From: Parabacteroides faecis
Lineage (GTDB): Bacteria > Bacteroidota > Bacteroidia > Bacteroidales > Tannerellaceae
Length of the DNA stretch: 64,000 nucleotides
Reading direction: 5' to 3'
NCBI RefSeq assembly: GCF_014647375.1
Contig: NZ_BMPB01000017.1
Span: 140,251-204,250 of the forward strand
Position numbers and translations under genes: made by a program. Shown here in pieces: positions 1 to 64,000 of the stretch. The notes below the pieces were generated by a model. It worked only from the letters and a program-made list of their open reading frames with translations. It was not told the DNA's origin and searched no databases. Each line of letters starts with the position of its first letter. The first letter of the stretch is position 1.

Positions 1-959
1 TTCACCCCGTATGCAAGACCATAGACGATAAAACCGGTCGCACTGGTTTCCGGCGACGGATAACTTTCCGGGTCCAACAGGCTGGCATGCCAATAGCCGT
101 CTTTGCTTTGCAGTCCGGCTAGCCGTTCGCTTATTTCCTGAAACAACTGGAGGTAAAAGGGACGATATTCCGTATCATCGACAGGTAATGTTTTCAATAT
201 TTCTGCCAGACCGCCGATCACCCAGCCGTTTCCGCGTCCCCAAAAGACTTTTTTGCCGTTTGCCTCTTTCTGACCGAAATAGCGGCTATCACGGAAAAAG
301 AGTTTTTCATCTTTATCGTATAAATGATTGTAAGTGGCTTTAAATTCGGTATCGGCGAACATCATATATTTTTTATTGCCGGTGAGGGTGTAAAGGCGGG
401 TATAAACGGCGGGAGCCATGAACAAGGCATCGCACCAGGACCATCTTTCATAGGTGACAGGTTTGCTATAATCGATATCCAATCCTCCTTTGGATGGATT
501 ATTGATGACCCAGTCGATGCGGGCCAGGGTAGGGAGAAGCATTTTTTCTTCCTTGTACTTATTATACATATCCAGATAAGTCTGTGAGACACAAATGTCG
601 TCGGCATGATACATCCGGTCGGCTACCTGCCAGTGCTGGCGGTTGAAGACCTTTTTCAGCCAGTCGAAGTATTGGGTATCGCCACAGAGTTCGGCCCAGT
701 CGTACATTCCCAAATAGAGAGCACCGGCGATCCAACCTTTGGGTTCACTGATTGCATATTTATTGTTGGGAAACTCTTTGATCTGCCAGTCGGCAACTTT
801 TCCGGCAACCGATAATATTTCCTGTTTATCAAAGCCTGACCGGGTGTTTTGTTCGATAGAAGGGCTGACGGCCGTTTCTGCAATCAGATTTACGGGCAAC
901 AAGGTGGCGGCACTCAGCCCGGCCAGTGCTGCCATGTGTTTTAATGACAATGAATACAT
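1..959 (-). CDS. GH105 unsaturated glucuronyl/galacturonyl hydrolase, 3' end cut by window edge
   Basis: The reading frame is open from the ATG at 959 down to the window edge, about 319 codons, so the C-terminus is missing. GH105 enzymes remove the unsaturated uronic acid that polysaccharide lyases leave on rhamnogalacturonan or related glycans. Seen: an N-terminal hydrophobic signal-like segment (residues 1-27), WSWCDALFM with the likely catalytic Asp177, WGRGNGWV at 240-247 and SPETSATG near 305, all typical of the YteR/YesR fold. It lies 92 bp downstream of the hybrid regulator on the same strand, so that regulator probably controls it. Family is well supported; the exact substrate is inference. 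Confidence 0.88.
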   Translation of the reverse strand, partial: MYSLSLKHMAALAGLSAATLLPVNLIAETAVSPSIEQNTRSGFDKQEILSVAGKVADWQIKEFPNNKYAISEPKGWIAGALYLGMYDWAELCGDTQYFDWLKKVFNRQHWQVADRMYHADDICVSQTYLDMYNKYKEEKMLLPTLARIDWVINNPSKGGLDIDYSKPVTYERWSWCDALFMAPAVYTRLYTLTGNKKYMMFADTEFKATYNHLYDKDEKLFFRDSRYFGQKEANGKKVFWGRGNGWVIGGLAEILKTLPVDDTEYRPFYLQLFQEISERLAGLQSKDGYWHASLLDPESYPSPETSATGFIVYGLAYGV

Positions 960-1051
960 AGTTTCTTTTATTAATGATTAACAATAGCCAAAAGAATAAA
1001 AGAACTGCATTTGGGATAAGTATAATTATCCCAAATGTGAGTATAAATGTC

Positions 1052-4000
1052 TCATTGTTTACTTTCCTGATATTCGGTCGGTGACATTCCATAAACCGTC
1101 TTAAAACTTCGGGCAAAATAAGAGCGGCTACTGAAACCTACATGCTGGGCTACTTCAGACACATTCATACTCGATTCTTTAAGTAGCTTTGCTCCGGCTT
1201 CCAGGCGTATATTCTTGATAAGCTCGATAGGGGATAAGCCGGTAACGGCTTTCACTTTCCTGTAAAAGTTTGCCCGGCTCATACCCAAAGCCTGGTAGAT
1301 CACTGACACGTCCAGTTCCTGATTGGATATATTGGCTTTCACAATATCTATGTATTGACTGAGGAAGTCGTTGTTCTCTTCCGGTTCTTCCACACCGAGC
1401 TGTTTCAGTGTCGATGATTCTCCGTAGATATTTTTCATTTTCTCCCGGAGTGAGAGGATATTTTTTATACGGGCTTTCAGTAAAGAGACCTGGAACGGTT
1501 TTACGATATAATCGTCTGCTCCTGCTTCCAGCCCTTCTTCAATTTGTGAGACCATCGATTTAGCTGTTAACAGAATGACCGGAATATGACAGAAGTTTTG
1601 ATCTTCTTTGATTCTTATGCAGAGTTCCAGTCCGTTCATTTCCGGCATCATCACATCACTGATAACGATATGCGGATACGTTTTATCTATTTGTTCAAGA
1701 GCATCTTTTCCATTGATCGCCTTCATGACAATGTAGTCGTGTTGGAGTTGCTGTTCCAGATATTCCAATACTTCCTGATTATCGTCAACCAGTAAGACTG
1801 TTTGTTTATTACGGGTTTCTGTTTCTTCAACCAGCAACGCTACTTTCTTATTGATCTCGGAAGGATATGAATGGGAAACGTCATTAGCCTGCTCTTTTTG
1901 CTTTTCCGTATCCGGCAGGAGTATCATAAAGCAAGTGCCTTTTCCTTCGGTACTTGTAGCCCAGATAGATCCCTGGTGTTGCTGGACGATGGAACGAGTC
2001 AGGCTAAGGCCGATACCGGTACCGGATACCTGTTTGTAGATATCTTCTTTGGCACGGTAGAATGGCTCGAATATTTTATCGGCTTCTCCCTGGTTGAATC
2101 CCATTCCGGTATCTGTTATTTCGATAAACAGGTAACTGCTTTCTATCAAAGTTGAAACTTGTTGTTCCGGGAACATCGGTAAACCTTCGCAATAGGGCTG
2201 GGCTATTTGCCGTATGCGAATGGTTACCTGACCACCGGACGAAGTGAATTTGAATGCATTGGACAACAGATTGAAAAAGACTTTTTCGATTTCCGCCTCA
2301 TCGTAACAAGTGAAGAATGATTCCGGCAGATTATTATCCAGCGTGAAAGTAATCTCCCGGTTCGCTGCAACACTTTCGAATGAATGATACATTTCCTGTA
2401 TGAACGCACTAAAATTAAAACGAGTCTTCTGGAGGATTGTTTTTCCGGCTTCATATTTCTGGATATCCATTAAATTGTTTACCAGCAGTAACATTCTTCC
2501 TGTATTTTTCTTGATCAGTTGCAAGGCATCTTTCACTTCCGGAGAGAAGGTTACCCGTTGAAGAAGATCATTCAACGGATTAATGATCAATGTAAGGGGT
2601 GTTCTCAGTTCATGTGAGAAGTTGGTGAACATCCGCATCCGTTCTTCATGCAGTTCGTTCATCCGTTCCTGTTCCAGCTCCCTGTATTTTTCTTCCCGTT
2701 CCCGTTCGTGTTTGAGGTGTTGCCGCTGCACGATCCATATAACGATCAGGGATATGATACACAAATAGATCAGGTAGGCCCACCACGTTTTGTAGAATGG
2801 AGGATTGACGGTGATATGCAGTATTGCTTCCCGGGTATTCCAAATGCCGTCGTTGTTGGCTGCTTTTATCCGGAAAGTATATTTTCCGGGTGATAGATTA
2901 CTATAATAAGCTTCCCGGCGATGACCGATATTATGCCAGTTATGGTCGGCTCCTTCCATTATATAAGCGTAGGAATTATCCTGAGAATGGATAAAGTTTA
3001 AAGCTGAATACCGGATCGTGATATTTCCCTGGTTGGCTTCAAGTGTGACGTTATTATCATACTGCAGAGGCGATAACTCCTGATAGGTTGCTTGCCCTTC
3101 CGGATCTTCCTGAGTGTTTATAAGCAATGAGGTTATATAAACTGGGGGAATATTGGGATTCGTTATCACTTTTTGCGGATTGATCGCCAGTATTCCTTTA
3201 TTTCCCGGGAAATAGAGGGTTCCGTCTTTCGATACACAATTATTGGCATAGAGTGTGTATTCTTGTGTCGGACTGTCAATGGGGCTGATCAGTTCAAATT
3301 TATTTTCCGGACGATTTAATTTATATAGTTCTTTAACGGTGACCACCCATATATCGCCATTCTTATCGATGGATAGCGAATTGATGTAACTTTCCGACAG
3401 TCCATCCTCTTTCTGATAATTCTGTATTAAGTTCAACTCTTTATCCAGCCGGAATAAACCACCTTTGGTGGTGGCTATCCATATGTATTGTTCGACATCT
3501 TTCAATGCACCGGTGATACTTCCTAATCGTTTGTTTTTCTCTCCGTTCTGTAACCGGGCAGTGAGGTCCGTTACTGTTTCTTCGTTCATGTCATAGACGA
3601 AAACACTATCGCTGATCGCACCAAATAAAAAGATATCCTGTTCGAGTTCTTTGATCAGGCACATTCCTTTGAATTGTTTTTCTCTGCCATCGACATTGAA
3701 TTTATTGATTGTTTTCCCTTTATCGACCATAACCGTCTGGCTTGGAGTATTGGTCGGAATCCATAACCGTTTTTTGCTATCAATATATAAGGTATTAATG
3801 TCGTTATATTTATAGTCATGTATTTTTTGATATTGTTTACTATGAATCGAAAAGAGATAAACAGACCCGAAATGGGTCGCACAAAAAATAGAATCTCCCT
3901 GTATCAAAATGGATTTGAGGATATTTATTTCATAATTCCCGGCTTGTAACGGTTTAATGGGATAGATCCTTTGTTCCTCATTGTTCGGATTATAATAAAG

Positions 4001-5140
4001 TAATCCGGCCCCTTCCGTTGCGAACCACATATTACCGTCGTTATCTTCCTGGCCTTGTCCTATGATACCGGCAAAGGCATTCGGCGTGATGAATGAGGTC
4101 GGTTTATAAAACGGGCTGTGGTAATTGACTCCGGCAGAATAGGTTCCAACCCATAATGTTTGATCACGGTCGATCAGCATGCTGTGAATGGAGTAATGGC
4201 TGAGTGCCCCCTTTGCATTCATGTCCATATCGATGGACTTGATAATCATAGTTTGAGTATTCAGTATATTTAAACCTCTGAATGTGCCGATCAGAATAGA
4301 GTCTTTACCGAATGGAATAAGGTGACGGATCGAATTGTTATTCAGGCCGGAGTTGTCTGTGTCCAGCCGGATAAAAGTCTCATCTTTTTTGTTATATATA
4401 CATAACCCGTGTTCATTGGTTCCAATGAAAATGTTATTATCAGGACCTTTTAATAAAGTGGATATAGTGCTATTAGGTAGTTTCTGCCGATTATTGGCGC
4501 TATCCGGAAGATAATGTTTTTTTCGTTTCCAGTCGCTGGAGAATATATATAATCCTTTGTCTTCCGTTCCGATAAAGATATCTCCGTCGTTATCCTGAAT
4601 GACAGAGTGAATAGGAGCCTCGAAATTTTTCAGGAAAGACATTTCCTCTACCGTTTTATCCGGATTACATTTTAATACGCTTCGGGTGGTGAACGCATAT
4701 AAATCGCCGTTGGTATGGTATAGAAAGTTATTGACGGCATTAGTCGTAATTGACGGATTAATTGTTCTGGGATAGAAACGGGAGATTTGCTGTGTTTTAT
4801 AGTCAATGCAGTTCACACCGTTGGAGGTTCCTATCCATATGTTTTTATTTTTGTCTTCGTTGATCTTGCGGATATAATTATCACTGATTGAAGCCGGGTT
4901 GTTCACTTCGTTTTGATACAGTTTAAATTCATATCCGTCATAACGGTTTGCCCCATTACGGGTTCCGAACCATATATATCCGTCCGAATCCTGGAAAATA
5001 TTAAGCACTGAGACTTGGGAAAGCCCGTCTTCCACTCCCAGGTGTGAAAAGAAGAACAGGTTGTTGTTGTTTCCATAACCGGAAATGGTATGGATGAGTA
5101 AAATGATAAGTATGTGTATTTGTTTGTGTATTTTCGCCAT
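1052..5140 (-). CDS. Hybrid two-component system regulator (HTCS)
   Basis: This 1362-residue protein joins sensor kinase, receiver and DNA-binding domains in one chain, as Bacteroidota use to sense oligosaccharides in the periplasm. Seen: a signal segment, roughly 700 residues of two-component beta-propeller repeats (recurring IWFGT / IWIGT), a Y_Y_Y domain, one membrane segment before 830, a HisKA box NFSHELRTPL with His843, an HATPase with DTGMGF and GTGIGLSL, a receiver with Asp1162 in VISDVMMPE, and a C-terminal AraC-type helix-turn-helix. It is divergent from the GH2 gene and upstream of GH105, so it likely activates both. All key phosphorelay residues are present. Confidence 0.96.
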   Translation of the reverse strand: MAKIHKQIHILIILLIHTISGYGNNNNLFFFSHLGVEDGLSQVSVLNIFQDSDGYIWFGTRNGANRYDGYEFKLYQNEVNNPASISDNYIRKINEDKNKNIWIGTSNGVNCIDYKTQQISRFYPRTINPSITTNAVNNFLYHTNGDLYAFTTRSVLKCNPDKTVEEMSFLKNFEAPIHSVIQDNDGDIFIGTEDKGLYIFSSDWKRKKHYLPDSANNRQKLPNSTISTLLKGPDNNIFIGTNEHGLCIYNKKDETFIRLDTDNSGLNNNSIRHLIPFGKDSILIGTFRGLNILNTQTMIIKSIDMDMNAKGALSHYSIHSMLIDRDQTLWVGTYSAGVNYHSPFYKPTSFITPNAFAGIIGQGQEDNDGNMWFATEGAGLLYYNPNNEEQRIYPIKPLQAGNYEINILKSILIQGDSIFCATHFGSVYLFSIHSKQYQKIHDYKYNDINTLYIDSKKRLWIPTNTPSQTVMVDKGKTINKFNVDGREKQFKGMCLIKELEQDIFLFGAISDSVFVYDMNEETVTDLTARLQNGEKNKRLGSITGALKDVEQYIWIATTKGGLFRLDKELNLIQNYQKEDGLSESYINSLSIDKNGDIWVVTVKELYKLNRPENKFELISPIDSPTQEYTLYANNCVSKDGTLYFPGNKGILAINPQKVITNPNIPPVYITSLLINTQEDPEGQATYQELSPLQYDNNVTLEANQGNITIRYSALNFIHSQDNSYAYIMEGADHNWHNIGHRREAYYSNLSPGKYTFRIKAANNDGIWNTREAILHITVNPPFYKTWWAYLIYLCIISLIVIWIVQRQHLKHEREREEKYRELEQERMNELHEERMRMFTNFSHELRTPLTLIINPLNDLLQRVTFSPEVKDALQLIKKNTGRMLLLVNNLMDIQKYEAGKTILQKTRFNFSAFIQEMYHSFESVAANREITFTLDNNLPESFFTCYDEAEIEKVFFNLLSNAFKFTSSGGQVTIRIRQIAQPYCEGLPMFPEQQVSTLIESSYLFIEITDTGMGFNQGEADKIFEPFYRAKEDIYKQVSGTGIGLSLTRSIVQQHQGSIWATSTEGKGTCFMILLPDTEKQKEQANDVSHSYPSEINKKVALLVEETETRNKQTVLLVDDNQEVLEYLEQQLQHDYIVMKAINGKDALEQIDKTYPHIVISDVMMPEMNGLELCIRIKEDQNFCHIPVILLTAKSMVSQIEEGLEAGADDYIVKPFQVSLLKARIKNILSLREKMKNIYGESSTLKQLGVEEPEENNDFLSQYIDIVKANISNQELDVSVIYQALGMSRANFYRKVKAVTGLSPIELIKNIRLEAGAKLLKESSMNVSEVAQHVGFSSRSYFARSFKTVYGMSPTEYQESKQ

Positions 5141-5191
5141 ATGTATTCAACGTGTGGTTTTGCAGGAGCAATATAGTTGTTTTTATCTGTA

Positions 5192-5199
5192 CAAAGGTA
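5192..5199 (-). promoter_or_regulatory. -7 promoter element for the HTCS gene
   Basis: On the minus strand this reads TACCTTTG, matching the Bacteroidota -7 consensus TAnnTTTG, about 50 bp upstream of the HTCS start. No clear -33 TTTG is visible. Confidence 0.5.
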
Positions 5200-5283
5200 A
5201 TAAATATGGAGCTATTTGCCGAAATAGAGACGATCTTAATCGGTAATGAGATGATTTTATTAGCAGAAACGGATGCTCGGAGG

Positions 5284-5291
5284 TATATTTG
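5284..5291 (+). promoter_or_regulatory. -7 promoter element for the GH2 gene
   Basis: TATATTTG matches TAnnTTTG and lies 22 bp before the GH2 start codon. The HTCS and GH2 genes are divergent, with 173 bp between their start codons. Confidence 0.55.
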
Positions 5292-5313
5292 CAACTCATT
5301 CAATTAACAAATC

Positions 5314-7431
5314 ATGAATAAACGAGTATTAAGTTTAACCTTATTATTAGCCTGTCTGGGATTTGTGTCGATGCAGGCGGAAGGCCGGAAAGTGGAATCT
5401 TTTAATTCCGGCTGGTCATTTAAGAAGGCTCCGGCTGAAAAAGAGTTGGCTGTAAATGCCCGAAAGTGGGATAGTGGTTGGTCAGAAGTGGAAATACCCC
5501 ATACCTGGAATGCTAAAGATATGCAGGTACAGGCTAATAGCTTTTATGAAGGGGCTGCTTATTACAAGAAACAATATTTTTTCCCTGCGGAATTAAAGGA
5601 TAAACGTGTCTTTTTACGTTTTGAAGGTGTCGGCTCTTGTTCCGAAGTGTTTGTGAACGGAGTGTTGGCTACTGCCCATAAAGGAGGATACTCGGCTTTT
5701 GCCTGTGAGATCGGTCCGTTATTGAAAGCGGGAGAAGAAAATGAGATCATGGTGAAAGCGGACAATAAATCGCGTCCGGATGTGATTCCCGTCAACCATA
5801 ATCTGTTCGGGGTGTATGGCGGTATCTATCGTCCGGTATGGTTGATCGTAACAGAACCGTATAACATCAGTGTGACTGATTGTGCTTCTCCGGGTGTTTA
5901 TATTACCCAAAAGAATGTGTCTAAGAAACAGGCGGAGGTAAAAGTAAAGGTGAAACTGGATAACGGTACTCTGCAACCGGTCCCTGTGACTTTGCAGAAT
6001 ACGATCTATGACCAGGAAGGGAAACAGATTGCAACGAACAGTCAGTCTTTCGAATTGACGGCACAGGGCGAACAGGCTTACGAGTCTTCTTTCACGATCA
6101 AGAAACCGACTTTGTGGCAGGGACGTGAGAATCCTTATCTGTATAAGGTTGTCAGCCGTCTGATCAAAGACGGACAGGTGATCGACGAAATGGTACAGCC
6201 GTTAGGGTTGCGTAAATATGAGATCGTTGCCGGTAAAGGATTCTATCTGAACGGTGAGAAGTATCCGATGTATGGTGTTACCCGTCATCAGGACTGGTGG
6301 GGACTGGGTAGTGCTTTAAAGAATGAGAACCATGACTTCGATCTGGCTACGATCATGGATGTCGGTGCGACAACCGTCCGTTTTGCTCATTACCAGCAGT
6401 CGGATTATTTATATTCCCGCTGCGACAGCCTGGGATTGATCATCTGGGCGGAAATACCGTTTGTGAACCGTGTCACGGGTCAGGAAGCGGAAAACTGCCG
6501 GAACCAGTTGCGTGAAATGATCCGCCAGAGCTTCAATCACCCGTCTATTTATGTGTGGGGACTGCATAACGAAGTGTATCAGCCGCATCAATATACCAAA
6601 GAACTGACGCAATCTCTGCATGATCTGGCTAAGACGGAAGACCCGGATCGTTACACAGTATCGGTAAACGGATATGGTCATATGGAACATCCGGTGAACC
6701 TGGTTGCCGATATTCAGGGGATGAACCGTTATTTCGGTTGGTATGAAAAGAAAATACAGGATATCAAACCCTGGGTGGAAGGATTGGAAAAAGAATATCC
6801 TCATCAGAAACTGATGCTGACCGAGTACGGTGCTGATGCCAACCTGAACCATCAGACAGAATATCTGGGAGATGCCCTAAACTGGACAAAAGAATTTTAT
6901 CCGGAGACATTTGCTACCAAGACTCACGAATATCAGTGGAGCGTGATCGCGGCCCATCCGTATATCATTGCTTCTTATCTTTGGAATACGTTTGACTTCT
7001 GTGCCCCGATGTGGGTGCGTGGCGGTGTTCCGGCTCGGAATATGAAAGGACTGGTTACATTCGATCGTAAGATCAAAAAAGATTCTTATTTTTGGTATAA
7101 GGCCAACTGGAGCAAAGAACCTGTACTGTTCCTGACGCAACGTCGTAACTGGGATCGTGAGAAAAAGGAAACTTCAGTGACGGTTTATTCAAATATCGGT
7201 ACGCCGAAAGTGTATCTGAACGGCAAAGAACTGGCCGGTATCCGTGAAGGTTATACGCCCGTACATTATATTATAGATAATGTGACGCTCGATATGGGTA
7301 AGAATATCGTAAAGACGGTCGTTGTAAAAGACGGCAAGACGTACGAAGATGAGATCGAATGGATGTATAGCGGAGAAAAGAAACGCGATTCGGACCAGTC
7401 GGTTAATAAAGAAGAACATGCCGGATTCTGA
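5314..7431 (+). CDS. GH2 family glycoside hydrolase (beta-galactosidase/beta-glucuronidase type)
   Basis: This 705-residue secreted enzyme hydrolyses a terminal beta-linked sugar. Seen: signal peptide (residues 1-22, ending MQAEG), an N-terminal jelly-roll domain (GSCSEVFVNG near 107), an immunoglobulin-like domain, a TIM barrel with acid/base Glu420 in WGLHNEVY and nucleophile Glu504 in LMLTEYGAD, and a C-terminal domain with VYSNIGTPKVYLNGK like the DUF4982 domain. The length is short for LacZ and usual for Bacteroidota periplasmic GH2 enzymes. It is divergent from the HTCS, consistent with induction by it. Beta-galactosidase and beta-glucuronidase activity cannot be separated from sequence alone. 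Confidence 0.93.
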   Translation: MNKRVLSLTLLLACLGFVSMQAEGRKVESFNSGWSFKKAPAEKELAVNARKWDSGWSEVEIPHTWNAKDMQVQANSFYEGAAYYKKQYFFPAELKDKRVFLRFEGVGSCSEVFVNGVLATAHKGGYSAFACEIGPLLKAGEENEIMVKADNKSRPDVIPVNHNLFGVYGGIYRPVWLIVTEPYNISVTDCASPGVYITQKNVSKKQAEVKVKVKLDNGTLQPVPVTLQNTIYDQEGKQIATNSQSFELTAQGEQAYESSFTIKKPTLWQGRENPYLYKVVSRLIKDGQVIDEMVQPLGLRKYEIVAGKGFYLNGEKYPMYGVTRHQDWWGLGSALKNENHDFDLATIMDVGATTVRFAHYQQSDYLYSRCDSLGLIIWAEIPFVNRVTGQEAENCRNQLREMIRQSFNHPSIYVWGLHNEVYQPHQYTKELTQSLHDLAKTEDPDRYTVSVNGYGHMEHPVNLVADIQGMNRYFGWYEKKIQDIKPWVEGLEKEYPHQKLMLTEYGADANLNHQTEYLGDALNWTKEFYPETFATKTHEYQWSVIAAHPYIIASYLWNTFDFCAPMWVRGGVPARNMKGLVTFDRKIKKDSYFWYKANWSKEPVLFLTQRRNWDREKKETSVTVYSNIGTPKVYLNGKELAGIREGYTPVHYIIDNVTLDMGKNIVKTVVVKDGKTYEDEIEWMYSGEKKRDSDQSVNKEEHAGF

Positions 7432-7459
7432 TCTTTTTCCCGGAATTAAATGATAGATA

Positions 7460-7520
7460 AAATCCCGGTATTACTCCTGAAAGCCAAAAGGCAGGGGAGT
7501 GATACCGGGATTTATTTTTT
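7460..7520 (+). terminator. Intrinsic terminator between GH2 and nitroreductase genes
   Basis: An 18-bp arm at 7460-7477 (AAATCCCGGTATTACTCC) pairs with 7496-7513 through one wobble position, followed by ATTTTTT. The genes converge here, and the A-rich left flank could let it work in both directions. Confidence 0.85.
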
Positions 7521-8109
7521 ACCATCCGTTGTAATGTATCTGTTTCTTGTTGAATTTATCTTTCGGCTTTTCTATTCCCGTAGGGTAACCGACCGGAATA
7601 ACTGTCAGCGGAACGATATGGTCGGGAAGATGCAATGCTTCCCGTACAACATTCATCCGTTCAGGATAAGGATAGGCGGCAGTCCATACGGCTCCCAGTC
7701 CTAACGATTCGGCAGCCAGCAGTACGTTTTGCGCAGCAGCGGAGCAATCCAACTGCCAGGCATTGCCGGATTTGACGGTATCGCCACATACGATAATGGC
7801 TTGTTTAGTCTCTTTCAGCATACGTGCCAGGGGTAATCCGTCTCCCATGGTATCCAGGATATCACGGTCTGTTACGATGATAAACTCCCAAGGGCGGCGG
7901 TCTCTGGATGAAGGGGCTGCCATTCCTGCACGGGCCAATGTTTCCAGCTTCTCTTTTTCAACCGGCTGTTGTGTATATTTGCGTACGCTTTTGCGGTTGA
8001 AGATTGTTTCCAATGTTTGGTTTTCTTCCTGACTGTCTTTTGATTCTGTATTGCTGTTACAGGCAATCAGGATAGAGAATAATGCGATAAAAGAATATGT
8101 CCATTTCAT
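7519..8109 (-). CDS. Nitroreductase-family flavoprotein with lipoprotein signal
   Basis: The fold belongs to the FMN-dependent nitroreductase/NAD(P)H oxidoreductase family. Seen: RKSVRKY and APSSRDRRPWEF near the N-terminus of the mature part (flavin-binding), SLGLGAVWTA and PVGYP near the C-terminus. I chose the ATG at 8109 because the protein then begins MKWTYSFIALFSILIAC, a lipoprotein signal with Cys17; an upstream ATG at 8124 would put five residues in front of it. A lipid-anchored nitroreductase would act outside the cytoplasm, which is unusual for a family that mostly uses cytosolic NAD(P)H. It stands alone and shares a terminator with the convergent GH2 gene. Confidence 0.88.
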   Translation of the reverse strand: MKWTYSFIALFSILIACNSNTESKDSQEENQTLETIFNRKSVRKYTQQPVEKEKLETLARAGMAAPSSRDRRPWEFIIVTDRDILDTMGDGLPLARMLKETKQAIIVCGDTVKSGNAWQLDCSAAAQNVLLAAESLGLGAVWTAAYPYPERMNVVREALHLPDHIVPLTVIPVGYPTGIEKPKDKFNKKQIHYNGW

Positions 8110-8165
8110 ACTGCAAACATACAAATTGAAACGGATAAAATCCGGAATTACAATAAGATTATTTC

Positions 8166-8173
8166 TATCTTTG
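8166..8173 (+). promoter_or_regulatory. -7 promoter element upstream of small ORF and ORF6N
   Basis: TATCTTTG matches TAnnTTTG and sits 26 bp before the 33-residue ORF, so it could have driven that ORF and the interrupted ORF6N gene. Confidence 0.45.
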
Positions 8174-8198
8174 TGAAGTCACTTTAAAAATCAAAATC

Positions 8199-8300
8199 AT
8201 GTCGATCAATTCAATAAACAGGCGTCGGGAAGACTTGATAAAGCAGATCAGTCAAATAGAAGACGAAGAATTGTTGATCTCTCTGGAAGATCAGATATGA
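8199..8300 (+). CDS. Small hypothetical protein (33 aa)
   Basis: ATG at 8199 and TGA at 8298-8300 give a charged 33-residue peptide rich in Arg, Glu and Asp (contains RRREDLIK and EDEELLISLED). It is preceded by a good -7 element and followed after 22 bp by the ORF6N start. The composition recalls the N-terminus of small antitoxin-like proteins found beside such genes, but I cannot assign a family. It may be a truncated remnant. Confidence 0.35.
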   Translation: MSINSINRRREDLIKQISQIEDEELLISLEDQI

Positions 8301-8322
8301 ACATCAATAAAACATTGACATT

Positions 8323-8406
8323 ATGGATTTACAGATTATTCAAAGTAAAATATATGAGATCAGAGGACAAAAGATTATGCTTGATAAAGATTTGGCCGTT
8401 ATGTGA
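8323..8406 (+). pseudogene. ORF6N-domain gene, 5' fragment
   Basis: The first 25 codons are the start of a typical ORF6N-domain protein (IIQSKIYEIRGQKIMLDKDLA). After Ala25 (GCC at 8395-8397) the frame runs into inserted DNA and stops at TGA 8404-8406. The missing continuation, beginning [17 protein letters not shown], is found at 11911. ORF6N domains occur in phage-like and anti-repressor proteins and probably bind DNA. The gene is split by the recombinase element. Confidence 0.85.
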
Positions 8407-8419
8407 AGCTTCACATAAC
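8398..8419. repeat. 22-bp perfect palindrome at the left end of the RIT element
   Basis: The arm GTTATGTGAAG is followed directly by its exact reverse complement. The TTATGTGAAG core resembles the TTATGCACAG and TTATGTACAG motifs in the terminal inverted repeat, so this may be a paired recombinase binding site. Confidence 0.8.
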
Positions 8420-8423
8420 CGCA

Positions 8424-8453
8424 ATTATGCACAGTAAGCGATTATGTACAGTA
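8424..8453 (+). repeat. Left terminal inverted repeat of RIT element
   Basis: 30 bp that match the reverse complement of 11877-11906 with one mismatch. It contains ATTATGCACAGTA and ATTATGTACAGTA 17 bp apart, as expected for two adjacent recombinase binding motifs. Confidence 0.9.
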
Positions 8454-8515
8454 AAGTCATCTAGCAGCTTTAAAATAGAGCATAAGAGAATCAATAACTA
8501 AACATAATTTTTTGT

Positions 8516-8555
8516 ATTTTACTGAGAGCAGTGATTTTGCTGTTCTTAGTAAAAT
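8516..8555. promoter_or_regulatory. Stem-loop in the leader of the recombinase operon
   Basis: ATTTTACTGAGAGCAG pairs with the copy ending in AGTAAAAT at 8555 with few mismatches. An outer pair ATAACTAAA (8494-8502) / TTTAGTTAT (8557-8565) extends it up to the likely start codon at 8564. It could limit expression of the first recombinase by read-through from the host gene, or be a recombination site. Confidence 0.5.
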
Positions 8556-8563
8556 ATTTAGTT

Positions 8564-9832
8564 ATGAGACCATTATTTAAATTCAGCATCCTTTCCTTGG
8601 ATGAATTAACCGCCTCAGTTAGTAATTACATGTCAACACATTTTCTTCGGTCAAAAGTCACAATCCGCAATTATTACTGGGTTTGGCGAAAGTTAGATCG
8701 GTATATGTTCGAAAATGACATTGATATTTACACCCCTCTGGTAGGGAAATCCTTTTTAAGTCAGAGGTTTGGATTAAATCAGGATTATCGTAAACTGTCC
8801 ACCTCCAATAAAAATTTTGTCAGATCGATTAAGATCTTATCAGAATACCAATCAACAGGGATTGTAAAACCATCAAAGCAAGAGGTGTCATTTTATGGAG
8901 AAATAGGAACTTTAATGCAATCCTATATTAATGCTTGTCGTTTGAGACGTTTAGTTCCGGATGCAATAGATCGATACGAGAGAACTCTCTATCGCTTTTT
9001 TTGTTTTCTGAATAGAATTAAAGTAGATGAAATCCAGAACATTAAGACTGTTCACATCTTACTGTATTTTAATAACCTTGACGCTCAGGTAAAGTCCCTT
9101 ATACAAAATGCAGCTTCCATATTGAAGTTATTTTTTTCTTACTTGTATGACAACAACTATACACTTACAAATTTATCCCTGGCTGTTCCACGCCATAATA
9201 TCAGGGAGCAACCCAAGCTACCATCATATTACTCAAAAGATGAGATAGAAAGCCTGCTGCAATCTATTGAAAGAAGTAGTGATTTGGGGAAGCGTGACTA
9301 CGCAATAATTTTATTGGCTGCCCGACTAGGATTGAGAGCTTCAGATATTTGCAGTCTGAAGTTTGAAAATATTATATGGGACAAAAGCCTTATGCAATTG
9401 GATCAAAACAAAACAGGGAAACGGATAGAATTACCACTACTCACAGAATTAGGGAATGCAATTATTGATTATTTAAAACTCGCACGTCCGAAATCAAAAG
9501 AAACATATGTTTTCTTAAGAGCAAAAGCTCCTTTTACCCGACTTTATAGTGCCGCCATAACCTCTATTGTCCATAAACACCTTGTTCATGCTGGAATAAA
9601 TATTGAAAACAGAAGACATGGAGCACATGCTTTGAGACATTCATTAGCTGGTGTACTGCTCGAACAAAGGACTACTCTTCCCATCATTTCTGAGGTTCTT
9701 GGTCATGGTAGTACAGAGTCCACGAAGTATTACTTGAGGATAGATTCTACATCCCTTAAACAATGTGCGCTTGAAGTACCTCCTGTTTTACAAAAGTTTT
9801 ACACTCAAAAAGGAGGGATTTTTTATGCGTAA
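8564..9832 (+). CDS. Tyrosine recombinase A of RIT element
   Basis: A 422-residue site-specific recombinase. Seen: an N-terminal SAM-like DNA-binding region and a C-terminal catalytic domain with GLRASDIC (first Arg), HALRHSLAG (His-x-x-Arg) and LGHGSTESTKYYLR (second His and nucleophile Tyr). I chose the ATG at 8564 over a GTG at 8531, which lies inside the leader stem-loop. Its stop overlaps the next gene by 8 bp, so translation is probably coupled. Catalytic residues are intact, so the protein should be active. Confidence 0.9.
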   Translation: MRPLFKFSILSLDELTASVSNYMSTHFLRSKVTIRNYYWVWRKLDRYMFENDIDIYTPLVGKSFLSQRFGLNQDYRKLSTSNKNFVRSIKILSEYQSTGIVKPSKQEVSFYGEIGTLMQSYINACRLRRLVPDAIDRYERTLYRFFCFLNRIKVDEIQNIKTVHILLYFNNLDAQVKSLIQNAASILKLFFSYLYDNNYTLTNLSLAVPRHNIREQPKLPSYYSKDEIESLLQSIERSSDLGKRDYAIILLAARLGLRASDICSLKFENIIWDKSLMQLDQNKTGKRIELPLLTELGNAIIDYLKLARPKSKETYVFLRAKAPFTRLYSAAITSIVHKHLVHAGINIENRRHGAHALRHSLAGVLLEQRTTLPIISEVLGHGSTESTKYYLRIDSTSLKQCALEVPPVLQKFYTQKGGIFYA

Positions 9833-10814
9833 ACATTATAACTTTACAGGGGCTTATGCTTTATACATTGAGCAATTGATTGCTTTGAAACAAAAATTAG
9901 GCTATAAATATACATCCGCACAAGAATTGCTGTTCCGGTTCGACCGGTTTACTATAGAAAGAGCGGAATTATCGCCTGGCATAACAAAAGAACTTTCAGA
10001 CGCATGGTCTGAAAGAATAGGGTTTGAATCAGACAAATACAGGCAACGCAGAATCAGAATATTGGTACAGCTGTCTTCTTTAATGAATGATATTGGAGTA
10101 CATTCATACATCCCTGTCTTTCCGAAAGTTCACGAACGTATTGTCATTCCATACATCTATTCTCAAACAGAGATTGTGGCTATATTCAAAGCTTGCGATG
10201 AAGTTCAAATAAGCCGTAGACTAATGAATTGCTATGTAATTATTTTACCTGCTCTGTTTCGGTTACTCTATAGCACGGGACTCCGCATAAATGAAGCATT
10301 GGCGCTTTTGGATGATGATATAAATTTGGATCAAAATTATTTGATCGTCAGGGATAGTAAAAATACTAAAGAACGTTTAATCCCTATCTCCGAGTCGCTT
10401 TCTTCTGTTTGTAAGGAATATCTACAATATAGGGATATGATGCCACTAAATAGGGATAAAAACTATTTCTTTGTTTCCCTGAATGGGAGCAAATGCAAAA
10501 GTGGAGTTGTGTATGGATGGTTCCGGAGAATCCTTTTGGATGCTGGTATTCCATACAAGGGGAACCACCAAGGACCTCGCATCCATGACTTAAGACATAC
10601 ATTTGCCGTGCATTCTCTTGCTAAAATGGCAGAGGAAGGTACTGACTTGTATTGTGCATTACCTTACTTGTCTATCTACCTTGGTCATCAGTCAATAAGG
10701 GCGACAAACGGATATGTGAGATTGACCGCTGAAATGTATCCAGAGTTGCTTAAGAATGTCAATGTTGTATGTTTGAACGTTTTCCCTAAAACAGAATATC
10801 ATGAATCCAACTGA
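9825..10814 (+). CDS. Tyrosine recombinase B of RIT element
   Basis: A 329-residue tyrosine recombinase, second of three. The start at 9825 is set by a strong AGGAGGG at 9811-9817; this ATG lies within the end of the first recombinase gene. Catalytic motifs are STGLRINEAL, HDLRHTFAVHSL and YLGHQSIRATNGYVRL, with Arg, His, Arg, His and Tyr all present. The end overlaps the third gene by 14 bp. In RIT elements the three proteins are thought to act together on the element ends; that role here is inference from architecture. Confidence 0.9.
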   Translation: MRKHYNFTGAYALYIEQLIALKQKLGYKYTSAQELLFRFDRFTIERAELSPGITKELSDAWSERIGFESDKYRQRRIRILVQLSSLMNDIGVHSYIPVFPKVHERIVIPYIYSQTEIVAIFKACDEVQISRRLMNCYVIILPALFRLLYSTGLRINEALALLDDDINLDQNYLIVRDSKNTKERLIPISESLSSVCKEYLQYRDMMPLNRDKNYFFVSLNGSKCKSGVVYGWFRRILLDAGIPYKGNHQGPRIHDLRHTFAVHSLAKMAEEGTDLYCALPYLSIYLGHQSIRATNGYVRLTAEMYPELLKNVNVVCLNVFPKTEYHESN

Positions 10815-11814
10815 TTTCTCAAAACACTTATCTGGCTTTTTAATCAAATACTTGCCCGGAGAACGCGGTGTAAGCACCAACACTATCAGCTCTTATAAAT
10901 ACACATTTTTATTACTTGTCACCTTTGTTCAAGAGAAGAAGGGTCTCAATATAAAAGTACTTACTATTAAATGTATAACAAAAGAACTTGTTGTGGAATT
11001 TCTTGATTGGCTACAAAAGGAAAGGCACAACGGCAATTCAACTCGAAACGCGCGGCTTGCAGCCATCCATGCTTTTTATCGTTACCTACAGTATCAAGCT
11101 ATAGAGAACCTTTATGAATGCCAAAGAATATTATCTATCAAAAATAAGAAGACTGAGACGAAATTTTTAAATTACTTGACAATAGAGGGTGTTGCATTAA
11201 TTTTAAAGCAACCCGATATATCTACCATGCGTGGCAGACGTGACCTGGCTTTATTGTCATTGATGTATGACACAGGAGCACGAGTACAAGAAATAGCCGA
11301 CTTGATAGCTTCATCCGTCCGCCTCGACAAGCCATATGTGATAAAAATCAAAGGAAAGGGTAACAAGGTGCGGATTGTACCAATGTTGGATGGACAAGTG
11401 GCACATTTACTAAAATATATGATTGAGCATAAACTTACTGATAAGTATGCCAATCAGTATCCTTTATTTTGTAATAAGCATAATGAGAAACTAACGCGTG
11501 GTGGAATCACATACATTCTCTTGAAATATGCAGAAATGGCAAGAAAAGAATCAACATCGCTTATTCCTGATGGTATTGGCTGCCACTCGTTCCGCCATTC
11601 TAAGGCAATGCACTTATTACAAGCGAATGTGCCATTAATTTACATCCGGGACTTTTTAGGACACACTTCTGTCACAACTACAGAGATTTATGCAAGAGCG
11701 GATTCTAAACAGAAACGTGATGCCATTGAAAAAGCCTATGCGGATGTGATGCCAAACGAAACTCCTATGTGGGTCAATAATGACAACTTGTTAGAGTGGC
11801 TAAAGAGCCTATAA
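10801..11814 (+). CDS. Tyrosine recombinase C of RIT element
   Basis: A 337-residue tyrosine recombinase, XerC/D-like in layout. Seen: an N-terminal SAM-like core-binding domain (TRNARLAAIHAFYRYLQ near 80-97) and catalytic motifs DTGARVQEIA, CHSFRHSKAMHLL and FLGHTSVTTTEIYARA, so Arg, His, Arg, His and Tyr are kept. The ATG at 10801 lies within the end of recombinase B. Only about 60 bp separate its stop from the right terminal repeat, leaving no room for cargo. Confidence 0.92.
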   Translation: MNPTDFSKHLSGFLIKYLPGERGVSTNTISSYKYTFLLLVTFVQEKKGLNIKVLTIKCITKELVVEFLDWLQKERHNGNSTRNARLAAIHAFYRYLQYQAIENLYECQRILSIKNKKTETKFLNYLTIEGVALILKQPDISTMRGRRDLALLSLMYDTGARVQEIADLIASSVRLDKPYVIKIKGKGNKVRIVPMLDGQVAHLLKYMIEHKLTDKYANQYPLFCNKHNEKLTRGGITYILLKYAEMARKESTSLIPDGIGCHSFRHSKAMHLLQANVPLIYIRDFLGHTSVTTTEIYARADSKQKRDAIEKAYADVMPNETPMWVNNDNLLEWLKSL

Positions 11815-11876
11815 AGAAAAATGATTATGTACAGAGATATGAGAAAATGTCCTGATGGAAGACACTTGCAGAATTG

Positions 11877-11906
11877 TACTGTACATAATCGTTTACTGTG
11901 CATAAT
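11877..11906 (-). repeat. Right terminal inverted repeat of RIT element
   Basis: Reverse complement of 8424-8453 with one mismatch. It abuts the ORF6N 3' fragment directly, and its last bases supply the A and T of an ATG at 11905. A further GATTATGTACAG at 11823-11834 is in inverted orientation to CTGTACATAATC at 11879-11890. Confidence 0.9.
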
Positions 11907-12420
11907 GGCGGAACTTTACCAAGTAGAAGTTCGAATATTGAATCAGGCTGTAAAAAGAAATATAAAACGATTCCCTAGTGATTTTATGTTTCAATTGACT
12001 TCTGATGAATGGGCAATCTTGAAATCACAGTTTGTGACTTCAAGTTGGGGAGGTATTCGTAAGTTACCTAATGCTTTTACTGAGCAGGGTTTAGCAATGT
12101 TGTCTGGTGTTTTGAGTAGCGATGTTGCCATAAATGTGAATATCTCAATAATGAGGGCCTTCGTTGCAATACGAAATGGTATCCGTAATAATCAGGAACT
12201 TGAAGATCTAAAAAATCGTATCAAAGCATTGGAAGATGGAAGTGAAGATACGATAGCTGCAATAAATGACCTTAGCGAGGATACCCGAAAAGAATTAGAT
12301 GATATTTATTTAGCTTTATCGCAATTAGCTGGCAAACAGAAACAAATTGATAAACAAGTAGAACGTAAACCTATTGGTTTTATTCATTATCAAGATAAAA
12401 GGCAGGTAGAGAAAGATTAA
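11905..12420 (+). pseudogene. ORF6N-domain gene, 3' fragment (possibly re-started)
   Basis: From 11908 the sequence continues the ORF6N protein broken at 8397: [18 protein letters not shown], then [22 protein letters not shown], and a coiled C-terminal part ending at the TAA of 12418-12420, about 171 codons. An in-frame ATG at 11905 is created by the element end, and another frame-linked ATG lies upstream at 11821 within element DNA, so a protein lacking only the first 25 residues may still be made. With the element removed the gene would encode about 196 residues. ORF6N proteins are probable DNA-binding or anti-repressor proteins. Confidence 0.8.
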
Positions 12421-12438
12421 TCCTAAAAAGAAATATTT

Positions 12439-13284
12439 TTACGGTTGAGTCAACTTCTGACATTCAAAGCAATAATAGATACTGCCTCCCATATAACTCT
12501 CTTTGCGTATATCTTCTCCGCAAACCGGGCAAGGCTTGCCGGTGGTATCTTTGGATAGTATGGGGATATAGCGGCCTTTATTTCCGAGCAGGTCTGTTTC
12601 CGAATTACGTCCGCCTGCCTGATAGATTTCCTGAAGTGTCGCTTTAGTGCAATGAAACAACGTATCTTTCTGTTTTTCAGATAATATGTTGATACGAGTT
12701 TTAGGATGGATACGTGCTTTGAACAGGATGTCCTGTAAAACTCCGTTTCCTAATCCCGGTATCGTTTGCTCGGTCGCAAGGAAAGCCTTTGCCGTTTTCT
12801 TTTGTTTCTCCTCACTGTTTATCAGGCTCAGAAAATAGGTTTTGTCGAAAGCTTCCGAAAGCACCTGTGGTTTGGTACGTGCCCCTTCACGATAGGAGCT
12901 GAAGCTGCAATCGAAAGCACCGTCAGGAAAACACATGACTGCCCCGTACATCCGGACGGATCCCATGATACAACTCTCGTCTTCGAAAGCAATGAGCAAC
13001 TGGTGTTTTTCCGGTATCTTTTCACCGGGAGCGTAGTACCGGATATTCATCCCGTCTCCGAATAATAAACGCACATCTTCTATATCTATCTCGATCAGAC
13101 CACCATAGGCATGAGCTTCCCCAATTATCTTACCGGTAAGCATCCCCGAATAATTAGCCGGATCTCCATAGAACCATGCAAACTTATGAGGTGTATATCC
13201 TGCGCTGACAAATGTAATTCTTTTCCCTTTAATCGTTTGATTCATCTGCTCGGAGATGTACAAGGCTTCCGGTGCTTCTATCAT
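12439..13284 (-). CDS. Fpg/Nei-like DNA glycosylase family protein lacking catalytic Pro2
   Basis: The 281-residue protein has the layout of formamidopyrimidine-DNA glycosylase/endonuclease VIII: N-terminal beta-sandwich, helix-two-turn-helix (IPGLGNGVLQDILFKARIHP near 170-190) and a C-terminal four-Cys zinc finger (CPVCGED ... YYCFECQ). Normal Fpg starts MPELPEV, with the proline after Met acting as the nucleophile. This protein starts MIEAPEAL, so Pro2 is Ile while Glu3 and the PE at 5-6 remain. It may have altered or no glycosylase activity but still bind damaged DNA. It stands alone between the ORF6N remnant and the divergent TetR operon. Confidence 0.88.
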   Translation of the reverse strand: MIEAPEALYISEQMNQTIKGKRITFVSAGYTPHKFAWFYGDPANYSGMLTGKIIGEAHAYGGLIEIDIEDVRLLFGDGMNIRYYAPGEKIPEKHQLLIAFEDESCIMGSVRMYGAVMCFPDGAFDCSFSSYREGARTKPQVLSEAFDKTYFLSLINSEEKQKKTAKAFLATEQTIPGLGNGVLQDILFKARIHPKTRINILSEKQKDTLFHCTKATLQEIYQAGGRNSETDLLGNKGRYIPILSKDTTGKPCPVCGEDIRKESYMGGSIYYCFECQKLTQP

Positions 13285-13409
13285 TTTTAACAGGTTTATT
13301 CGTTATGTATGTTTTTACTTGGTAAACATACGAATATATCTCTGTTTAGAAAGCAACCGGATCGCTTTTTCTGAAGAAATAAATAAAATAATTAGTTTTT
13401 TCTTGTGAT

Positions 13410-13449
13410 GTTACCGCTGGGTAACTTATGTTTGTGACCGAATGGTAAC
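13410..13449. promoter_or_regulatory. Two 16-bp operator-like palindromes flanking the TetR promoter
   Basis: GTTACCGCTGGGTAAC (13410-13425) and GTGACCGAATGGTAAC (13434-13449) are imperfect palindromes of the form GTnACC-N4-GGTAAC whose centres are 24 bp apart. The -7 element TATGTTTG (13427-13434) sits between them. This is the expected layout for autorepression by the TetR-family protein encoded next. Confidence 0.75.
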
Positions 13450-13459
13450 AACAGTAAGA

Positions 13460-14077
13460 ATGATGGAAAAAGAAAGAATGAGTAAAAACAGAGAATTGAC
13501 GGAGTTGGCTTTCCTGAAGGCGATAGATGACTTGATAGAGGAAGACGGTTTTGAGAACCTCGGAGTAAATGCCGTGGCAGCAAAAGCCGGATTGTCGAAG
13601 ATGTTGATCTATCGTTATTTTGAATCGTTGGACGGACTGATCGTCGCCTATATTCAACGGAATGACTATTGGATCAACCTGGAGCCGGAATTGCCTGATG
13701 TAGCACATTTGGGAGACTTCGTCAAGAAGTTATTTCGTGATCAGATCACGATGTTGCGCGACAGTTACACCTTGAGACGGTTGTATCGCTGGGAGCTTTC
13801 AGCGAAAAATAAAGTAATAAAAGAGTTACGCGAAAGGAGGGAGGCAAAAGGCATCTGGCTGATTGAAGCAGTCAGCCGATTAACGAACCGGCCGAAAGAG
13901 GATATAGCCGTTATGGCGACTGTCCTGACTTCTTCCATCACTTATCTTGTCCTGCTGGAAGAAAATTGTCCGGTTTACAATGGCTTCAAACTGCAAAGTG
14001 AGACAGGCTGGGAACAACTGGAGAAAGGATTAGACCGATTGATCGATAACTGGATTAAAAATTATACAAATGAATAA
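13460..14077 (+). CDS. TetR-family transcriptional regulator
   Basis: About 205 residues with an N-terminal helix-turn-helix (EDGFENLGVNAVAAKAG then MLIYRYFES) and a helical ligand-binding C-terminal domain. An ATG at 13442 falls inside the second operator and at the expected transcript start, so I place the start at 13460; 13463 or 13478 are also possible. It overlaps the next gene by 8 bp, giving a regulator, lipoprotein, beta-barrel operon that it probably represses together with itself. The ligand is unknown. Confidence 0.88.
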   Translation: MMEKERMSKNRELTELAFLKAIDDLIEEDGFENLGVNAVAAKAGLSKMLIYRYFESLDGLIVAYIQRNDYWINLEPELPDVAHLGDFVKKLFRDQITMLRDSYTLRRLYRWELSAKNKVIKELRERREAKGIWLIEAVSRLTNRPKEDIAVMATVLTSSITYLVLLEENCPVYNGFKLQSETGWEQLEKGLDRLIDNWIKNYTNE

Positions 14078-14798
14078 GACAAGTATTTTTGCTGGAGCCT
14101 GCATGGTTTTGCTGGCTTGTTGTTCATGCAACAATGATTTGGTGGAGTATAAAAAGAATGACCTGAAAATCACGTTGGAGAAAGGCGAATCATGGTTGCA
14201 TGACTTTCCCTTGTTCCTGGGAATAAACAAAAAGAATCCTCCCCAGATAGCTATATGGTTGGAAGACAGGGATGGCAACTATCTCTCTACAGTTTATGTG
14301 ACCCATAAGATCGCGACCCAAAGCTGGCAAATGGCAGGTAAAAACAGAAGGAAGGAGTCTTTGCCGCACTGGAGTTACTCACGTGGAGTAAAATATGATG
14401 ACGGACTGTATCTGCCGACCAAAAAAGAACCTTTTACGGATGGTCTGACAGGAGCGACCCCGCATGACGGTTTCGATGTGAAGATGCAGCCTGCGGAAGG
14501 ATTGAAGCAGTTCAGAGTGAAAATAGAAATCAATCATTCCACCGATTTTAATGACAACTATCCAAAATCGGCTCAGGAGGGAGATAAGAATTATTCAGGC
14601 GGAAAGGAGGGGAGTGGACAACCTGCCGTTATCTATGCAGCGGATATCGACCTGTCGTCGGATGCTACATCGTATGTCGCTACGCTGGTCGGACATAGTT
14701 CGCCGGACGGAAGTGACGGACAGATATATCCGGATACCTCTTCCCTGACCTCCGCTTTACAGATTGTAAAACAGATCACAATAACGATCCAGCCATGA
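14070..14798 (+). CDS. Lipoprotein, DUF2271-like
   Basis: A 242-residue exported protein. Seen: hydrophobic N-terminus with a lipobox-like LLACCSC near residue 19, then a domain with NPPQIAIWLEDRDGNYLSTV and TLVGHSS-like strands resembling DUF2271. It lies between the TetR gene (8-bp overlap) and the small beta-barrel gene (ATGA overlap), so all three are translated together. Function is not known; an envelope role under TetR control is inference. Confidence 0.75.
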   Translation: MNKTSIFAGACMVLLACCSCNNDLVEYKKNDLKITLEKGESWLHDFPLFLGINKKNPPQIAIWLEDRDGNYLSTVYVTHKIATQSWQMAGKNRRKESLPHWSYSRGVKYDDGLYLPTKKEPFTDGLTGATPHDGFDVKMQPAEGLKQFRVKIEINHSTDFNDNYPKSAQEGDKNYSGGKEGSGQPAVIYAADIDLSSDATSYVATLVGHSSPDGSDGQIYPDTSSLTSALQIVKQITITIQP

Positions 14799-15325
14799 AA
14801 CAATACCTGTTCGTATTTTTCTTTATTCTGATACCTTTTGTGTCAAAAGGTCAAACGGATTATAAACCTGTTCAATATCAGGTAACTGTCAGTACGGGGA
14901 TTCCGATGAACACGCCTTCTGCTGTCCCGTTCGTACTGGAGGGTAAAGCATTCTATCGCTTTAGCAACCGTTTTTCGGTCGGATTAGGGAGTGGATTTTC
15001 CCTTTATGACGGAGATATTCTGATCCCTTTAACCGGTAATTTGCAATTCGATCTGTTGAAACCGGTCCGGTTTACTCCTTATCTCGATTGTTCGGTCGGT
15101 TATTCTTTTGCTCCTTCCGGAAAGATGGTGGGAGGGTTTTATTTGTCGCCTTCTGTCGGGGTCCGGATGAATGTATGGTCTGATAAGAAACTTTTGTTTG
15201 CTTTGGGATATGGGCTACAGGATCTAAAACGTTTACGGGAATATTCAACCTCCCATTTTGTTTCTTCTTATGAAGAATCATTGAATTATCATTGTCTTTT
15301 AGTCAAACTGGGTGTCATTTTTTGA
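14795..15325 (+). CDS. Small outer-membrane beta-barrel protein
   Basis: A 176-residue protein with signal peptide (ending SKGQT near residue 20) and alternating hydrophobic beta strands (FSVGLGSGFSLYDGD, FTPYLDCSVGYSFAPSG), ending in a C-terminal Phe as many barrels do. The ATG overlaps the stop of the lipoprotein gene. It probably sits in the outer membrane and may partner the lipoprotein. I cannot name a specific family beyond OmpA/OmpX-like barrels. Confidence 0.75.
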   Translation: MKQYLFVFFFILIPFVSKGQTDYKPVQYQVTVSTGIPMNTPSAVPFVLEGKAFYRFSNRFSVGLGSGFSLYDGDILIPLTGNLQFDLLKPVRFTPYLDCSVGYSFAPSGKMVGGFYLSPSVGVRMNVWSDKKLLFALGYGLQDLKRLREYSTSHFVSSYEESLNYHCLLVKLGVIF

Positions 15326-15368
15326 ACTTTATTAAACTGATTTTACCTGTAAAGATTAAAAACTAATG

Positions 15369-15376
15369 TACCTTTG
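15369..15376 (+). promoter_or_regulatory. -7 promoter element for map
   Basis: TACCTTTG matches TAnnTTTG, 34 bp before the map start codon. Confidence 0.55.
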
Positions 15377-15410
15377 TTGTGTTATTACTAAAGAATAACG
15401 GAATAAATGT

Positions 15411-16262
15411 ATGAGAAAAAGAAATAATTGGCAGATAATCAAGGGCCAACCACTTACCGAACTAGATAAAAAGATTCTCTATCTCCAGAATAAAGGTCAT
15501 TTGGTTCCTTCCCGGAAATTGATTAAAACAGAAGAACAGATTGAAGGTATCCGCAAAAGCGGAGTTGTAAATTCAGGAATCCTCGATTTAGTGGGAAAGG
15601 AAATAAAAGCCGGTATGTCGACCGCTGAAATAGATAAACTGGTCTATGACTATACGATTTCCCACGGGGCTATCCCGGCTCCGTTGAATTTTGAAGGATT
15701 TCCGAAGAGTGTCTGTACTTCCGTCAATGAGGTTGTTTGTCATGGAATTCCCAGTGAAAAAGAGATATTGAGAGAAGGTGATATCATCAATGTAGATGTT
15801 TCTACGATCCTGGACGGTTATTATTCGGATGCTTCCCGGATGTATATGATCGGCAAGGTTTCTCCAGAAAAAGAGAAATTGGTGCGTGTGGCAAAGGAAT
15901 GTCTGGAAATAGGTGTGGAAGCTGCTAAACCTTTCGGCTATGTGGGCGATATCGGTCATGCGATCCAGAAACATGCGGAGAAGAATGGTTTTTCGGTAGT
16001 CCGTGACTTATGCGGTCATGGAGTAGGCCTGGAATTTCATGAAGAGCCGGAAGTTACCCATTTCGGCCGTAAAGGAACCGGTATGTTACTGGTTCCGGGC
16101 ATGGTTTTCACCATCGAGCCGATGATCAATATGGGAACATATCGTGTTTATATTGCGGAAGAAGATGGCTGGACTGTCATTACCGACGACGAACTTCCTT
16201 CCGCCCAATGGGAACATACTTTCGTGATGCGGGAAGACGGACTGGAGATATTATCCGATTAA
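15411..16262 (+). CDS. map: Methionine aminopeptidase, type I
   Basis: Removes the initiator Met from new proteins in the cytosol, using two metal ions. The five ligands are visible: Asp in NVDVS, Asp in YYSDAS, His in CGHGVG, Glu in FTIEPM and Glu in QWEHT. At 283 residues it has about 30 extra N-terminal residues before the catalytic core (MRKRNNWQIIKGQPLTELD), longer than the E. coli enzyme. It has its own promoter. Bacteroidota also carry a second short map near ribosomal genes; this would be the additional copy, which is inference. Confidence 0.95.
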   Translation: MRKRNNWQIIKGQPLTELDKKILYLQNKGHLVPSRKLIKTEEQIEGIRKSGVVNSGILDLVGKEIKAGMSTAEIDKLVYDYTISHGAIPAPLNFEGFPKSVCTSVNEVVCHGIPSEKEILREGDIINVDVSTILDGYYSDASRMYMIGKVSPEKEKLVRVAKECLEIGVEAAKPFGYVGDIGHAIQKHAEKNGFSVVRDLCGHGVGLEFHEEPEVTHFGRKGTGMLLVPGMVFTIEPMINMGTYRVYIAEEDGWTVITDDELPSAQWEHTFVMREDGLEILSD

Positions 16263-16276
16263 AGTAAGTTTTATTG

Positions 16277-16364
16277 TTGAAATACTTATGTTTTTCTGAT
16301 TAAATACTTATGTATCTGGGAACAAATACTTAAGTGTTTTAGCATGAATCCATAAGTATTTCAA
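16277..16364. repeat. Intergenic array A: AAATACTTATG units at 22-bp spacing
   Basis: AAATACTTATG starts at 16280 and 16302 and AAATACTTAAG at 16324, so the spacing is 22 and 22. An inverted copy CATAAGTATTT lies at 16351-16361. The outer pair TTGAAATACTTATG / CATAAGTATTTCAA is a perfect 14-bp inverted repeat. The array fills the gap between the convergent map and BamE-like genes. Confidence 0.8.
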
Positions 16365-16388
16365 ACAGTACGTTGCAGGTTTCAGGTG

Positions 16389-16410
16389 GTTTAAATATTT
16401 ATAAACCATC
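16389..16410. terminator. Possible hairpin at 3' ends of convergent genes
   Basis: TGGTTTA and TAAACCA form a 7-bp stem around an AT-rich 8-nt loop between map and the BamE-like gene. It lacks a clear U-tract, so terminator function is only suggested. Confidence 0.35.
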
Positions 16411-16427
16411 TATTTATCCTGAAGGGT

Positions 16428-16739
16428 TTATTTTTCCTTGCATTTATGAGGCTGTATGTAATCCCATTCCTGCAGTTTCCCGTCAAGCAGACGCAACCTA
16501 TAAGTTCCCTCCACATAGTCAACGTATCCAAGCGTCTCCAGATAACCTGTAGGAGTTTGTTTTACTTCCAGCCTTTTATAAGTATTCCCCATAATATTTA
16601 TAACATCCTGCCTTGCCATTCCCAATTCCAGTTTTTGAATATTGTTATCAGCAGCCATCGCGTTTGATAGCGTTGCTCCGCAGGAAGTTAACAGGCATAT
16701 CGAAAGAACTGATAAAAGTGCATATTTAATTATATTCAT
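16428..16739 (-). CDS. Small lipoprotein with BamE/SmpA-like domain
   Basis: The ATG at 16739 gives 103 residues starting with a lipoprotein signal (LLTSC, Cys21), followed by LELGMARQDVINIMGN, the pattern of the SmpA/OmlA (BamE-like) fold. I rejected the longer frame to 16853 because it places 38 non-signal residues in front. BamE-like proteins assist outer-membrane protein assembly, but Bacteroidota carry many paralogues of unknown role. It resembles the N-terminal part of the lipoprotein at 21482. Confidence 0.75.
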   Translation of the reverse strand: MNIIKYALLSVLSICLLTSCGATLSNAMAADNNIQKLELGMARQDVINIMGNTYKRLEVKQTPTGYLETLGYVDYVEGTYRLRLLDGKLQEWDYIQPHKCKEK

Positions 16740-16833
16740 GGTATGTTTGCTATCCGTTAATTTCTGACAAATAATGAACTTTCGCAATATACTACTATTA
16801 TTTGATATGTGGTAGGTATCTATTGAAAATAAA

Positions 16834-16921
16834 CATATATGTTTTGTCTGCAAAGCATATATGTTTTGAAGTCAAAAGTCCCTGGTTTTGTATTCAAAAG
16901 ACCCTGGTTTTCCGAAAAAGG
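16834..16921. repeat. Intergenic array B: four 22-bp units
   Basis: Four consecutive 22-bp units start at 16834, 16856, 16878 and 16900. All keep GTTTT at unit position 8 (GTTTTG in the first three), and the middle ones end in CAAAA. Units 1-2 begin CATATAT and units 3-4 begin GNCCCTG. The rest of the 422-bp gap (16740-17161) holds no gene I can support, only the promoter of the next gene. Confidence 0.75.
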
Positions 16922-17136
16922 CGGCTGTATAATTACTTTTCATTCCGAAGCCCCGGATATCAACGCATGAAAATGACTGAAACCTGAAACGTGTATTATT
17001 GTATCTCCCGCCATGATGTTTAATAAAGGTGATAGCAAGCTCTCCGCCGTCTTTGGTTGTGAAAAGGAATAACATTTTAAATTTCATAAGCGGATAATTT
17101 TATACTCAGACAATATGTACTCAGATAATAAAGTAT

Positions 17137-17144
17137 TACATTTG
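17137..17144 (+). promoter_or_regulatory. -7 promoter element for protease-like/TPR gene
   Basis: TACATTTG matches TAnnTTTG, 17 bp before the start codon. Confidence 0.5.
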
Positions 17145-17161
17145 TCGGCATATCTGATAAC

Positions 17162-18904
17162 ATGAGAAAAGAAATGAAACGAATACTATTACTTATTTTG
17201 ATTTGTTGCCACCTATTACCGGCAACTGCGCAGAAAAACGCCGCTCCTAAATGGATGGACAAAAGTAAAAAAGCTGTTGTTTTAATCACTACATACGGGA
17301 AAGACGGAACCAAACTTACCTCGGGAACAGGCATTTTTGTTTCTGAAACAGGGGATGTCCTTACAGCTTACGATCTGTTCAAAGGGGCAGAAAAGGCAAC
17401 GGTGACGGATGTGGAAGGAAAAACATATCCGGTTACAACGATCGTCGGTGCGGATGAATTGTATGATGTTATAAAGGTGAAAGCGGAAACTCCCAAAAAG
17501 GTACAGTTCTTTCCTATCGCTGCCGATCCGCTGGCTGTAGGTGCTGTAGCTTATTTATTACCCTATACAACAGAAAAAAAAGCTGATTTTGAACAGGGAA
17601 CGATTACGGAGGTCAGCAAACTGAAAGATCCGTACAGTTACTACAAATTATCCATTCCGTTGGAAGATGCCCGGGTGAACTCGCCGATATTGAATGCCGA
17701 AGGTGAAGTTTTCGGTTTGGCGCAGGCTGATGCATCCGGTAAGAAAGATGTATCGTATGCCGTTTCGGCATCTTATGTGAATAGTCTGTCTATAGCTCCC
17801 ACCGATTTCCTGAATTCCGTATATAATAGTATAGGGATAAAGAAAGCATGGCCGGCAGACGTAGAGCAGGCCCAGGTCGCTTTGTTCCTGAAAGGAAGTA
17901 CACAGGATGTAAAAACATATCTGGAAACATTGAACGATTTTATCGCGACATTCCCGAGTTCTGTTGACGGCTATCTGAACCGTGCCAATCATTATGCCGG
18001 ACGCCGTGCCGAACTTGCTTCTACTCCTGCAGAGCAGGATAAGTATCTGAAATTGGCGTTGGACGATATTGAAACAGCTTCCAAATACAGCAATAAAAAA
18101 GGAGATGTATATTATAATAAAGCGAAACTGATCTATAGCGTAGCTGCCACCGATACGACTTTGACCGATCCGGCATGGACTGTACAGGCTGCAATGGAAA
18201 CAATTCAGAAAGCTATAAGTGAAGAGGATCTTCCGGTTTATCATCAGTTGGCGGGAGATATTCATTTCTTCCTGAAAGAATTCGACCAGGCTTATAACGA
18301 ATATATGATCGTGAACAATAGTGACCTGGCATCGCCTAGCTCTTTCTATTGGGCTGCTAAGGCTAAGGAAAATACACCCGGATTCAATATCGGAGATGTG
18401 ATCGCCCTGCTGGATAATGCTGTAGAAAAGTGTGGGTTACCGCTTACATCCGATGCCGGTCAGTTTATTCTGGAGCGTGTGGACTGGAAACTCCGTCTGT
18501 CACAGTATGCAGAAGCGGTCGAAGATTATGACTTGTATTATAAAGCAATGAACGGCAGTGTCGGCAGCGATTTTTATTTCTACCGTGAACAGGCTAAATT
18601 CCGTGCCGGCGATATGGATGGTGCTTTGGCTGATATCAAAGAAGCCGTTCGCCTGAGTCCGGATATCCCGGATTACCGTGCGGAAGAAGCATCTGTCTAT
18701 GTTCGTTTGAAAAACTATACGGAAGCATTGGCATGTATTGATGAGGCATTGAAGGTTGCTCCTGATTTTGCAGCTTGTTATCGTCTGAAAGGTATTTGTT
18801 ATGTACGTATGGAAAAGAAAGCAGAAGCCTGTGAAGCCTTGAATAAGGCAAAAGAACTGGGTGATCCGTTAGCTGAAAGACTGATAAAGGAACATTGTAA
18901 ATAA
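17162..18904 (+). CDS. Trypsin-fold (HtrA-like) domain fused to TPR repeats, probably non-catalytic
   Basis: A 580-residue exported protein: signal peptide (to about residue 25), an HtrA-like domain at about 35-220, then TPR repeats to the C-terminus (for example GDMDGALADIKEAVRLSPD and NYTEALACIDEALKVAPD). The HtrA pattern SGTGIFVSETGDVLTAYD has Tyr70 where the catalytic His should be. The Ser region is DARVNSPILN (Ser174) instead of GNSGG. It therefore looks like a pseudoprotease that binds rather than cuts. It is followed after 9 bp by a lipoprotein gene, likely in one transcript. Confidence 0.85.
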   Translation: MRKEMKRILLLILICCHLLPATAQKNAAPKWMDKSKKAVVLITTYGKDGTKLTSGTGIFVSETGDVLTAYDLFKGAEKATVTDVEGKTYPVTTIVGADELYDVIKVKAETPKKVQFFPIAADPLAVGAVAYLLPYTTEKKADFEQGTITEVSKLKDPYSYYKLSIPLEDARVNSPILNAEGEVFGLAQADASGKKDVSYAVSASYVNSLSIAPTDFLNSVYNSIGIKKAWPADVEQAQVALFLKGSTQDVKTYLETLNDFIATFPSSVDGYLNRANHYAGRRAELASTPAEQDKYLKLALDDIETASKYSNKKGDVYYNKAKLIYSVAATDTTLTDPAWTVQAAMETIQKAISEEDLPVYHQLAGDIHFFLKEFDQAYNEYMIVNNSDLASPSSFYWAAKAKENTPGFNIGDVIALLDNAVEKCGLPLTSDAGQFILERVDWKLRLSQYAEAVEDYDLYYKAMNGSVGSDFYFYREQAKFRAGDMDGALADIKEAVRLSPDIPDYRAEEASVYVRLKNYTEALACIDEALKVAPDFAACYRLKGICYVRMEKKAEACEALNKAKELGDPLAERLIKEHCK

Positions 18905-18913
18905 GGACCGGAT

Positions 18914-19381
18914 ATGAATAACGTGAAAAGTATTTTCATTATTGCTGCTGTGGGCTTGTGCCTGATCGGTACAAGTGGTTGTAAAGGTAAGTCGGAGCAG
19001 GGGGGAGATCAAACAGTAGAGAAGACAGGAACCCGTGCGAAAGTTAAGGCGACTCTTTTTGATAAATCACTTCCCGAGATCAAGGAATTTGTCAATGGAA
19101 AGTGGGAATTGGTCAGCGGCCAGAACGCCGGTCAGCTTTGCGAGTTTGAAAATACTTTCATTGTATTTGACGGCGATAAATATATCTGGTCGGAAGATGG
19201 AAAAGACGAACCCGGCGATCTGAACTGGCGGAAAGCCGATACGGGGGTAGGATACGAAGCCTATCTGATGGATGTCTTTTATGCAACCAATCCGGCTTAT
19301 CCGTTGTCGATAAACGGCGATACCTTGTTTATCCAGGATTGTACGGAGACTGGGTATAAATATACGTTGGTACGACGCTAG
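18914..19381 (+). CDS. Hypothetical lipoprotein
   Basis: A 155-residue protein with signal and lipobox (IGTSGC, Cys23) followed by a Gly/Glu-rich linker and a small beta-rich domain (VNGKWELVSG, YIWSEDGKDEPGDLNW, DTLFIQDCTETGYKYTLV). The pattern suggests a lipocalin-like or 'lipocalin_5-like' barrel, but I do not assign a family. It is 9 bp downstream of the HtrA-like/TPR gene and probably works with it in the periplasm. Confidence 0.75.
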   Translation: MNNVKSIFIIAAVGLCLIGTSGCKGKSEQGGDQTVEKTGTRAKVKATLFDKSLPEIKEFVNGKWELVSGQNAGQLCEFENTFIVFDGDKYIWSEDGKDEPGDLNWRKADTGVGYEAYLMDVFYATNPAYPLSINGDTLFIQDCTETGYKYTLVRR

Positions 19382-19438
19382 TGAAGATTTTATTATAACA
19401 AGTGCTTTCGGTTTTAACAGGCAGTATCGGCAATCATA

Positions 19439-19600
19439 AGAGAACGCTTTGCGTTCTCTGAAAGGCCTCAGCTGGTGAGCGTAAAGCGCAGCATCCGTAG
19501 AGAGCGTCCGGAGCATCCGTTGTTTGAGCGCAGCGAGTTTCGGAGGCGACAGCGAACGCAGGATGCGGAGTAGCGAGGCAGGTGCAGCCTTGAACTTTTG
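19439..19600. repeat. GC-rich intergenic block with hairpin, possible dispersed repeat
   Basis: It begins with the perfect hairpin AGAGAACGC-TTT-GCGTTCTCT (19439-19459) and continues with a GC-rich stretch repeating GCGCAGC, GCATCCG and GAGCG words up to GGCAGGTGCAG. Its composition differs from both flanking genes and no protein frame fits, so it may be a dispersed non-coding repeat. A genome search for other copies would settle this. Confidence 0.4.
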
Positions 19601-19628
19601 GTTACTTTTCTTTCAAGAGAAAAGTAAC
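19601..19628 (-). terminator. Hairpin at the 3' end of the DUF763 gene
   Basis: GTTACTTTTCT and AGAAAAGTAAC form a perfect 11-bp stem around a 6-nt loop, 2 bp after the DUF763 stop. The U-tract is weak. Confidence 0.5.
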
Positions 19629-19629
19629 T

Positions 19630-20856
19630 TTAATCCCACAGACTTAATTGTATTCCACCTTCTCCTTTGTCCTCTTTTTTCTTTACGGGCTTTTTGGCAT
19701 TTCCGAAAACAGTTTTTCCTTTGTATTTGTAAGAATTATCCCGTTCGTATTGTACCCAATCATCGAAATAGTTGTTGGGCGTATAGCCTTTTTCCATCTC
19801 CTGTGATATTTTGGAAAGGTTCTTTAGTGCATCGGACTTGTCTTTCTCTCCGAGATGTGCCTTATGGATTGCATTGTTAAACACTTCAATAGTCTCGTCA
19901 TAAACACTTGTCGGAACCGGGAACGGATGCCCGTCTTTTCCCCCGTGGGCAAAAGAGAAACGTGCCGGATCGGAGAACCGGGAAGGCGTCCCATGTATCA
20001 CTTCGCTGACTAAAGTGAGTGATTGTAATGTTCTTGGTCCCACTCCCTCCAACAAAAGAAGCGATTCCATATCGGATATATTTGTTTCATGAGCCAGAAT
20101 CAGAGCGGCTCCCAGCCGTTTAAGATTTACATCTTCAGCTTTTACTTCATGGTGATTGGGAAGGATAATGGAAACTTCGCGCATCAGCTTGTCGGGGGAT
20201 TCTTTTGTCAGTTCGACAATACCTTCTTTTGTCGGTGCAGCCAGTTTATCCGTCAGATTGAGAATCAATCCCTGGTTCCTTCCGCAAACAGAAGTATGCG
20301 GCTCTTCCATAAAAGAACGGAGTGAAGACGAAAGCCAGTGATAACGCCGTGCCATGCGTTCATTCGGGTTCATCCCCTGTTGGATGACAGACCAGTCGCC
20401 CTCTTTGGTAACGATAAATGTATGCAGATAAAGCTGAAAACCATCCTGTACAGCTGTGTTATCGACCTTAGCTGCCAGCTTGCTGTGTCTTACCAATTCA
20501 TTCCCGTTTAATCCGGTTTTGTTGGCTACCTCCAGCAATTGATTAGGTGTTTCTCTCGAAAACTTACCTCTTCCTCCGCAAATATAAACACCAAGTTCTT
20601 CTGAACGGTAATTGATCGCTTTTCTCAGGGCATTCATAACAGACGTTGTAATACCAGACGAATGCCAGTCCATTCCCAGCACGCAGCCTAACGACTGAAA
20701 CCAGAACGGATCACTCAGGCGTTGCAGCAAAGCCGGACGTCCGTATTCGATGATGATGGCTTCTGCAATAGCTCCGCCAAGCAGGCTCATTCGTTCGGCC
20801 AACCAGGGTGGAACGGTTCCGTAATGTAATGGTAAATCTGCTGTACCTCTTTTCAT
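19630..20856 (-). CDS. DUF763 domain protein
   Basis: A 408-residue soluble protein starting MKRGTADLPLHYGTVPPWL, the recognisable N-terminus of DUF763, with LLLEGVGPRTLQSL, which resembles a helix-hairpin-helix, near residue 270 and conserved SFAHGGKDGHPFPVP near 315. DUF763 proteins occur in archaea and scattered bacteria. The hairpin-like segment suggests nucleic-acid contact, but the function is unknown. The C-terminal tail is Lys-rich. It stands alone, with a hairpin just after its stop. Confidence 0.9.
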   Translation of the reverse strand: MKRGTADLPLHYGTVPPWLAERMSLLGGAIAEAIIIEYGRPALLQRLSDPFWFQSLGCVLGMDWHSSGITTSVMNALRKAINYRSEELGVYICGGRGKFSRETPNQLLEVANKTGLNGNELVRHSKLAAKVDNTAVQDGFQLYLHTFIVTKEGDWSVIQQGMNPNERMARRYHWLSSSLRSFMEEPHTSVCGRNQGLILNLTDKLAAPTKEGIVELTKESPDKLMREVSIILPNHHEVKAEDVNLKRLGAALILAHETNISDMESLLLLEGVGPRTLQSLTLVSEVIHGTPSRFSDPARFSFAHGGKDGHPFPVPTSVYDETIEVFNNAIHKAHLGEKDKSDALKNLSKISQEMEKGYTPNNYFDDWVQYERDNSYKYKGKTVFGNAKKPVKKKEDKGEGGIQLSLWD

Positions 20857-20966
20857 AGATGCGAAGATAGCTAAAAAACAGAATCGGTTCAGTTAATGAA
20901 ATGCTAATATAAACAACAAAAGAAAAGTCTGTGATGTTATTAATTAGAAATCAAATAGTAACAGCT

Positions 20967-21485
20967 ATGTATTTGGAAGTAAATAAGAACGATCACGTTC
21001 AAGGTCCGGTCAATGCACCGATAGAATTAATTGAGTATGCTGATTATCAGTGTCCTTATTGTAGAAAAGCTTATCATATAGTAAAAGATATACAGAAGAA
21101 ACTCGGTGACAAAGTGCAGTTTGTTTTTCGTAACTTCCCGTTGACGGAGTTACATCCGCACGCTTTGCATGCTGCTATTGCAGCAGAGATCGCTGCTTCT
21201 CATGGCAAGTTCTGGGAAATGCACGATCTTCTTTTTGAAAATCAAAATGCGTTGGATGACTATTATCTGCTGGAATATGCTAAGAAGTTAGGAATAAATG
21301 CCGCAGAGTTTGAAACGGATTTCGGCAAAGACCGTTTCTATCAGAAAGTAAAAGATGACTACGATTCCGGATTGGAAAATGATGTACAGGGAACGCCAAC
21401 TTTCTTCGTTAACGGTGAAGTCTTTGACGGGAACTGGACGACTTCCGAATTCATCGAATATCTGGAGTCTTTAATTTCAAAATGA
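20967..21485 (+). CDS. DsbA-family thioredoxin-fold protein, cytosolic
   Basis: A 172-residue thioredoxin-fold protein (Thioredoxin_4/DsbA type) with CPYC at residues 29-32, GKFWEMHDLLF and the cis-Pro motif VQGTPTFFVNG. The start at 20967 gives MYLEVNKNDHV with no signal peptide; upstream starts from 20931 add a poor N-terminus. It would therefore act as a disulfide reductase or isomerase in the cytosol. The stop overlaps the following lipoprotein gene (ATGA), so they are co-translated although the products lie in different compartments. Confidence 0.9.
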   Translation: MYLEVNKNDHVQGPVNAPIELIEYADYQCPYCRKAYHIVKDIQKKLGDKVQFVFRNFPLTELHPHALHAAIAAEIAASHGKFWEMHDLLFENQNALDDYYLLEYAKKLGINAAEFETDFGKDRFYQKVKDDYDSGLENDVQGTPTFFVNGEVFDGNWTTSEFIEYLESLISK

Positions 21486-22120
21486 AAATGAAAAAAATAA
21501 GTTTGATCATACTGACCTCTTTCTTGTTGGTAGCTTGCGGAGCATATAAATATCTGGATCTGGGTATGTTGACCACGGGTATGACTGTTGCCGAGGTGGA
21601 GAACATGATGGGACCTCCTAACCGGGTATTGGCTGTAAACAAGAAAGATGGTTATGTGCAGGAAGTTTTGGAATATCGGACAGCCCGTGATGAAGTGTAT
21701 GCGTTGGAGTTCTGGGATAATTATCTGACAGGATATGAATATTTGTATGACGATGTGACCTATATTCCACCGGTAGCTCCTCCGATGATATTCCCGGATT
21801 ATGGTCGTCCTATTTATATTTACCCTCCGGACCATCATCATTCGAATCGTCCGAACAAGCCTAACCGTCCCGGCTCGAATCGCCCGGAGTCCAATCGACC
21901 AAGTCGTCCGGAGTCAAACAGACCCGGCTCGAATCGTCCCGAATCGAATAGGCCAAGCCGTCCGGAAACCAATCGTCCGCAGACAAAACCTTCAGAAGTT
22001 ACCCGTCCGTCGAATAGCGGAACAAGTAACCGTACGGAACAGTATAGAAATCCAACGAATAGTGAGTCAAAAACGAATGACAGATCAAATACAAACGGAA
22101 GGAATGGGGGACGAAGATAG
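21482..22120 (+). CDS. Lipoprotein with BamE-like domain and Arg/Pro/Asn/Ser repeat tail
   Basis: Of 212 residues, about the first 115 form a lipoprotein signal (LLVACG, Cys14 counting from the second Met) and a BamE/SmpA-like domain (TTGMTVAEVENMMGPPNRV). The rest is low complexity: an 18-residue block beginning RPGSNRPESNRPSRPE occurs twice in tandem, then a Ser/Thr/Asn/Arg-rich end. The tail is strongly basic and likely disordered, perhaps binding peptidoglycan or surface polysaccharide; that is inference. The gene overlaps the DsbA-like gene by 4 bp. Confidence 0.8.
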   Translation: MKMKKISLIILTSFLLVACGAYKYLDLGMLTTGMTVAEVENMMGPPNRVLAVNKKDGYVQEVLEYRTARDEVYALEFWDNYLTGYEYLYDDVTYIPPVAPPMIFPDYGRPIYIYPPDHHHSNRPNKPNRPGSNRPESNRPSRPESNRPGSNRPESNRPSRPETNRPQTKPSEVTRPSNSGTSNRTEQYRNPTNSESKTNDRSNTNGRNGGRR

Positions 22121-22180
22121 TAAGTCTTTATTCCACATTTTCTTTTCTATTGAATGGCGTGTAACTGAGATATGGTATAT

Positions 22181-22216
22181 AAAAAAGCCCCTGCAATCTT
22201 ATGCTGCAAGGGCTTT
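22181..22216 (-). terminator. Terminator of GGGtGRT operon
   Basis: On the minus strand AAAGCCCTTGCAGC pairs with GCAGGGGCTTT and is followed by TTTTTT. It lies between converging genes, 20 bp after the GGGtGRT stop. Confidence 0.85.
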
Positions 22217-22235
22217 ACTATATCAGTAAGTTTAA

Positions 22236-23237
22236 TTACTTCTTCATAGCTTCCTCGATAGCAACAGCTACAGCAACAGTAGCACCTACCATCGGGTTGT
22301 TACCCATACCCAGGAATCCCATCATTTCTACGTGAGCAGGAACGGATGAAGAACCAGCGAACTGAGCGTCACCGTGCATACGGCCCATCGTGTCTGTCAT
22401 GCCGTAAGAAGCAGGACCGGCAGCCATATTATCCGGGTGCAGAGTACGGCCTGTACCACCACCTGAAGCAACAGAGAAATAGTTGTGACCGTTTTCCATA
22501 CATTCTTTCTTGTATGTACCGGCTACCGGGTGCTGGAAACGAGTCGGGTTAGTTGAGTTACCTGTGATAGATACGTCAACACCTTCAGCACGCATTACAG
22601 CAACACCTTCACGAACATCGTCGCAACCATAGCATTTTACTTTTGCACGAAGACCTGTAGAATACGGATATTCTTTGATCACGTTCAAAGCACCTGTTGC
22701 ATAGTCGAACTGAGTCTGAACATAAGTAAAGCCATTGATACGTGAAATGATCATAGCTGCATCTTTACCCAGACCGTTCAGGATAACGCGCAACGGTTCT
22801 TTACGAACTTTGTTTGCCATTTCTGCGATCTTGATAGCACCTTCAGCAGCAGCGAAAGATTCGTGACCGGCTAAGAATGCGAAACATTTTGTTTCTTCAC
22901 GAAGCAGACGTGCACCCAGGTTACCGTGGCCGATACCAACCTTACGGTCGTCAGCAACAGAACCAGCGATACAGAATGCCTGCAGACCGATACCGATAGC
23001 TTCGGCAGCGTCAGCAGCGCTTGTGCAACCTTTCTTGATAGCGATAGCAGCACCTACAACGTAAGCCCAGCATGCATTTTCGAAACAAATAGGTTGAGTT
23101 TCCTTACACATTGTATAAGGATCGATACCTTTAGCGTCGCAGATAGCTTTTGCATCTTCGATACCGTTGATACCATATTCTTTTAAAACCGCGTTGATGT
23201 GATCAATACGACGGTCGTAACTTTCAAATAAAGCCAT
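22236..23237 (-). CDS. GGGtGRT protein
   Basis: A 333-residue protein with the eponymous SVASGGGTGRTLHPDN motif near 245, CYGCDDVREG near 205 and a Gly-rich C-terminus (GFLGMGNNPMVGATVAV). The family is named for its motif and is normally encoded next to an iron-sulfur scaffold-like gene, as here; the biochemical role is unknown. It is last in a three-gene operon after the scaffold-like gene and a small membrane protein. Confidence 0.93.
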   Translation of the reverse strand: MALFESYDRRIDHINAVLKEYGINGIEDAKAICDAKGIDPYTMCKETQPICFENACWAYVVGAAIAIKKGCTSAADAAEAIGIGLQAFCIAGSVADDRKVGIGHGNLGARLLREETKCFAFLAGHESFAAAEGAIKIAEMANKVRKEPLRVILNGLGKDAAMIISRINGFTYVQTQFDYATGALNVIKEYPYSTGLRAKVKCYGCDDVREGVAVMRAEGVDVSITGNSTNPTRFQHPVAGTYKKECMENGHNYFSVASGGGTGRTLHPDNMAAGPASYGMTDTMGRMHGDAQFAGSSSVPAHVEMMGFLGMGNNPMVGATVAVAVAIEEAMKK

Positions 23238-23244
23238 ATTATTT

Positions 23245-23436
23245 TTACTTTTTTAAATTCTTATTTACCAGGAATAAAGATATTAGAAAGTTGAAAACAA
23301 GTACACCGCCGCAACAGGCCATATAGAATGCCATCCAGGGACGGTCCGGCTTCATAACGAAGTAGGTGATTACCGTCGCGATAACAGTTATGATTATTAG
23401 CCCGGTCAGGACGCGTGTCAGTGTTTTCTTATTCAT
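23245..23436 (-). CDS. Small two-helix membrane protein in GGGtGRT operon
   Basis: 63 residues with two hydrophobic helices (VLTGLIIITVIATVITYFV and FYMACCGGVLVFNFLISLF) and a Lys-rich end. Its start overlaps the end of the scaffold-like gene by 8 bp, and its stop lies 7 bp before the GGGtGRT gene, which supports it being real. No family recognised. Confidence 0.75.
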   Translation of the reverse strand: MNKKTLTRVLTGLIIITVIATVITYFVMKPDRPWMAFYMACCGGVLVFNFLISLFLVNKNLKK

Positions 23437-24121
23437 TACGAGGGTCGATATATTTTACAGCTTCTTTGAAACGACCGTAAGAACTTTTCGCTTTTTCCAG
23501 TGCTTCGTTAGCATCGATGCCTTTCTTTACCATATCCATGAATTTACCCAGGTGGATGAATTCATATCCGATCACCTGATCGTCAGCATCCAATGCCATA
23601 CGAGTACAGTAACCTTCTGCCATTTCCAGGTAACGAACACCTTTAGCCAAAGTACCGAACATAGTACCAACCTGGCTACGCAGACCTTTACCTAAGTCTT
23701 CCAGACCGGCTCCGATAGGCAGACCACCTTCAGAGAAAGCAGACTGAGTACGTCCGTAAACGATCTGCAGGAATAATTCGCGCATAGCTGTATTGATAGC
23801 GTCGCAAACAAGGTCAGTGTTCAATGCTTCCAGAAGTGTTTTGCCCGGAAGGATTTCTGATGCCATCGCAGCAGAGTGAGTCATACCAGAGCAACCGATA
23901 GTTTCAACCAGAGCTTCCTGAATGATTCCTTCCTTAACGTTCAGTGTCAGTTTACATGCACCTTGCTGAGGAGCACACCAACCCACACCATGAGTCAAAC
24001 CTGAGATGTCAGTGATCTGAGTAGATCTAACCCATTTTCCTTCTTCAGGAATCGGAGCACAAGGATGGTTGGCTCCCTTCTTTACAACACACATGTGTTG
24101 AACTTCATGTGAATAAATCAT
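23429..24121 (-). CDS. Iron-sulfur cluster assembly scaffold-like (NifU/IscU-like) protein
   Basis: A 230-residue protein with an IscU-like core: GWCAPQQGACKLTL, VETIGCSGMTHSAAMAS and DLVCDAIN provide Cys residues placed as in scaffold proteins. It is the first gene of the operon with a membrane peptide and the GGGtGRT protein. The pairing is widespread in Bacteroidota and Clostridia, so the two likely work on the same iron-sulfur or selenium/sulfur-related process; that is inference. Confidence 0.85.
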   Translation of the reverse strand: MIYSHEVQHMCVVKKGANHPCAPIPEEGKWVRSTQITDISGLTHGVGWCAPQQGACKLTLNVKEGIIQEALVETIGCSGMTHSAAMASEILPGKTLLEALNTDLVCDAINTAMRELFLQIVYGRTQSAFSEGGLPIGAGLEDLGKGLRSQVGTMFGTLAKGVRYLEMAEGYCTRMALDADDQVIGYEFIHLGKFMDMVKKGIDANEALEKAKSSYGRFKEAVKYIDPRNE

Positions 24122-24200
24122 AATCGCTAATTTATTATATTAAAGTGATAATAAAACTTTATGCTAATTTTTATGTAATATCGCTTTCTAAAAGACCGCA

Positions 24201-24208
24201 CAAAGATA
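24201..24208 (-). promoter_or_regulatory. -7 promoter element of GGGtGRT operon
   Basis: Minus-strand TATCTTTG, with CTTG 19 bp further upstream (24228-24231) as a weak -33 element, 80 bp before the start codon. Confidence 0.6.
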
Positions 24209-24244
24209 AAATTTTTAATTCAGCCATGCAAGACGGAAAGTTCG

Positions 24245-24691
24245 TTATTTATCGATAGGCTGAATATTAAGTTCGGTACCGTTAAGCAGTATCCGGTAAG
24301 TGATGGGGCCTATCTTTTTCATCATAAGCGCTACACCGCAGTATTTTTCCTGTGAGAGACGGATCGCTTTTTCTATCCGGGCACTGTCTTCTGTGTTTCC
24401 TGTAACATGGTAAGTAACATCGAAAGCAGTATAAAGCATCGGGATCGTATCGGATGTCTCTGCTTTGACATCGATCGACAGTTTGTCGAAGCGAACTCTC
24501 ATTTTCTTGAAAAGAGAGATCACGTCGACACCGCTGCAACCGGCCATAGCAACGAGCATCAACGCTTTCGGGCGGACACCCGAACCGGTGCCGCCGTCTT
24601 CTTTGCTGGTGTCGATCGTTACCGTATGGCCATCCATCTGGGTTTCAAAGGTAGAATCCTTTTTCCAGTCGAGAGTGATTTGGGCAGACAT
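24245..24691 (-). CDS. OsmC-family protein
   Basis: A 148-residue OsmC/Ohr-fold peroxidase-like protein with the two family cysteines, in VAMAGCSGVDV (near 52) and EKYCGVALMMKK (near 117). Such proteins reduce organic hydroperoxides or act in thiol stress. It follows the TlpA-like gene after 14 bp on the same strand, so both probably respond to oxidative or thiol conditions from one transcript. Confidence 0.92.
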   Translation of the reverse strand: MSAQITLDWKKDSTFETQMDGHTVTIDTSKEDGGTGSGVRPKALMLVAMAGCSGVDVISLFKKMRVRFDKLSIDVKAETSDTIPMLYTAFDVTYHVTGNTEDSARIEKAIRLSQEKYCGVALMMKKIGPITYRILLNGTELNIQPIDK

Positions 24692-24705
24692 ATCGTAACT
24701 TTTTA

Positions 24706-25815
24706 TTATTTAAGTGCTTCCTGTAATTTGGCATCTATTTCTTCGCCATGAATATTCTTGGCAATGATCGTACCGTCTTTATCGACCAGGATCGTATGAG
24801 GAATGCTGTTCACGCCATATAAGGCAGCACCAGCATTCTGCCATCCTTTCAGGTCGGAAAGCTGTGTCCAGGTAATGTTCAGGTCCTTTACACCTTTGGC
24901 CCAGGCTTCCGGTTTGCTGTCGAGCGAAATACCTACTATTTCAAAACCTTTATTTTTATATTGTTTGTACAATTCAACCAGATGCGGCATTTTTTTGCGA
25001 CAGGGAGGACACCAGGATGCCCAGAAGTCGATCAGGACAACTTTGCCGTTGCCTACGAATTCTGACAGGTTATGAACTTCACCTTTCGGATCAGCCATTT
25101 CGAAGTCAGTGAATTTTTTACCGACTGCAACGTTTTTCAGAACTTCCAGATGACTGACCATTTTGTCGATATTTGGCTGTGCCTTAAAGGTTGAGTCGGC
25201 TTTTGACAGTATTTCGTTCTGTTGCTCTTCACTCAGGTTGTAACGGTTATCGTATAAATATCTGGCAGACATTTTCTGGTCCATATGAGCCAGAATATAG
25301 TTACAGATAGCCTTGGTTATTTTGTCGCTGATTTCATCGTACTTCTTTTCTGCAGCAGCGGCAACCGTTTTATCTTCGGAACGTATTTCGTCTCCCAGTT
25401 TTCCCATTTCATCGAAAAATGGTTTGAGACTGTCTTTCATAGCCTTTTCTGCATCGTTGGCGGGAGTTCCGGTTACACTTGATAAGGTGTCCAGGTAGAT
25501 AGTTAGTTTACCGTTTTCAAGTGTGAACGTTGTCTTGAATGGAGTAGCTATGCCGCGTTCTGCCTGAACAACATCGGGCGAGAACTGAATGATCGTAATC
25601 AGTGATTCATTTTGAGTACCCTTGAATTTGAATGTATTATTTTCTACCAGCGCACTGTCGAAAGGTAAAACATCCGGATTTCCGTACTCATAAAGATATA
25701 CGTAATTCCCGTTCAGATCGGCGTTTGAAACTGTACCGGTTATTTCGTAACCCGGTTTTTCGCTGCAAGCTGCAAGAAGCAGGGCGGAGGCAGCCAATGA
25801 AAGATACTTTTTCAT
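24706..25815 (-). CDS. TlpA-like thiol-disulfide oxidoreductase lipoprotein with DUF4369 domain
   Basis: A 369-residue lipoprotein (LLLAACS, Cys17) with an N-terminal DUF4369-like beta domain (YEITGTVSNADLNGNYVYLY) and a C-terminal thioredoxin fold carrying WASWCPPCRKKMP (Cys269 and Cys272) and the cis-Pro region VNSIPHTILVDKDG. It should act in the periplasm as a reductase of disulfides or in cytochrome maturation, a common Bacteroidota type. It is upstream of the OsmC gene. Confidence 0.93.
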   Translation of the reverse strand: MKKYLSLAASALLLAACSEKPGYEITGTVSNADLNGNYVYLYEYGNPDVLPFDSALVENNTFKFKGTQNESLITIIQFSPDVVQAERGIATPFKTTFTLENGKLTIYLDTLSSVTGTPANDAEKAMKDSLKPFFDEMGKLGDEIRSEDKTVAAAAEKKYDEISDKITKAICNYILAHMDQKMSARYLYDNRYNLSEEQQNEILSKADSTFKAQPNIDKMVSHLEVLKNVAVGKKFTDFEMADPKGEVHNLSEFVGNGKVVLIDFWASWCPPCRKKMPHLVELYKQYKNKGFEIVGISLDSKPEAWAKGVKDLNITWTQLSDLKGWQNAGAALYGVNSIPHTILVDKDGTIIAKNIHGEEIDAKLQEALK

Positions 25816-25930
25816 ATATTATATGTGTTAAAACGATGTCATCACCTTGTAATTTGCGAAGTTATCGCTTTATTAATTATAGTTTATTTCTTTAGGCTTA
25901 AAAAGTTCTAATATTACCGAAAAGATGGAT

Positions 25931-25938
25931 TATATTTG
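25931..25938 (+). promoter_or_regulatory. -7 promoter element for second HTCS gene
   Basis: TATATTTG matches TAnnTTTG, 66 bp before the start codon at 26004. Confidence 0.5.
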
Positions 25939-26003
25939 TTGTCTGATCGGTATCCGGGTGTTTACAGGCGGATAGCGGGGATTATTTTACAAATATTCAA
26001 ACT

Positions 26004-29000
26004 ATGACTTGGACCAATAATAATGAACGGACAGTGAGATGGTTTCCTGGTGTGAAACTGTTGGTGCTCGTTTCGTTTTTATTCTGCATATTTTCAGACG
26101 GAAAGGCATCGATATCGTTGCATAAGGCAAATATCGATCTGTCGAATAATGCAATCATCGATATTTATCAGGACGATCATGGCTATATGTGGATCGGTAC
26201 TTACGACGGCCTGAATCTTTTTAATGGAAGAAATACCTATGTGTATCGTTTTGAGCCTGATAATAAATATACCCTTTGCAGTAACATTATTAATAAGATA
26301 TCGGATGGTGGTCCCGGATACCTGTGGATATCCACCTCTATGGGATTGAACAGGTTCTCACTGCGCGACCGCAAAGTAACGGAGTCATATCCGGAATATC
26401 CGGAATGTGTTTTAATTGCAACCGACTCATTGGAGAATACATTGGTTATCAGTCAAAAGAACTTTATATCCTGCCATACTGCCCGGACCGGTGCTTTTCA
26501 GGATATTTATACCCAAGGCATAAACCCGGAAACGACAAAGATATTATTTACTGACGGGCAAGGTGGTTTTTATCTTCTCTCTTCGGACGGAGCTCTGAAG
26601 CAACTGGTTCCTGACTATTCCAGATTGCCTTTGACCATACAAATAAGGGAAAATAAAATACATGACGGTCAGATAAGTCAGGCCTTTTATGAAGAGGGTA
26701 TTATTTATTATCTAGATACTGACAACAAATTATATCAGTATAGCATAGATAAAAATAGAAAAGAGTATCTGTTCGACCTTTCCGGGTGGATAGAAAAATA
26801 TGGAAATATAGCCCGTATCGCTTCTTTCCAGTCGAAGCTGTATCTGGTTTTCAGGAACGGCCTGTTACTGGAACCCGCTTTCCCGGAAGAAGCATTCGAC
26901 CTGAATATCGGTGTTTTCAGTATGTTTAAAGACAAAAAGCAGAATATCCTCTGGATCGGTACGGATGGGCAGGGAGTCCGGATGCTATATGATAAATATG
27001 AACGTTTCGACGGATTATCTCTGGAAAACCTACCTTTTGTGATGCGTAACCCGGTCCGTTCTGTTTATACGGACGAAGATAAGACATTATGGTTCGGGAC
27101 GAAAGGGGATGGTTTTATCCGTATAAAAGACTATGATTCATACGGGAAAAAACAGATTCCGGCAGATAAGATCGATCGTTATACGATGGCTGACGGTCTT
27201 TCCAATAACCGGGTCTATTGTTTTTACAGGAGTCAGTATCATCCTTTGGTTTGGATCGGTACGGATGGCCCCGGTCTTTCCTATTATTCCTATGAAGATG
27301 AAAAAGTCCATACGTTGCCCAGTAAAATCGATACACGGATACGGTATGTCCATTCTGTTTGCGAGATAAACGATTCGACATTATGGATGGCAACAACGGG
27401 TGACGGGTTGATCGAGGTGATTTTGGAACAGGATAAATCCGGACTGGCGGTTAAATACCTGCAATCTTATCTGTTAGAGAAGGACGGTAAAATATGCAAT
27501 GAGTTTTATTCCATGTATTATGATGGAAAATCGACTCTCTATCTGGGTAGCCGTGGAGGGTATGGGATGGCACGTTTCGACCTGACTACCAGGCAGTATG
27601 ATTTCATGTCGATGAATAATTCCGGCAATCAGGCTATCGGTGATGTTTTGAGTTTGTATTACAGCAGCGACTCGACCATTTATCTGGGAGCCAGTTCGGG
27701 GATGACCCGGATGAAATGCGACCAGTCGGGAACCTGCGAAGTCTGGCAGTACGACCGGAGTGACGGTATCAGCAATGATATGATTCACGGCATTCTGGAA
27801 GATCAGGACGGATGTATCTGGTTGAGTACTAATAAGGGGCTGACAAAGTATAATCCCCATAACAGCTTTTTCCATAATTATGGAAGTCAGGAACTGATGG
27901 TCACGGAGTTTTCCGATGATGCTTATTGGAAATGTCCTTATACCGGACGTCTGTTTTTTGGCGGCATCGACGGGTTGATATGGATCGATCCCCAGAACGA
28001 CCGGTTGGAGAGTTATAGTCCCGATCTTCACTTTTTTGAATTGAAGATGGGAGGGGAAACAGTCAGCTTGTACGATTATACGGAAACAAATCCGGTTCCC
28101 GTCACTATTCCTCCCGATGTTTCAACCTTCAGTATCTCCTTTGTGGCAACCGATTATATTCATGGAGATAACTATGAATATTCTTATCTGTTGCAGAATT
28201 ATAATACCAACTGGACAGAGTTACAGAAGAATAATGAAATATCGTTTACCAAACTGCCTTACGGAAATTATACCCTGAAAGTGCGTTACAAGAACGATGT
28301 CTATGACTCGAATGCACGGGAATATCTGTTACCGCTGAAGGTTCTCCCTCCCTGGTATCGCGGAACCTGGGCGATCGTTATCTATATCTTTTTGTTATTT
28401 GCTTTTTTTAGCTTGCTGGCTTATTGGATCAACAGGCGTATTGCGGAAAAGCAACAACAGGTTGCCCGGAAAATCCATGAAGAACAGAAAGAAAAACTGT
28501 ATGAAGCCAAATTGAATTTCTTTGCAAATATAACCCATGAGCTTTGTACGCCGTTGACTTTGATAAACGGAGTAGGGGATTATATCCATTCCTATGCGGA
28601 GAATACTTCCGATAATAAGTTGAAAAGGTATATCCGTATATTGAGGGACAACGTTATGAGCCTGAATGAACTGATCCAGGAAATCTTGGATTTCCGTAAG
28701 ATAGAAGAGGCGGGTTTGAATTATTTCAGTATCAAACATATCTCTGTTTCCGATATCATCCGCAGGCAGTATGAATCTTTTACGCCTATCGCCGAGCAGA
28801 ACGGGATAAAGTTTACCTTGTCTCTGCCGGATCAGCTTTACTGGAATACAGATCCTACCGGATTAAAGAAGATACTGGTCAATCTCGTTTCCAACGCTTT
28901 TAAATACGCAGATGAAGCCGGGGATATATCTATCTCTGCCGTTGCGGAAAATGAATCGTTGATCATCCGTGTCTACAACTCGGGTAAAGGTATTTCGGAA

Positions 29001-30065
29001 ACAGACCTGAAAACGATCTTTGACCGGTACCGGATATTGGGCGATCTGGATGGAAACAATTATACACAAACAACCTCCAGGAATGGATTAGGCCTGTTTA
29101 TCTGTCATAGTATCGTACAATCCCTGCAAGGGAATATAGATGTTCGGAGCGAGGAAGGTAAATATGCCGAATTTATTGTCCGGCTGCCTTATCTCGAAGC
29201 AGACGAGGAAGAGACTGAACAGGAGAAAGAGGAACAGGATTCTCCCCTTGTATCTATCCCTACCGATGAGGGGACAGAGGTGCCGGAAGTCGTTTCTCCG
29301 GATAACAAACCCTGTATTCTGGTGGTGGACGATAATAAAGATATCGTCTGGCTGATCAAAGAATCGTTGTCTCCTACATATAATATAGAAGAAGCATATA
29401 GTGTGGAAGAAGCTCTCCGTTTCATGGAGCAACAAACGCCGGCCCTTATCATTACGGATATTATGATGCCGGAGATAGATGGCCTGGAGCTGGTCAGCCG
29501 TGTAAAATCGGATAAGTTTACCCGCCATATCCCGTTGATTGTGGTTTCTGCCAGAATATCGGAACGCGACCAGGCGGAAGGGCTGGATCTGGGTGCGGAT
29601 GCTTATCTGACGAAACCGTTCTCGTCGGTAGTACTTCGTTCGGTGGTCAATAGGCTGATGACAAGCAAGAAAGAACTGAAAGATTATTATTATTCTCCGG
29701 AAAGTGCCTATGAACAGTCCGGCGGCCAGTTGGTCCATCAGGAGGATAAGGAATTTATGGATGCCGTAACAACTCTTATCAGGGAAAATCTCGATAAGGA
29801 AAATCTGCGTCCGGAGCTGATTGCCGAAAAACTGGGAATGAATACCCGTTCGCTCTACCGCCGTTTCATGAAAATATCACCTCTTACTCCGATTGAGTTT
29901 ATAAAGGATTACCGGTTCACCTATGCTGCCCAATTGCTGGTGACAACCAATCTGAATGTACAGGAAATTATCTATAAAGTCGGTATATCCAGTAAATCTT
30001 ATTTCTACCGGGAGTTTGCCGCCAAGTATAATCAGACACCTAAAGAGTACCGAAATAAAGGGTAA
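26004..30065 (+). CDS. Hybrid two-component system regulator (HTCS), mannose-locus
   Basis: A 1353-residue one-chain sensor-regulator. Seen: signal or membrane segment (residues 16-32), beta-propeller repeats (YMWIGTYDGL, ILWIGTDGQG, LVWIGTDGPG), Y_Y_Y domain, a membrane helix near 793-813, HisKA with His845 in NITHELCTPL, HATPase (NLVSNAFKYADEAG, GLGLFICHS), receiver with Asp1152 in IITDIMMPE, and an AraC-type HTH at the C-terminus. The box usually reads HELRTPL; here the Arg is Cys. Downstream genes encode a metallopeptidase and three GH92 mannosidases, so it likely senses a mannose-rich glycan. Confidence 0.96.
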   Translation: MTWTNNNERTVRWFPGVKLLVLVSFLFCIFSDGKASISLHKANIDLSNNAIIDIYQDDHGYMWIGTYDGLNLFNGRNTYVYRFEPDNKYTLCSNIINKISDGGPGYLWISTSMGLNRFSLRDRKVTESYPEYPECVLIATDSLENTLVISQKNFISCHTARTGAFQDIYTQGINPETTKILFTDGQGGFYLLSSDGALKQLVPDYSRLPLTIQIRENKIHDGQISQAFYEEGIIYYLDTDNKLYQYSIDKNRKEYLFDLSGWIEKYGNIARIASFQSKLYLVFRNGLLLEPAFPEEAFDLNIGVFSMFKDKKQNILWIGTDGQGVRMLYDKYERFDGLSLENLPFVMRNPVRSVYTDEDKTLWFGTKGDGFIRIKDYDSYGKKQIPADKIDRYTMADGLSNNRVYCFYRSQYHPLVWIGTDGPGLSYYSYEDEKVHTLPSKIDTRIRYVHSVCEINDSTLWMATTGDGLIEVILEQDKSGLAVKYLQSYLLEKDGKICNEFYSMYYDGKSTLYLGSRGGYGMARFDLTTRQYDFMSMNNSGNQAIGDVLSLYYSSDSTIYLGASSGMTRMKCDQSGTCEVWQYDRSDGISNDMIHGILEDQDGCIWLSTNKGLTKYNPHNSFFHNYGSQELMVTEFSDDAYWKCPYTGRLFFGGIDGLIWIDPQNDRLESYSPDLHFFELKMGGETVSLYDYTETNPVPVTIPPDVSTFSISFVATDYIHGDNYEYSYLLQNYNTNWTELQKNNEISFTKLPYGNYTLKVRYKNDVYDSNAREYLLPLKVLPPWYRGTWAIVIYIFLLFAFFSLLAYWINRRIAEKQQQVARKIHEEQKEKLYEAKLNFFANITHELCTPLTLINGVGDYIHSYAENTSDNKLKRYIRILRDNVMSLNELIQEILDFRKIEEAGLNYFSIKHISVSDIIRRQYESFTPIAEQNGIKFTLSLPDQLYWNTDPTGLKKILVNLVSNAFKYADEAGDISISAVAENESLIIRVYNSGKGISETDLKTIFDRYRILGDLDGNNYTQTTSRNGLGLFICHSIVQSLQGNIDVRSEEGKYAEFIVRLPYLEADEEETEQEKEEQDSPLVSIPTDEGTEVPEVVSPDNKPCILVVDDNKDIVWLIKESLSPTYNIEEAYSVEEALRFMEQQTPALIITDIMMPEIDGLELVSRVKSDKFTRHIPLIVVSARISERDQAEGLDLGADAYLTKPFSSVVLRSVVNRLMTSKKELKDYYYSPESAYEQSGGQLVHQEDKEFMDAVTTLIRENLDKENLRPELIAEKLGMNTRSLYRRFMKISPLTPIEFIKDYRFTYAAQLLVTTNLNVQEIIYKVGISSKSYFYREFAAKYNQTPKEYRNKG

Positions 30066-30083
30066 TTGGTTGATTCTCTGTGA

Positions 30084-30144
30084 GTGTCCTGGATTACCTA
30101 AAAAGTGCCCTGATGTACCAGATGTATATCAGGGCACTTTTTTT
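30084..30144 (+). terminator. Terminator hairpin after HTCS, part of a 21-bp unit array (array E)
   Basis: AAAAAGTGCCCTGAT (30100-30114) pairs with ATCAGGGCACTTTTT, followed by more T: a strong intrinsic terminator. One period upstream, GTGTCCTG at 30084 copies GTGCCCTG at 30105 with 21-bp spacing, and TACC recurs at the same offset. The unit therefore appears twice directly and once inverted. Confidence 0.85.
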
Positions 30145-30349
30145 GCTTTTCGGGAGTAACCCCGGAAAAGAACGATAAAGTAATATTGCACTCAGATTTG
30201 TGAAACCCGATACATGCTTTATTATGAATACAGGATAAATCAGAACAATGAATAAAAGCACTTCGTCCGATTGGCATTTTCGGGCAAGTGTAACTGGGAG
30301 TTGTTTTTTTCTTTGGATAGTGAATGCTTTATTGATTTTATTTTGTCTT

Positions 30350-31477
30350 ATGAAGAAGTTGTGTTACATAAATATATTTGTTTTAGTAGTTGGTAGTTTT
30401 TTGCTTTCAGCATGTAGGGAGAAGGTTTCAGTGAATGTAAAGGAGTTGTCGGATGGGGACCCTACAACTTATTATACAGGAACAGAGAAACTGAATCGGG
30501 TTGTTTTTGATTCTCAATACAGCATTCCTATCCAAAGTTATAAAATTTATTCGTCAGGCGAGGCACCTGCACACGATCCGGTGAACTGGGTGCTGAAAGG
30601 TTCCTACGACGGAAAGAACTGGGTGGTGGTAGATGAACGGAAAGACCAGCGTTTCTGTTCCCGTTATCAGGAAATCCTTTGTCCGATAACCAACCCTTCT
30701 AACTATAAACAATATATGCTGGAAGCCGAAACCGCCGGGAACGATACGTTGGTGATCGGTGATATTTCATTCTCCGAAAAGAATTTAGTAACGGACTGGG
30801 AAGACTTCAACTATCCCGAAGTCGATTTTGAAGTGCTTGCTCCGGATACCAAAGGGGCAGCGATCTATGCAGACCTGGTACAAGATCCGGATGCTTACAT
30901 AAAATATCATGCCCGCAAGGTGGCGGAAATCCTTTTTTATACTGCAAAAGATACGATGAATGATGTTCAGACCATTCATTATACGTTGAAAGACTACGAC
31001 GGCGTTTCTGCCAAATCCGGAAACCCGCCTGCTATCTATATTGAATATAGCACCCGCCATATCGAGAAGTCGATGAATGAATCGCTCTACAAACTGGATT
31101 TTGAAACGCGCGGTGTGTTATTCCACGAACTGGTTCATGCTTACCAGTTTGAGCCGAAAGGAATCGGTTCATATTCTACAAACAAAGAATTTTGGGCATG
31201 TATCGAAGGAATGGCAGATGCCGTCCGGGCAGAATCCGGCTTTTTCGATATGAGTACCCGTAAACCGGGTGGAAACTGGATGGATGGCTACCGCACGACC
31301 GGATTCTTTATTCAGTGGTTGAAAACCAAAGATCCGGATGCTATCCGTAAATTCCATCTTACAGTCCGTGACCTGGATGTCTGGAGTTTTGACAAGGCGA
31401 TCAAGAGCATCTTTGGCGAGGAGTCCGGTATTGAAAGCATGTGGAATGAATATCAGGCTTTTTTGACAAAAGAATAA
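30350..31477 (+). CDS. Basic secretory protein (BSP) family metallopeptidase lipoprotein
   Basis: 375 residues. The ATG at 30350 gives a lipoprotein signal (FLLSAC); the frame is open to 30248 but the extra 34 residues would spoil the signal. About residues 25-140 look like an F5/8 type C (discoidin) carbohydrate-binding domain (NWVLKGSYDGKNWVVVDE). The rest is the BSP peptidase domain with zinc motif HELVH (His259, Glu260, His263) and EFWACIEGMADAVR. It is 17 bp upstream of the first GH92 gene, so it probably cuts mannosylated glycoproteins together with the mannosidases. Confidence 0.88.
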   Translation: MKKLCYINIFVLVVGSFLLSACREKVSVNVKELSDGDPTTYYTGTEKLNRVVFDSQYSIPIQSYKIYSSGEAPAHDPVNWVLKGSYDGKNWVVVDERKDQRFCSRYQEILCPITNPSNYKQYMLEAETAGNDTLVIGDISFSEKNLVTDWEDFNYPEVDFEVLAPDTKGAAIYADLVQDPDAYIKYHARKVAEILFYTAKDTMNDVQTIHYTLKDYDGVSAKSGNPPAIYIEYSTRHIEKSMNESLYKLDFETRGVLFHELVHAYQFEPKGIGSYSTNKEFWACIEGMADAVRAESGFFDMSTRKPGGNWMDGYRTTGFFIQWLKTKDPDAIRKFHLTVRDLDVWSFDKAIKSIFGEESGIESMWNEYQAFLTKE

Positions 31478-31494
31478 ATTAATACTACATACTT

Positions 31495-33831
31495 ATGAAA
31501 TCTTCAAGATGTTTAGCCTTATTTCTGTCTGTAGCGTTGGCAGGAGGGACATTATTTGCCCGGGAGAAAGTATCTCTGGTCAATCCGATCATCGGAACAA
31601 ACGGGATGGGGCATACTTTTCCGGGAGCCTGTGTGCCGTTCGGACTGGTACAGTTAAGCCCGGATACCGATACGATCCCGCATAATGTCGACGGTAAGTA
31701 CCAACCCCGCGCTTACGAATATTGCGCAGGTTACCAACACAAAGACAGTAGTATCGTCGGATTCAGCCATACGCATTTCAGCGGGACCGGCCATTCCGAC
31801 CTGGGTGATATCCTGATCATGCCTACAACAGGTAAACTGAAACTGAATCCTGGAACTGCAACCGATCCGGATGGCGGCTATCGTTCGCGTTTCTCACACG
31901 ATACGGAAATATCCCGTCCTGGTTATTATGAAGTGATGCTGGACGATTATGGAGTAAAGGCACAACTGACTACTACCAAACGGGTGGGAGTCCATAAATA
32001 TACTTTTGCTGAGAATAGCGGTAACCAACGTATCATTCTTGATATGATTCATGGTATTTACAATTACGATGGGAAAGTGCTCTGGACGAATATTCGCGTA
32101 GAGAATGATACGTTGGTTACCGGTTATCGTATAACGAATGGTTGGGCGCGGACCAATTACACCTATTTTGCCATGTCTTTCTCTAAGCCGGTCGTTCATT
32201 ACGGCTGTGATGAAAAGGCGAAAGTGAATTACCGCGGTGGTTACGGCAAGTTCAATATGAAAGAGAACTTCCCGGATATCGGCGGCAGGAAGATCGTCGC
32301 TTATTTCGATTTCGATCCGGCTGCTTCGCAAGAGTTGGAAGTGAAGGTTGCCCTTTCCGGTGTCAGTACCGATGGTGCGCTGAAAAACCTGCGTGCTGAA
32401 GCATCCGGCTATAGCTTTGACGAATTGGCGGCAAAGGCTTCGGATACCTGGAACAAGGAACTTTCCATTATCGAGGCAAAAGGTACCGATGACCAGCAGG
32501 CAATGCTCTATACCTCTTTATATCATACAATGATCAATCCGTGTGTCTATACGGATGTCGACGGTCAGTATCGTGGCCTGGACGGTAATATTCATCAGGC
32601 AGATGACTTTACCAACTACACGGTCTTCTCTGTTTGGGATACCTATCGGGCTTTGCACCCGTTATTTAATATTATCAAGCGGCAGGTGAATACCGATATT
32701 GCCCGTTCTATGCTGAAACATTGTGAACAAAGCGTACATAAGGCATTGCCGGTGTGGAGCCATATGGCAAACGAGAACTGGTGTATGATCGGTTATCATT
32801 CTGTATCCGTATTGGCTGATGCCGTGGCAAAAGGCTTGCCGCTGGATAAGGATGAAGTGCTGAAAGCAATGGTCAGCAGCTCTACCATCCCTTATTACGA
32901 CGGGACGAAAGAGTTGATGGAAAAAGGATATGTATCCCTCGACCGTAGCGGTAGTGCCGCTTCGCTGACATTGGAGTATTCCTATGACGACTGGACGATT
33001 TACAATACCGCCCTGCTGGCAGGTAATCGTGAAGTTGCCGATCGCTACAAGAAACGGGCCATGAACTATGTCAATGTATTCGACACCAGTATCGGTTACG
33101 CCCGTCCCCGTTATTCGGACGGACGCTGGAAAGAGAATTTCAATCTGTTGAGTACGCATGGCGAAGGTTTTATCGAAGGCAATGGTCTGAACTATTCGTT
33201 CTATGTTCCTCAGGATGTCAATCATATGATCGGGTTGATGGGGGGAGACAAGTCTTTCATCTCTAAACTCGATTCACTGTTTACGATGCATCTGCCGGAT
33301 GAGTTCTTTGCCGAAACGGAAGACGTTACGAAAGAAGGTCTGTTAGGTGGTTACGTTCATGGTAACGAGCCGAGCCACCATATCCCGTTCCTGTATGCCT
33401 GGACTACCCAACCCTGGAAAACCCAGTACTGGCAGCGTGAGATCATGAACAAGATGTACCGTAATAATATCGACGGCCTGTGTGGAAACGACGACTGCGG
33501 GCAGATGTCGGCCTGGTATATCCTGTCGGCTATGGGATTCTATCCGGTTTGTCCGGGAACAGACCAATATGTTTTGGGAGCTCCTTATCTTCCATATATG
33601 AAGGTTTCGCTTGAGAACGGAAAGACATTTGAAGTCAAAGCCGATAAGGTAAGCGATAAGAACCGCTATGTAAAGTCTGTCAAGCTGAATGGTAAACCTT
33701 ACACAAAAGGATATATCACCCAGCAGGATATCATGAACGGGGGAGAACTGACCTTTGAAATGACATCTTCGCCGAATAAGAAACGTGTATTTACCGGCGA
33801 CGACAAGCCTTATTCTTTATCTGCTAACTAA
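31495..33831 (+). CDS. GH92 alpha-mannosidase (first of three)
   Basis: A 778-residue secreted exo-alpha-mannosidase; GH92 enzymes are calcium-dependent and act on N-glycans or yeast mannan. Seen: signal peptide (to about residue 22), N-terminal beta-sandwich starting VNPIIGTNGMGHTFPGACVP, and an (alpha/alpha)6 barrel with FIEGNGLNYSFYVPQD, YVHGNEPSHHIP and CGNDDCGQMSAWY. The HGNEPSHH segment keeps the His-Glu pair that, from the family literature as I recall it, goes with alpha-1,2 specificity. It is in an operon with the BSP peptidase and the next GH92. Confidence 0.95.
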   Translation: MKSSRCLALFLSVALAGGTLFAREKVSLVNPIIGTNGMGHTFPGACVPFGLVQLSPDTDTIPHNVDGKYQPRAYEYCAGYQHKDSSIVGFSHTHFSGTGHSDLGDILIMPTTGKLKLNPGTATDPDGGYRSRFSHDTEISRPGYYEVMLDDYGVKAQLTTTKRVGVHKYTFAENSGNQRIILDMIHGIYNYDGKVLWTNIRVENDTLVTGYRITNGWARTNYTYFAMSFSKPVVHYGCDEKAKVNYRGGYGKFNMKENFPDIGGRKIVAYFDFDPAASQELEVKVALSGVSTDGALKNLRAEASGYSFDELAAKASDTWNKELSIIEAKGTDDQQAMLYTSLYHTMINPCVYTDVDGQYRGLDGNIHQADDFTNYTVFSVWDTYRALHPLFNIIKRQVNTDIARSMLKHCEQSVHKALPVWSHMANENWCMIGYHSVSVLADAVAKGLPLDKDEVLKAMVSSSTIPYYDGTKELMEKGYVSLDRSGSAASLTLEYSYDDWTIYNTALLAGNREVADRYKKRAMNYVNVFDTSIGYARPRYSDGRWKENFNLLSTHGEGFIEGNGLNYSFYVPQDVNHMIGLMGGDKSFISKLDSLFTMHLPDEFFAETEDVTKEGLLGGYVHGNEPSHHIPFLYAWTTQPWKTQYWQREIMNKMYRNNIDGLCGNDDCGQMSAWYILSAMGFYPVCPGTDQYVLGAPYLPYMKVSLENGKTFEVKADKVSDKNRYVKSVKLNGKPYTKGYITQQDIMNGGELTFEMTSSPNKKRVFTGDDKPYSLSAN

Positions 33832-33853
33832 TCATCATTCTATAAATTTATCC

Positions 33854-36142
33854 ATGAAGAAATTATTTATTCTAGCGATTGCCTTATGCAGCAGCCTTTT
33901 TACGATGAAGGCTGCCGGAAAGGCTGATCTGGTGGATTATGTCAATCCGCTGGTCGGCTCACAGTCGAAAATATCTTTGTCAACAGGAAATACCTATCCG
34001 GCTATTGCTATGCCGTGGGGTATGAATTTCTGGATGCCTCAAACCGGAAAGATGGGGGATGGCTGGGCCTATACGTATGATGCCGATAAGATCCGCGGCT
34101 TCAAACAGACACATCAGCCTAGTCCCTGGATCAACGATTACGGTCAGTTTGCCATTATGCCGATAACCGGCAAGGTGGTTTTCGATCAGGACAAACGTGC
34201 CAGCTGGTTCTCTCATAAGGCAGAAGTTGCCAAACCGAATTACTACCGCGTTTACCTTGCCGACCATGATGTGGTGACGGAGATCACTCCGACAGAACGT
34301 GCAGCGATGTTCCGCTTCACCTTCCCCGAAACAGATAAATCGTATGTGATCGTCGATGCGTTCGACCGCGGTTCTTATATCAAGATCATCCCGGAAGAGA
34401 ATAAGATCATCGGCTATACGACCCGTAACAGCGGTGGTGTTCCGGAGAATTTCAAGAACTATTTCGTTGTTGTGTTCGATAAGCCTTTTACTTATAAGGC
34501 AGCAGTAGGGGACAATGAAATCCGTAAGGGTGAAACAGAAGCTCAGGAAGATCATACCGGTGCGATTATCGGTTTTTCTACCCGCCGCGGAGAGATCGTT
34601 CATGCACGTGTCGCCTCTTCTTTTATCAGTCCTGAACAGGCTGAGTTGAATCTGAAAGAGCTGGGTGACCGTTCTTTCGACCAGATCGTTGATGCCGGAC
34701 GCAAGACATGGAATGAAGTGCTGGGACGTATTCAGGTAAATGACGATAATATCGACAAACTGCGTACATTCTATTCCTGCCTGTACCGTTCCGTTCTTTT
34801 CCCGCGTAGCTTTTACGAAGTGGATGCCAATGGAAAAGTGGTGCACTACAGTCCGTATAACGGCGAAGTGCTGTCGGGTTATATGTTTACCGATACCGGT
34901 TTTTGGGATACCTTCCGTTGTTTGTTCCCATTCCTGAACCTTGTATATCCGTCAATGAATACAAAGATGCAGGAAGGATTGGTGAATACTTATAAAGAAA
35001 GCGGCTTCCTTCCGGAGTGGGCAAGTCCCGGTCATCGCGGTTGTATGGTGGGTAACAACTCTGCTTCAGTTGTAGCAGATGCGTATCTGAAAGGATTGCG
35101 TGGTTACGATATCGAAACGCTTTGGGATGCTGTTGTACATGGAGCTAATAATGTACACCCGAAAGTATCATCTACCGGCCGTCGGGGTTTCGACTATTAT
35201 AACAAGCTGGGGTATGTACCTTATGACGTGAAGATTAACGAAAGTGCTGCTCGTACACTGGAATATGCTTACGATGACTGGGCTATCTATAAATTAGGAA
35301 AGGCACTCGGTAAACCTGAATCTGAAATTGCGATCTTTGCGAAACATGCAATGAACTATAAGAATTTGTTCGATCCCGAAACTAAGCTGATGCGTGGCCG
35401 TAATGAAGACGGAACATTCCAGTCTCCGTTCAACCCGTTGAAGTGGGGGGATGCTTTCACCGAAGGTAACAGCTGGCATTATACCTGGTCTGTTTTCCAC
35501 GATCCACAGGGATTGATCGACCTGATGGGAGGAAAGTCCGGCTTTAATGCAATGATGGATTCCGTATTCAGTGTGCCGCCTTTGTTCGATGACAGTTATT
35601 ATGGTGGTGTTATCCACGAGATCCGTGAGATGCAGATCATGAATATGGGTAACTATGCACATGGTAACCAGCCGATACAGCATATGATCTATCTGTATAA
35701 CTACTCCGGCGAACCCTGGAAAGCCCAGTATTGGGTACGTGAGGTGATGGATAAACTTTATTTCGCAACTCCCGACGGCTATTGTGGTGACGAAGATAAC
35801 GGACAGACTTCTGCCTGGTATGTGTTCTCTGCCCTCGGTTTCTATCCGGTTTGTCCGGGAACTGACCAGTATATCCTTGGTTCCCCGTTGTTCAAGAACG
35901 TAACGTTGAATCTGGAAAACGGTAAGAAGGTCGTGATCAATGCAAATAATAACAATGAAGCCAACCGCTACATCTCTTCCATGAAGGTAAACGGCAAGAA
36001 TTACACCCGTAATTACCTGACCCATGAAGATCTGTTGCGTGGTATGACGGTCAATTGCACCATGTCCGATACTCCGAACAAAAACCGTGGTACGGAGGAA
36101 AAGGATGCGCCTTATTCATTCTCAAAAGAAATCAAGGAATAA
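33854..36142 (+). CDS. GH92 alpha-mannosidase (second, divergent active-site loops)
   Basis: 762 residues from the ATG at 33854, which gives the signal peptide MKKLFILAIALCSSLF; an earlier in-frame start at 33785 would overlap the upstream gene. GH92 motifs are present but altered: AHGNQPIQH (Gln606 instead of Glu), GDEDNGQTSAWY instead of GNDDCGQMSAWY, and EGNSWHYTWSVFHD. The catalytic Glu and acidic pair remain, so it should be active, but the acceptor side differs from both neighbours and suggests another linkage. It lies 22 bp after the first GH92. Confidence 0.94.
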   Translation: MKKLFILAIALCSSLFTMKAAGKADLVDYVNPLVGSQSKISLSTGNTYPAIAMPWGMNFWMPQTGKMGDGWAYTYDADKIRGFKQTHQPSPWINDYGQFAIMPITGKVVFDQDKRASWFSHKAEVAKPNYYRVYLADHDVVTEITPTERAAMFRFTFPETDKSYVIVDAFDRGSYIKIIPEENKIIGYTTRNSGGVPENFKNYFVVVFDKPFTYKAAVGDNEIRKGETEAQEDHTGAIIGFSTRRGEIVHARVASSFISPEQAELNLKELGDRSFDQIVDAGRKTWNEVLGRIQVNDDNIDKLRTFYSCLYRSVLFPRSFYEVDANGKVVHYSPYNGEVLSGYMFTDTGFWDTFRCLFPFLNLVYPSMNTKMQEGLVNTYKESGFLPEWASPGHRGCMVGNNSASVVADAYLKGLRGYDIETLWDAVVHGANNVHPKVSSTGRRGFDYYNKLGYVPYDVKINESAARTLEYAYDDWAIYKLGKALGKPESEIAIFAKHAMNYKNLFDPETKLMRGRNEDGTFQSPFNPLKWGDAFTEGNSWHYTWSVFHDPQGLIDLMGGKSGFNAMMDSVFSVPPLFDDSYYGGVIHEIREMQIMNMGNYAHGNQPIQHMIYLYNYSGEPWKAQYWVREVMDKLYFATPDGYCGDEDNGQTSAWYVFSALGFYPVCPGTDQYILGSPLFKNVTLNLENGKKVVINANNNNEANRYISSMKVNGKNYTRNYLTHEDLLRGMTVNCTMSDTPNKNRGTEEKDAPYSFSKEIKE

Positions 36143-36198
36143 ATAGAAAATGATAAGCTAATGTGGCAATATGCCAATGTGCCAATTTAGAAATAATA

Positions 36199-36430
36199 GA
36201 ACTATCCAATGAATAGGATGGCTTGATTATTACAGGTTTATTTGCCGTCTGCTTTAGCTGACGGATCAGTAAATAGTTTATCTCTTCGGACTTTAGTCCC
36301 ATCTTAAACAGTCTCTCTATTTAAGAGAAATGTGGCTAAAGCCAAAAGAGAAATAGCTTGTAAACCGTCAGTTAAAACTGACGGCAAATAAACCAGTAAT
36401 AATCAAGTTACTTTGATTATGGGATAGTTC
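36199..36430. repeat. MITE-like 232-bp imperfect inverted repeat
   Basis: Ends GAACTATCC (36199-36207) and GGGATAGTTC (36421-36430) are inverted. A 28-bp inner arm at 36222-36249 matches the reverse complement of 36380-36407 at 27 positions. Nested pairs (GACGG words, TTTAG, self-complementary TCTCTATTTAAGAGA) make the whole block fold into one long hairpin. No ORF lies inside. It sits in the 302-bp gap between the second and third GH92 genes, the only large gap of that gene row. Confidence 0.75.
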
Positions 36431-36444
36431 ACTTCTGCAAAGAT

Positions 36445-38769
36445 ATGAAACAACGAATATATACCTTACTCGCTATTTCCTGTTTTGTTCTGACCACTAC
36501 AGCCCAGAGTGAGAAGCTGACAGATTACGTCAGACCTCTGGTTGGAACAGACGGTTACGGGAATGTCTACCCCGGTGCACAGATTCCGTTCGGCGGTATC
36601 CAGATCAGTCCGGATACAGACTCTAAATATTACGATGCGGCAGCCGGTTATAAATACAACCATACTTCCATCCTCGGCTTCAGCCTGACGCATCTGAGCG
36701 GAACGGGTATCCCCGATCTGGGCGACTTCCTGTTTATTCCCGGTACCGGTGAGATGAAACTCGATCCGGGAACCCGCGAAAACCCCGATGAAGGTTACCG
36801 CTCGCGTTATACCCATGACCAGGAATGGACTTCTCCCAATTACTATGCCGTCCTGTTACAGGATTACGATGTGAAAGCCGAAATGACAGCCGGGCTGCGC
36901 AGCGGAATGTTCCGTTTCACCTATCCCAAATCGGACAAGTCTTTCATCATGATCGACCTGAACCATACGTTGTGGCAATCCTGCGAATGGTCTAACCTTC
37001 GTGTTGAGAACGATTCGACCCTGACCGGCTACAAACTGGTCAAAGGCTGGGGACCGGAGCGCCATGTCTATTTCACCGCCGTCTTCTCCAAAAAGCTGAA
37101 AGACTTCCGTATCATGCAGGATAAGAAGCCGGTTATTTACAATACCTCCCGTTTCAGAAGCACGAACGAAGCCTGGGGAAAGAACCTGATGGCTTGTCTT
37201 TCCTTTGAAACGGAAGCCGGTGAAGAAGTCATTGTAAAAACTTCTGTCTCCGCAGTCAGCACCGACGGTGCCAAACTGAATATGCAGGAACTGAACGGGA
37301 TGACCTTCGACGGCCTGAAAGAAAAAGGTATCGACTTATGGGAGCAGGAACTGGAAAAGTATCGCGTGACAGCCGACCGGAAGACAAAAGAGACATTCTA
37401 TACTTCTGCTTATCATGCCGCTTTGCATCCTTTTATCTTCCAGGATGCCGACGGTAGTTTCAGAGGTCTGGACAAGAATATCGAACAAGCCAAAGGCTTT
37501 ACGAATTATACGACTTTCTCTTTGTGGGACACCTATCGCGCCTTGCATCCCTGGTTCAACCTGGTTCATCAGGACGTGAACGCCGATATAGCCAACTCCA
37601 TGCTCGCCCATTACGATAAAAGTACGGAGCGCATGCTTCCGATCTGGTCTTTCTACGGCAACGAAACCTGGTGTATGATCGGTTACCATGCTGTTTCCGT
37701 CCTGGCCGATATGATCGTGAAAGGTGTCAAAGGTTTTGATTACGAACGGGCGTACGAAGCCATGAAGACAACCGCAATGAATAAGCATTACGATTGCCTG
37801 CCCGATTACGACCGTAACGGTTATGTCCCCTTCGATAAAGAAGCCGAGTCGGTTTCCAAAACGTTGGAGTATGCCTACGACGATTATTGTATTGCCCGCG
37901 CTGCCCAGGTTTTGGGAAAGACGGACGATTATACCTATTTCCTGAACCGTTCCCTCTCTTATCAGACTTTGATAGATCCGGAAACCAAATACATGCGTGG
38001 CCGCGACAGTCAGGGAAACTGGCGTACTCCGTTTGCCCCGATTGCTTATCAGGGGCCGGGATCGGTTAATGGCTGGGGCGATATCACCGAAGGCTTTACG
38101 ATGCAGTACACCTGGACCGTTCCGCATGACGTACAGGGATATATCAACCTGGCGGGAAAGAAGCTGTTCGAGAAACGGCTGGATGAACTCTTTACTGTTG
38201 AGCTGCCGGACGATATCCCGGGAGCCCACGACATTCAGGGACGCATCGGCGGTTACTGGCACGGCAATGAGCCTTGCCATCATGTCGCTTATCTCTATAA
38301 TTACCTGGGTAAGCCGTGGAAATGCCAGAAATGGGTACGCGAAATAGTCGACCGTTTCTATGGCAACGAACCCGGTTCTCTGAGCGGTAATGACGACTGT
38401 GGCCAGATGTCAGCCTGGTATATGTTCAACTGTGCAGGCTTTTACCCGGTTGCCCCGTCCAGTAATATATATAATGTAGGTTCACCTTGCGTCGAGGCAC
38501 TGACCATTGCCATGAGCAACGGTAAAGAGATCCGCATGACGACCGAAAACTGGTCGAAAGACAACGTGTACGTCAAGGAATTGTATGTGAACGGAAAGAA
38601 ATACAACAAATCGTATCTGACATACGACGATGTGCAATCCGGTATAACCCTGCATTTCGTCATGAGCGACAAGCCGAATTACAAACGTGCTGTCTCAGCC
38701 GATGCCTATCCGGCTTCTTTGTCCTTACCCGGCAAAACAATGCTCTATCAGAAACCTGTTGACAAATAA
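36445..38769 (+). CDS. GH92 alpha-mannosidase (third)
   Basis: 774 residues with signal peptide (to about 21, ending TTTAQ), beta-sandwich VRPLVGTDGYGNVYPGAQIP and barrel motifs ITEGFTMQYTWTVPHDV, WHGNEPCHHVAYLY and SGNDDCGQMSAWYM. It keeps the HGNEPxHH and GNDDCGQMS motifs of the first enzyme, so alpha-1,2 specificity is plausible. The MITE-like repeat separates it from the second GH92, so it may have its own promoter or a changed transcript level. Confidence 0.95.
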   Translation: MKQRIYTLLAISCFVLTTTAQSEKLTDYVRPLVGTDGYGNVYPGAQIPFGGIQISPDTDSKYYDAAAGYKYNHTSILGFSLTHLSGTGIPDLGDFLFIPGTGEMKLDPGTRENPDEGYRSRYTHDQEWTSPNYYAVLLQDYDVKAEMTAGLRSGMFRFTYPKSDKSFIMIDLNHTLWQSCEWSNLRVENDSTLTGYKLVKGWGPERHVYFTAVFSKKLKDFRIMQDKKPVIYNTSRFRSTNEAWGKNLMACLSFETEAGEEVIVKTSVSAVSTDGAKLNMQELNGMTFDGLKEKGIDLWEQELEKYRVTADRKTKETFYTSAYHAALHPFIFQDADGSFRGLDKNIEQAKGFTNYTTFSLWDTYRALHPWFNLVHQDVNADIANSMLAHYDKSTERMLPIWSFYGNETWCMIGYHAVSVLADMIVKGVKGFDYERAYEAMKTTAMNKHYDCLPDYDRNGYVPFDKEAESVSKTLEYAYDDYCIARAAQVLGKTDDYTYFLNRSLSYQTLIDPETKYMRGRDSQGNWRTPFAPIAYQGPGSVNGWGDITEGFTMQYTWTVPHDVQGYINLAGKKLFEKRLDELFTVELPDDIPGAHDIQGRIGGYWHGNEPCHHVAYLYNYLGKPWKCQKWVREIVDRFYGNEPGSLSGNDDCGQMSAWYMFNCAGFYPVAPSSNIYNVGSPCVEALTIAMSNGKEIRMTTENWSKDNVYVKELYVNGKKYNKSYLTYDDVQSGITLHFVMSDKPNYKRAVSADAYPASLSLPGKTMLYQKPVDK

Positions 38770-38814
38770 GACTATGACCATTTAGAAATTTAAGTAACGA
38801 CGAGTGCAACTTTA

Positions 38815-38857
38815 CCCCTCTCCGAGAGGGGGCAGGGGGTGTGTGATTTTTCTTTCA
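38815..38857. terminator. Hairpins between GH92 and YjbR-like gene
   Basis: CCCCTCTCCGAGAGGGGG (38815-38832) is a near-perfect hairpin. The adjacent GGGGTGTGTGA...TCATGCACCCC can form a second stem ending in the YjbR-like stop codon. The genes converge here, so this is probably a two-way terminator. Confidence 0.55.
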
Positions 38858-39235
38858 TGCACCCCTTTCTTCTATCATCTCCCGTTCTTTCTTTGTCAGG
38901 CTCCCGACTACGATCTCATACGATTTCTTCACCAGCTCTTTAATCTTCTGATCCGGTACATCCTGATTGAAATGGACACTGATCCAATACTTCTTGTTCA
39001 TGTGCCATCCGGGCGTAATGCCTGCATACTGTCCTTGCAGTTCTCCCGATTCATCCGGGTTGCATTTGATACAACAGAAATCAAAGATTTCGATATTCAC
39101 AAAGCAAAACCATTTGTCCGCAATATAGAAACACAAGACGTCCCGACTGTATTTATCCGCCACATTCGTAAACGGCATCTTCTCATGCACTCCTTTCAAT
39201 GAAAGGCAGTATTCTCTGAACTCTTCGATATTCAT
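38855..39235 (-). CDS. MmcQ/YjbR family protein
   Basis: 126 residues with the YjbR pattern: FREYCLSLKGVHEKMPF at the start, CFVNIEIFDFCCIKCNPDE in the middle and KKYWISVHFNQDVPDQKI toward the end. The CyaY-like fold may bind DNA; the cellular role is not known. It stands alone. Confidence 0.9.
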   Translation of the reverse strand: MNIEEFREYCLSLKGVHEKMPFTNVADKYSRDVLCFYIADKWFCFVNIEIFDFCCIKCNPDESGELQGQYAGITPGWHMNKKYWISVHFNQDVPDQKIKELVKKSYEIVVGSLTKKEREMIEERGA

Positions 39236-39313
39236 AATCCTGATTAATTAGAACTACACAAAGTTAGCAAAACATCTGTGGTCTGAAAGTACCAGATCTT
39301 TGTCTGACAGTAT

Positions 39314-40210
39314 TTATTGTGTATTACCCTGCTCTTCGTACTCTTTAATCTTTGCAGTACAAATTTGCTTTGTAATATCTCTAAGCAATTCCACTTTAGG
39401 GACAAGTGCATCGATGTCTTCTTTAGTGACAACAAAGTACGGATTATACCGTGCTTCCACATAAGCAGACTTAAGTAAAGTAAAAAGACGTTTCTCTTCA
39501 GGAGTGTCTTGTGGAAAAACTGTTTTCAAATCCTCGGAATACCTTTTAGTGGAAGAGGAGAGTTTGGAAAGATTATGTTGCTTGCTATTTCGTAAAGTAA
39601 ATGTCAACCGAATGGCATAGTAATAATTTTCACAGGCTTGATGTAATAAGAAAGCTTCCATTCTGTAATCTTCATATTCATACGCATACTTAGCCTGTCT
39701 TAAAAAACTATTGGCTCTATCATACTTTTCATCAAGATAAGCCTGTGCCTGTTCTTTTATCTCTGCAAAGTTCAGTTTTCTTCTACGAGCTAATTTATGA
39801 TTTCCACTATTATAAAGGATGATGCCTTCCTGTTTAATTTGTGTATAGAAATACCGTCCTTCTTCCAGATACTTATTCAACATCTTAATATCATCGTTGA
39901 TAAATTCGACAGGTGTATCCCGGTCAAAATCTTTTCCGGCAAAGAATATATCTTCTACATTATCCAGAACGGTCTCCGCCTTTTTGCTGTTGATGCCGCT
40001 TGTTATTACATAAATATCATAATCGGATATTTTGACCGTAGGGATGCCGCCGTCTTCTATTCTTACGCTACGACGCACATAGTTCCCTCTTGCATAGCTA
40101 CCAAAAAGAATAATAAACTCAGTTTGAGGTAATCTTTTTAATATCTCTTTAACCAGAAAATTCAATTCTGCCTGTTTGTCTTTTGGTAGATAAGCTATTG
40201 AGTCTTTCAT
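39314..40210 (-). CDS. MNT-HEPN fusion protein (nucleotidyltransferase plus HEPN)
   Basis: 298 residues. The N-terminal domain is a minimal nucleotidyltransferase with LFGSYARG (Gly37-Ser38) and the metal pair Asp63/Asp65 in SDYDIYV, separated by an unusual 20-residue insert with a VRRSVR run. The C-terminal half is a HEPN domain with the RNase-type motif Arg-x4-His (Arg207, His212) and the usual helical dyad (AEIKEQAQAYLDEKYDRAN, LLHQACENYYYAI). As two separate genes, MNT and HEPN form toxin-antitoxin pairs where MNT modifies HEPN; here they are one chain. It could be a self-restrained RNase. It neighbours the AAA-ATPase-like gene on the same strand. Confidence 0.88.
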   Translation of the reverse strand: MKDSIAYLPKDKQAELNFLVKEILKRLPQTEFIILFGSYARGNYVRRSVRIEDGGIPTVKISDYDIYVITSGINSKKAETVLDNVEDIFFAGKDFDRDTPVEFINDDIKMLNKYLEEGRYFYTQIKQEGIILYNSGNHKLARRRKLNFAEIKEQAQAYLDEKYDRANSFLRQAKYAYEYEDYRMEAFLLHQACENYYYAIRLTFTLRNSKQHNLSKLSSSTKRYSEDLKTVFPQDTPEEKRLFTLLKSAYVEARYNPYFVVTKEDIDALVPKVELLRDITKQICTAKIKEYEEQGNTQ

Positions 40211-40233
40211 TATGATTTATGTTATGTACAACA

Positions 40234-41799
40234 TTACTGTGATGTCCAGTTTTCGATATTGCGCTCTTCGGCACTGAAATTGGCACCAACTTTGATTAGT
40301 TGGCGGCCATCGGACTGGTAAGGGAGGAGATAACCCTTATCGTCGATCTGGCGGAGGGCTTCTTCTACGGTGCCGTCGAGTTTGAACTCGAAGACGTAGA
40401 TGTAGTCGCGGGTTTTCACCACGGCATCGGCACGACCGCGGGCACTGCGCACTTCGGCCTCCGTGAACTGTCCCATAAGCTTGAAGACGAGATAGAAGAC
40501 GGCCTGATAGTGGCGTTCGGTCTTGTCATTCAGTTCGTAGGGAATGTCGGCAAAGAAGGCACGCAGGCGCTCCATAAAGGCATCGACGTCCCCCGACTCC
40601 AGTTCACGAACAAATTTTCCAATGTAGAAAGAACTTTCGGTAGAGGGGATAGCTGTATAGAATGGGACGATAAAATTCAAGAATCCGTATTTTACTTCTT
40701 CGTTAGGAAAGCCTAACGTATATAGCCGGAAACGTGGATCAAACCCTTTAATCGTCAGGTAACCGCTTTGATAGATCACCGGGATGGGACGTTGTACGTC
40801 GGCTCTATAATCGGCAAAACCATCGACTGCCATTTGTACGCCGTCGATGTCACGCAGATCATAATCTGTCTTTTTCAGCAGCTCGACGAGGAAGGTCGGG
40901 GTTCCGGTCTTAAACCAGTAGTTGTCGAATTGACTTCTATCCAACACATTCAAGACGCTGAAGGGGTTGAAGATGCCTTCCTGTCCAAACATGAAATGGT
41001 AACCGTCATAGAGGCGTGTCATGGTTTCGAGCGTCTCTTCGGGAGTGAGGTCGTTGTCTTCGGCCAACTCTTTCAGTTCGGGTTCGAAATTGTCAGCTAT
41101 CTCTTGCCAGGTGAGGCCGCAAATCTCGTTATAACGCTTGTCCATACTTATATCGTTCAGCTGGTTGAGGTCGCTGAAGACGCTGACCTGGCTGAATTTG
41201 GTGACGCCTGTCAATAGATAGAATCTCAGATATTGGTCGGCACTTTTCAGTACGCCGTAGAACGCTTTCAAGGTATCCTTGTAGGCGGAATGGAGTGCTT
41301 CTTTATGCAGCGATTGTAATAGCGGCTTGTCGTATTCGTCGATCAGGACAACAACCGGGCGGTTTGTTTGCTCGGCGGCACGGCGTATTACCCCCTTGAA
41401 ACGAAGGGAAAGGGTTGCTTCGTCCTCCCCTTGGCCGTAGATTGCTTCCCATTGAGTCAGCTGATTGCTGAGCAGGGCATCCAACTGCTCGGGGGCGTCG
41501 AACTTTTCGGCATTCAAATCTATGTGCAATACCGGATAGACGATCCAGTCTTTTTCCTGCTGCTCGATGGCAAGTCCTTCAAACAACTCCTTTTGTCCTT
41601 TGAAGTAGGCTTCGATAGTCGATATCAGCAAGCTTTTGCCGAACCGTCGTGGACGGCTTAGAAAGTAAGGCTTACCGCTGTTGACCAATTGATAAATCAG
41701 GGCGGTTTTATCAACATACAGATAATTGCATTCGCGCAGAGACTTGAAACTCTGTATCCCGATCGGGAATTTGCGGCTGATGTCTATTGAAATTGCCAT
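40234..41799 (-). CDS. AAA-ATPase-like protein with PD-(D/E)XK nuclease domain
   Basis: 521 residues of a family very common in Bacteroidota. Seen: FPIGIQSFKSLRECNYLYVDKT start type, Walker A SRPRRFGKSLL near 48-58, Walker B-like VVVLIDEYDKPLL near 148, and a C-terminal PD-(D/E)XK (DUF1703/PDDEXK_9) domain with GRADAVVKTRDYIYVFEFKLDG near 460-480. The nuclease residues Asp and ExK are in place. The role is unknown; defence or mobile-element regulation is often suggested but unproven. Confidence 0.92.
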   Translation of the reverse strand: MAISIDISRKFPIGIQSFKSLRECNYLYVDKTALIYQLVNSGKPYFLSRPRRFGKSLLISTIEAYFKGQKELFEGLAIEQQEKDWIVYPVLHIDLNAEKFDAPEQLDALLSNQLTQWEAIYGQGEDEATLSLRFKGVIRRAAEQTNRPVVVLIDEYDKPLLQSLHKEALHSAYKDTLKAFYGVLKSADQYLRFYLLTGVTKFSQVSVFSDLNQLNDISMDKRYNEICGLTWQEIADNFEPELKELAEDNDLTPEETLETMTRLYDGYHFMFGQEGIFNPFSVLNVLDRSQFDNYWFKTGTPTFLVELLKKTDYDLRDIDGVQMAVDGFADYRADVQRPIPVIYQSGYLTIKGFDPRFRLYTLGFPNEEVKYGFLNFIVPFYTAIPSTESSFYIGKFVRELESGDVDAFMERLRAFFADIPYELNDKTERHYQAVFYLVFKLMGQFTEAEVRSARGRADAVVKTRDYIYVFEFKLDGTVEEALRQIDDKGYLLPYQSDGRQLIKVGANFSAEERNIENWTSQ

Positions 41800-41822
41800 A
41801 GTTGTACTGCTTTATAAAATAG

Positions 41823-41830
41823 CAAATATA
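41823..41830 (-). promoter_or_regulatory. -7 promoter element for AAA-ATPase-like gene
   Basis: Minus-strand TATATTTG matches TAnnTTTG, 23 bp before the start codon at 41799. Confidence 0.5.
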
Positions 41831-41876
41831 GTTATTTAATTTGAATTCTGCCGCAGGTTGCTACCGGCACATTTGT

Positions 41877-42491
41877 CTATGCGGGCGATATTTCCTCTGC
41901 TTGCGGCGGCAACGAATACACCCTGTGTGTCCGGTATCCCATCTTGATCACTATTCCATCCTTCATAAACTGTTTCATATCCTCCGTAGCCCGGTAGCGG
42001 CTGCAACCGTTTAGTGACGCATAATCCGTCAGATTGATATACGGATTGTTTTGCAGGTATCTGAGCATTTTCTTTTTCCGGTCTTCCTGTTCGTTGGAAG
42101 TCACATTTTCCCTTTTGACTTTTATCGGTCGCTCCTTGTTGACCAATGTTTTCAATCGTTTGGAACAGCGGAAGTTTACCCCGTCAGCCCTCGCAAAAAA
42201 GACAGTCCGGCCTTTCTCATCCGTTTTCTGTAACGTTTTGAGGGCAGGGGAGAAGTGCCCCAATCCTTCCAGTTCCACACAATATCCGTTGGATAAATTC
42301 CTTCCGATATAAGTGATCAATGCCTCGATCGCTCCTTTCACATCTGCCGAAGTGAGGGTACTCGAATCAGAGAGGTATTCACAGACGTCTTCCATTCTCA
42401 TGGTCCCTTTGGATATAAGCCGGGCGCAAGACTGTTGCTCCTTGCCGCTGGTGTTAGGGGCCTTGTATACTCCGAATTTAATTCTTCCCAT
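41877..42491 (-). CDS. HU-family (HU-HIG type) DNA-binding protein with C-terminal winged-helix-like extension
   Basis: 204 residues. About residues 1-125 match the Bacteroidota histone-like HU domain (IKFGVYKAPNTSGKEQQ, VELEGLGHFSPALKT, GVNFRCSKRLK). The remaining 80, after a KRENVTSNEQEDRKKK linker, contain LNGCSRYRATEDMKQFMKDG and GYRTHRVYSLPP, which looks like a small winged helix. It likely binds and bends DNA. Its leader carries the 21-bp repeat array C. Confidence 0.88.
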   Translation of the reverse strand: MGRIKFGVYKAPNTSGKEQQSCARLISKGTMRMEDVCEYLSDSSTLTSADVKGAIEALITYIGRNLSNGYCVELEGLGHFSPALKTLQKTDEKGRTVFFARADGVNFRCSKRLKTLVNKERPIKVKRENVTSNEQEDRKKKMLRYLQNNPYINLTDYASLNGCSRYRATEDMKQFMKDGIVIKMGYRTHRVYSLPPQAEEISPA

Positions 42492-42586
42492 AATCGCTTA
42501 ATTTTAGTACTGATATAGTTGTTATTACCTCGGATGTATCTTAGACAAGGTGCGTCCGAATCTTATTTATCTGCCTATATAATCTG

Positions 42587-42670
42587 TTGCCGACGCTGTC
42601 GACAATATTGTTGACACTGTCGAAAGCTTTGCCGACACTGTCGTTTATTTTGCCGACAGTGTCGGCAACA
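42587..42670. repeat. Array C: four exact 21-bp periods in the HU gene leader
   Basis: Four units of 21 bp start at 42587, 42608, 42629 and 42650. Each has a 15-bp core like TTGCCGACACTGTCG and 6 variable bases. Cores can self-pair (GCCGAC/GTCGGC), and the first and last can pair with each other. The period of 21 keeps frame: the minus strand is open as a repeated DSVGKxx-like heptad up to the TAA at 42541-42543, but no ATG precedes it. Confidence 0.85.
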
Positions 42671-42684
42671 ACTTCCCCGCCTTC

Positions 42685-42692
42685 CAAAGATA
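42685..42692 (-). promoter_or_regulatory. -7 promoter element for HU-like gene
   Basis: Minus-strand TATCTTTG. The transcript would begin near 42677 and carry a leader of about 185 nt holding array C before the HU start at 42491. Confidence 0.5.
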
Positions 42693-42848
42693 CTGAACAT
42701 TGGGTCAGAAAGCAAGTAACTCAAGGCTTATTTGAGTTAAGATGCAGACATTTCCTGTCAGGTCGCGGTAAAGTAGATGCGTCCTTACGCCGTCATCTTC
42801 AAAATGTCTTCAATATTCCCTCTTAGTTTTGCCGCAAAAAAACGAGAG

Positions 42849-44138
42849 ATGAAGACGTTATTGATTGGTTTGGGGCTTAGTTGTTGCCTGCTTTCAGTAA
42901 AGGGACAACAGGTTTCGTATACATTGGATTATTATCTGGAATCGGCGCGGGAGAACAGTCCTCTTATTCAGGATTACAGGAATCAGAAAGAAATTGAGGT
43001 TTATGAACGACAACGGCTGAAAGCATTATACACTCGTTCGAAGGTAACACTGAACGGAGATTACCTCTTTGTTCCTGTCATCTCGAAGGATAACGGGAAG
43101 ACTTCTTTTGAATGGAATCCGCAGGATGGGGTCGATTATTATGGTTATGATCTGGGACAGAGCAGTGGTCATTTTCAGGCGGGAGTGACCTGGACGCAGC
43201 CGTTGCTGGGGCACAGTGCCTATAAAGTAGCTGACGAGCAAGCACGGATGAATACGGAGATACTGAACGATAAGATGCATCTGGAGCAACATCAGTTGGA
43301 GCGGGTGGTAACGGAACAGTATCTTCTTTGCCTGCTGGATAGTAAACAGATAGCCTTTGCCGATTCTGTCGGACAACTGCTCGACCGTCAGGCTGCCGTT
43401 GTCCGGCATCTGGCGGAAAGCGGTCTGGCAAAGCTTTCGGATTTGCAGCTGGTGACGATAGAACGGCAGAGTAATCAGGACATGGAGATCGCTTTGCGGC
43501 AATCTTTTTATACGCATTTGATGGATTTGAATATGCTGTGCGGTATCAAAGATACTGCGGTGGTTTTGTTGGAAGAACCGGCTTTGACGCTACGGCTGCT
43601 TCCTGCCGCTTCGTCGGCCTTTATGGAGCAATACCGGTTGGATAGCCTGAACACGCTTATGTCTCTGCATTCGTTCAACGTACAATATAAACCACAGCTC
43701 CATTTGTTTGTCGACGGAGGTCTGCGTATCTCGGAGTTTGCTTCCATGCAGAAGCATTTCGGGATGAGTGCGGGGCTTACCTTTTCATGGACGTTGTATG
43801 ACGGTAAACAAAAACGGCTGATGGAGAAGCAGGCGCGTGCCCATATGAACAGCATCGCTTTCTATAAAGACAATTTCAATATGCAACAGGAGTTACGCAG
43901 GCAACAATATCTGACGGAACTGAAGACCTACGGGGAAAGGTGCCGGTTGCTGCAAAACCGTCTGGCGGAATACCGGCAGGTACTTGCGGGCTACAGGAAA
44001 GAGATGCAGGCAGGCGAATTATCTGTCATCGATTATATTACCGTGCTGAGGAACAGGATAGAAGCAGAAAAAGAATATATATTACTGGAGACAAACCGTC
44101 AATTACTCATCAATATTTTTAATTACTGGAATTGGTAA
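42849..44138 (+). CDS. TolC-family outer-membrane efflux protein
   Basis: 429 residues from the ATG at 42849 (preceded by GAGAG), which gives a signal peptide ending KGQQ. Upstream in-frame starts add 24 residues with no signal. The two long helical halves of the TolC fold are visible (YLESARENSPLIQDYRNQKEI, QARAHMNSIAFYKDN to the end). It forms the outer-membrane duct for the adaptor and RND pump encoded directly downstream. Confidence 0.92.
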   Translation: MKTLLIGLGLSCCLLSVKGQQVSYTLDYYLESARENSPLIQDYRNQKEIEVYERQRLKALYTRSKVTLNGDYLFVPVISKDNGKTSFEWNPQDGVDYYGYDLGQSSGHFQAGVTWTQPLLGHSAYKVADEQARMNTEILNDKMHLEQHQLERVVTEQYLLCLLDSKQIAFADSVGQLLDRQAAVVRHLAESGLAKLSDLQLVTIERQSNQDMEIALRQSFYTHLMDLNMLCGIKDTAVVLLEEPALTLRLLPAASSAFMEQYRLDSLNTLMSLHSFNVQYKPQLHLFVDGGLRISEFASMQKHFGMSAGLTFSWTLYDGKQKRLMEKQARAHMNSIAFYKDNFNMQQELRRQQYLTELKTYGERCRLLQNRLAEYRQVLAGYRKEMQAGELSVIDYITVLRNRIEAEKEYILLETNRQLLINIFNYWNW

Positions 44139-44153
44139 TAAATATCATATCTT

Positions 44154-45047
44154 ATGAAATGTATCGTATTATTACTGGCAATATGCCTGACTGCCTGCGG
44201 GCGGTCATCCGGCGATGCGGAGACTTCCTATGAGAAGCCCCGGACATCCGTTACGCTGACACATGTTACACCCGGCAGGATCAGGAACGAAATCGTACTT
44301 TCCGGTACGACTGTCTATCAGAACAAAACGATAGTTACGGCTCCTATCCCTTCCTTTATTTCTGAAGTAAATGTACAACCCGGTATGAAGGTAGAGGCAG
44401 GTCAGCTTCTTTACAAATTGGAAAGCAAGGAACACCGTGCCTTGTCCGGTGAACCGGAGGAAAACAGGTTGGGGATGGTGGCTGTCAGAGCGGCTGCCTC
44501 CGGAATCGTAACGTCTGTGATGCAGCAAACAGGCAGTTTCGTTGCCGAAGGGACTGCCCTTTGTACGCTTGCCGATCTGAACAGCCTGGTCTTTGAGTTG
44601 AACGTGCCTTACGAACAAAGCCGTTATATTATACCGGGGAAGACCTGTACGATCGTATTACCGGATGCGACGGTCTTGAAGGCTGTTATCCGGACTCCGC
44701 TGGCGACGATGAACACCGCTTCGCAGGTCCAGCAGGTAGTGGCCCACGCTCGTTCGTCTTTCTTGCCTGAAGGATTGACTGTCAAAGTGCTGGTCGATAC
44801 CAGACATACCGGAAATGAAATCAGGCTTCTGCCTAAAGCAGCCGTACAAAGCGATGAGATGCTGACCGGTTATTGGGTGATGAAGCTGGCAGACGATAGC
44901 ACTGCTGTCCGGATTCCCGTAATCATAGGAAATAGTTCAGCGGACAGTATCGAGATAGTATCCCCTTTGTTTTCTGCTTCCGACCACATTGTCCTGAGCG
45001 GCAGTTACGCATTGGAAGACAGTGCCCGTGTCGTTATCCTCAAATAG
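44154..45047 (+). CDS. RND efflux periplasmic adaptor (membrane fusion protein)
   Basis: 297-residue lipoprotein (LTACGRSSG, Cys15) of the HlyD/MFP family. Seen: beta-barrel and lipoyl halves (PSFISEVNVQPGMKVEAGQLLYKL, AAASGIVTSVMQQTGSFVAEGTAL) with a very short hairpin between them, then the C-terminal membrane-proximal part (DSIEIVSPLF). It links the RND pump to TolC. Gaps are 15 bp to the TolC gene and 9 bp to the pump gene. Confidence 0.93.
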   Translation: MKCIVLLLAICLTACGRSSGDAETSYEKPRTSVTLTHVTPGRIRNEIVLSGTTVYQNKTIVTAPIPSFISEVNVQPGMKVEAGQLLYKLESKEHRALSGEPEENRLGMVAVRAAASGIVTSVMQQTGSFVAEGTALCTLADLNSLVFELNVPYEQSRYIIPGKTCTIVLPDATVLKAVIRTPLATMNTASQVQQVVAHARSSFLPEGLTVKVLVDTRHTGNEIRLLPKAAVQSDEMLTGYWVMKLADDSTAVRIPVIIGNSSADSIEIVSPLFSASDHIVLSGSYALEDSARVVILK

Positions 45048-45056
45048 AAAGCAGCA

Positions 45057-48000
45057 ATGAACACAATACAGAAAAGAAGTTTTCATCAGCTCTATAGCAA
45101 ACCGATCCTCTTTTTCGGTTTATTGTTGCTGATGGCCGGTATCTTTTGTTATACCCGTATGCAGACGAATCTGTTTCCGGAAGTGTTGTTCCCGCGTATT
45201 ACCGTCATTGCCGATGCGGGGCAGCAGCCGGTAGACAGGATGATGATTACCGTGACCAAACCTCTGGAAAGTGCAGTAAAGAAAGTGCAGGGAGTAACCG
45301 TGGTGAAAAGCAGCACCAGTCGGGGCAGTTGCGTGATCGAAGTGTATTTTAACTGGGGACTGGATATCTACGCGCTCAAGACTCAACTGGAGAGCCGGAT
45401 TAACGAGATAAAGAGTTTCCTTCCGGCAGGGATTGTCATTTCTGCCGAGGCGATGAACCAGTCTTTGTTCCCGGTGTACGGTTATACGCTGGAGAGTAAA
45501 ACATATAGCCGTATCGCGTTGCGGGATGTGGGTAATTTGATCGTGCGGCCTGTCTTTTCACAGGTTAAAGGGATCAGCAACGTGGTCGTGAGAGGCGGGA
45601 AGGCTAAAGAGTTTGTCGTTATTCCGGATGCGGTACGGATGTCTTCCCTCGGCATCACTCCGGAGTTGGTAAAAAGTGTCTTTGAACAGACTAACTTTGT
45701 GCTGGGCAATGGGAATGTGGCGGATTATAACCGTTTGTATCTGACCCTGACCGATACCCGTATCAATGATATGCAGGAACTGGAGAACACGATCATCCGC
45801 AACGACGGTGTCCGTACGGTCCGCCTGAAAGATATCGCCCGTGTGGAAGTGCAGGAACAACAGGAGTTTCTGAAGATCAATGCCGGAGGGAATGATGCCG
45901 TACTGATCGACCTGGTCAAGCAGCCGGGAGTCAACCTGCTCGAATTTGCCCGGGATGTGGAAGTTCGGGCAGATGAGGTCCGGGCACAGCTTCCTGCAGG
46001 CTATGAGTTGAAACCTTATTACAATCAGAGTGCTTTTGTCGGCGACAGCATACACAGCGTTATAAAGACGATTTATGAAGGATTGTTCCTCGCCATTGTA
46101 GTTATGATTCTTTTTCTGCGCTCCTGGCGTGCGAGTCTGGTGGTTATGCTGACCATTCCGGTGACACTGGCTTTTAGTATTTTACTGGTTTATTTGGCTG
46201 GTATCACGATCAATATCATGTCGTTGGGAGCCATAGCCGCTTCTGTTGGACTGATAATAGACGATGCGATCGTTATTATCGAACAGATTTACCGGGAGCA
46301 TGAAGAGCGTCCCGGAACCGACCGGTTTACGGTTGTCCGGCATGCCATACGGAATCTGTTTCCGGCAATGGTCGCTTCTTCGCTGGCTACCATCGTGATT
46401 CATTTCCCGTTCCGGTTGATGAGCGGGTTGGCGGGAAGTTTCTTTAAAGAGTTGTCCGACACGATGCAGTTGACGATGGTGGCTTCGTTTCTGGTGACCT
46501 GGCTTTTGCTTCCGGTCTTTCATCTGATGATCGGCTATAAAAAGGTATTCGGACCGAAGCGGGCAGATGCTCCGGCCGATAATAATATGGAAGAGAAAGC
46601 CGTTCATAAAGTTCACTGGCTTACCGTACTTTACGGCAAACCGTGGATTGCCGTCTGCTTTGTCCTTTTTCTGGCAGGGAGCGGATGGTTCGCTTCTTCA
46701 CGACTGACTACCGGTTTCCTGCCTGATCTGGATGAAGGGACGATCGTGCTCGACTATCATTCTCCCTCCGGTACGGATATTGAAGAGACTGATCGTCTTT
46801 GTCGGCAGATGGAAAAGATTATTCTGGCGCATCCCGATGTGGATACTTATTCCCGTCGTACTGCTTTGGGGATGTCTTTCAAGACGCGTCCGAGTAATTT
46901 CGGAGATTATCTGATCCAACTGAAGAAGGTGCGGACGAAGACGACGCCGGAGGTGATTAGTGACCTCCGTCACTCTCTTTCTTTAGCTGTTCCGGCCATG
47001 ACCATTGACTTCGGGCAACGTATTTCCGATCTGCTGGGTGATCTGATGAGCACACCCAAACCCATTGAAGTGAAAATATTCGGAAATGATTATGCTACTT
47101 TGCAGGAGCTGGCAGCCCGGGCGGAGGAGGTGATGAGAACTGTGCCCGGCGTAGTGGATATCGATAACGGATTGATTCCTGCCGGAGCTTCCCTGGTTTT
47201 TATCCCTGACCAGGAACGATTGTCGCAATTCGGTATCTCGTTGACAAACTTTCAGGAGCAACTGGCTGCATATACAGGGGGTGTTCCGTTGGGACTTCAT
47301 GCAGACGTCATCGAGCCTAACCCGGCGCAGGCGGCTATGACCGGTGGTTTACAGATCGGTTCTATTCAGGAGGGAGAACAGATGAGGCGTATCTTGTTGC
47401 GTTTTACCGACTTTGCGGACAACTCACCCGAAAAGCTCCGTAACCAGTTGATTTTCCTTCCCGACGGAAGTACGCGCCCGCTTTCTTTCTTTTGCCGGGT
47501 AACAGTCATTCCCGGTGAAATAGAACAACGGCGTGAAGACCTGAAAAGTAACATCACCCTGACTGCACGCCTGGAAAATCGTGATCTGGGTAGCGCGATG
47601 GGTGACCTGCAACAGGCGTTTGCCCGGCAATTGACGTTACCTGCAGGTTGCAGCCTTGTCTACGGAGGCGCTTACTCCGAGCAACAGCAATCGTTTAAAG
47701 AGTTATTGCTGATTCTCGGTCTGGCAATTTTGTTGGTGTTCGGTGTACTTATGTCCCTGTTCCGGCAGTGGAGGATTTCATTGGCTGTGCTGTTTATCTC
47801 GGTAACGGGTATCTGTGGTTGCCTGCTGGCATTGTGGGTGACAGGTGTTCCGTTGAATGTCAGCAGTTATACGGGGATAATTATGATTGTCGGTATTATT
47901 GCGGAGAACTCTATCTTCACGGTCCATCAGTATCGTATGAACCGGAAAGCCGGTGGCGATGTGGCGGGATCTGTCAATTATGCCATCGCTTTGCGTATCC

Positions 48001-48182
48001 GTCCCAAACTGATGACGGCCATAGGGGCGATCCTGGCACTGATGCCGTTGGCTCTCGGTATCGGTATGGGGGCACAGATGCAGCAACCGCTGGCTGTAGC
48101 CGTCATAGGAGGGTTTGTTGCCGGGCTGCCGTTGCTGCTGATCGTTCTGCCGAGCCTGATGATGTTAATTTATAAACGGTAA
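45057..48182 (+). CDS. RND-family inner-membrane efflux transporter
   Basis: 1041 residues with twelve membrane segments in two repeats and two large periplasmic loops, as in the HAE/HME RND families. The TM4 proton-relay signature GLIIDDAIVIIEQIYREH shows the paired Asp. Other family marks are TNLFPEVLFPRITV near the start and TGIIMIVGIIAENSIFTVHQ in the second half. The Glu-containing loop typical of heavy-metal pumps is not obvious, so the substrate is left open. Confidence 0.95.
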   Translation: MNTIQKRSFHQLYSKPILFFGLLLLMAGIFCYTRMQTNLFPEVLFPRITVIADAGQQPVDRMMITVTKPLESAVKKVQGVTVVKSSTSRGSCVIEVYFNWGLDIYALKTQLESRINEIKSFLPAGIVISAEAMNQSLFPVYGYTLESKTYSRIALRDVGNLIVRPVFSQVKGISNVVVRGGKAKEFVVIPDAVRMSSLGITPELVKSVFEQTNFVLGNGNVADYNRLYLTLTDTRINDMQELENTIIRNDGVRTVRLKDIARVEVQEQQEFLKINAGGNDAVLIDLVKQPGVNLLEFARDVEVRADEVRAQLPAGYELKPYYNQSAFVGDSIHSVIKTIYEGLFLAIVVMILFLRSWRASLVVMLTIPVTLAFSILLVYLAGITINIMSLGAIAASVGLIIDDAIVIIEQIYREHEERPGTDRFTVVRHAIRNLFPAMVASSLATIVIHFPFRLMSGLAGSFFKELSDTMQLTMVASFLVTWLLLPVFHLMIGYKKVFGPKRADAPADNNMEEKAVHKVHWLTVLYGKPWIAVCFVLFLAGSGWFASSRLTTGFLPDLDEGTIVLDYHSPSGTDIEETDRLCRQMEKIILAHPDVDTYSRRTALGMSFKTRPSNFGDYLIQLKKVRTKTTPEVISDLRHSLSLAVPAMTIDFGQRISDLLGDLMSTPKPIEVKIFGNDYATLQELAARAEEVMRTVPGVVDIDNGLIPAGASLVFIPDQERLSQFGISLTNFQEQLAAYTGGVPLGLHADVIEPNPAQAAMTGGLQIGSIQEGEQMRRILLRFTDFADNSPEKLRNQLIFLPDGSTRPLSFFCRVTVIPGEIEQRREDLKSNITLTARLENRDLGSAMGDLQQAFARQLTLPAGCSLVYGGAYSEQQQSFKELLLILGLAILLVFGVLMSLFRQWRISLAVLFISVTGICGCLLALWVTGVPLNVSSYTGIIMIVGIIAENSIFTVHQYRMNRKAGGDVAGSVNYAIALRIRPKLMTAIGAILALMPLALGIGMGAQMQQPLAVAVIGGFVAGLPLLLIVLPSLMMLIYKR

Positions 48183-48203
48183 AAAGAATTCTCAGGAAAT
48201 ATG

Positions 48204-48211
48204 TAAATTTG
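48204..48211 (+). promoter_or_regulatory. -7 promoter element for EamA/two-component operon
   Basis: TAAATTTG matches TAnnTTTG, 23 bp before the EamA start, so this operon can be read separately from the RND genes. Confidence 0.5.
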
Positions 48212-48234
48212 TCATATCCTAATCAGTATGTATT

Positions 48235-48651
48235 ATGTGGAAATATTATGCGCTTCTATCGGCTCTCTTTGCTGCCTTAACGGCTATATTTGCGAAAGTG
48301 GGTGTCAAAGGAATTAATTCAGACCTGGCGACGGCTATCCGGACGTTGGTTATTTTGTTGATCACGTGGGGGATCGTATTCTTCGGTAATCATGTCGGTG
48401 AGATAAAAGAGATCAACCGGCATACATGGACTTTTCTTATTCTGTCGGGGATAGCGACGGGACTGTCCTGGTTGTTTTATTTCAAGGCGATACAGGAAGG
48501 GGATGTTTCACGTGTGGCTCCGATCGATAAGCTGAGCGTTGTTCTCACGATCTGTCTTTCTTTCCTCTTTCTGAAGGAACCTGTAAGTTTGAGAGTGATT
48601 ATCGGCGGACTGCTGATAACCGGTGGAAGCATTTTAATGATTGTGAAATGA
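48235..48651 (+). CDS. EamA-family half-size transporter
   Basis: 138 residues with four to five membrane helices forming one EamA/DMT domain (FAALTAIFAKVGVKGINSD, RVAPIDKLSVVLTICLSFLF). A full DMT carrier has two such domains, so it would act as a dimer. Its last 4 bp overlap the response regulator start (ATGA), which ties its expression to the two-component pair. Confidence 0.9.
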   Translation: MWKYYALLSALFAALTAIFAKVGVKGINSDLATAIRTLVILLITWGIVFFGNHVGEIKEINRHTWTFLILSGIATGLSWLFYFKAIQEGDVSRVAPIDKLSVVLTICLSFLFLKEPVSLRVIIGGLLITGGSILMIVK

Positions 48652-49322
48652 AACTGTTGATCATTGAAGACGAACGGGAATTGTCCGGCAGCATTGCCGC
48701 CTTCCTCAATTCCGAGAACTATTTGTGTGAGCAGGCTTTTACTTTCGGGGAGGCGATGGAGAAAGTCAATTTATACGATTACGACTGTATCCTGCTGGAC
48801 CTGATGCTGCCCGGAGGCAACGGTTTGGATGTCCTGCGGGAGATAAAACGGCAGAACAATCCGGCGGGAGTGATCATCGTTTCAGCGAAAGACTCTCTGG
48901 ATGATAAGGTGAACGGTTTGAAGATCGGGGCTGATGATTATCTGGCCAAGCCTTTCCATCTGCCTGAACTGAGTATGCGTATTTATGCTATTATCCGCCG
49001 CAGGCAGTTTTCAAGCAGTAATACGTTGTCTAGCAACGATATCAGTGTCGACTTGTTAAGCAAGGAAGTCCATGTAAAGGACCGGATAGTGGTTCTGACC
49101 AGGACAGAATATGAGTTGTTGCTTTTCTTTATCGGAAATCGCAACAAGGTGATCTCTAAAAGTGCCCTTGCCGAACACCTGAGCGGTGATATGGCCGATA
49201 TGCTGGATAACCAGGATTTTGTATATGCCCATATCAAGAACCTGAAGGCCAAGTTGGCGGAAGCCGGTGCGGACGATTGTATCAAGAACGTGTATGGAAC
49301 CGGATATAAATGGATCGAATGA
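48648..49322 (+). CDS. OmpR-family response regulator
   Basis: 224 residues: receiver with Asp51 in YDCILLDLMLPGG and the Lys of YLAKPFHLPEL, then an OmpR/PhoB winged-helix domain (LTRTEYELLLFFIGN, NVYGTGYKW). It overlaps EamA upstream and the histidine kinase downstream by 4 bp each, so the three form a tight unit. Given its position after the RND operon it may regulate export; that is inference. Confidence 0.95.
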   Translation: MKLLIIEDERELSGSIAAFLNSENYLCEQAFTFGEAMEKVNLYDYDCILLDLMLPGGNGLDVLREIKRQNNPAGVIIVSAKDSLDDKVNGLKIGADDYLAKPFHLPELSMRIYAIIRRRQFSSSNTLSSNDISVDLLSKEVHVKDRIVVLTRTEYELLLFFIGNRNKVISKSALAEHLSGDMADMLDNQDFVYAHIKNLKAKLAEAGADDCIKNVYGTGYKWIE

Positions 49323-50389
49323 AAAGTCTGTTACATAAAAGCCTGACGCAGTTTATCGTCTGTGCAGCTGTGTTGTTGTTGCTTGCTACTCCTTTGTTCT
49401 ATTATCTGACGAAGTATTTTTATGCCGAGGATCTGATAGATATAATAGAGGCGGTAGAGGCGGGAAATCCGTTGCCGGCAATGGATCTGGAGAGGGATCT
49501 GCTGGTCGGAGTGGTTCTGCAGTTTGTGTTGATCACCGGTGTGTTGAGTATTGCCCTTGTCCTGATGATGAGGCTTATTTCCAAGCGCCTGTGGATACCT
49601 TTCGACGATACGCTCCGGCGTATAGAAAGATTCTCTCTCGAAGGAGGAAGTATTCCCCGGTTTATGCCGAATGACACACAGGAGTTTACCCGGCTGAATG
49701 CCGCCCTTACCCAGCTGATGAAAAAGAACCTGGAGAGTTACCGTTTGCAGAAGGAGTTTACGGAGAATGCTTCGCACGAACTGCAAACCCCTTTAGCTGT
49801 GTTTCAAAGCAAACTGGACCTGTTGTTGCAGCAGTCCGATATGACGGAAGAACAGGCGGAGATCGTCCAGAGCCTGTATGAAGTGACGCGCCGCCTGTCC
49901 CGCCTGAATAAGAACCTGTTGCTGCTTGCCCGTATCGAGAACGATCAGTATAAACAGATGGAAGAGATGGATGTGGCGCGGACTTTGAAAGAAATGTTGC
50001 CTTTACTGGAAAAGCTGACGGAAGGGATAACGGTGCATACGGATCTCGGAGCTCTTCCGGTTCAGGTTGAGGCTAACCGGACGTTATTGGAAAGCCTGAT
50101 AAATAACCTGATTATAAATGCTGTGCGTCATAATGTGAAAGACGGGGAAATCTTTATTTCCGTAACGGATCGCCGGCTGACCATCGCGAATACGTCGGCT
50201 GAGGTGGGTTTGGACGAGCAGTTGTTGTTCAGCCGTTTTTACCGTCCTTCGGAGAAGGTGCAGGGGAACGGTTTGGGGTTGGCTATCGCAAAGGCTATAT
50301 GTGAATATCATGGTTGGCATATACATTATATATATAAGGAAGGTTTGCATCGGTTTACCGTATCTTTCGACAAGAAGGAAGTAGGCTGA
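49319..50389 (+). CDS. Sensor histidine kinase
   Basis: 356 residues from the ATG at 49319 (ATGA overlap with the regulator). Two membrane helices (near 11-29 and 63-85) frame a short periplasmic loop of about 35 residues. Then a HAMP-like region, HisKA with His153 in ASHELQTPL, and HATPase motifs (LINNLIINAVRHN, GNGLGLAIAKAI). It is the partner kinase of the regulator before it. The very small sensor loop suggests it detects membrane state or a partner, perhaps the EamA protein. Confidence 0.94.
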   Translation: MKSLLHKSLTQFIVCAAVLLLLATPLFYYLTKYFYAEDLIDIIEAVEAGNPLPAMDLERDLLVGVVLQFVLITGVLSIALVLMMRLISKRLWIPFDDTLRRIERFSLEGGSIPRFMPNDTQEFTRLNAALTQLMKKNLESYRLQKEFTENASHELQTPLAVFQSKLDLLLQQSDMTEEQAEIVQSLYEVTRRLSRLNKNLLLLARIENDQYKQMEEMDVARTLKEMLPLLEKLTEGITVHTDLGALPVQVEANRTLLESLINNLIINAVRHNVKDGEIFISVTDRRLTIANTSAEVGLDEQLLFSRFYRPSEKVQGNGLGLAIAKAICEYHGWHIHYIYKEGLHRFTVSFDKKEVG

Positions 50390-50420
50390 CCAAATTCAAA
50401 TTGTCTACAAAATTGCTTTC

Positions 50421-50428
50421 TAGTTTTG
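50421..50428 (+). promoter_or_regulatory. -7 promoter element for PAP2 gene
   Basis: TAGTTTTG matches TAnnTTTG, 25 bp before the start codon. Confidence 0.45.
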
Positions 50429-50453
50429 CTGCCGTCATTCATAGTTATATTCA

Positions 50454-51686
50454 ATGATGCGTAGCAAACTATTCTTTTTATTCTTATTATCTGTCTCTTG
50501 GGGTGTGCATGCACAGGTCGATACTGTAAAGATCTTTCCCCGGGAGAGTGGCTTTCAGCGGACTATAAACAAGGTAACTTCTTCGCGGGCTTATCAGATG
50601 ACTTATATCGGTGTCCCGCTTGTTGTCGGAGGGTTGATCGTGAAAAGTGAAGACGACCATTTCCGGCAGTTGAGGAATGCTTACCTGCCTGCGTTCAGCC
50701 GCCGTTACGATGATTATACCCAATATCTTCCGGCTGCCGTGATGCTGGGGATGAAAGCGGGAGGCGTGGAAAGTCGAAGTTCGTGGGGACGGATGCTGGT
50801 TTCGGATGCTTTTTCGGCTGTGATCATGTCGACGGTGGTGGGGCAGTTGAAAGTTCATACCAATGTGATGCGTCCTGATGGTTCCAACGATCATTCTTTT
50901 CCGTCCGGCCATACGGCAACGGCATTTATGACGGCGACAATGATGAGCAAAGAATATGGTTTCAAAAGTCCGTGGTATAGTATCGGGGCTTATTCGGTTG
51001 CCACTGCGACCGGGCTTACGCGGATGGCAAACAACAAGCATTGGCTGAGTGATATCCTGGCAGGGGCAGGTTTCGGTATCCTGTCGACGGAGTTGGGATA
51101 TTTCTTTGCTGACCTGATATTCAAAGAGAAAGGGCTGAACCGCTCCGCTTCTTCTGAGACATTCGATCGTTTCCATGTTCCTTCATTTCTGGGGCTTCAT
51201 CTGGGGCTTAGTGTTATTCCCGGTGAGTATCGCTTAAATGATCATTCTCGGATGAGTTTTTCTTCCGGTAGCAGTGCGGGTGTCGAGGGAGCCTGGTTCA
51301 TCAACCCGTATGTCGGGTTCGGCGGAAAGTTCACGGCAGCGAATATGTCTGTGATCTTGAATGAGGTAGCCGAAGACGAGTCGTTGGATTGGATAGCGGG
51401 ATATGCCGGAGCATACTTCTCTTATCCGTTGGCTTCCCGTCTGTTGGTCGGTAGTAAGTTGCTGGCCGGATACGGTCACTATTCTGCGTGTGACCTGTCG
51501 ACCGTGACAATCGGTAATAGGGGCGGTATGAGTATGGAAACGGGCGGTTCGATGACGTTTCTGGCTAAACAGAATCTGGGGGTAAAGTTCTTTCTGGATT
51601 ACAATTTGACGCCGGTGGCTGCCCCGTCCGATAAGAAGTGTACACAGATCCTTACGGTGGGGAGTTCTATTTCGGTAACGTTTTAA
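50454..51686 (+). CDS. PAP2-family phosphatase with C-terminal beta-barrel
   Basis: 410 residues. Signal peptide to about residue 21 (VHAQ). The PAP2 acid-phosphatase motifs are complete: KVHTNVMRP, SFPSGHTATAF and TRMANNKHWLSD. After about residue 240 the sequence changes to alternating beta strands ending SSISVTF, as in an outer-membrane barrel. It probably removes phosphate from lipid A, undecaprenyl-PP or phospholipids at the outer membrane. The barrel fusion is a Bacteroidota trait. Confidence 0.9.
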   Translation: MMRSKLFFLFLLSVSWGVHAQVDTVKIFPRESGFQRTINKVTSSRAYQMTYIGVPLVVGGLIVKSEDDHFRQLRNAYLPAFSRRYDDYTQYLPAAVMLGMKAGGVESRSSWGRMLVSDAFSAVIMSTVVGQLKVHTNVMRPDGSNDHSFPSGHTATAFMTATMMSKEYGFKSPWYSIGAYSVATATGLTRMANNKHWLSDILAGAGFGILSTELGYFFADLIFKEKGLNRSASSETFDRFHVPSFLGLHLGLSVIPGEYRLNDHSRMSFSSGSSAGVEGAWFINPYVGFGGKFTAANMSVILNEVAEDESLDWIAGYAGAYFSYPLASRLLVGSKLLAGYGHYSACDLSTVTIGNRGGMSMETGGSMTFLAKQNLGVKFFLDYNLTPVAAPSDKKCTQILTVGSSISVTF

Positions 51687-51706
51687 TCAGGGAAAGATCG
51701 GTGCCG

Positions 51707-52459
51707 TCAGATCAGTTTCAGCCCTTTGGCTATCCGGCATGCCTCGATGGAATTGCTTACGTGCAGCTTTCCCAGGATATTCTGCCGATGCCTGTTTACC
51801 GTATTTATGCTGATCGAGAGGGTGGAAGCAATCTCTTTGCTCATCATGCCCTGTTCTATTAGCTGTAGAATCTCTCTTTCTCTTACGGATAGAATATCGT
51901 TATAAGTCTGTTTCTGCAGTTCCAGGATTTGTCCGTCGGCGGAGTTGATGATGGCACTGTCTAAAGATGGATCGGCTGTCAGGTTGTAAAGACATAAAGA
52001 CAACCGGATGCTGCCGTTGGATTGGCTGGCGATGTAGAACATTCTGTGTAGTACATGGATATATTTGTCGGTATTATCACGCATCCGGATATGACTGACA
52101 ATATGATAGTCGGCACGTTCCTTTTCCGGAATACTTTTCAGAAAGTCCAGGAACCGGAGTTCCTGCAGGTGTTTTTCCAGCAGGTCGTCGGGATGGATAC
52201 GACTGAAGATCTCTTCTTCCCAGATCGAGTGGATTGTTTTGTTGGAGCCTCGTTCGGTCAACCCCAGCTTTTCCGCCATTCCTCCGTAGTAGATATGGCT
52301 CGTGTTCGTTTTCATGTCACTAAGTACTGCGATCGAATTTTCAATCTGTGCATACGTGGATGCGATCAGTTTACATTCATTGAGCCGGTTCGACAACTGT
52401 TGCTCTTCTGTGAATGTCTGTTTCAGTAATTCGTCGTTCAGTTTGTTTACGATATCCAT
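51707..52459 (-). CDS. LuxR-family transcriptional regulator with PAS-like domain
   Basis: 250 residues. The C-terminal 65 residues are a LuxR/GerE helix-turn-helix (LSVREREILQLIEQGMMSKEIA, SINTVNRHRQNILGKL). The N-terminal part looks like a PAS-type sensor (IFSRIHPDDLLEKHLQELRF). It is divergent from the DUF1349 gene, whose promoter contains a 16-bp palindrome, so it may control that gene. The signal is unknown. Confidence 0.88.
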   Translation of the reverse strand: MDIVNKLNDELLKQTFTEEQQLSNRLNECKLIASTYAQIENSIAVLSDMKTNTSHIYYGGMAEKLGLTERGSNKTIHSIWEEEIFSRIHPDDLLEKHLQELRFLDFLKSIPEKERADYHIVSHIRMRDNTDKYIHVLHRMFYIASQSNGSIRLSLCLYNLTADPSLDSAIINSADGQILELQKQTYNDILSVREREILQLIEQGMMSKEIASTLSISINTVNRHRQNILGKLHVSNSIEACRIAKGLKLI

Positions 52460-52513
52460 ATCTGACGGGTAGAATGGTTATTAATCAGTATTGCATGTTT
52501 ATCGGCAAGCGTC

Positions 52514-52529
52514 TACCTTTGCAAAGGTA
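52514..52529. promoter_or_regulatory. -7 element inside a perfect 16-bp palindrome
   Basis: TACCTTTGCAAAGGTA is a perfect palindrome whose first half is the -7 element of the DUF1349 gene; ATTG 20 bp upstream may serve as -33. It could be an operator, or read as a promoter on both strands. Confidence 0.55.
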
Positions 52530-52539
52530 AATAAAATGT

Positions 52540-53199
52540 ATGAAAACAATGAAGAAAATAATCTTAGGCGTATTCGCCTTACTGGCAATGGAAACAACAT
52601 CGGCACAGACACTCGAAAAGATGCAGTGGTTCAACGAACCAGCACAATGGGAGATCAAGGACAAGGCATTGTCCATGTTCGTTACCCCGCAAAGCGATTA
52701 CTGGCGTATCTCTCATTATGGATTTACCGTCGATGATGCGCCTTTCTATTATGCGACCTATGGCGGCGAGTTTGAAGCCAAAGTGAAGATCACGGGCGAT
52801 TATAAGGAGCGTTTCGACCAGGCGGGACTGATGCTGCGTATAGACCATGAGAATTATATCAAGGCCGGTATCGAATTTGTAGACGGTAAATTCAATCTGA
52901 GCACGGTCGTTACCCATAAGACCAGCGACTGGAGTGTGATAACGTTGGATAAACCTGTCCCTTATATCTGGATCAAGGCAGTCAGACGGTTGGATGCCGT
53001 TGAAATATTCTACTCCTTCGACGACAAGACTTACACCATGATGCGAAATGCCTGGTTGCAGGATAATACGCCGGTAAAGGTCGGCTTTATGGGTGCTTGT
53101 CCTGATGGGAACGGTTTTAATGTAAAGTTTGAACATTTCCAGGTAAAGCATTTGCCTGATCTGCGTAGATTGGAGTGGCTGAAGAAAAATGCGGAATAA
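52540..53199 (+). CDS. DUF1349 domain protein, secreted
   Basis: 219 residues: signal peptide (to about 22, TTSAQ) and a concanavalin-like DUF1349 domain (QSDYWRISHYGF, FDQAGLMLRIDHENYIKAGIE, SWSVI-like DWSVITLDKP). This fold commonly binds or acts on carbohydrates. A second in-frame Met at 52549 is also possible as start. No operon partner; the LuxR gene is divergent. Confidence 0.9.
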   Translation: MKTMKKIILGVFALLAMETTSAQTLEKMQWFNEPAQWEIKDKALSMFVTPQSDYWRISHYGFTVDDAPFYYATYGGEFEAKVKITGDYKERFDQAGLMLRIDHENYIKAGIEFVDGKFNLSTVVTHKTSDWSVITLDKPVPYIWIKAVRRLDAVEIFYSFDDKTYTMMRNAWLQDNTPVKVGFMGACPDGNGFNVKFEHFQVKHLPDLRRLEWLKKNAE

Positions 53200-53237
53200 A
53201 CCTCTGTGTACCTCTTTCACGATTAAAGAAAAAATTC

Positions 53238-53245
53238 TATATTTG
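53238..53245 (+). promoter_or_regulatory. -7 promoter element for pfp
   Basis: TATATTTG matches TAnnTTTG, with TTTC about 20 bp upstream as a -33-like element; 51 bp before the start. Confidence 0.6.
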
Positions 53246-53296
53246 CACCGCTTTTAGGAGTAAATCAGATAATTTCTATATAAATCAGATTAAGAA

Positions 53297-54943
53297 ATGA
53301 CAAAGAGCGCATTACAAATTGCAAGAGCAGCTTACCAGCCTAAGGTACCCGCTGCATTGAAAGGTGCTGTAAAAGCCGTTGACGGTGAGTATACACAATC
53401 AGTTGCCGATCAGGAAGAAATCAAAGAACTGTTCCCTAACACGTACGGGATGCCGATCGTTACTTTCGAAAAGAGCAGCGAAAAGAAAAATATGCCTGCT
53501 ATCAATGTAGGTGTGATCCTGTCAGGTGGTCAGGCTCCTGGTGGTCATAACGTGATTGCCGGTATCTTCGACGGTGTAAAAGCTACAAACAAAGACTCTC
53601 GTCTGTATGGCTTTATCCTGGGTCCCGGTGGTCTGATCGATCACAAATATATGGAACTGACTGCTGATATTATCGATGAATATCGTAATACAGGTGGTTT
53701 CGATATGATTGGTTCAGGCCGTACTAAACTGGAAACAAAAGAACAGTTCGACAAAGGTCTTGAAATCCTGAAAAAACTGGGTATCTCTGCTCTGGTTATT
53801 ATCGGTGGTGACGACTCAAATACAAATGCTTGCGTATTGGCTGAATATTACAAAGCTATCAACGCTGGTGTACAGGTTATCGGTTGCCCGAAGACGATCG
53901 ACGGTGACTTGAAGAACGAGCAGATTGAAACTTCTTTCGGTTTCGATACTGCTTGTAAAGTATATTCAGAAGTGATCGGTAACATCCAACGTGACTGTAA
54001 CTCTGCTCAGAAATACTGGCACTTCATCAAATTGATGGGACGTTCAGCTTCTCATATTGCACTGGAATGTGCTTTGCAGACTCAGCCGAATGTGGCTATC
54101 GTTTCAGAAGAAGTAGAAGCTAAGAACATGTCTTTGGACGATATCGTAACTTATGTTGCTGAAATCGTAGCAAAACGTGCTGAAGCTGGTAACAACTTCG
54201 GTACTGTATTGATCCCTGAAGGTTTGATCGAATTCGTTCCGGCTATGAAACGTTTGATCGCTGAATTGAACGACTTCCTGGCTAAACACGATGCAGAATT
54301 CAAGATGATCAAGAAGAGTGAACAACGTGCTTATATCATCAGCAAACTGACAAAAGAAAATTCTGACCTGTATGCTTCTCTGCCGGAAGGCGTTGCACGT
54401 CAGCTGTCTTTGGATCGCGACCCGCACGGAAACGTTCAGGTTTCTCTGATCGAAACAGAAAAGTTGTTGTCTGAAATGGTAGGCAAGAAATTGGACGAAT
54501 GGAAGAAAGCCGGTAAATATAACGGTAAGTTCTCTGCTTTGCACCACTTCTTCGGTTACGAAGGCCGTTGCGCTGCTCCGTCTAACTACGATGCTGACTA
54601 CTGCTATTCTTTAGGTTACACTGCTTCTTGCCTGATCGCTGCCGGTAAGACTGGTTATATGTCATCTGTTCGTAATACGACTGCTCCTGCTGACAAGTGG
54701 ATTGCCGGTGGTATTCCTGTAACAATGATGATGAACATGGAAAAACGTCATGGTGAAATGAAACCGGTTATCCAGAAAGCTTTGGTGAAGCTGGACGGTG
54801 CTCCTTTCAAGAAGTTCGCTGCTAATCGCGACGAGTGGGCTTTGACTACCAGCTACGTTTATCCGGGTCCGATCCAGTACTTCGGTCCGACGGAAGTTTG
54901 CGACGAACCGACTAAGACGTTGCAGTTGGAACAGGCTAAATAA
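53297..54943 (+). CDS. pfp: Diphosphate--fructose-6-phosphate 1-phosphotransferase
   Basis: 548-residue PPi-dependent phosphofructokinase; it makes fructose 1,6-bisphosphate using pyrophosphate instead of ATP, a reversible glycolytic step. Seen: [16 protein letters not shown] near 74, GGDDSN at 170-175 (the double Asp marks PPi rather than ATP use), [11 protein letters not shown] and [15 protein letters not shown]. The length fits the long PFP clade. Codon use is strongly biased (many CTG, GGT, AAA), as in highly expressed genes. Own promoter and terminator, so a single-gene unit. Confidence 0.96.
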
Positions 54944-54967
54944 TTAGCTAGAAATATAGTCTATATA

Positions 54968-55003
54968 ATAGAGGTAAGGCGTAGGCTTTACCTCTATTTT
55001 TTT
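54968..55003 (+). terminator. Terminator after pfp
   Basis: ATAGAGGTAAGGC pairs with GCTTTACCTCTAT and is followed by TTTTTTT, 24 bp after the pfp stop. Confidence 0.9.
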
Positions 55004-55012
55004 AGGTAACGA

Positions 55013-55651
55013 CTATATGCTGACATCGATTGAGTATTTGCTCAGCGGTTCTTCACCTGCTTGTTTCAGTATTCTGTTTGCCTTCTTGAGACAAATATCA
55101 TTGAAGTCTTTTTCTATATAGATGAAATTGTGACGTACATACATGGAGTCTACCGGGACAATTTTCATCTTCTGAAGGTCAATGTCAATAATCTGTTTTT
55201 TTAAATTCTTTTTATTGATACTTCCGCAGGCATACTGTATAAATGCAGACAAAGCATTTAGTAAAATCTGAACGGTATCATGAGGCACTCTGCGATTATA
55301 AAATAAATGATGATAAAATGAAATTACCATAGAGCGTGTATTCTCATCGTAGCTATTTAGCAAAAACTGGTATTCCTGATAGTCGTCAAGCAAATCGTCG
55401 GCTAACTGGTTTTTATCGAACAAAAGATTTGTAGGAGCAATATTTATCCCGGTTACCTCTTCGAATTTATCAGCAATGAATTCTGCATCTTTATATGTTA
55501 TATCAGTCTTTGTACAATCCTTTTTTATCTGGATGGAGTCGAAAAGTGAATATCCGGTCAACAGAGTATACATTAGCATCGCTCTGCCGCATATCGGATG
55601 ATCCATCATTGATTTAGAAAGCTGATCAATCTGATTTTGTGTTGTTTTCAT
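55013..55651 (-). CDS. Hypothetical protein (212 aa)
   Basis: A mostly helical, charged soluble protein without signal peptide; no family recognised. It is Lys/Asp/Ile-rich, with features such as DDLLDDYQEYQFLLNSYDE and a C-terminal KKANRILKQAGEEP. It is more A+T-rich than its neighbours, which may mean a separate origin. It shares the pfp terminator region by convergence. The frame is long and clean, so I think it is real. Confidence 0.7.
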   Translation of the reverse strand: MKTTQNQIDQLSKSMMDHPICGRAMLMYTLLTGYSLFDSIQIKKDCTKTDITYKDAEFIADKFEEVTGINIAPTNLLFDKNQLADDLLDDYQEYQFLLNSYDENTRSMVISFYHHLFYNRRVPHDTVQILLNALSAFIQYACGSINKKNLKKQIIDIDLQKMKIVPVDSMYVRHNFIYIEKDFNDICLKKANRILKQAGEEPLSKYSIDVSI

Positions 55652-55704
55652 AATAGTTGTTTTATTAATATTAATACGGAGACAATGTACAAAATATAGT
55701 TGAC

Positions 55705-56037
55705 TTATGATACTATTTTCATCAATATATTCATATTATGTCGTTTGGTTGCACCGGTGATCAGGAACCAGTCGACGATCCACCAAAGTCCCAGTCCGCC
55801 GCCGGTGAGAAGTTTGCCGATCCCTTTTCCGATATCGCCGAGCAGAAAACGGTCTAAGCCGATTGTTCCCAGGAAAATAGAGGCGAGAAGTATCTTGCCC
55901 GGACTTTTGAAAGGTGTTGTCGTAAGAAGGAATTCTTGTTCCGGGGTGAGATTAAGCAGGCGATTGATCGGAATCTCATATTCAGGGAATTTATGTTCAT
56001 TGGCCAGAAGAAACTGGTCTACTTTTTCAGCTTCCAT
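55705..56037 (-). CDS. TM2-domain membrane protein
   Basis: 110 residues: about 45 soluble residues, then a TM2 domain with two membrane helices ([38 protein letters not shown]) and the DRF motif. It is a close paralogue of the protein at 56471; the DUF2752 gene lies between them on the same strand. TM2 function in bacteria is unknown. Confidence 0.9.
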
Positions 56038-56063
56038 ATATTAGTCGATTAATTAATGTTTGG

Positions 56064-56071
56064 CAAAGATA
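56064..56071 (-). promoter_or_regulatory. -7 promoter element for second TM2 gene
   Basis: Minus-strand TATCTTTG, 26 bp before the start at 56037. Confidence 0.5.
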
Positions 56072-56088
56072 GTCATTTCTCTTGTCTT

Positions 56089-56460
56089 CTACAGCCCTTT
56101 ATGGATATTCCATATCCAATTCAGGATCGTTAGTAAGACGATCGGTAGGAGAACGTATTTATTGGTAAGATGATGTTCCGATCTGTTTAACCAGTCCCGG
56201 AACTGACGGTTTTTCCGTATGAAGTCGGAAGCTAATCCGGCTATATAGAAAATAGCCAGTAAAGTGAACAGTAAACCATACGGATTGATCAGGACTGATG
56301 TGTAGATGTCTCCTTTCAGTAAGCTGGTTAAGGCGCGTCGTGTACCGCATGCCGGACAGGGATATCCGGTAATTGTGTGAAAGATACATGGGAATGACAA
56401 TAATATATATCCCGCCATGATGACCAGGACGGGATATACATATTTATTTCTTATTTCCAC
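56089..56460 (-). CDS. DUF2752 membrane protein
   Basis: 123 residues with three membrane helices and the family signature ITGYPCPACGTRRALTSLLKG near 31. DUF2752 proteins are small membrane proteins of unknown role often found beside TM2 genes, as here. It follows the first TM2 gene by 10 bp. Confidence 0.9.
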   Translation of the reverse strand: MEIRNKYVYPVLVIMAGYILLSFPCIFHTITGYPCPACGTRRALTSLLKGDIYTSVLINPYGLLFTLLAIFYIAGLASDFIRKNRQFRDWLNRSEHHLTNKYVLLPIVLLTILNWIWNIHKGL

Positions 56461-56470
56461 GAGAATGGAA

Positions 56471-56812
56471 TTAGAGCATTAGTATGTTTTGTAACTGTTC
56501 CAGGTTTTTCTTTTTAGTTGCGTCCATGATCAGGAACCAGTCGATAATCATCCATATTCCGCAACCACCCAGGGTAACAAGTTTGCCGACACCGAGTCCG
56601 ACGTCGCCGATCAGGAAACGGTCTATTCCCAGTGATCCCAGAAAAATAGAGATGATCAGTATCGTTGTCGGGTCTTTGAAATCGCAGGTTTGTAAATAAA
56701 TTAGCTTGGATTCATCTAAGGCTAACAAACGATCTCTGATAAAAGGCATCTGACTGGCAGGCAATTTGCTGCTGTTTGTCATGAGGAACATATCCACTTT
56801 TTGTGCGTCCAT
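56471..56812 (-). CDS. TM2-domain membrane protein
   Basis: 113 residues from the ATG at 56812 (MDAQKVDMFLMTN), aligned with the start of its paralogue at 56037 ([13 protein letters not shown]); the frame is open to 56893 but the extra part runs over the promoter. TM2 domain IFLGSLGIDRFLIGD and CGIWMIIDWFLI. First gene of the TM2, DUF2752, TM2 group. Confidence 0.9.
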   Translation of the reverse strand: MDAQKVDMFLMTNSSKLPASQMPFIRDRLLALDESKLIYLQTCDFKDPTTILIISIFLGSLGIDRFLIGDVGLGVGKLVTLGGCGIWMIIDWFLIMDATKKKNLEQLQNILML

Positions 56813-56838
56813 AATTTTATAGATTGATTTACTAACGA

Positions 56839-56865
56839 CAAATATAGTGTTTTTTCGTATCTTTG
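56839..56865. promoter_or_regulatory. Divergent -7 elements for TM2 group and riboflavin synthase
   Basis: Minus-strand TATATTTG (56839-56846) reads toward the TM2 gene, and plus-strand TATCTTTG (56858-56865) toward the riboflavin synthase gene, 12 bp apart. Confidence 0.6.
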
Positions 56866-56899
56866 AACCTGATAATATTAATTTAAACAACACAATACT

Positions 56900-57502
56900 A
56901 TGTTCTCAGGAATTGTAGAAGAAGCTGCTCAGGTGGTTGCGTTGAACGCAGATCAGGGAAACCTGCATATCACAATGAAATGTTCATTTGTAAATGAGCT
57001 GAAAATTGATCAGAGTGTAGCACATAACGGCGTTTGCCTGACGGTGGTAAACCTGACCGACGATACGTATACGGTGACAGCCATTCAGGAAACATTGGAC
57101 CGTTCCAATCTGGGATTATTGAAAGTGGGTGATCTGGTAAATCTTGAACGAAGCATGATGATGAACGGTCGCCTCGATGGCCATATCGTGCAGGGGCATG
57201 TGGATCAGACTGCCGTTTGTAAGAATGTACGCGAAGCGGATGGTAGTTGGTATTATACGTTTGAATATACGTTCGATAAGGCAATGGCGCAGCAGGGCTA
57301 TATGACGGTGGAAAAAGGTTCCGTTTGTGTGAACGGCGTCAGTCTGACTGTTTGCAACTCGCAGCAAAATAGCTTTGAAGTGGCTATTATTCCTTATACG
57401 CATGATAATACGAACTTTTGCCGGATCGAAGAGGGAACGGTTGTCAATCTGGAATTTGATATCGTAGGCAAATACATCAGTAAGATGATGCAGTTCAAAT
57501 GA
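56900..57502 (+). CDS. ribE: Riboflavin synthase, alpha chain
   Basis: 200 residues. Joins two molecules of 6,7-dimethyl-8-ribityllumazine to give riboflavin. The two homologous lumazine-binding halves are clear: MFSGIVEEAAQV and SVAHNGVCLTVV in the first, GHIVQGHVDQ and VCVNGVSLTVC in the second. Length is normal. It is a single gene here, divergent from the TM2 group, not in a rib operon. Confidence 0.96.
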   Translation: MFSGIVEEAAQVVALNADQGNLHITMKCSFVNELKIDQSVAHNGVCLTVVNLTDDTYTVTAIQETLDRSNLGLLKVGDLVNLERSMMMNGRLDGHIVQGHVDQTAVCKNVREADGSWYYTFEYTFDKAMAQQGYMTVEKGSVCVNGVSLTVCNSQQNSFEVAIIPYTHDNTNFCRIEEGTVVNLEFDIVGKYISKMMQFK

Positions 57503-57568
57503 AAGTTTTCCTCTCATAAGCCAAACAACGACCGAACGACCGGGCATTCGACCCGGCACGTTCGATCG

Positions 57569-58942
57569 TTATTTCACGACACATCTTTTCTTCCAGATAT
57601 CCATCTTGTAATATATATAGGTAATGAGCAATCCGATAGCAATACTGATGCCAATTGCCCACCAGATACCTTGTCGTCCGTACCAGGCACTTAGCTGGTA
57701 AGCCAATGGTATGCGGATCAACCACAGGCAAAGCAGGCTGGTGACCATCGTGAAAATGGTATCGCCAGCACCACGAAGGGCTCCGTTGTATATGTTCAGG
57801 GCACCGTGGACGATAAAGAAACCTCCGATAATCAATAAATATTCTTTCCCGATAGCGATTACGGCCGGATCGCTGGTAAATGCACGCATCATCTCTTCTC
57901 CGAAAAAGTAAACGGCGGTAAAGGTGATTACGCTGAATATAACGTTGACCAGCATGGTAAACCGGAGCCCTTTGCGGACACGGTCGAAATGTCCGGCTCC
58001 GATATTTTGTCCGCAAAAGGCAGCTAAAGCTCCCGACAGGGTCAGGACGGCCTGTGTTATAATGGTATCTATTTTTCCGGCAGCGCCATAAGCTGTCAGT
58101 GTATCGGTGCCGAAACTGTTCACTATCCCGAGAAGTGCGATCAGGCCCAATGCGATTGCGCATTGCTGGACGCTGGTGGGTAGTCCGATTTTCAGTCCTT
58201 CTTTGAAGAGTGTCATATCAAACAGTAGATCCTGCTTTTTGATGGAGAGTAGGGGATGCGTATTGTTTACATATCCCAATGCGACACACATGCCGATTCC
58301 TTGTGCTATGACAGTTGCACGTGCCGCACCTTCAATTCCCCAGTCGAACCCTACGATGAAAAGTAAATCCAGTACGATATTCAATACTGTCGTAATGAAA
58401 ATGAAGATCATAGGACGGACGGATTCACCTACACCTCTCAATATGGAGATGATACTGTTGAATGTAACGAACAGGAAAGTTCCTCCGATATAAATCCTGA
58501 AATAAGCAACGGCACTAGGTATAACTTCCTCCGGCGTATTTGTCAGACGGAAGATCGGTTCTGCAAATATGATCCCGGCAATTGAAAGTGCAATGCCTGC
58601 CACCAGCATAAATATAAAGAAGGAGGAAAATGCCCGCTGTACTTTGTCATATTGTTTAGCTCCGAAGAATTGTGAAACGACCACTGATGTACCGCTTCCG
58701 ACACCGATGACAAGTGAAATGATAAAGTAGTAAATAAAAAAGGATGCAGAAACGGCAGCCAATGCTTCTTTTCCCAGAAACTGTCCGACAATGATACTGT
58801 CTGTGATATTATAGAGTTGCTGTAACAAGTTCCCGATAAGAAGCGGCAAAGCGAAACGTACGATCACTTTCCACACGGGACCATGCGTCAGGTCATTTTT
58901 GTTCCTGGGTGGAACTGTCAGCTCTTCATCCTCCATTTTCAA
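57569..58942 (-). CDS. MATE-family efflux transporter
   Basis: 457 residues with about twelve membrane helices. N-terminal WKVIVRFALPLLIGNLLQQLY and GVGSGTSVVVSQFFGAKQY are typical of MATE proteins, which expel drugs or metabolites with Na+ or H+ exchange. It follows the YihY gene by 4 bp on the same strand, so the two are co-transcribed. Confidence 0.93.
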   Translation of the reverse strand: MKMEDEELTVPPRNKNDLTHGPVWKVIVRFALPLLIGNLLQQLYNITDSIIVGQFLGKEALAAVSASFFIYYFIISLVIGVGSGTSVVVSQFFGAKQYDKVQRAFSSFFIFMLVAGIALSIAGIIFAEPIFRLTNTPEEVIPSAVAYFRIYIGGTFLFVTFNSIISILRGVGESVRPMIFIFITTVLNIVLDLLFIVGFDWGIEGAARATVIAQGIGMCVALGYVNNTHPLLSIKKQDLLFDMTLFKEGLKIGLPTSVQQCAIALGLIALLGIVNSFGTDTLTAYGAAGKIDTIITQAVLTLSGALAAFCGQNIGAGHFDRVRKGLRFTMLVNVIFSVITFTAVYFFGEEMMRAFTSDPAVIAIGKEYLLIIGGFFIVHGALNIYNGALRGAGDTIFTMVTSLLCLWLIRIPLAYQLSAWYGRQGIWWAIGISIAIGLLITYIYYKMDIWKKRCVVK

Positions 58943-58946
58943 TCGT

Positions 58947-60323
58947 TTAGAGATCTTTGAGAAGGATGTTGTCGTTCGCTTTGATCATATCTTCCCGGGT
59001 TTTTAGTAATGCATGCCATTCTTTGGTAAAAAGTTTGGAAGTATCTATCTTGAAATTTTCGGAACCGTATTCATCCATTTTGGTGAACAGGTAACCGACT
59101 GTTATTTTATTTATGTCGATAGCGGGTTGATAATAAACGACTCGTTCATCATCTCCGTAATTTACTTCTATAATGATGCCTAGTTCGGTAAGCAAATAAA
59201 GAATATCTGTAGTAAGACGGATAGGGATGCGGTAGGCATCCGACAATTCGTCGGCCGTATATGGTTTTTCCCCGTTAACGAATCGTTTTATGATCAGGGA
59301 AGAGATAAGCAAAGTCAGGAAGTCCTTATATCTGCGGCTGATGTTTTTACTGTCGCGTTCAAAGCTGAACTTTTTTACATTCTGTGAGGCATACGACAGT
59401 TCGGCCCCGAAAAGACATATCAACCAGGATAATTGTAACCATAGTAATAATAAAGGTAAGGCGGCGAAACTACCGTAAATGGCATTGTACTTACTTACCC
59501 AGATTTGTCCGGTAATGTAAATGAACTGGAAGAACTGGAAAGCACAACCTGCGATTATACCTGCGATCAATCCGTTGATGAACCTGACTTTTGTGTTGGG
59601 AAGAGACAGGTATAAACCGGTAAAAGCCATGATCGTAATAATATAAGGTACTACATTCAGAGCAAGTTCAACCAGTGGGGTGAAAAACAGGTAATTGCTC
59701 AGGAATGAATTTTGCAAGGTAGAAGCAAAGATGGAAAGCCCGCTGGAAGCTGTCATCAGTACCGGTAATATAAGGAACAAAGCCAGGTAGTCGGATATTT
59801 TTCTATACCAGGGTCGTGACTTTTTTATTTGCCAGATATCGTTAAAGGTATCTTCAATGGAAGAGATCAGGTTGATGACCGTATAAAATAGCAAGACAAG
59901 ACCGATTCCGATAATAACACCGCCTTGTGCCTGTGCCAGGTAATTCTCTACATACTGGAAAGCCTTGTTGAGTTCGTTTTCGTGTCCGGGAAAGTAATAG
60001 AGCAACTCTTTCCGCACGGTTGCCTGAAATCCGAACCCCTTGGCAATACCTACTAATACAGCTAATAAAGGAACAATGGCTAGAAATGTGCTGTAGGTAA
60101 GGGCTGATGCTTTGGTTTGCAGATTCTCACTGTTGAATCCGCGTACAGCAAGTATGATTGTCTTGATCGTGTTGATATAAAGCTCTTTCAGGCCGCTTAC
60201 TTCATTCTCTGTAATTCTCCAGATGTCGTAAGTTACAAAACGAATGGTTCTTGTCAGCAAGGCGTTGATCCGTTCTATCAGAGGCTTTTTATCACCAGTC
60301 TTTTTATCCGTCTTCTTCTTCAT
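58947..60323 (-). CDS. YihY/virulence-factor BrkB family membrane protein
   Basis: 458 residues. Six membrane helices in the YihY/BrkB pattern (ALTYSTFLAIVPLLAVLVG, INLISSIEDTFNDIW, YNAIYGSFAALPLLLLWLQLSW). About 130 residues at the C-terminus form a cytosolic part that looks like a winged helix (YTADELSDAYRIPIRLTTDIL). The function of the family is unsettled. It is upstream of the MATE gene. Confidence 0.93.
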   Translation of the reverse strand: MKKKTDKKTGDKKPLIERINALLTRTIRFVTYDIWRITENEVSGLKELYINTIKTIILAVRGFNSENLQTKASALTYSTFLAIVPLLAVLVGIAKGFGFQATVRKELLYYFPGHENELNKAFQYVENYLAQAQGGVIIGIGLVLLFYTVINLISSIEDTFNDIWQIKKSRPWYRKISDYLALFLILPVLMTASSGLSIFASTLQNSFLSNYLFFTPLVELALNVVPYIITIMAFTGLYLSLPNTKVRFINGLIAGIIAGCAFQFFQFIYITGQIWVSKYNAIYGSFAALPLLLLWLQLSWLICLFGAELSYASQNVKKFSFERDSKNISRRYKDFLTLLISSLIIKRFVNGEKPYTADELSDAYRIPIRLTTDILYLLTELGIIIEVNYGDDERVVYYQPAIDINKITVGYLFTKMDEYGSENFKIDTSKLFTKEWHALLKTREDMIKANDNILLKDL

Positions 60324-60370
60324 GCTGTGATTTGTAAGGGCAAAAGGTGTTTGCCGGATGAATAAAAAAA

Positions 60371-60724
60371 TGCAGCCTGCCTGTAAGCCGGGTCCTGTGC
60401 TCCAACCGGAGTCGGAGTGTCTGCCATTTATCTTGTCTTACCGTCACCGGCAAGCTTTAGCGGTCTACCCCCCGGCATCGGACGAGCAATCCTACATACG
60501 CCGGTATACATGACCTTACAACCCATAAGATGTACGGCATCCTGTATTGCTACAGGATCCGGTGAGCTCTTACCTCACCTTTTCACCCTTACCGGACGGA
60601 TCCGGTGGTTATTCTCTGTTACATTACTCAGCCCTTGCGGACTGCTTCCCGTTAAGAAGTATGGTGCTCTGTGTTGCCCGGACTTTCCTCACATCCGAAG
60701 ATGAGCGACAGACCGGCAGGCTGC
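60371..60724 (-). ncRNA. rnpB: RNase P RNA
   Basis: On the minus strand the conserved core GAGGAAAGTCCGGGC appears near the 5' end and ACCCGGCTTACAGGCAGGC near the 3' end. The ends pair (GCAGCCTGCCGG / CAGGCAGGCTGC), followed by a U-run at 60364-60370. Length about 354 nt fits a type A bacterial RNase P RNA. The 5' end is fixed by a -7 element ending 8 bp upstream. Confidence 0.95.
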
Positions 60725-60731
60725 AATGCGA

Positions 60732-60739
60732 CAAAGATA
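60732..60739 (-). promoter_or_regulatory. -7 promoter element for rnpB
   Basis: Minus-strand TATCTTTG ends 8 nt before the RNA 5' end. The region where a -33 element should lie is occupied by the TTGAC heptamer array. Confidence 0.7.
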
Positions 60740-60748
60740 GGTATTTTA

Positions 60749-60979
60749 GTTGACAGTTGACGGTTGACGGTTGACAATTTTGGGTAAAGATAAGGGCAGG
60801 GTGTTTATCTGTTTGTCTTTGGGTTACTTACCGAATAAGGGCTGGTTTACTTAGTAAGTAGTAGAGATGTCTGCTTATCGAGTTGGCGAAGAGTTACTTA
60901 ATAAGTGGATCAAAGGTTACTTGATAAGTAAAGGAAACTCTTTCTTTAATCTGTCAACTGTCACTTGTCAACTGTCAAC
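60749..60979. repeat. Inverted TTGAC heptamer arrays enclosing array D
   Basis: Left (60749-60777): four heptamers GTTGACA/GTTGACG. Right (60951-60979): CTGTCAA, CTGTCAC, TTGTCAA, CTGTCAA, the inverse. Between them array D has TACTTA(n)TAAGT-like palindromic units with anchors at 60825, 60848, 60872 (degenerate), 60895 and 60918, so spacing is 23, 24, 23 and 23. No gene lies here; the whole may fold as one long hairpin. The following 240 bp to 61219 show no gene either. Confidence 0.8.
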
Positions 60980-61219
60980 TTAGTTGAACTTTCTGCCGTT
61001 CTTACTGTTATATTACTGAAAGCATGACCATTTGGCAGGGGAATGATTGTTAAAAAGGTACTTTGCAATGCACAGTACTGTTAAGCGCAGTTAACCCCGG
61101 ATAATTCGCCGTTAAAAGTGATAAAAAATCAAGGCTAAATGGAATAATCGCACGTTTTTTGAGTTTTCTTTGTCGAAAGAAAAGTGTTAAATTTAAATGT
61201 TTGATAAAATAAAAAGAGT

Positions 61220-62797
61220 ATGAGAAAGATGTGGAAAAATGTGCTTGGTTTTGTTCTCGTAGCTGCGATCAGTACGGGTGCGGCAGTTGGAACGAGTGCT
61301 TATTTGATGAATAAAAATCAATCAGTATATAATGCCTCGAACTCGACTGCGGCGAATACTTTTAATCAGCCTTACCGGTTGACGGGTATGAATGCAGTTG
61401 CTGCAGAGAATACCGATTTTACTACTGCTGCGGAGAGTACTGTGCACGGAGTTGTACATATCAAGGCAACAACGAATGCTAAACAATCTGCAGATGGCGG
61501 AGGCCAGCAGCAGTATATGGATCCTTTTGAGTACTTCTTTGGATTCGGGGGCCGTGGAGGTTTCCAGCGTCCTCAGCCGCAGCCTCGTGTAGGAGCCGGT
61601 TCAGGAGTCATTATTTCTACTGATGGATATATAATCACTAATAACCATGTGATTGATGGTGCTGATGAATTGGAAGTAACATTGAATGATAACCGTAAAT
61701 TCTCAGCGAAGTTGATCGGAACCGATCCTACAACAGATATTGCATTGATTAAAGTAGATGCAAAAGATCTTCCGACTATTCCGTTCGGAGATTCTGAGAA
61801 ACTGAAAGTAGGAGAGTGGGTTCTGGCTGTAGGTAACCCTTTCAATCTGACATCGACTGTAACTGCCGGTATCGTTAGTGCAAAAGGACGCGGTATCTCT
61901 ATGGGAGGCGATAGAAGTAAAATCGAATCGTTCATCCAGACAGATGCAGCAGTAAACCCTGGTAACAGTGGTGGTGCTTTGGTGAATACGAAAGGTGAAC
62001 TGGTTGGTATCAATACAGCTATCTATTCTGAAACAGGAAACTTTGCCGGATATTCATTTGCAGTGCCTATCAGTATTGCTGGTAAAGTGGCTAGCGATTT
62101 GAAACAGTATGGAACTGTTCAGCGTGCAATCCTCGGTGTATTGATGATGAGTGTGGGTGATATTGCCGATCAGCTGAGTTATCCGAATCTGGATAGTAAA
62201 TTGAAAGAAGAGCTGACCGAATTGAAATCGAAGATTAAAGTTTCTGAAGGAGCTTGTGTTTCAGATTTTGCTGAAAGAAGTTCTGCGAAAGAAGCCGGAA
62301 TCGAGAAGGGTGACGTGATCATTGCTGTTAATGGAGCTAAGATTAAAAATGCTAATGCATTGCAGGAACAGATCAGCAAATATCGCCCGGGTGATAAAGT
62401 TCAGATCACTGTAGACCGTAATGGTAGCAGTAAAACATTTAATGTAGAACTTCGTAATGCACAAGGTAGTACATCTGTAGTGAAGAGCGCAGGTGATAAC
62501 AGTGCAGATGTTCTTGGAGCCGCTTTTAAAGCGTTGACGGATAAACAAAAACGTGAACTTGGTGTAAGTTATGGTATTGAAGTAACAGGATTGTTGAAAG
62601 GTAAATTGAAAGATGCCGGAATCCAGAAAGGCTTTGTTATCATGATTGTCAATGACCAGAAGATCTCTACACCCGAACAACTGGAAAAGTTGGTAGATAA
62701 GGTCTTGAAAGGAAATGCAGACGATCGTTACATCGTAGTGAAAGGTTTCTATCCGAACGGACGTACAAAAGTATATGCTATTGATCTAGCCGAATAA
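61220..62797 (+). CDS. degP: DegP/DegQ (HtrA) family serine endoprotease
   Basis: 525 residues; periplasmic protease and chaperone for misfolded envelope proteins. Signal or anchor segment near 8-30, a Gln/Gly/Phe-rich loop (FGFGGRGGFQRPQP), catalytic triad His143 (ITNNHVI), Asp173 (TTDIALIKV) and Ser250 (NPGNSGGAL), then two PDZ domains (EAGIEKGDVIIAVNGAKI, DAGIQKGFVIMIVNDQKI). The triad is complete, in contrast to the HtrA-like protein at 17162. Its upstream region is 240 bp without clear promoter consensus. Confidence 0.95.
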   Translation: MRKMWKNVLGFVLVAAISTGAAVGTSAYLMNKNQSVYNASNSTAANTFNQPYRLTGMNAVAAENTDFTTAAESTVHGVVHIKATTNAKQSADGGGQQQYMDPFEYFFGFGGRGGFQRPQPQPRVGAGSGVIISTDGYIITNNHVIDGADELEVTLNDNRKFSAKLIGTDPTTDIALIKVDAKDLPTIPFGDSEKLKVGEWVLAVGNPFNLTSTVTAGIVSAKGRGISMGGDRSKIESFIQTDAAVNPGNSGGALVNTKGELVGINTAIYSETGNFAGYSFAVPISIAGKVASDLKQYGTVQRAILGVLMMSVGDIADQLSYPNLDSKLKEELTELKSKIKVSEGACVSDFAERSSAKEAGIEKGDVIIAVNGAKIKNANALQEQISKYRPGDKVQITVDRNGSSKTFNVELRNAQGSTSVVKSAGDNSADVLGAAFKALTDKQKRELGVSYGIEVTGLLKGKLKDAGIQKGFVIMIVNDQKISTPEQLEKLVDKVLKGNADDRYIVVKGFYPNGRTKVYAIDLAE

Positions 62798-62901
62798 TAA
62801 AATAAAGTTATATTCGTCTTATTTGGCGGGAAGATTGTTAAAGGTTTATAATTGGTCGGGTGTAGGGTGCACTCGACCAATTTTGTCAATAAAAATAATA
62901 T

Positions 62902-62909
62902 TATCTTTG
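62902..62909 (+). promoter_or_regulatory. -7 promoter element for primary sigma factor gene
   Basis: TATCTTTG, 31 bp before the start; TTTG at 62882-62885 is a candidate -33 element, though the 16-bp gap is shorter than usual. Confidence 0.55.
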
Positions 62910-62940
62910 CACCCTGATATTTCTCAATTAAAAACATTGG

Positions 62941-63801
62941 ATGAGACAGTTAAAGATCACAAAGTCCATTACCAATCGCGAAAGTGCTTCGCTTGATAAG
63001 TATCTTCAGGAAATAGGCCGTGAAGATCTTATTACAGTGGAAGAGGAAGTAGAATTGGCACAGGCAATTAAAAGAGGCGACCGGAGAGCATTGGAGAAAT
63101 TAACCAGAGCTAACCTGCGTTTCGTCGTTTCTGTAGCTAAGCAATATCAAAACCAGGGATTAAGTTTACCTGACCTTATTAACGAAGGTAACCTGGGGTT
63201 GATTAAAGCGGCTGAGAAATTTGATGAAACCAGAGGGTTTAAGTTCATTTCGTATGCTGTATGGTGGATTCGTCAGTCTATTTTGCAGGCTTTGGCAGAA
63301 CAGTCGAGAATTGTTCGTCTTCCGTTGAATCAGGTAGGTTCGCTGAATAAGATCAGTAAAGCCTTCTCTAAATTTGAACAGGAAAATGAACGTAGACCTT
63401 CTCCCGAAGAATTGGCAGACGAACTGGATATTCCTGTAGATAAAATTTCAGATACTCTAAAGGTGTCCGGAAGGCATATCTCTGTGGATGCACCGTTTGT
63501 TGAAGGCGAAGACAACAGTCTTTTGGACGTGCTTGTGAACGACGACGCTCCTATCGCTGACCGATCGTTGATGAACGAGTCATTGGCAAAAGAAATTGAC
63601 CGAGCACTTGCTACACTAACCGAAAGAGAATGTGAAATAATCAAAATGTTTTTCGGTATTGGCTGTCAAGAAATGACATTGGAAGAGATTGGCGACAAAT
63701 TTGGCCTCACTAGAGAGCGCGTCCGCCAGATCAAGGAAAAAGCAATCAGAAGATTAAGACAAGGAACACGTAGCAAGCTCCTCAAATCGTATTTAGGTTG
63801 A
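62941..63801 (+). CDS. rpoD: Primary RNA polymerase sigma factor (RpoD/sigma-ABfr type)
   Basis: 286 residues, the short Bacteroidota form without region 1.1. Seen: region 1.2 ([15 protein letters not shown]), region 2 ([32 protein letters not shown]), region 3, and region 4 with [19 protein letters not shown]. It directs RNA polymerase to the TAnnTTTG promoters seen all through this window. Own promoter and terminator. Confidence 0.97.
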
Positions 63802-63827
63802 CCTCGGGTAAAACCAAAGAGGTAAAC

Positions 63828-63869
63828 AAAGCTCCATATCCAGAAGGATACGGGGCTTTTGTTTTTTTG
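63828..63869 (+). terminator. Terminator after the sigma factor gene
   Basis: AAAGCTCC and GGGGCTTT pair around an inner TATCC-AGAA-GGATA stem, followed by TGTTTTTTT. The last 130 bp of the window show no gene. Confidence 0.88.
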
Positions 63870-64000
63870 TACATAATATATAGGGAATAATTGTTATCTC
63901 GAATAAGCGTGAAGTTTATGAATATTTTTTTGATATCTAATAGTCAGTTCTTCAGAATTATAGTGTGATGATAACGTTATTATCTAAAAAATAGTTTCTA

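What the first reader, a model, noticed from the sequence alone, without database searches (positions are those of the whole stretch)
8323..12420. RIT element splits an ORF6N gene, with junctions that would restore the frame on excision
Three overlapping, catalytically intact tyrosine recombinases fill the space between 30-bp inverted repeats (8424-8453 and 11877-11906, one mismatch). The flanks are the two halves of one ORF6N protein: ...DKDLA up to 8397 and AELYQVEV... from 11908. TGGC is present at both junctions, and a crossover there gives GAT TTG GCG GAA CTT, exactly in frame. The host gene halves show no decay, so the insertion looks recent or reversible. RIT layout is established knowledge; insertion into an anti-repressor-like gene with a clean junction gives a natural experiment on target choice.
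Basis: partly seen in the sequence, partly recalled or inferred. Interest (0 to 1): 0.75.

Follow-up and report, generated by a model that had tools for sequence, protein, structure and literature searches.

The report
RIT transposon recording its previous homes
A small bacterial jumping element made of three recombinase genes has landed in an ORF6N gene, and comparison with related elements suggests that its ends carry two six-letter "stamps" copied from earlier landing sites, which gives a testable account of how this little-studied class moves.

Summary
In detail: a complete RIT (recombinase-in-trio) element splits an ORF6N gene. The junction is not quite as described. The insert is 8399-11911 (3513 bp). 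Its left end carries an extra 20-bp perfect palindrome P (8399-8418) and a 6-bp spacer (8419-8424) outside the inverted repeat (IR); the right end does not.

The asymmetry is general. Of 105 RIT loci tested, 62 had a scorable IR; in 36 of these P lies at exactly one end, 6 bp from the IR arm. I infer a circle whose joint reads IR-key-P-key-IR: two dif-like cores sharing P. Insertion through either core leaves the target's own 6-mer beside P. On leaving, the circle takes that 6-mer as a new key.

In all 7 multi-copy sets examined, the key beside P in one copy equals the target 6-mer of another. This holds in 12 of 24 ordered pairs with P at opposite ends, 2 of 10 at the same end, and 0 of 308 cross-set pairs.

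The window's two keys and target 6-mer all fit codons of one ORF6N motif (L-A-E), so its last homes were probably ORF6N genes. The predicted empty site is GAT TTG GCC GAA. Reversibility is not shown; no close relative was found.

The parts
8323..8398 (+). 5' part of the interrupted ORF6N gene (target half next to P)
   Evidence: PF10543 columns 1-19; abuts the 3' half in 24 of 24 full-length homologue hits
8393..8398 (+). target's own 6-mer t, TGGCCG (S2)
8399..8418 (.). 20-bp perfect palindrome P, TTATGTGAAGCTTCACATAA
   Evidence: the same position relative to the IR at one end of 36 of 62 scorable loci
8419..8424 (+). left key S1, CCGCAA (reads TTGCGG, its reverse complement, when compared with the target 6-mer)
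8425..8453 (+). left inverted repeat: arms TTATGCACAG (8425-8434) and TTATGTACAG (8442-8451)
8498..8507 (-). inner inverted arm-like site CTAAACATAA
   Evidence: regex only
8564..9832 (+). ritA (first ATG; a GTG start at 8531 is also open)
9825..10814 (+). ritB
10801..11814 (+). ritC
11825..11834 (+). inner arm-like site TTATGTACAG near the right end
   Evidence: regex only
11877..11905 (-). right inverted repeat (arms 11879-11888 and 11896-11905)
11906..11911 (+). right key S3, TGGCGG (reads CCGCCA inward)
11912..12420 (+). 3' part of the ORF6N gene
   Evidence: PF10543 columns 17-86

Best explanation
This is a RIT transposon that moves as a circle. SHOWN by sequence comparison: each RIT end in this set is built of Xer/dif-like 10-bp arms (TTATGnnnAG and variants) and 6-bp spacers, and in most elements with both ends readable one end carries an extra palindrome P of about 20 bp set off by 6-bp spacers. 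INFERRED: the circle joint is IRR-X-P-Y-IRL, two core sites sharing P. One core (X or Y) exchanges strands with a target T-t-T', whose 6-mer t resembles the key. The product is T-t-P-Y-IRL...IRR-X-T'. The target's t stays beside P and the used key stays on the other IR, as reported for SE and Tn554 elements. On leaving, the new circle takes t in place of the used key. The next insertion goes through the other core, so the element flips end for end relative to P. The two IR-adjacent 6-mers are therefore copies of earlier target sequences.

In the window the element entered an ORF6N gene at D-L-A^E through the right core. Its keys read TGGCGG and TTGCGG, both codings of L-A-E, as does the target 6-mer TGGCCG. 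The lineage has therefore probably hopped between ORF6N genes. The roles of RitA, RitB and RitC on the arm types are not assigned.
For: Anatomy: P at exactly one end in 36 of 62 scorable loci, of 105 tested. In all 34 loci where a pattern found P (30 at one end, 4 at both) the P-to-arm distance was 6, with 3-10 allowed. By eye also in 9 of 14 plasmid loci with a RitC match from Proteobacteria, Ruminococcus and Bacteroides.

Spacers: S3 vs rc(S2) match at 4.94 of 6 positions, shuffled mean 1.78, maximum 2.69 of 2000; S1 vs S3 match at 4.69 (36 loci, some related).

Natural experiment: an element identical over 3638 bp in B. ndongoniae and B. ilei sits in opposite orientation in homologous genes (target flank 81% alike over 156 nt, inverted). 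IR-adjacent 6-mers are unchanged, P is on the same target side, and the imperfect P has the same strand in the implied circle.

Key inheritance: S1 of one copy equals t of another with P at the opposite end in 7 of 7 sets: 12 of 24 ordered pairs, 2 of 10 same-end pairs, 0 of 308 cross-set pairs. The rule was noted from Salegentibacter and the Bacteroides pair; the other five sets were read later, though one NORP20 copy (L119) had been seen before.

Frame: joining at the predicted 6-mer gives the longest open frame in 26 of 31 non-viral loci, binomial p about 1e-8.

Codon phase: t/S1 mismatches lie at third codon positions in 20 of 48 sites vs 17 of 96 elsewhere, Fisher p 0.004.

Window: all three 6-mers occur among the 24 ORF6N hits (L045; L110, L113, L114; L112; read from the contexts printed).
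Against: No circle, excision or transposition was observed. The best RitA relatives among the hits kept are about 46-47% identical over most of the protein (short segments to 53%), so the window's own history rests on analogy plus three 6-mers. The right key must resemble t anyway; only the left key is independent evidence for an earlier ORF6N home.

NORP20 copy L269 has the predicted S1 but not the predicted S3. Salegentibacter c4 has no P at either end, and the solo P that a two-target model would leave is absent: only 3 exact P copies, those of c1-c3. Four loci have P at both ends and 22 of 62 showed none; 13 of these 22 lie close to a contig end, 9 do not.

The two same-end S1 matches are both in Pedobacter, where only two 6-mers occur. 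Flip vs same alone is not significant (Fisher p 0.14). Pairs within a set are not independent, and the S3 of L302 and L298 was assigned from a separate contig end.

Of 17 exact P-pattern places in 393 genomes, 10 have no RIT arm beside them; only one is a confirmed footprint and most of the rest are unexplained.

The window itself fails the frame criterion, because its 5' half is only about 75 nt long.
Confidence: 0.72

Rival explanations
1. Ordinary cut-and-paste: the element is IR-to-IR, P is an unrelated target feature, and excision at TGGC restores the gene exactly.
For: In-frame join; TGGC at both junctions.
Against: P is absent from ORF6N homologues (24 of 24 full-length hits abut), yet is found at a fixed 6-bp distance in unrelated targets. 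An imperfect P travels with the identical element in two species.
Confidence: 0.08
2. P and keys are real, but spacers agree only because recombinases demand a consensus at each target family; there is no memory of earlier sites.
For: Positions 5 and 6 of the spacer agree in 94-97% of the 36 loci; keys could drift under selection.
Against: Exact 6-mer identity between S1 and another copy's t in the same set (12 of 24 flipped pairs; 0 of 308 cross-set pairs), including radC elements, where t recurs as a key of another copy in 4 of 6 within-genome and 0 of 36 cross-genome comparisons.
Confidence: 0.15
3. P-bearing asymmetry arises from copy-out or strand-biased replication like SE elements, with no empty site and no true excision; the keys still record donors. 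This is compatible with the key rule and differs only in the excision step.
For: SE rules of 6-bp fingerprint and footprint (PMC10214605, passages) match the t and key placement seen here; several near-identical copies coexist in one genome.
Against: Not excluded. The radC solo-P footprint (L243) implies loss of at least one element, though perhaps by another route.
Confidence: 0.45

Closest known systems
RIT (recombinase in trio) elements
   Same: Three overlapping tyrosine recombinases in one orientation, about 3.5 kb, terminal inverted repeats of about 30 bp, insertions inside mobile-element genes; PMC3414803 (passages) mentions a 28-29-bp inverted repeat and an overlapping palindromic sequence.
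   Different: The passages that I could read do not resolve the palindrome as a one-sided shared core, nor the 6-bp keys; Table 1 of PMC10214605 (passage) lists RIT target specificity, empty site and movement as not tested.
SE (strand-biased circularizing integrative elements) and Tn554
   Same: 6-bp spacer; the target 6-mer stays at one end and the donor 6-mer is placed at the other end (PMC10214605, passages).
   Different: Their gene sets differ (IntA/Tfp/IntB/Srap; TnpA/B/C) and the SE circle joint is described with one 6-bp spacer, not two around a shared palindrome.
Tn916-type coupling sequences
   Same: Short flanking sequence carried in the circle joint (recalled, no call).
   Different: There both flanks enter the joint (recalled; also said of ICEs in a passage of PMC10214605); here one directed 6-mer per hop and two storage slots are inferred.
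Xer/dif sites
   Same: Arms read TTATG- and flank a 6-bp centre (dif letters recalled).
   Different: Multiple arms per end and a mobile function.

Membership tests
RIT elements | three adjacent, overlapping tyrosine recombinase genes in one orientation | tested here: met
RIT elements | RitA/RitB/RitC subgroup identity | tested here: inconclusive
   RitA and RitC find trio-organised relatives; no subgroup-specific profile was available. The second CB domain of RitA and the extra helix of RitC (PMC8138268, passage) were not checked.
RIT elements | about 3.5 kb with terminal inverted repeats | tested here: met
   3493 bp between outer IR ends
RIT elements | mobility | not testable with these tools
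   no circle or transposition assay; a split target gene here and identical copies of other RITs elsewhere are indirect
SE elements | IntA, Tfp, IntB, Srap gene set | tested here: not met
   only three long ORFs on the element strand between the repeats, all recombinases
SE elements | 6-bp spacer with directional placement of target and donor 6-mers | tested here: inconclusive
   6-bp spacers met; direction inferred from copies in relatives, not from this element. Works like, not a member.

The most novel reading that the evidence does not exclude
RIT elements carry a two-slot record of their last two landing sites. The circle holds two different 6-bp keys around a shared palindromic core; each hop uses one key, overwrites it with the 6 bp of the site just left, and flips the element so that the other key is used next. 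Target-family loyalty (ORF6N, radC, IS66, istB) would then be inherited through the keys, and transposition genealogies could be read directly from genomes.
Probability: 0.6. Interest if true: 0.85.

Novelty: new member of a known kind. Interest (0 to 1): 0.7.

Why it matters
How three recombinases cooperate on a RIT, what they recognise and whether they leave an empty site are described as open or untested in the passages I read (PMC3414803, PMC10214605). The anatomy found here gives exact, sequence-level predictions for the circle joint, for each insertion and for footprints. It would also make transposition history readable from 6-mers, and it suggests a simple way for an element to stay loyal to one gene family.

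Tried and rejected
Close relative of the window element: none found. 14 of 148 relatives matched, one of them the own genome; the other 13 gave short 66-91% matches. RitA hits at E <= 1e-40: 11 of 393 order genomes, own included, best foreign 46%. DNA searches of plasmids and phages gave ORF6N pieces and one short 70% hit in ritC.

Empty site at this locus in sister species: not testable there. G022, G019 and G004 carry a two-gene toxin-antitoxin-like pair (named by eye) in that place and G024 only about 105 bp.

Homologue codons to choose GCC or GCG: undecided.

Two-target model (one circle joining two targets, leaving a solo P between two 3' halves and a P-less RIT): attractive for L244, L249, L267 and Salegentibacter c4. 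The predicted solo P for c4 was absent, and the transposase-like halves of L249 (both), L267 (both) and L244 (one) gave no Pfam match. Not adopted.

Homologous recombination between copies for P-both or P-none elements: possible, untested; some of these are metagenome assemblies.

Plasmid loci: L221 was not a full trio and was left out; L223 (trio not verified), L292, L296, L276 and L224 showed no P. Of the nine counted as having P, L222 and L295 were read by eye only.

Literature: the searches listed no paper in whose title, abstract start or inspected passages I saw a one-sided palindrome or key inheritance in RITs. Ricker 2013, the main RIT paper, was not opened (a title search failed) and Nielsen 2017 is not held, so priority cannot be excluded. 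Papers seen as passages only: PMC3414803, PMC10214605, PMC8138268, PMC5385486.

Rows dropped: 8 of the 25 viral loci and several partial or duplicate stretches were not put into the end table. Viral loci L205, L207, L210 and L215 and short-flanked L164 were left out of the frame test. Six of the 36 one-P elements (L157, L183, L185, L207, L210, L058) were added or by eye with the 6-bp offset imposed. Of 15 genomes searched for exact P, 4 had it; only the two with three copies entered the key test.
Full report
WHAT IS THERE. Three overlapping tyrosine recombinase ORFs, each with PF00589, lie between inverted repeats 8419-8453 and 11877-11911 (94% complementary over 35 nt). They split an ORF6N gene into profile columns 1-19 and 17-86 (the 27-aa left piece is below Pfam's gathering score). 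In 24 of 24 full-length ORF6N hits in 21 loci the halves abut on one shared Ala codon. Five of the 21 loci are paralogues in the own genome and four are viral contigs.

WHAT WAS MISSED. Outside the left IR there are 26 more bases: a perfect 20-bp palindrome P (8399-8418) and CCGCAA (8419-8424). Outside the right IR there is only a 6-mer, TGGCGG (11906-11911). The 5' gene half ends in TGGCCG (8393-8398). The inserted DNA relative to the target is therefore 8399-11911, 3513 bp, a multiple of three.

GENERALITY. RIT loci came from relatives, genome contigs (the best 80 of 590 confirmed) and viral contigs (25 loci, 17 used). Of 105 loci tested, 62 had a scorable IR; of these 36 have P at exactly one end, 4 at both and 22 at neither. 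13 of those 22 lie close to a contig end and 9 do not. In all 34 loci where a pattern search found P (30 at one end, 4 at both), the distance to the next arm was 6 bp, although 3-10 was allowed. Six more one-P loci were added or by eye. Of 14 plasmid loci with a RitC match, 9 show the same layout by eye (7 Proteobacteria, 1 Ruminococcus, 1 Bacteroides) and 5 show no P. P was at the left in 14 and at the right in 22 of 36.

SPACERS. Call S2 the 6-mer between target and P (t is its reverse complement), S1 the one between P and the IR, and S3 the one at the other IR. S3 and t agree at 4.94 of 6 positions (shuffled 1.78, maximum 2.69 in 2000). S1 and S3 agree at 4.69. 17 of 36 have S3 = t and 16 of 36 have S3 = S1; 12 of 36 have all three equal. 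Some of the 36 are related elements, so they are not fully independent. Mismatches between t and S1 favour third codon positions of the interrupted gene (20 of 48 vs 17 of 96; p 0.004). For t and S3 the figures are 15 of 48 vs 15 of 96; p 0.049 (24 loci with a clear frame, one of which, L124, is probably in the wrong frame). Joining at the predicted 6-mer gives the longest open frame in 26 of 31 non-viral loci, with one tie and four worse. The window is one of the four, because its 5' half is short.

POLARITY. Where the target could be named by motif (by script), P lies on the same side of the target within each family: radC 4 loci (P at the left end in 2, right in 2), istB Walker motif 3 (left 1, right 2), lysozyme-like 2 (left 1, right 1), IS66 4 (all right). 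A left-end IS66 case on the same target side was read by eye (L238), and more radC ends. A further istB locus, L050, is inserted at another place in that gene. Target names rest on short motifs, except RadC and ORF6N, which were confirmed by Pfam for L243 and the Pedobacter ends. In ORF6N targets (window, and three Pedobacter ends) P is on the 5' half.

NATURAL EXPERIMENTS. L183 (B. ndongoniae) and L185 (B. ilei) carry an element identical over 3638 bp, in opposite orientation in homologous genes. The IR-adjacent 6-mers are the same in both, only t differs, and the imperfect P has the same strand in the implied circle. In Salegentibacter oa5 five matches to the ritA end exist. Three copies have P and read as a chain c3 to c1 to c2, in which each copy's S1 is the previous copy's t and P changes ends. 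The rule was noted. Two further genomes with three exact P each (of 15 searched) and three chosen multi-copy genomes were read after that, and each contains an exact match at the predicted end; one NORP20 copy had been seen before.

Over seven sets (19 copies) S1 = another copy's t in 12 of 24 ordered pairs with P at opposite ends, 2 of 10 with P at the same end, and 0 of 308 cross-set pairs. Exceptions: NORP20 L269 has the wrong S3. c4 has no P and no reciprocal solo P. The right end of c5 was not found.

FOOTPRINTS. The degenerate P pattern occurs at 17 places in 14 of 393 order genomes; its reversed control occurs at none. Seven of the 17 lie 6 bp from a RIT arm and ten do not (by eye). Of the ten, L243 is a radC gene in which P plus 6 bp sits between two halves that abut at profile column 70, with no RIT arm beside it; the genome has a partial RitA-like hit elsewhere. 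This is what exchange at the inner core would leave, and it shifts the frame. L239 looks similar in a transposase-like gene, by eye. The other eight are junctions that I cannot explain.

WINDOW HISTORY. Compared in the target's reading direction, the left key reads TTGCGG, the right key TGGCGG and the target 6-mer TGGCCG. All fit the pattern T-N-GCN-G of L-A-E in the ORF6N motif DLAE, and all three occur among the 24 hits (L112; L110, L113, L114; L045). An unrelated 6-mer fits by chance about once in 256 (own arithmetic); the right key is expected to resemble t in any case, so the left key carries the argument. The lineage therefore probably came from ORF6N genes. A Pedobacter RIT also sits in ORF6N genes, at another motif.

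MECHANISM AND LIMITS. The placement of target and donor 6-mers matches what is reported for SE elements (PMC10214605, passages). The double core sharing a palindrome is the added feature. No biochemical step was seen; excision, circle and flip are inferences. Ricker 2013 was not read, so parts of the end anatomy may already be described there.

Noticed in passing
window 8200-8302 and 12439-13284: In sister genomes G022, G019 and G004 the same neighbours flank a RelB/RelE-like gene pair (named by eye) instead of the ORF6N gene; the window keeps only the 5' end of the antitoxin-like gene, so the ORF6N gene seems to have replaced it.
   Followed up: partly
window 11821-12420: An ORF starting just after ritC runs through the right IR in frame into the ORF6N 3' half (29 + 170 aa), so a fusion could be expressed.
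   Followed up: no
L250 (Salegentibacter oa5): A RIT of about 8.4 kb carries an IS110-like gene (by eye) in ritB and a second set of three recombinase-like genes as cargo; several copies share these ends.
   Followed up: partly
L153 6608-10062: Lentibacillus: RIT-type ends lie inside what reads by eye as another RIT's ritB, just after a VHD motif, a nested insertion.
   Followed up: no
L223, L116, L118, L165, L187, L191: RIT flanked on both sides by inverted copies of related sequence, apparently the same target half; cause unresolved.
   Followed up: partly
L130, L135, L146, L149, L154, L156, L161: Stand-alone contigs of 3485-3499 bp look like collapsed RIT repeats; for L135, L149 and L154 further copies were found.
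   Followed up: partly
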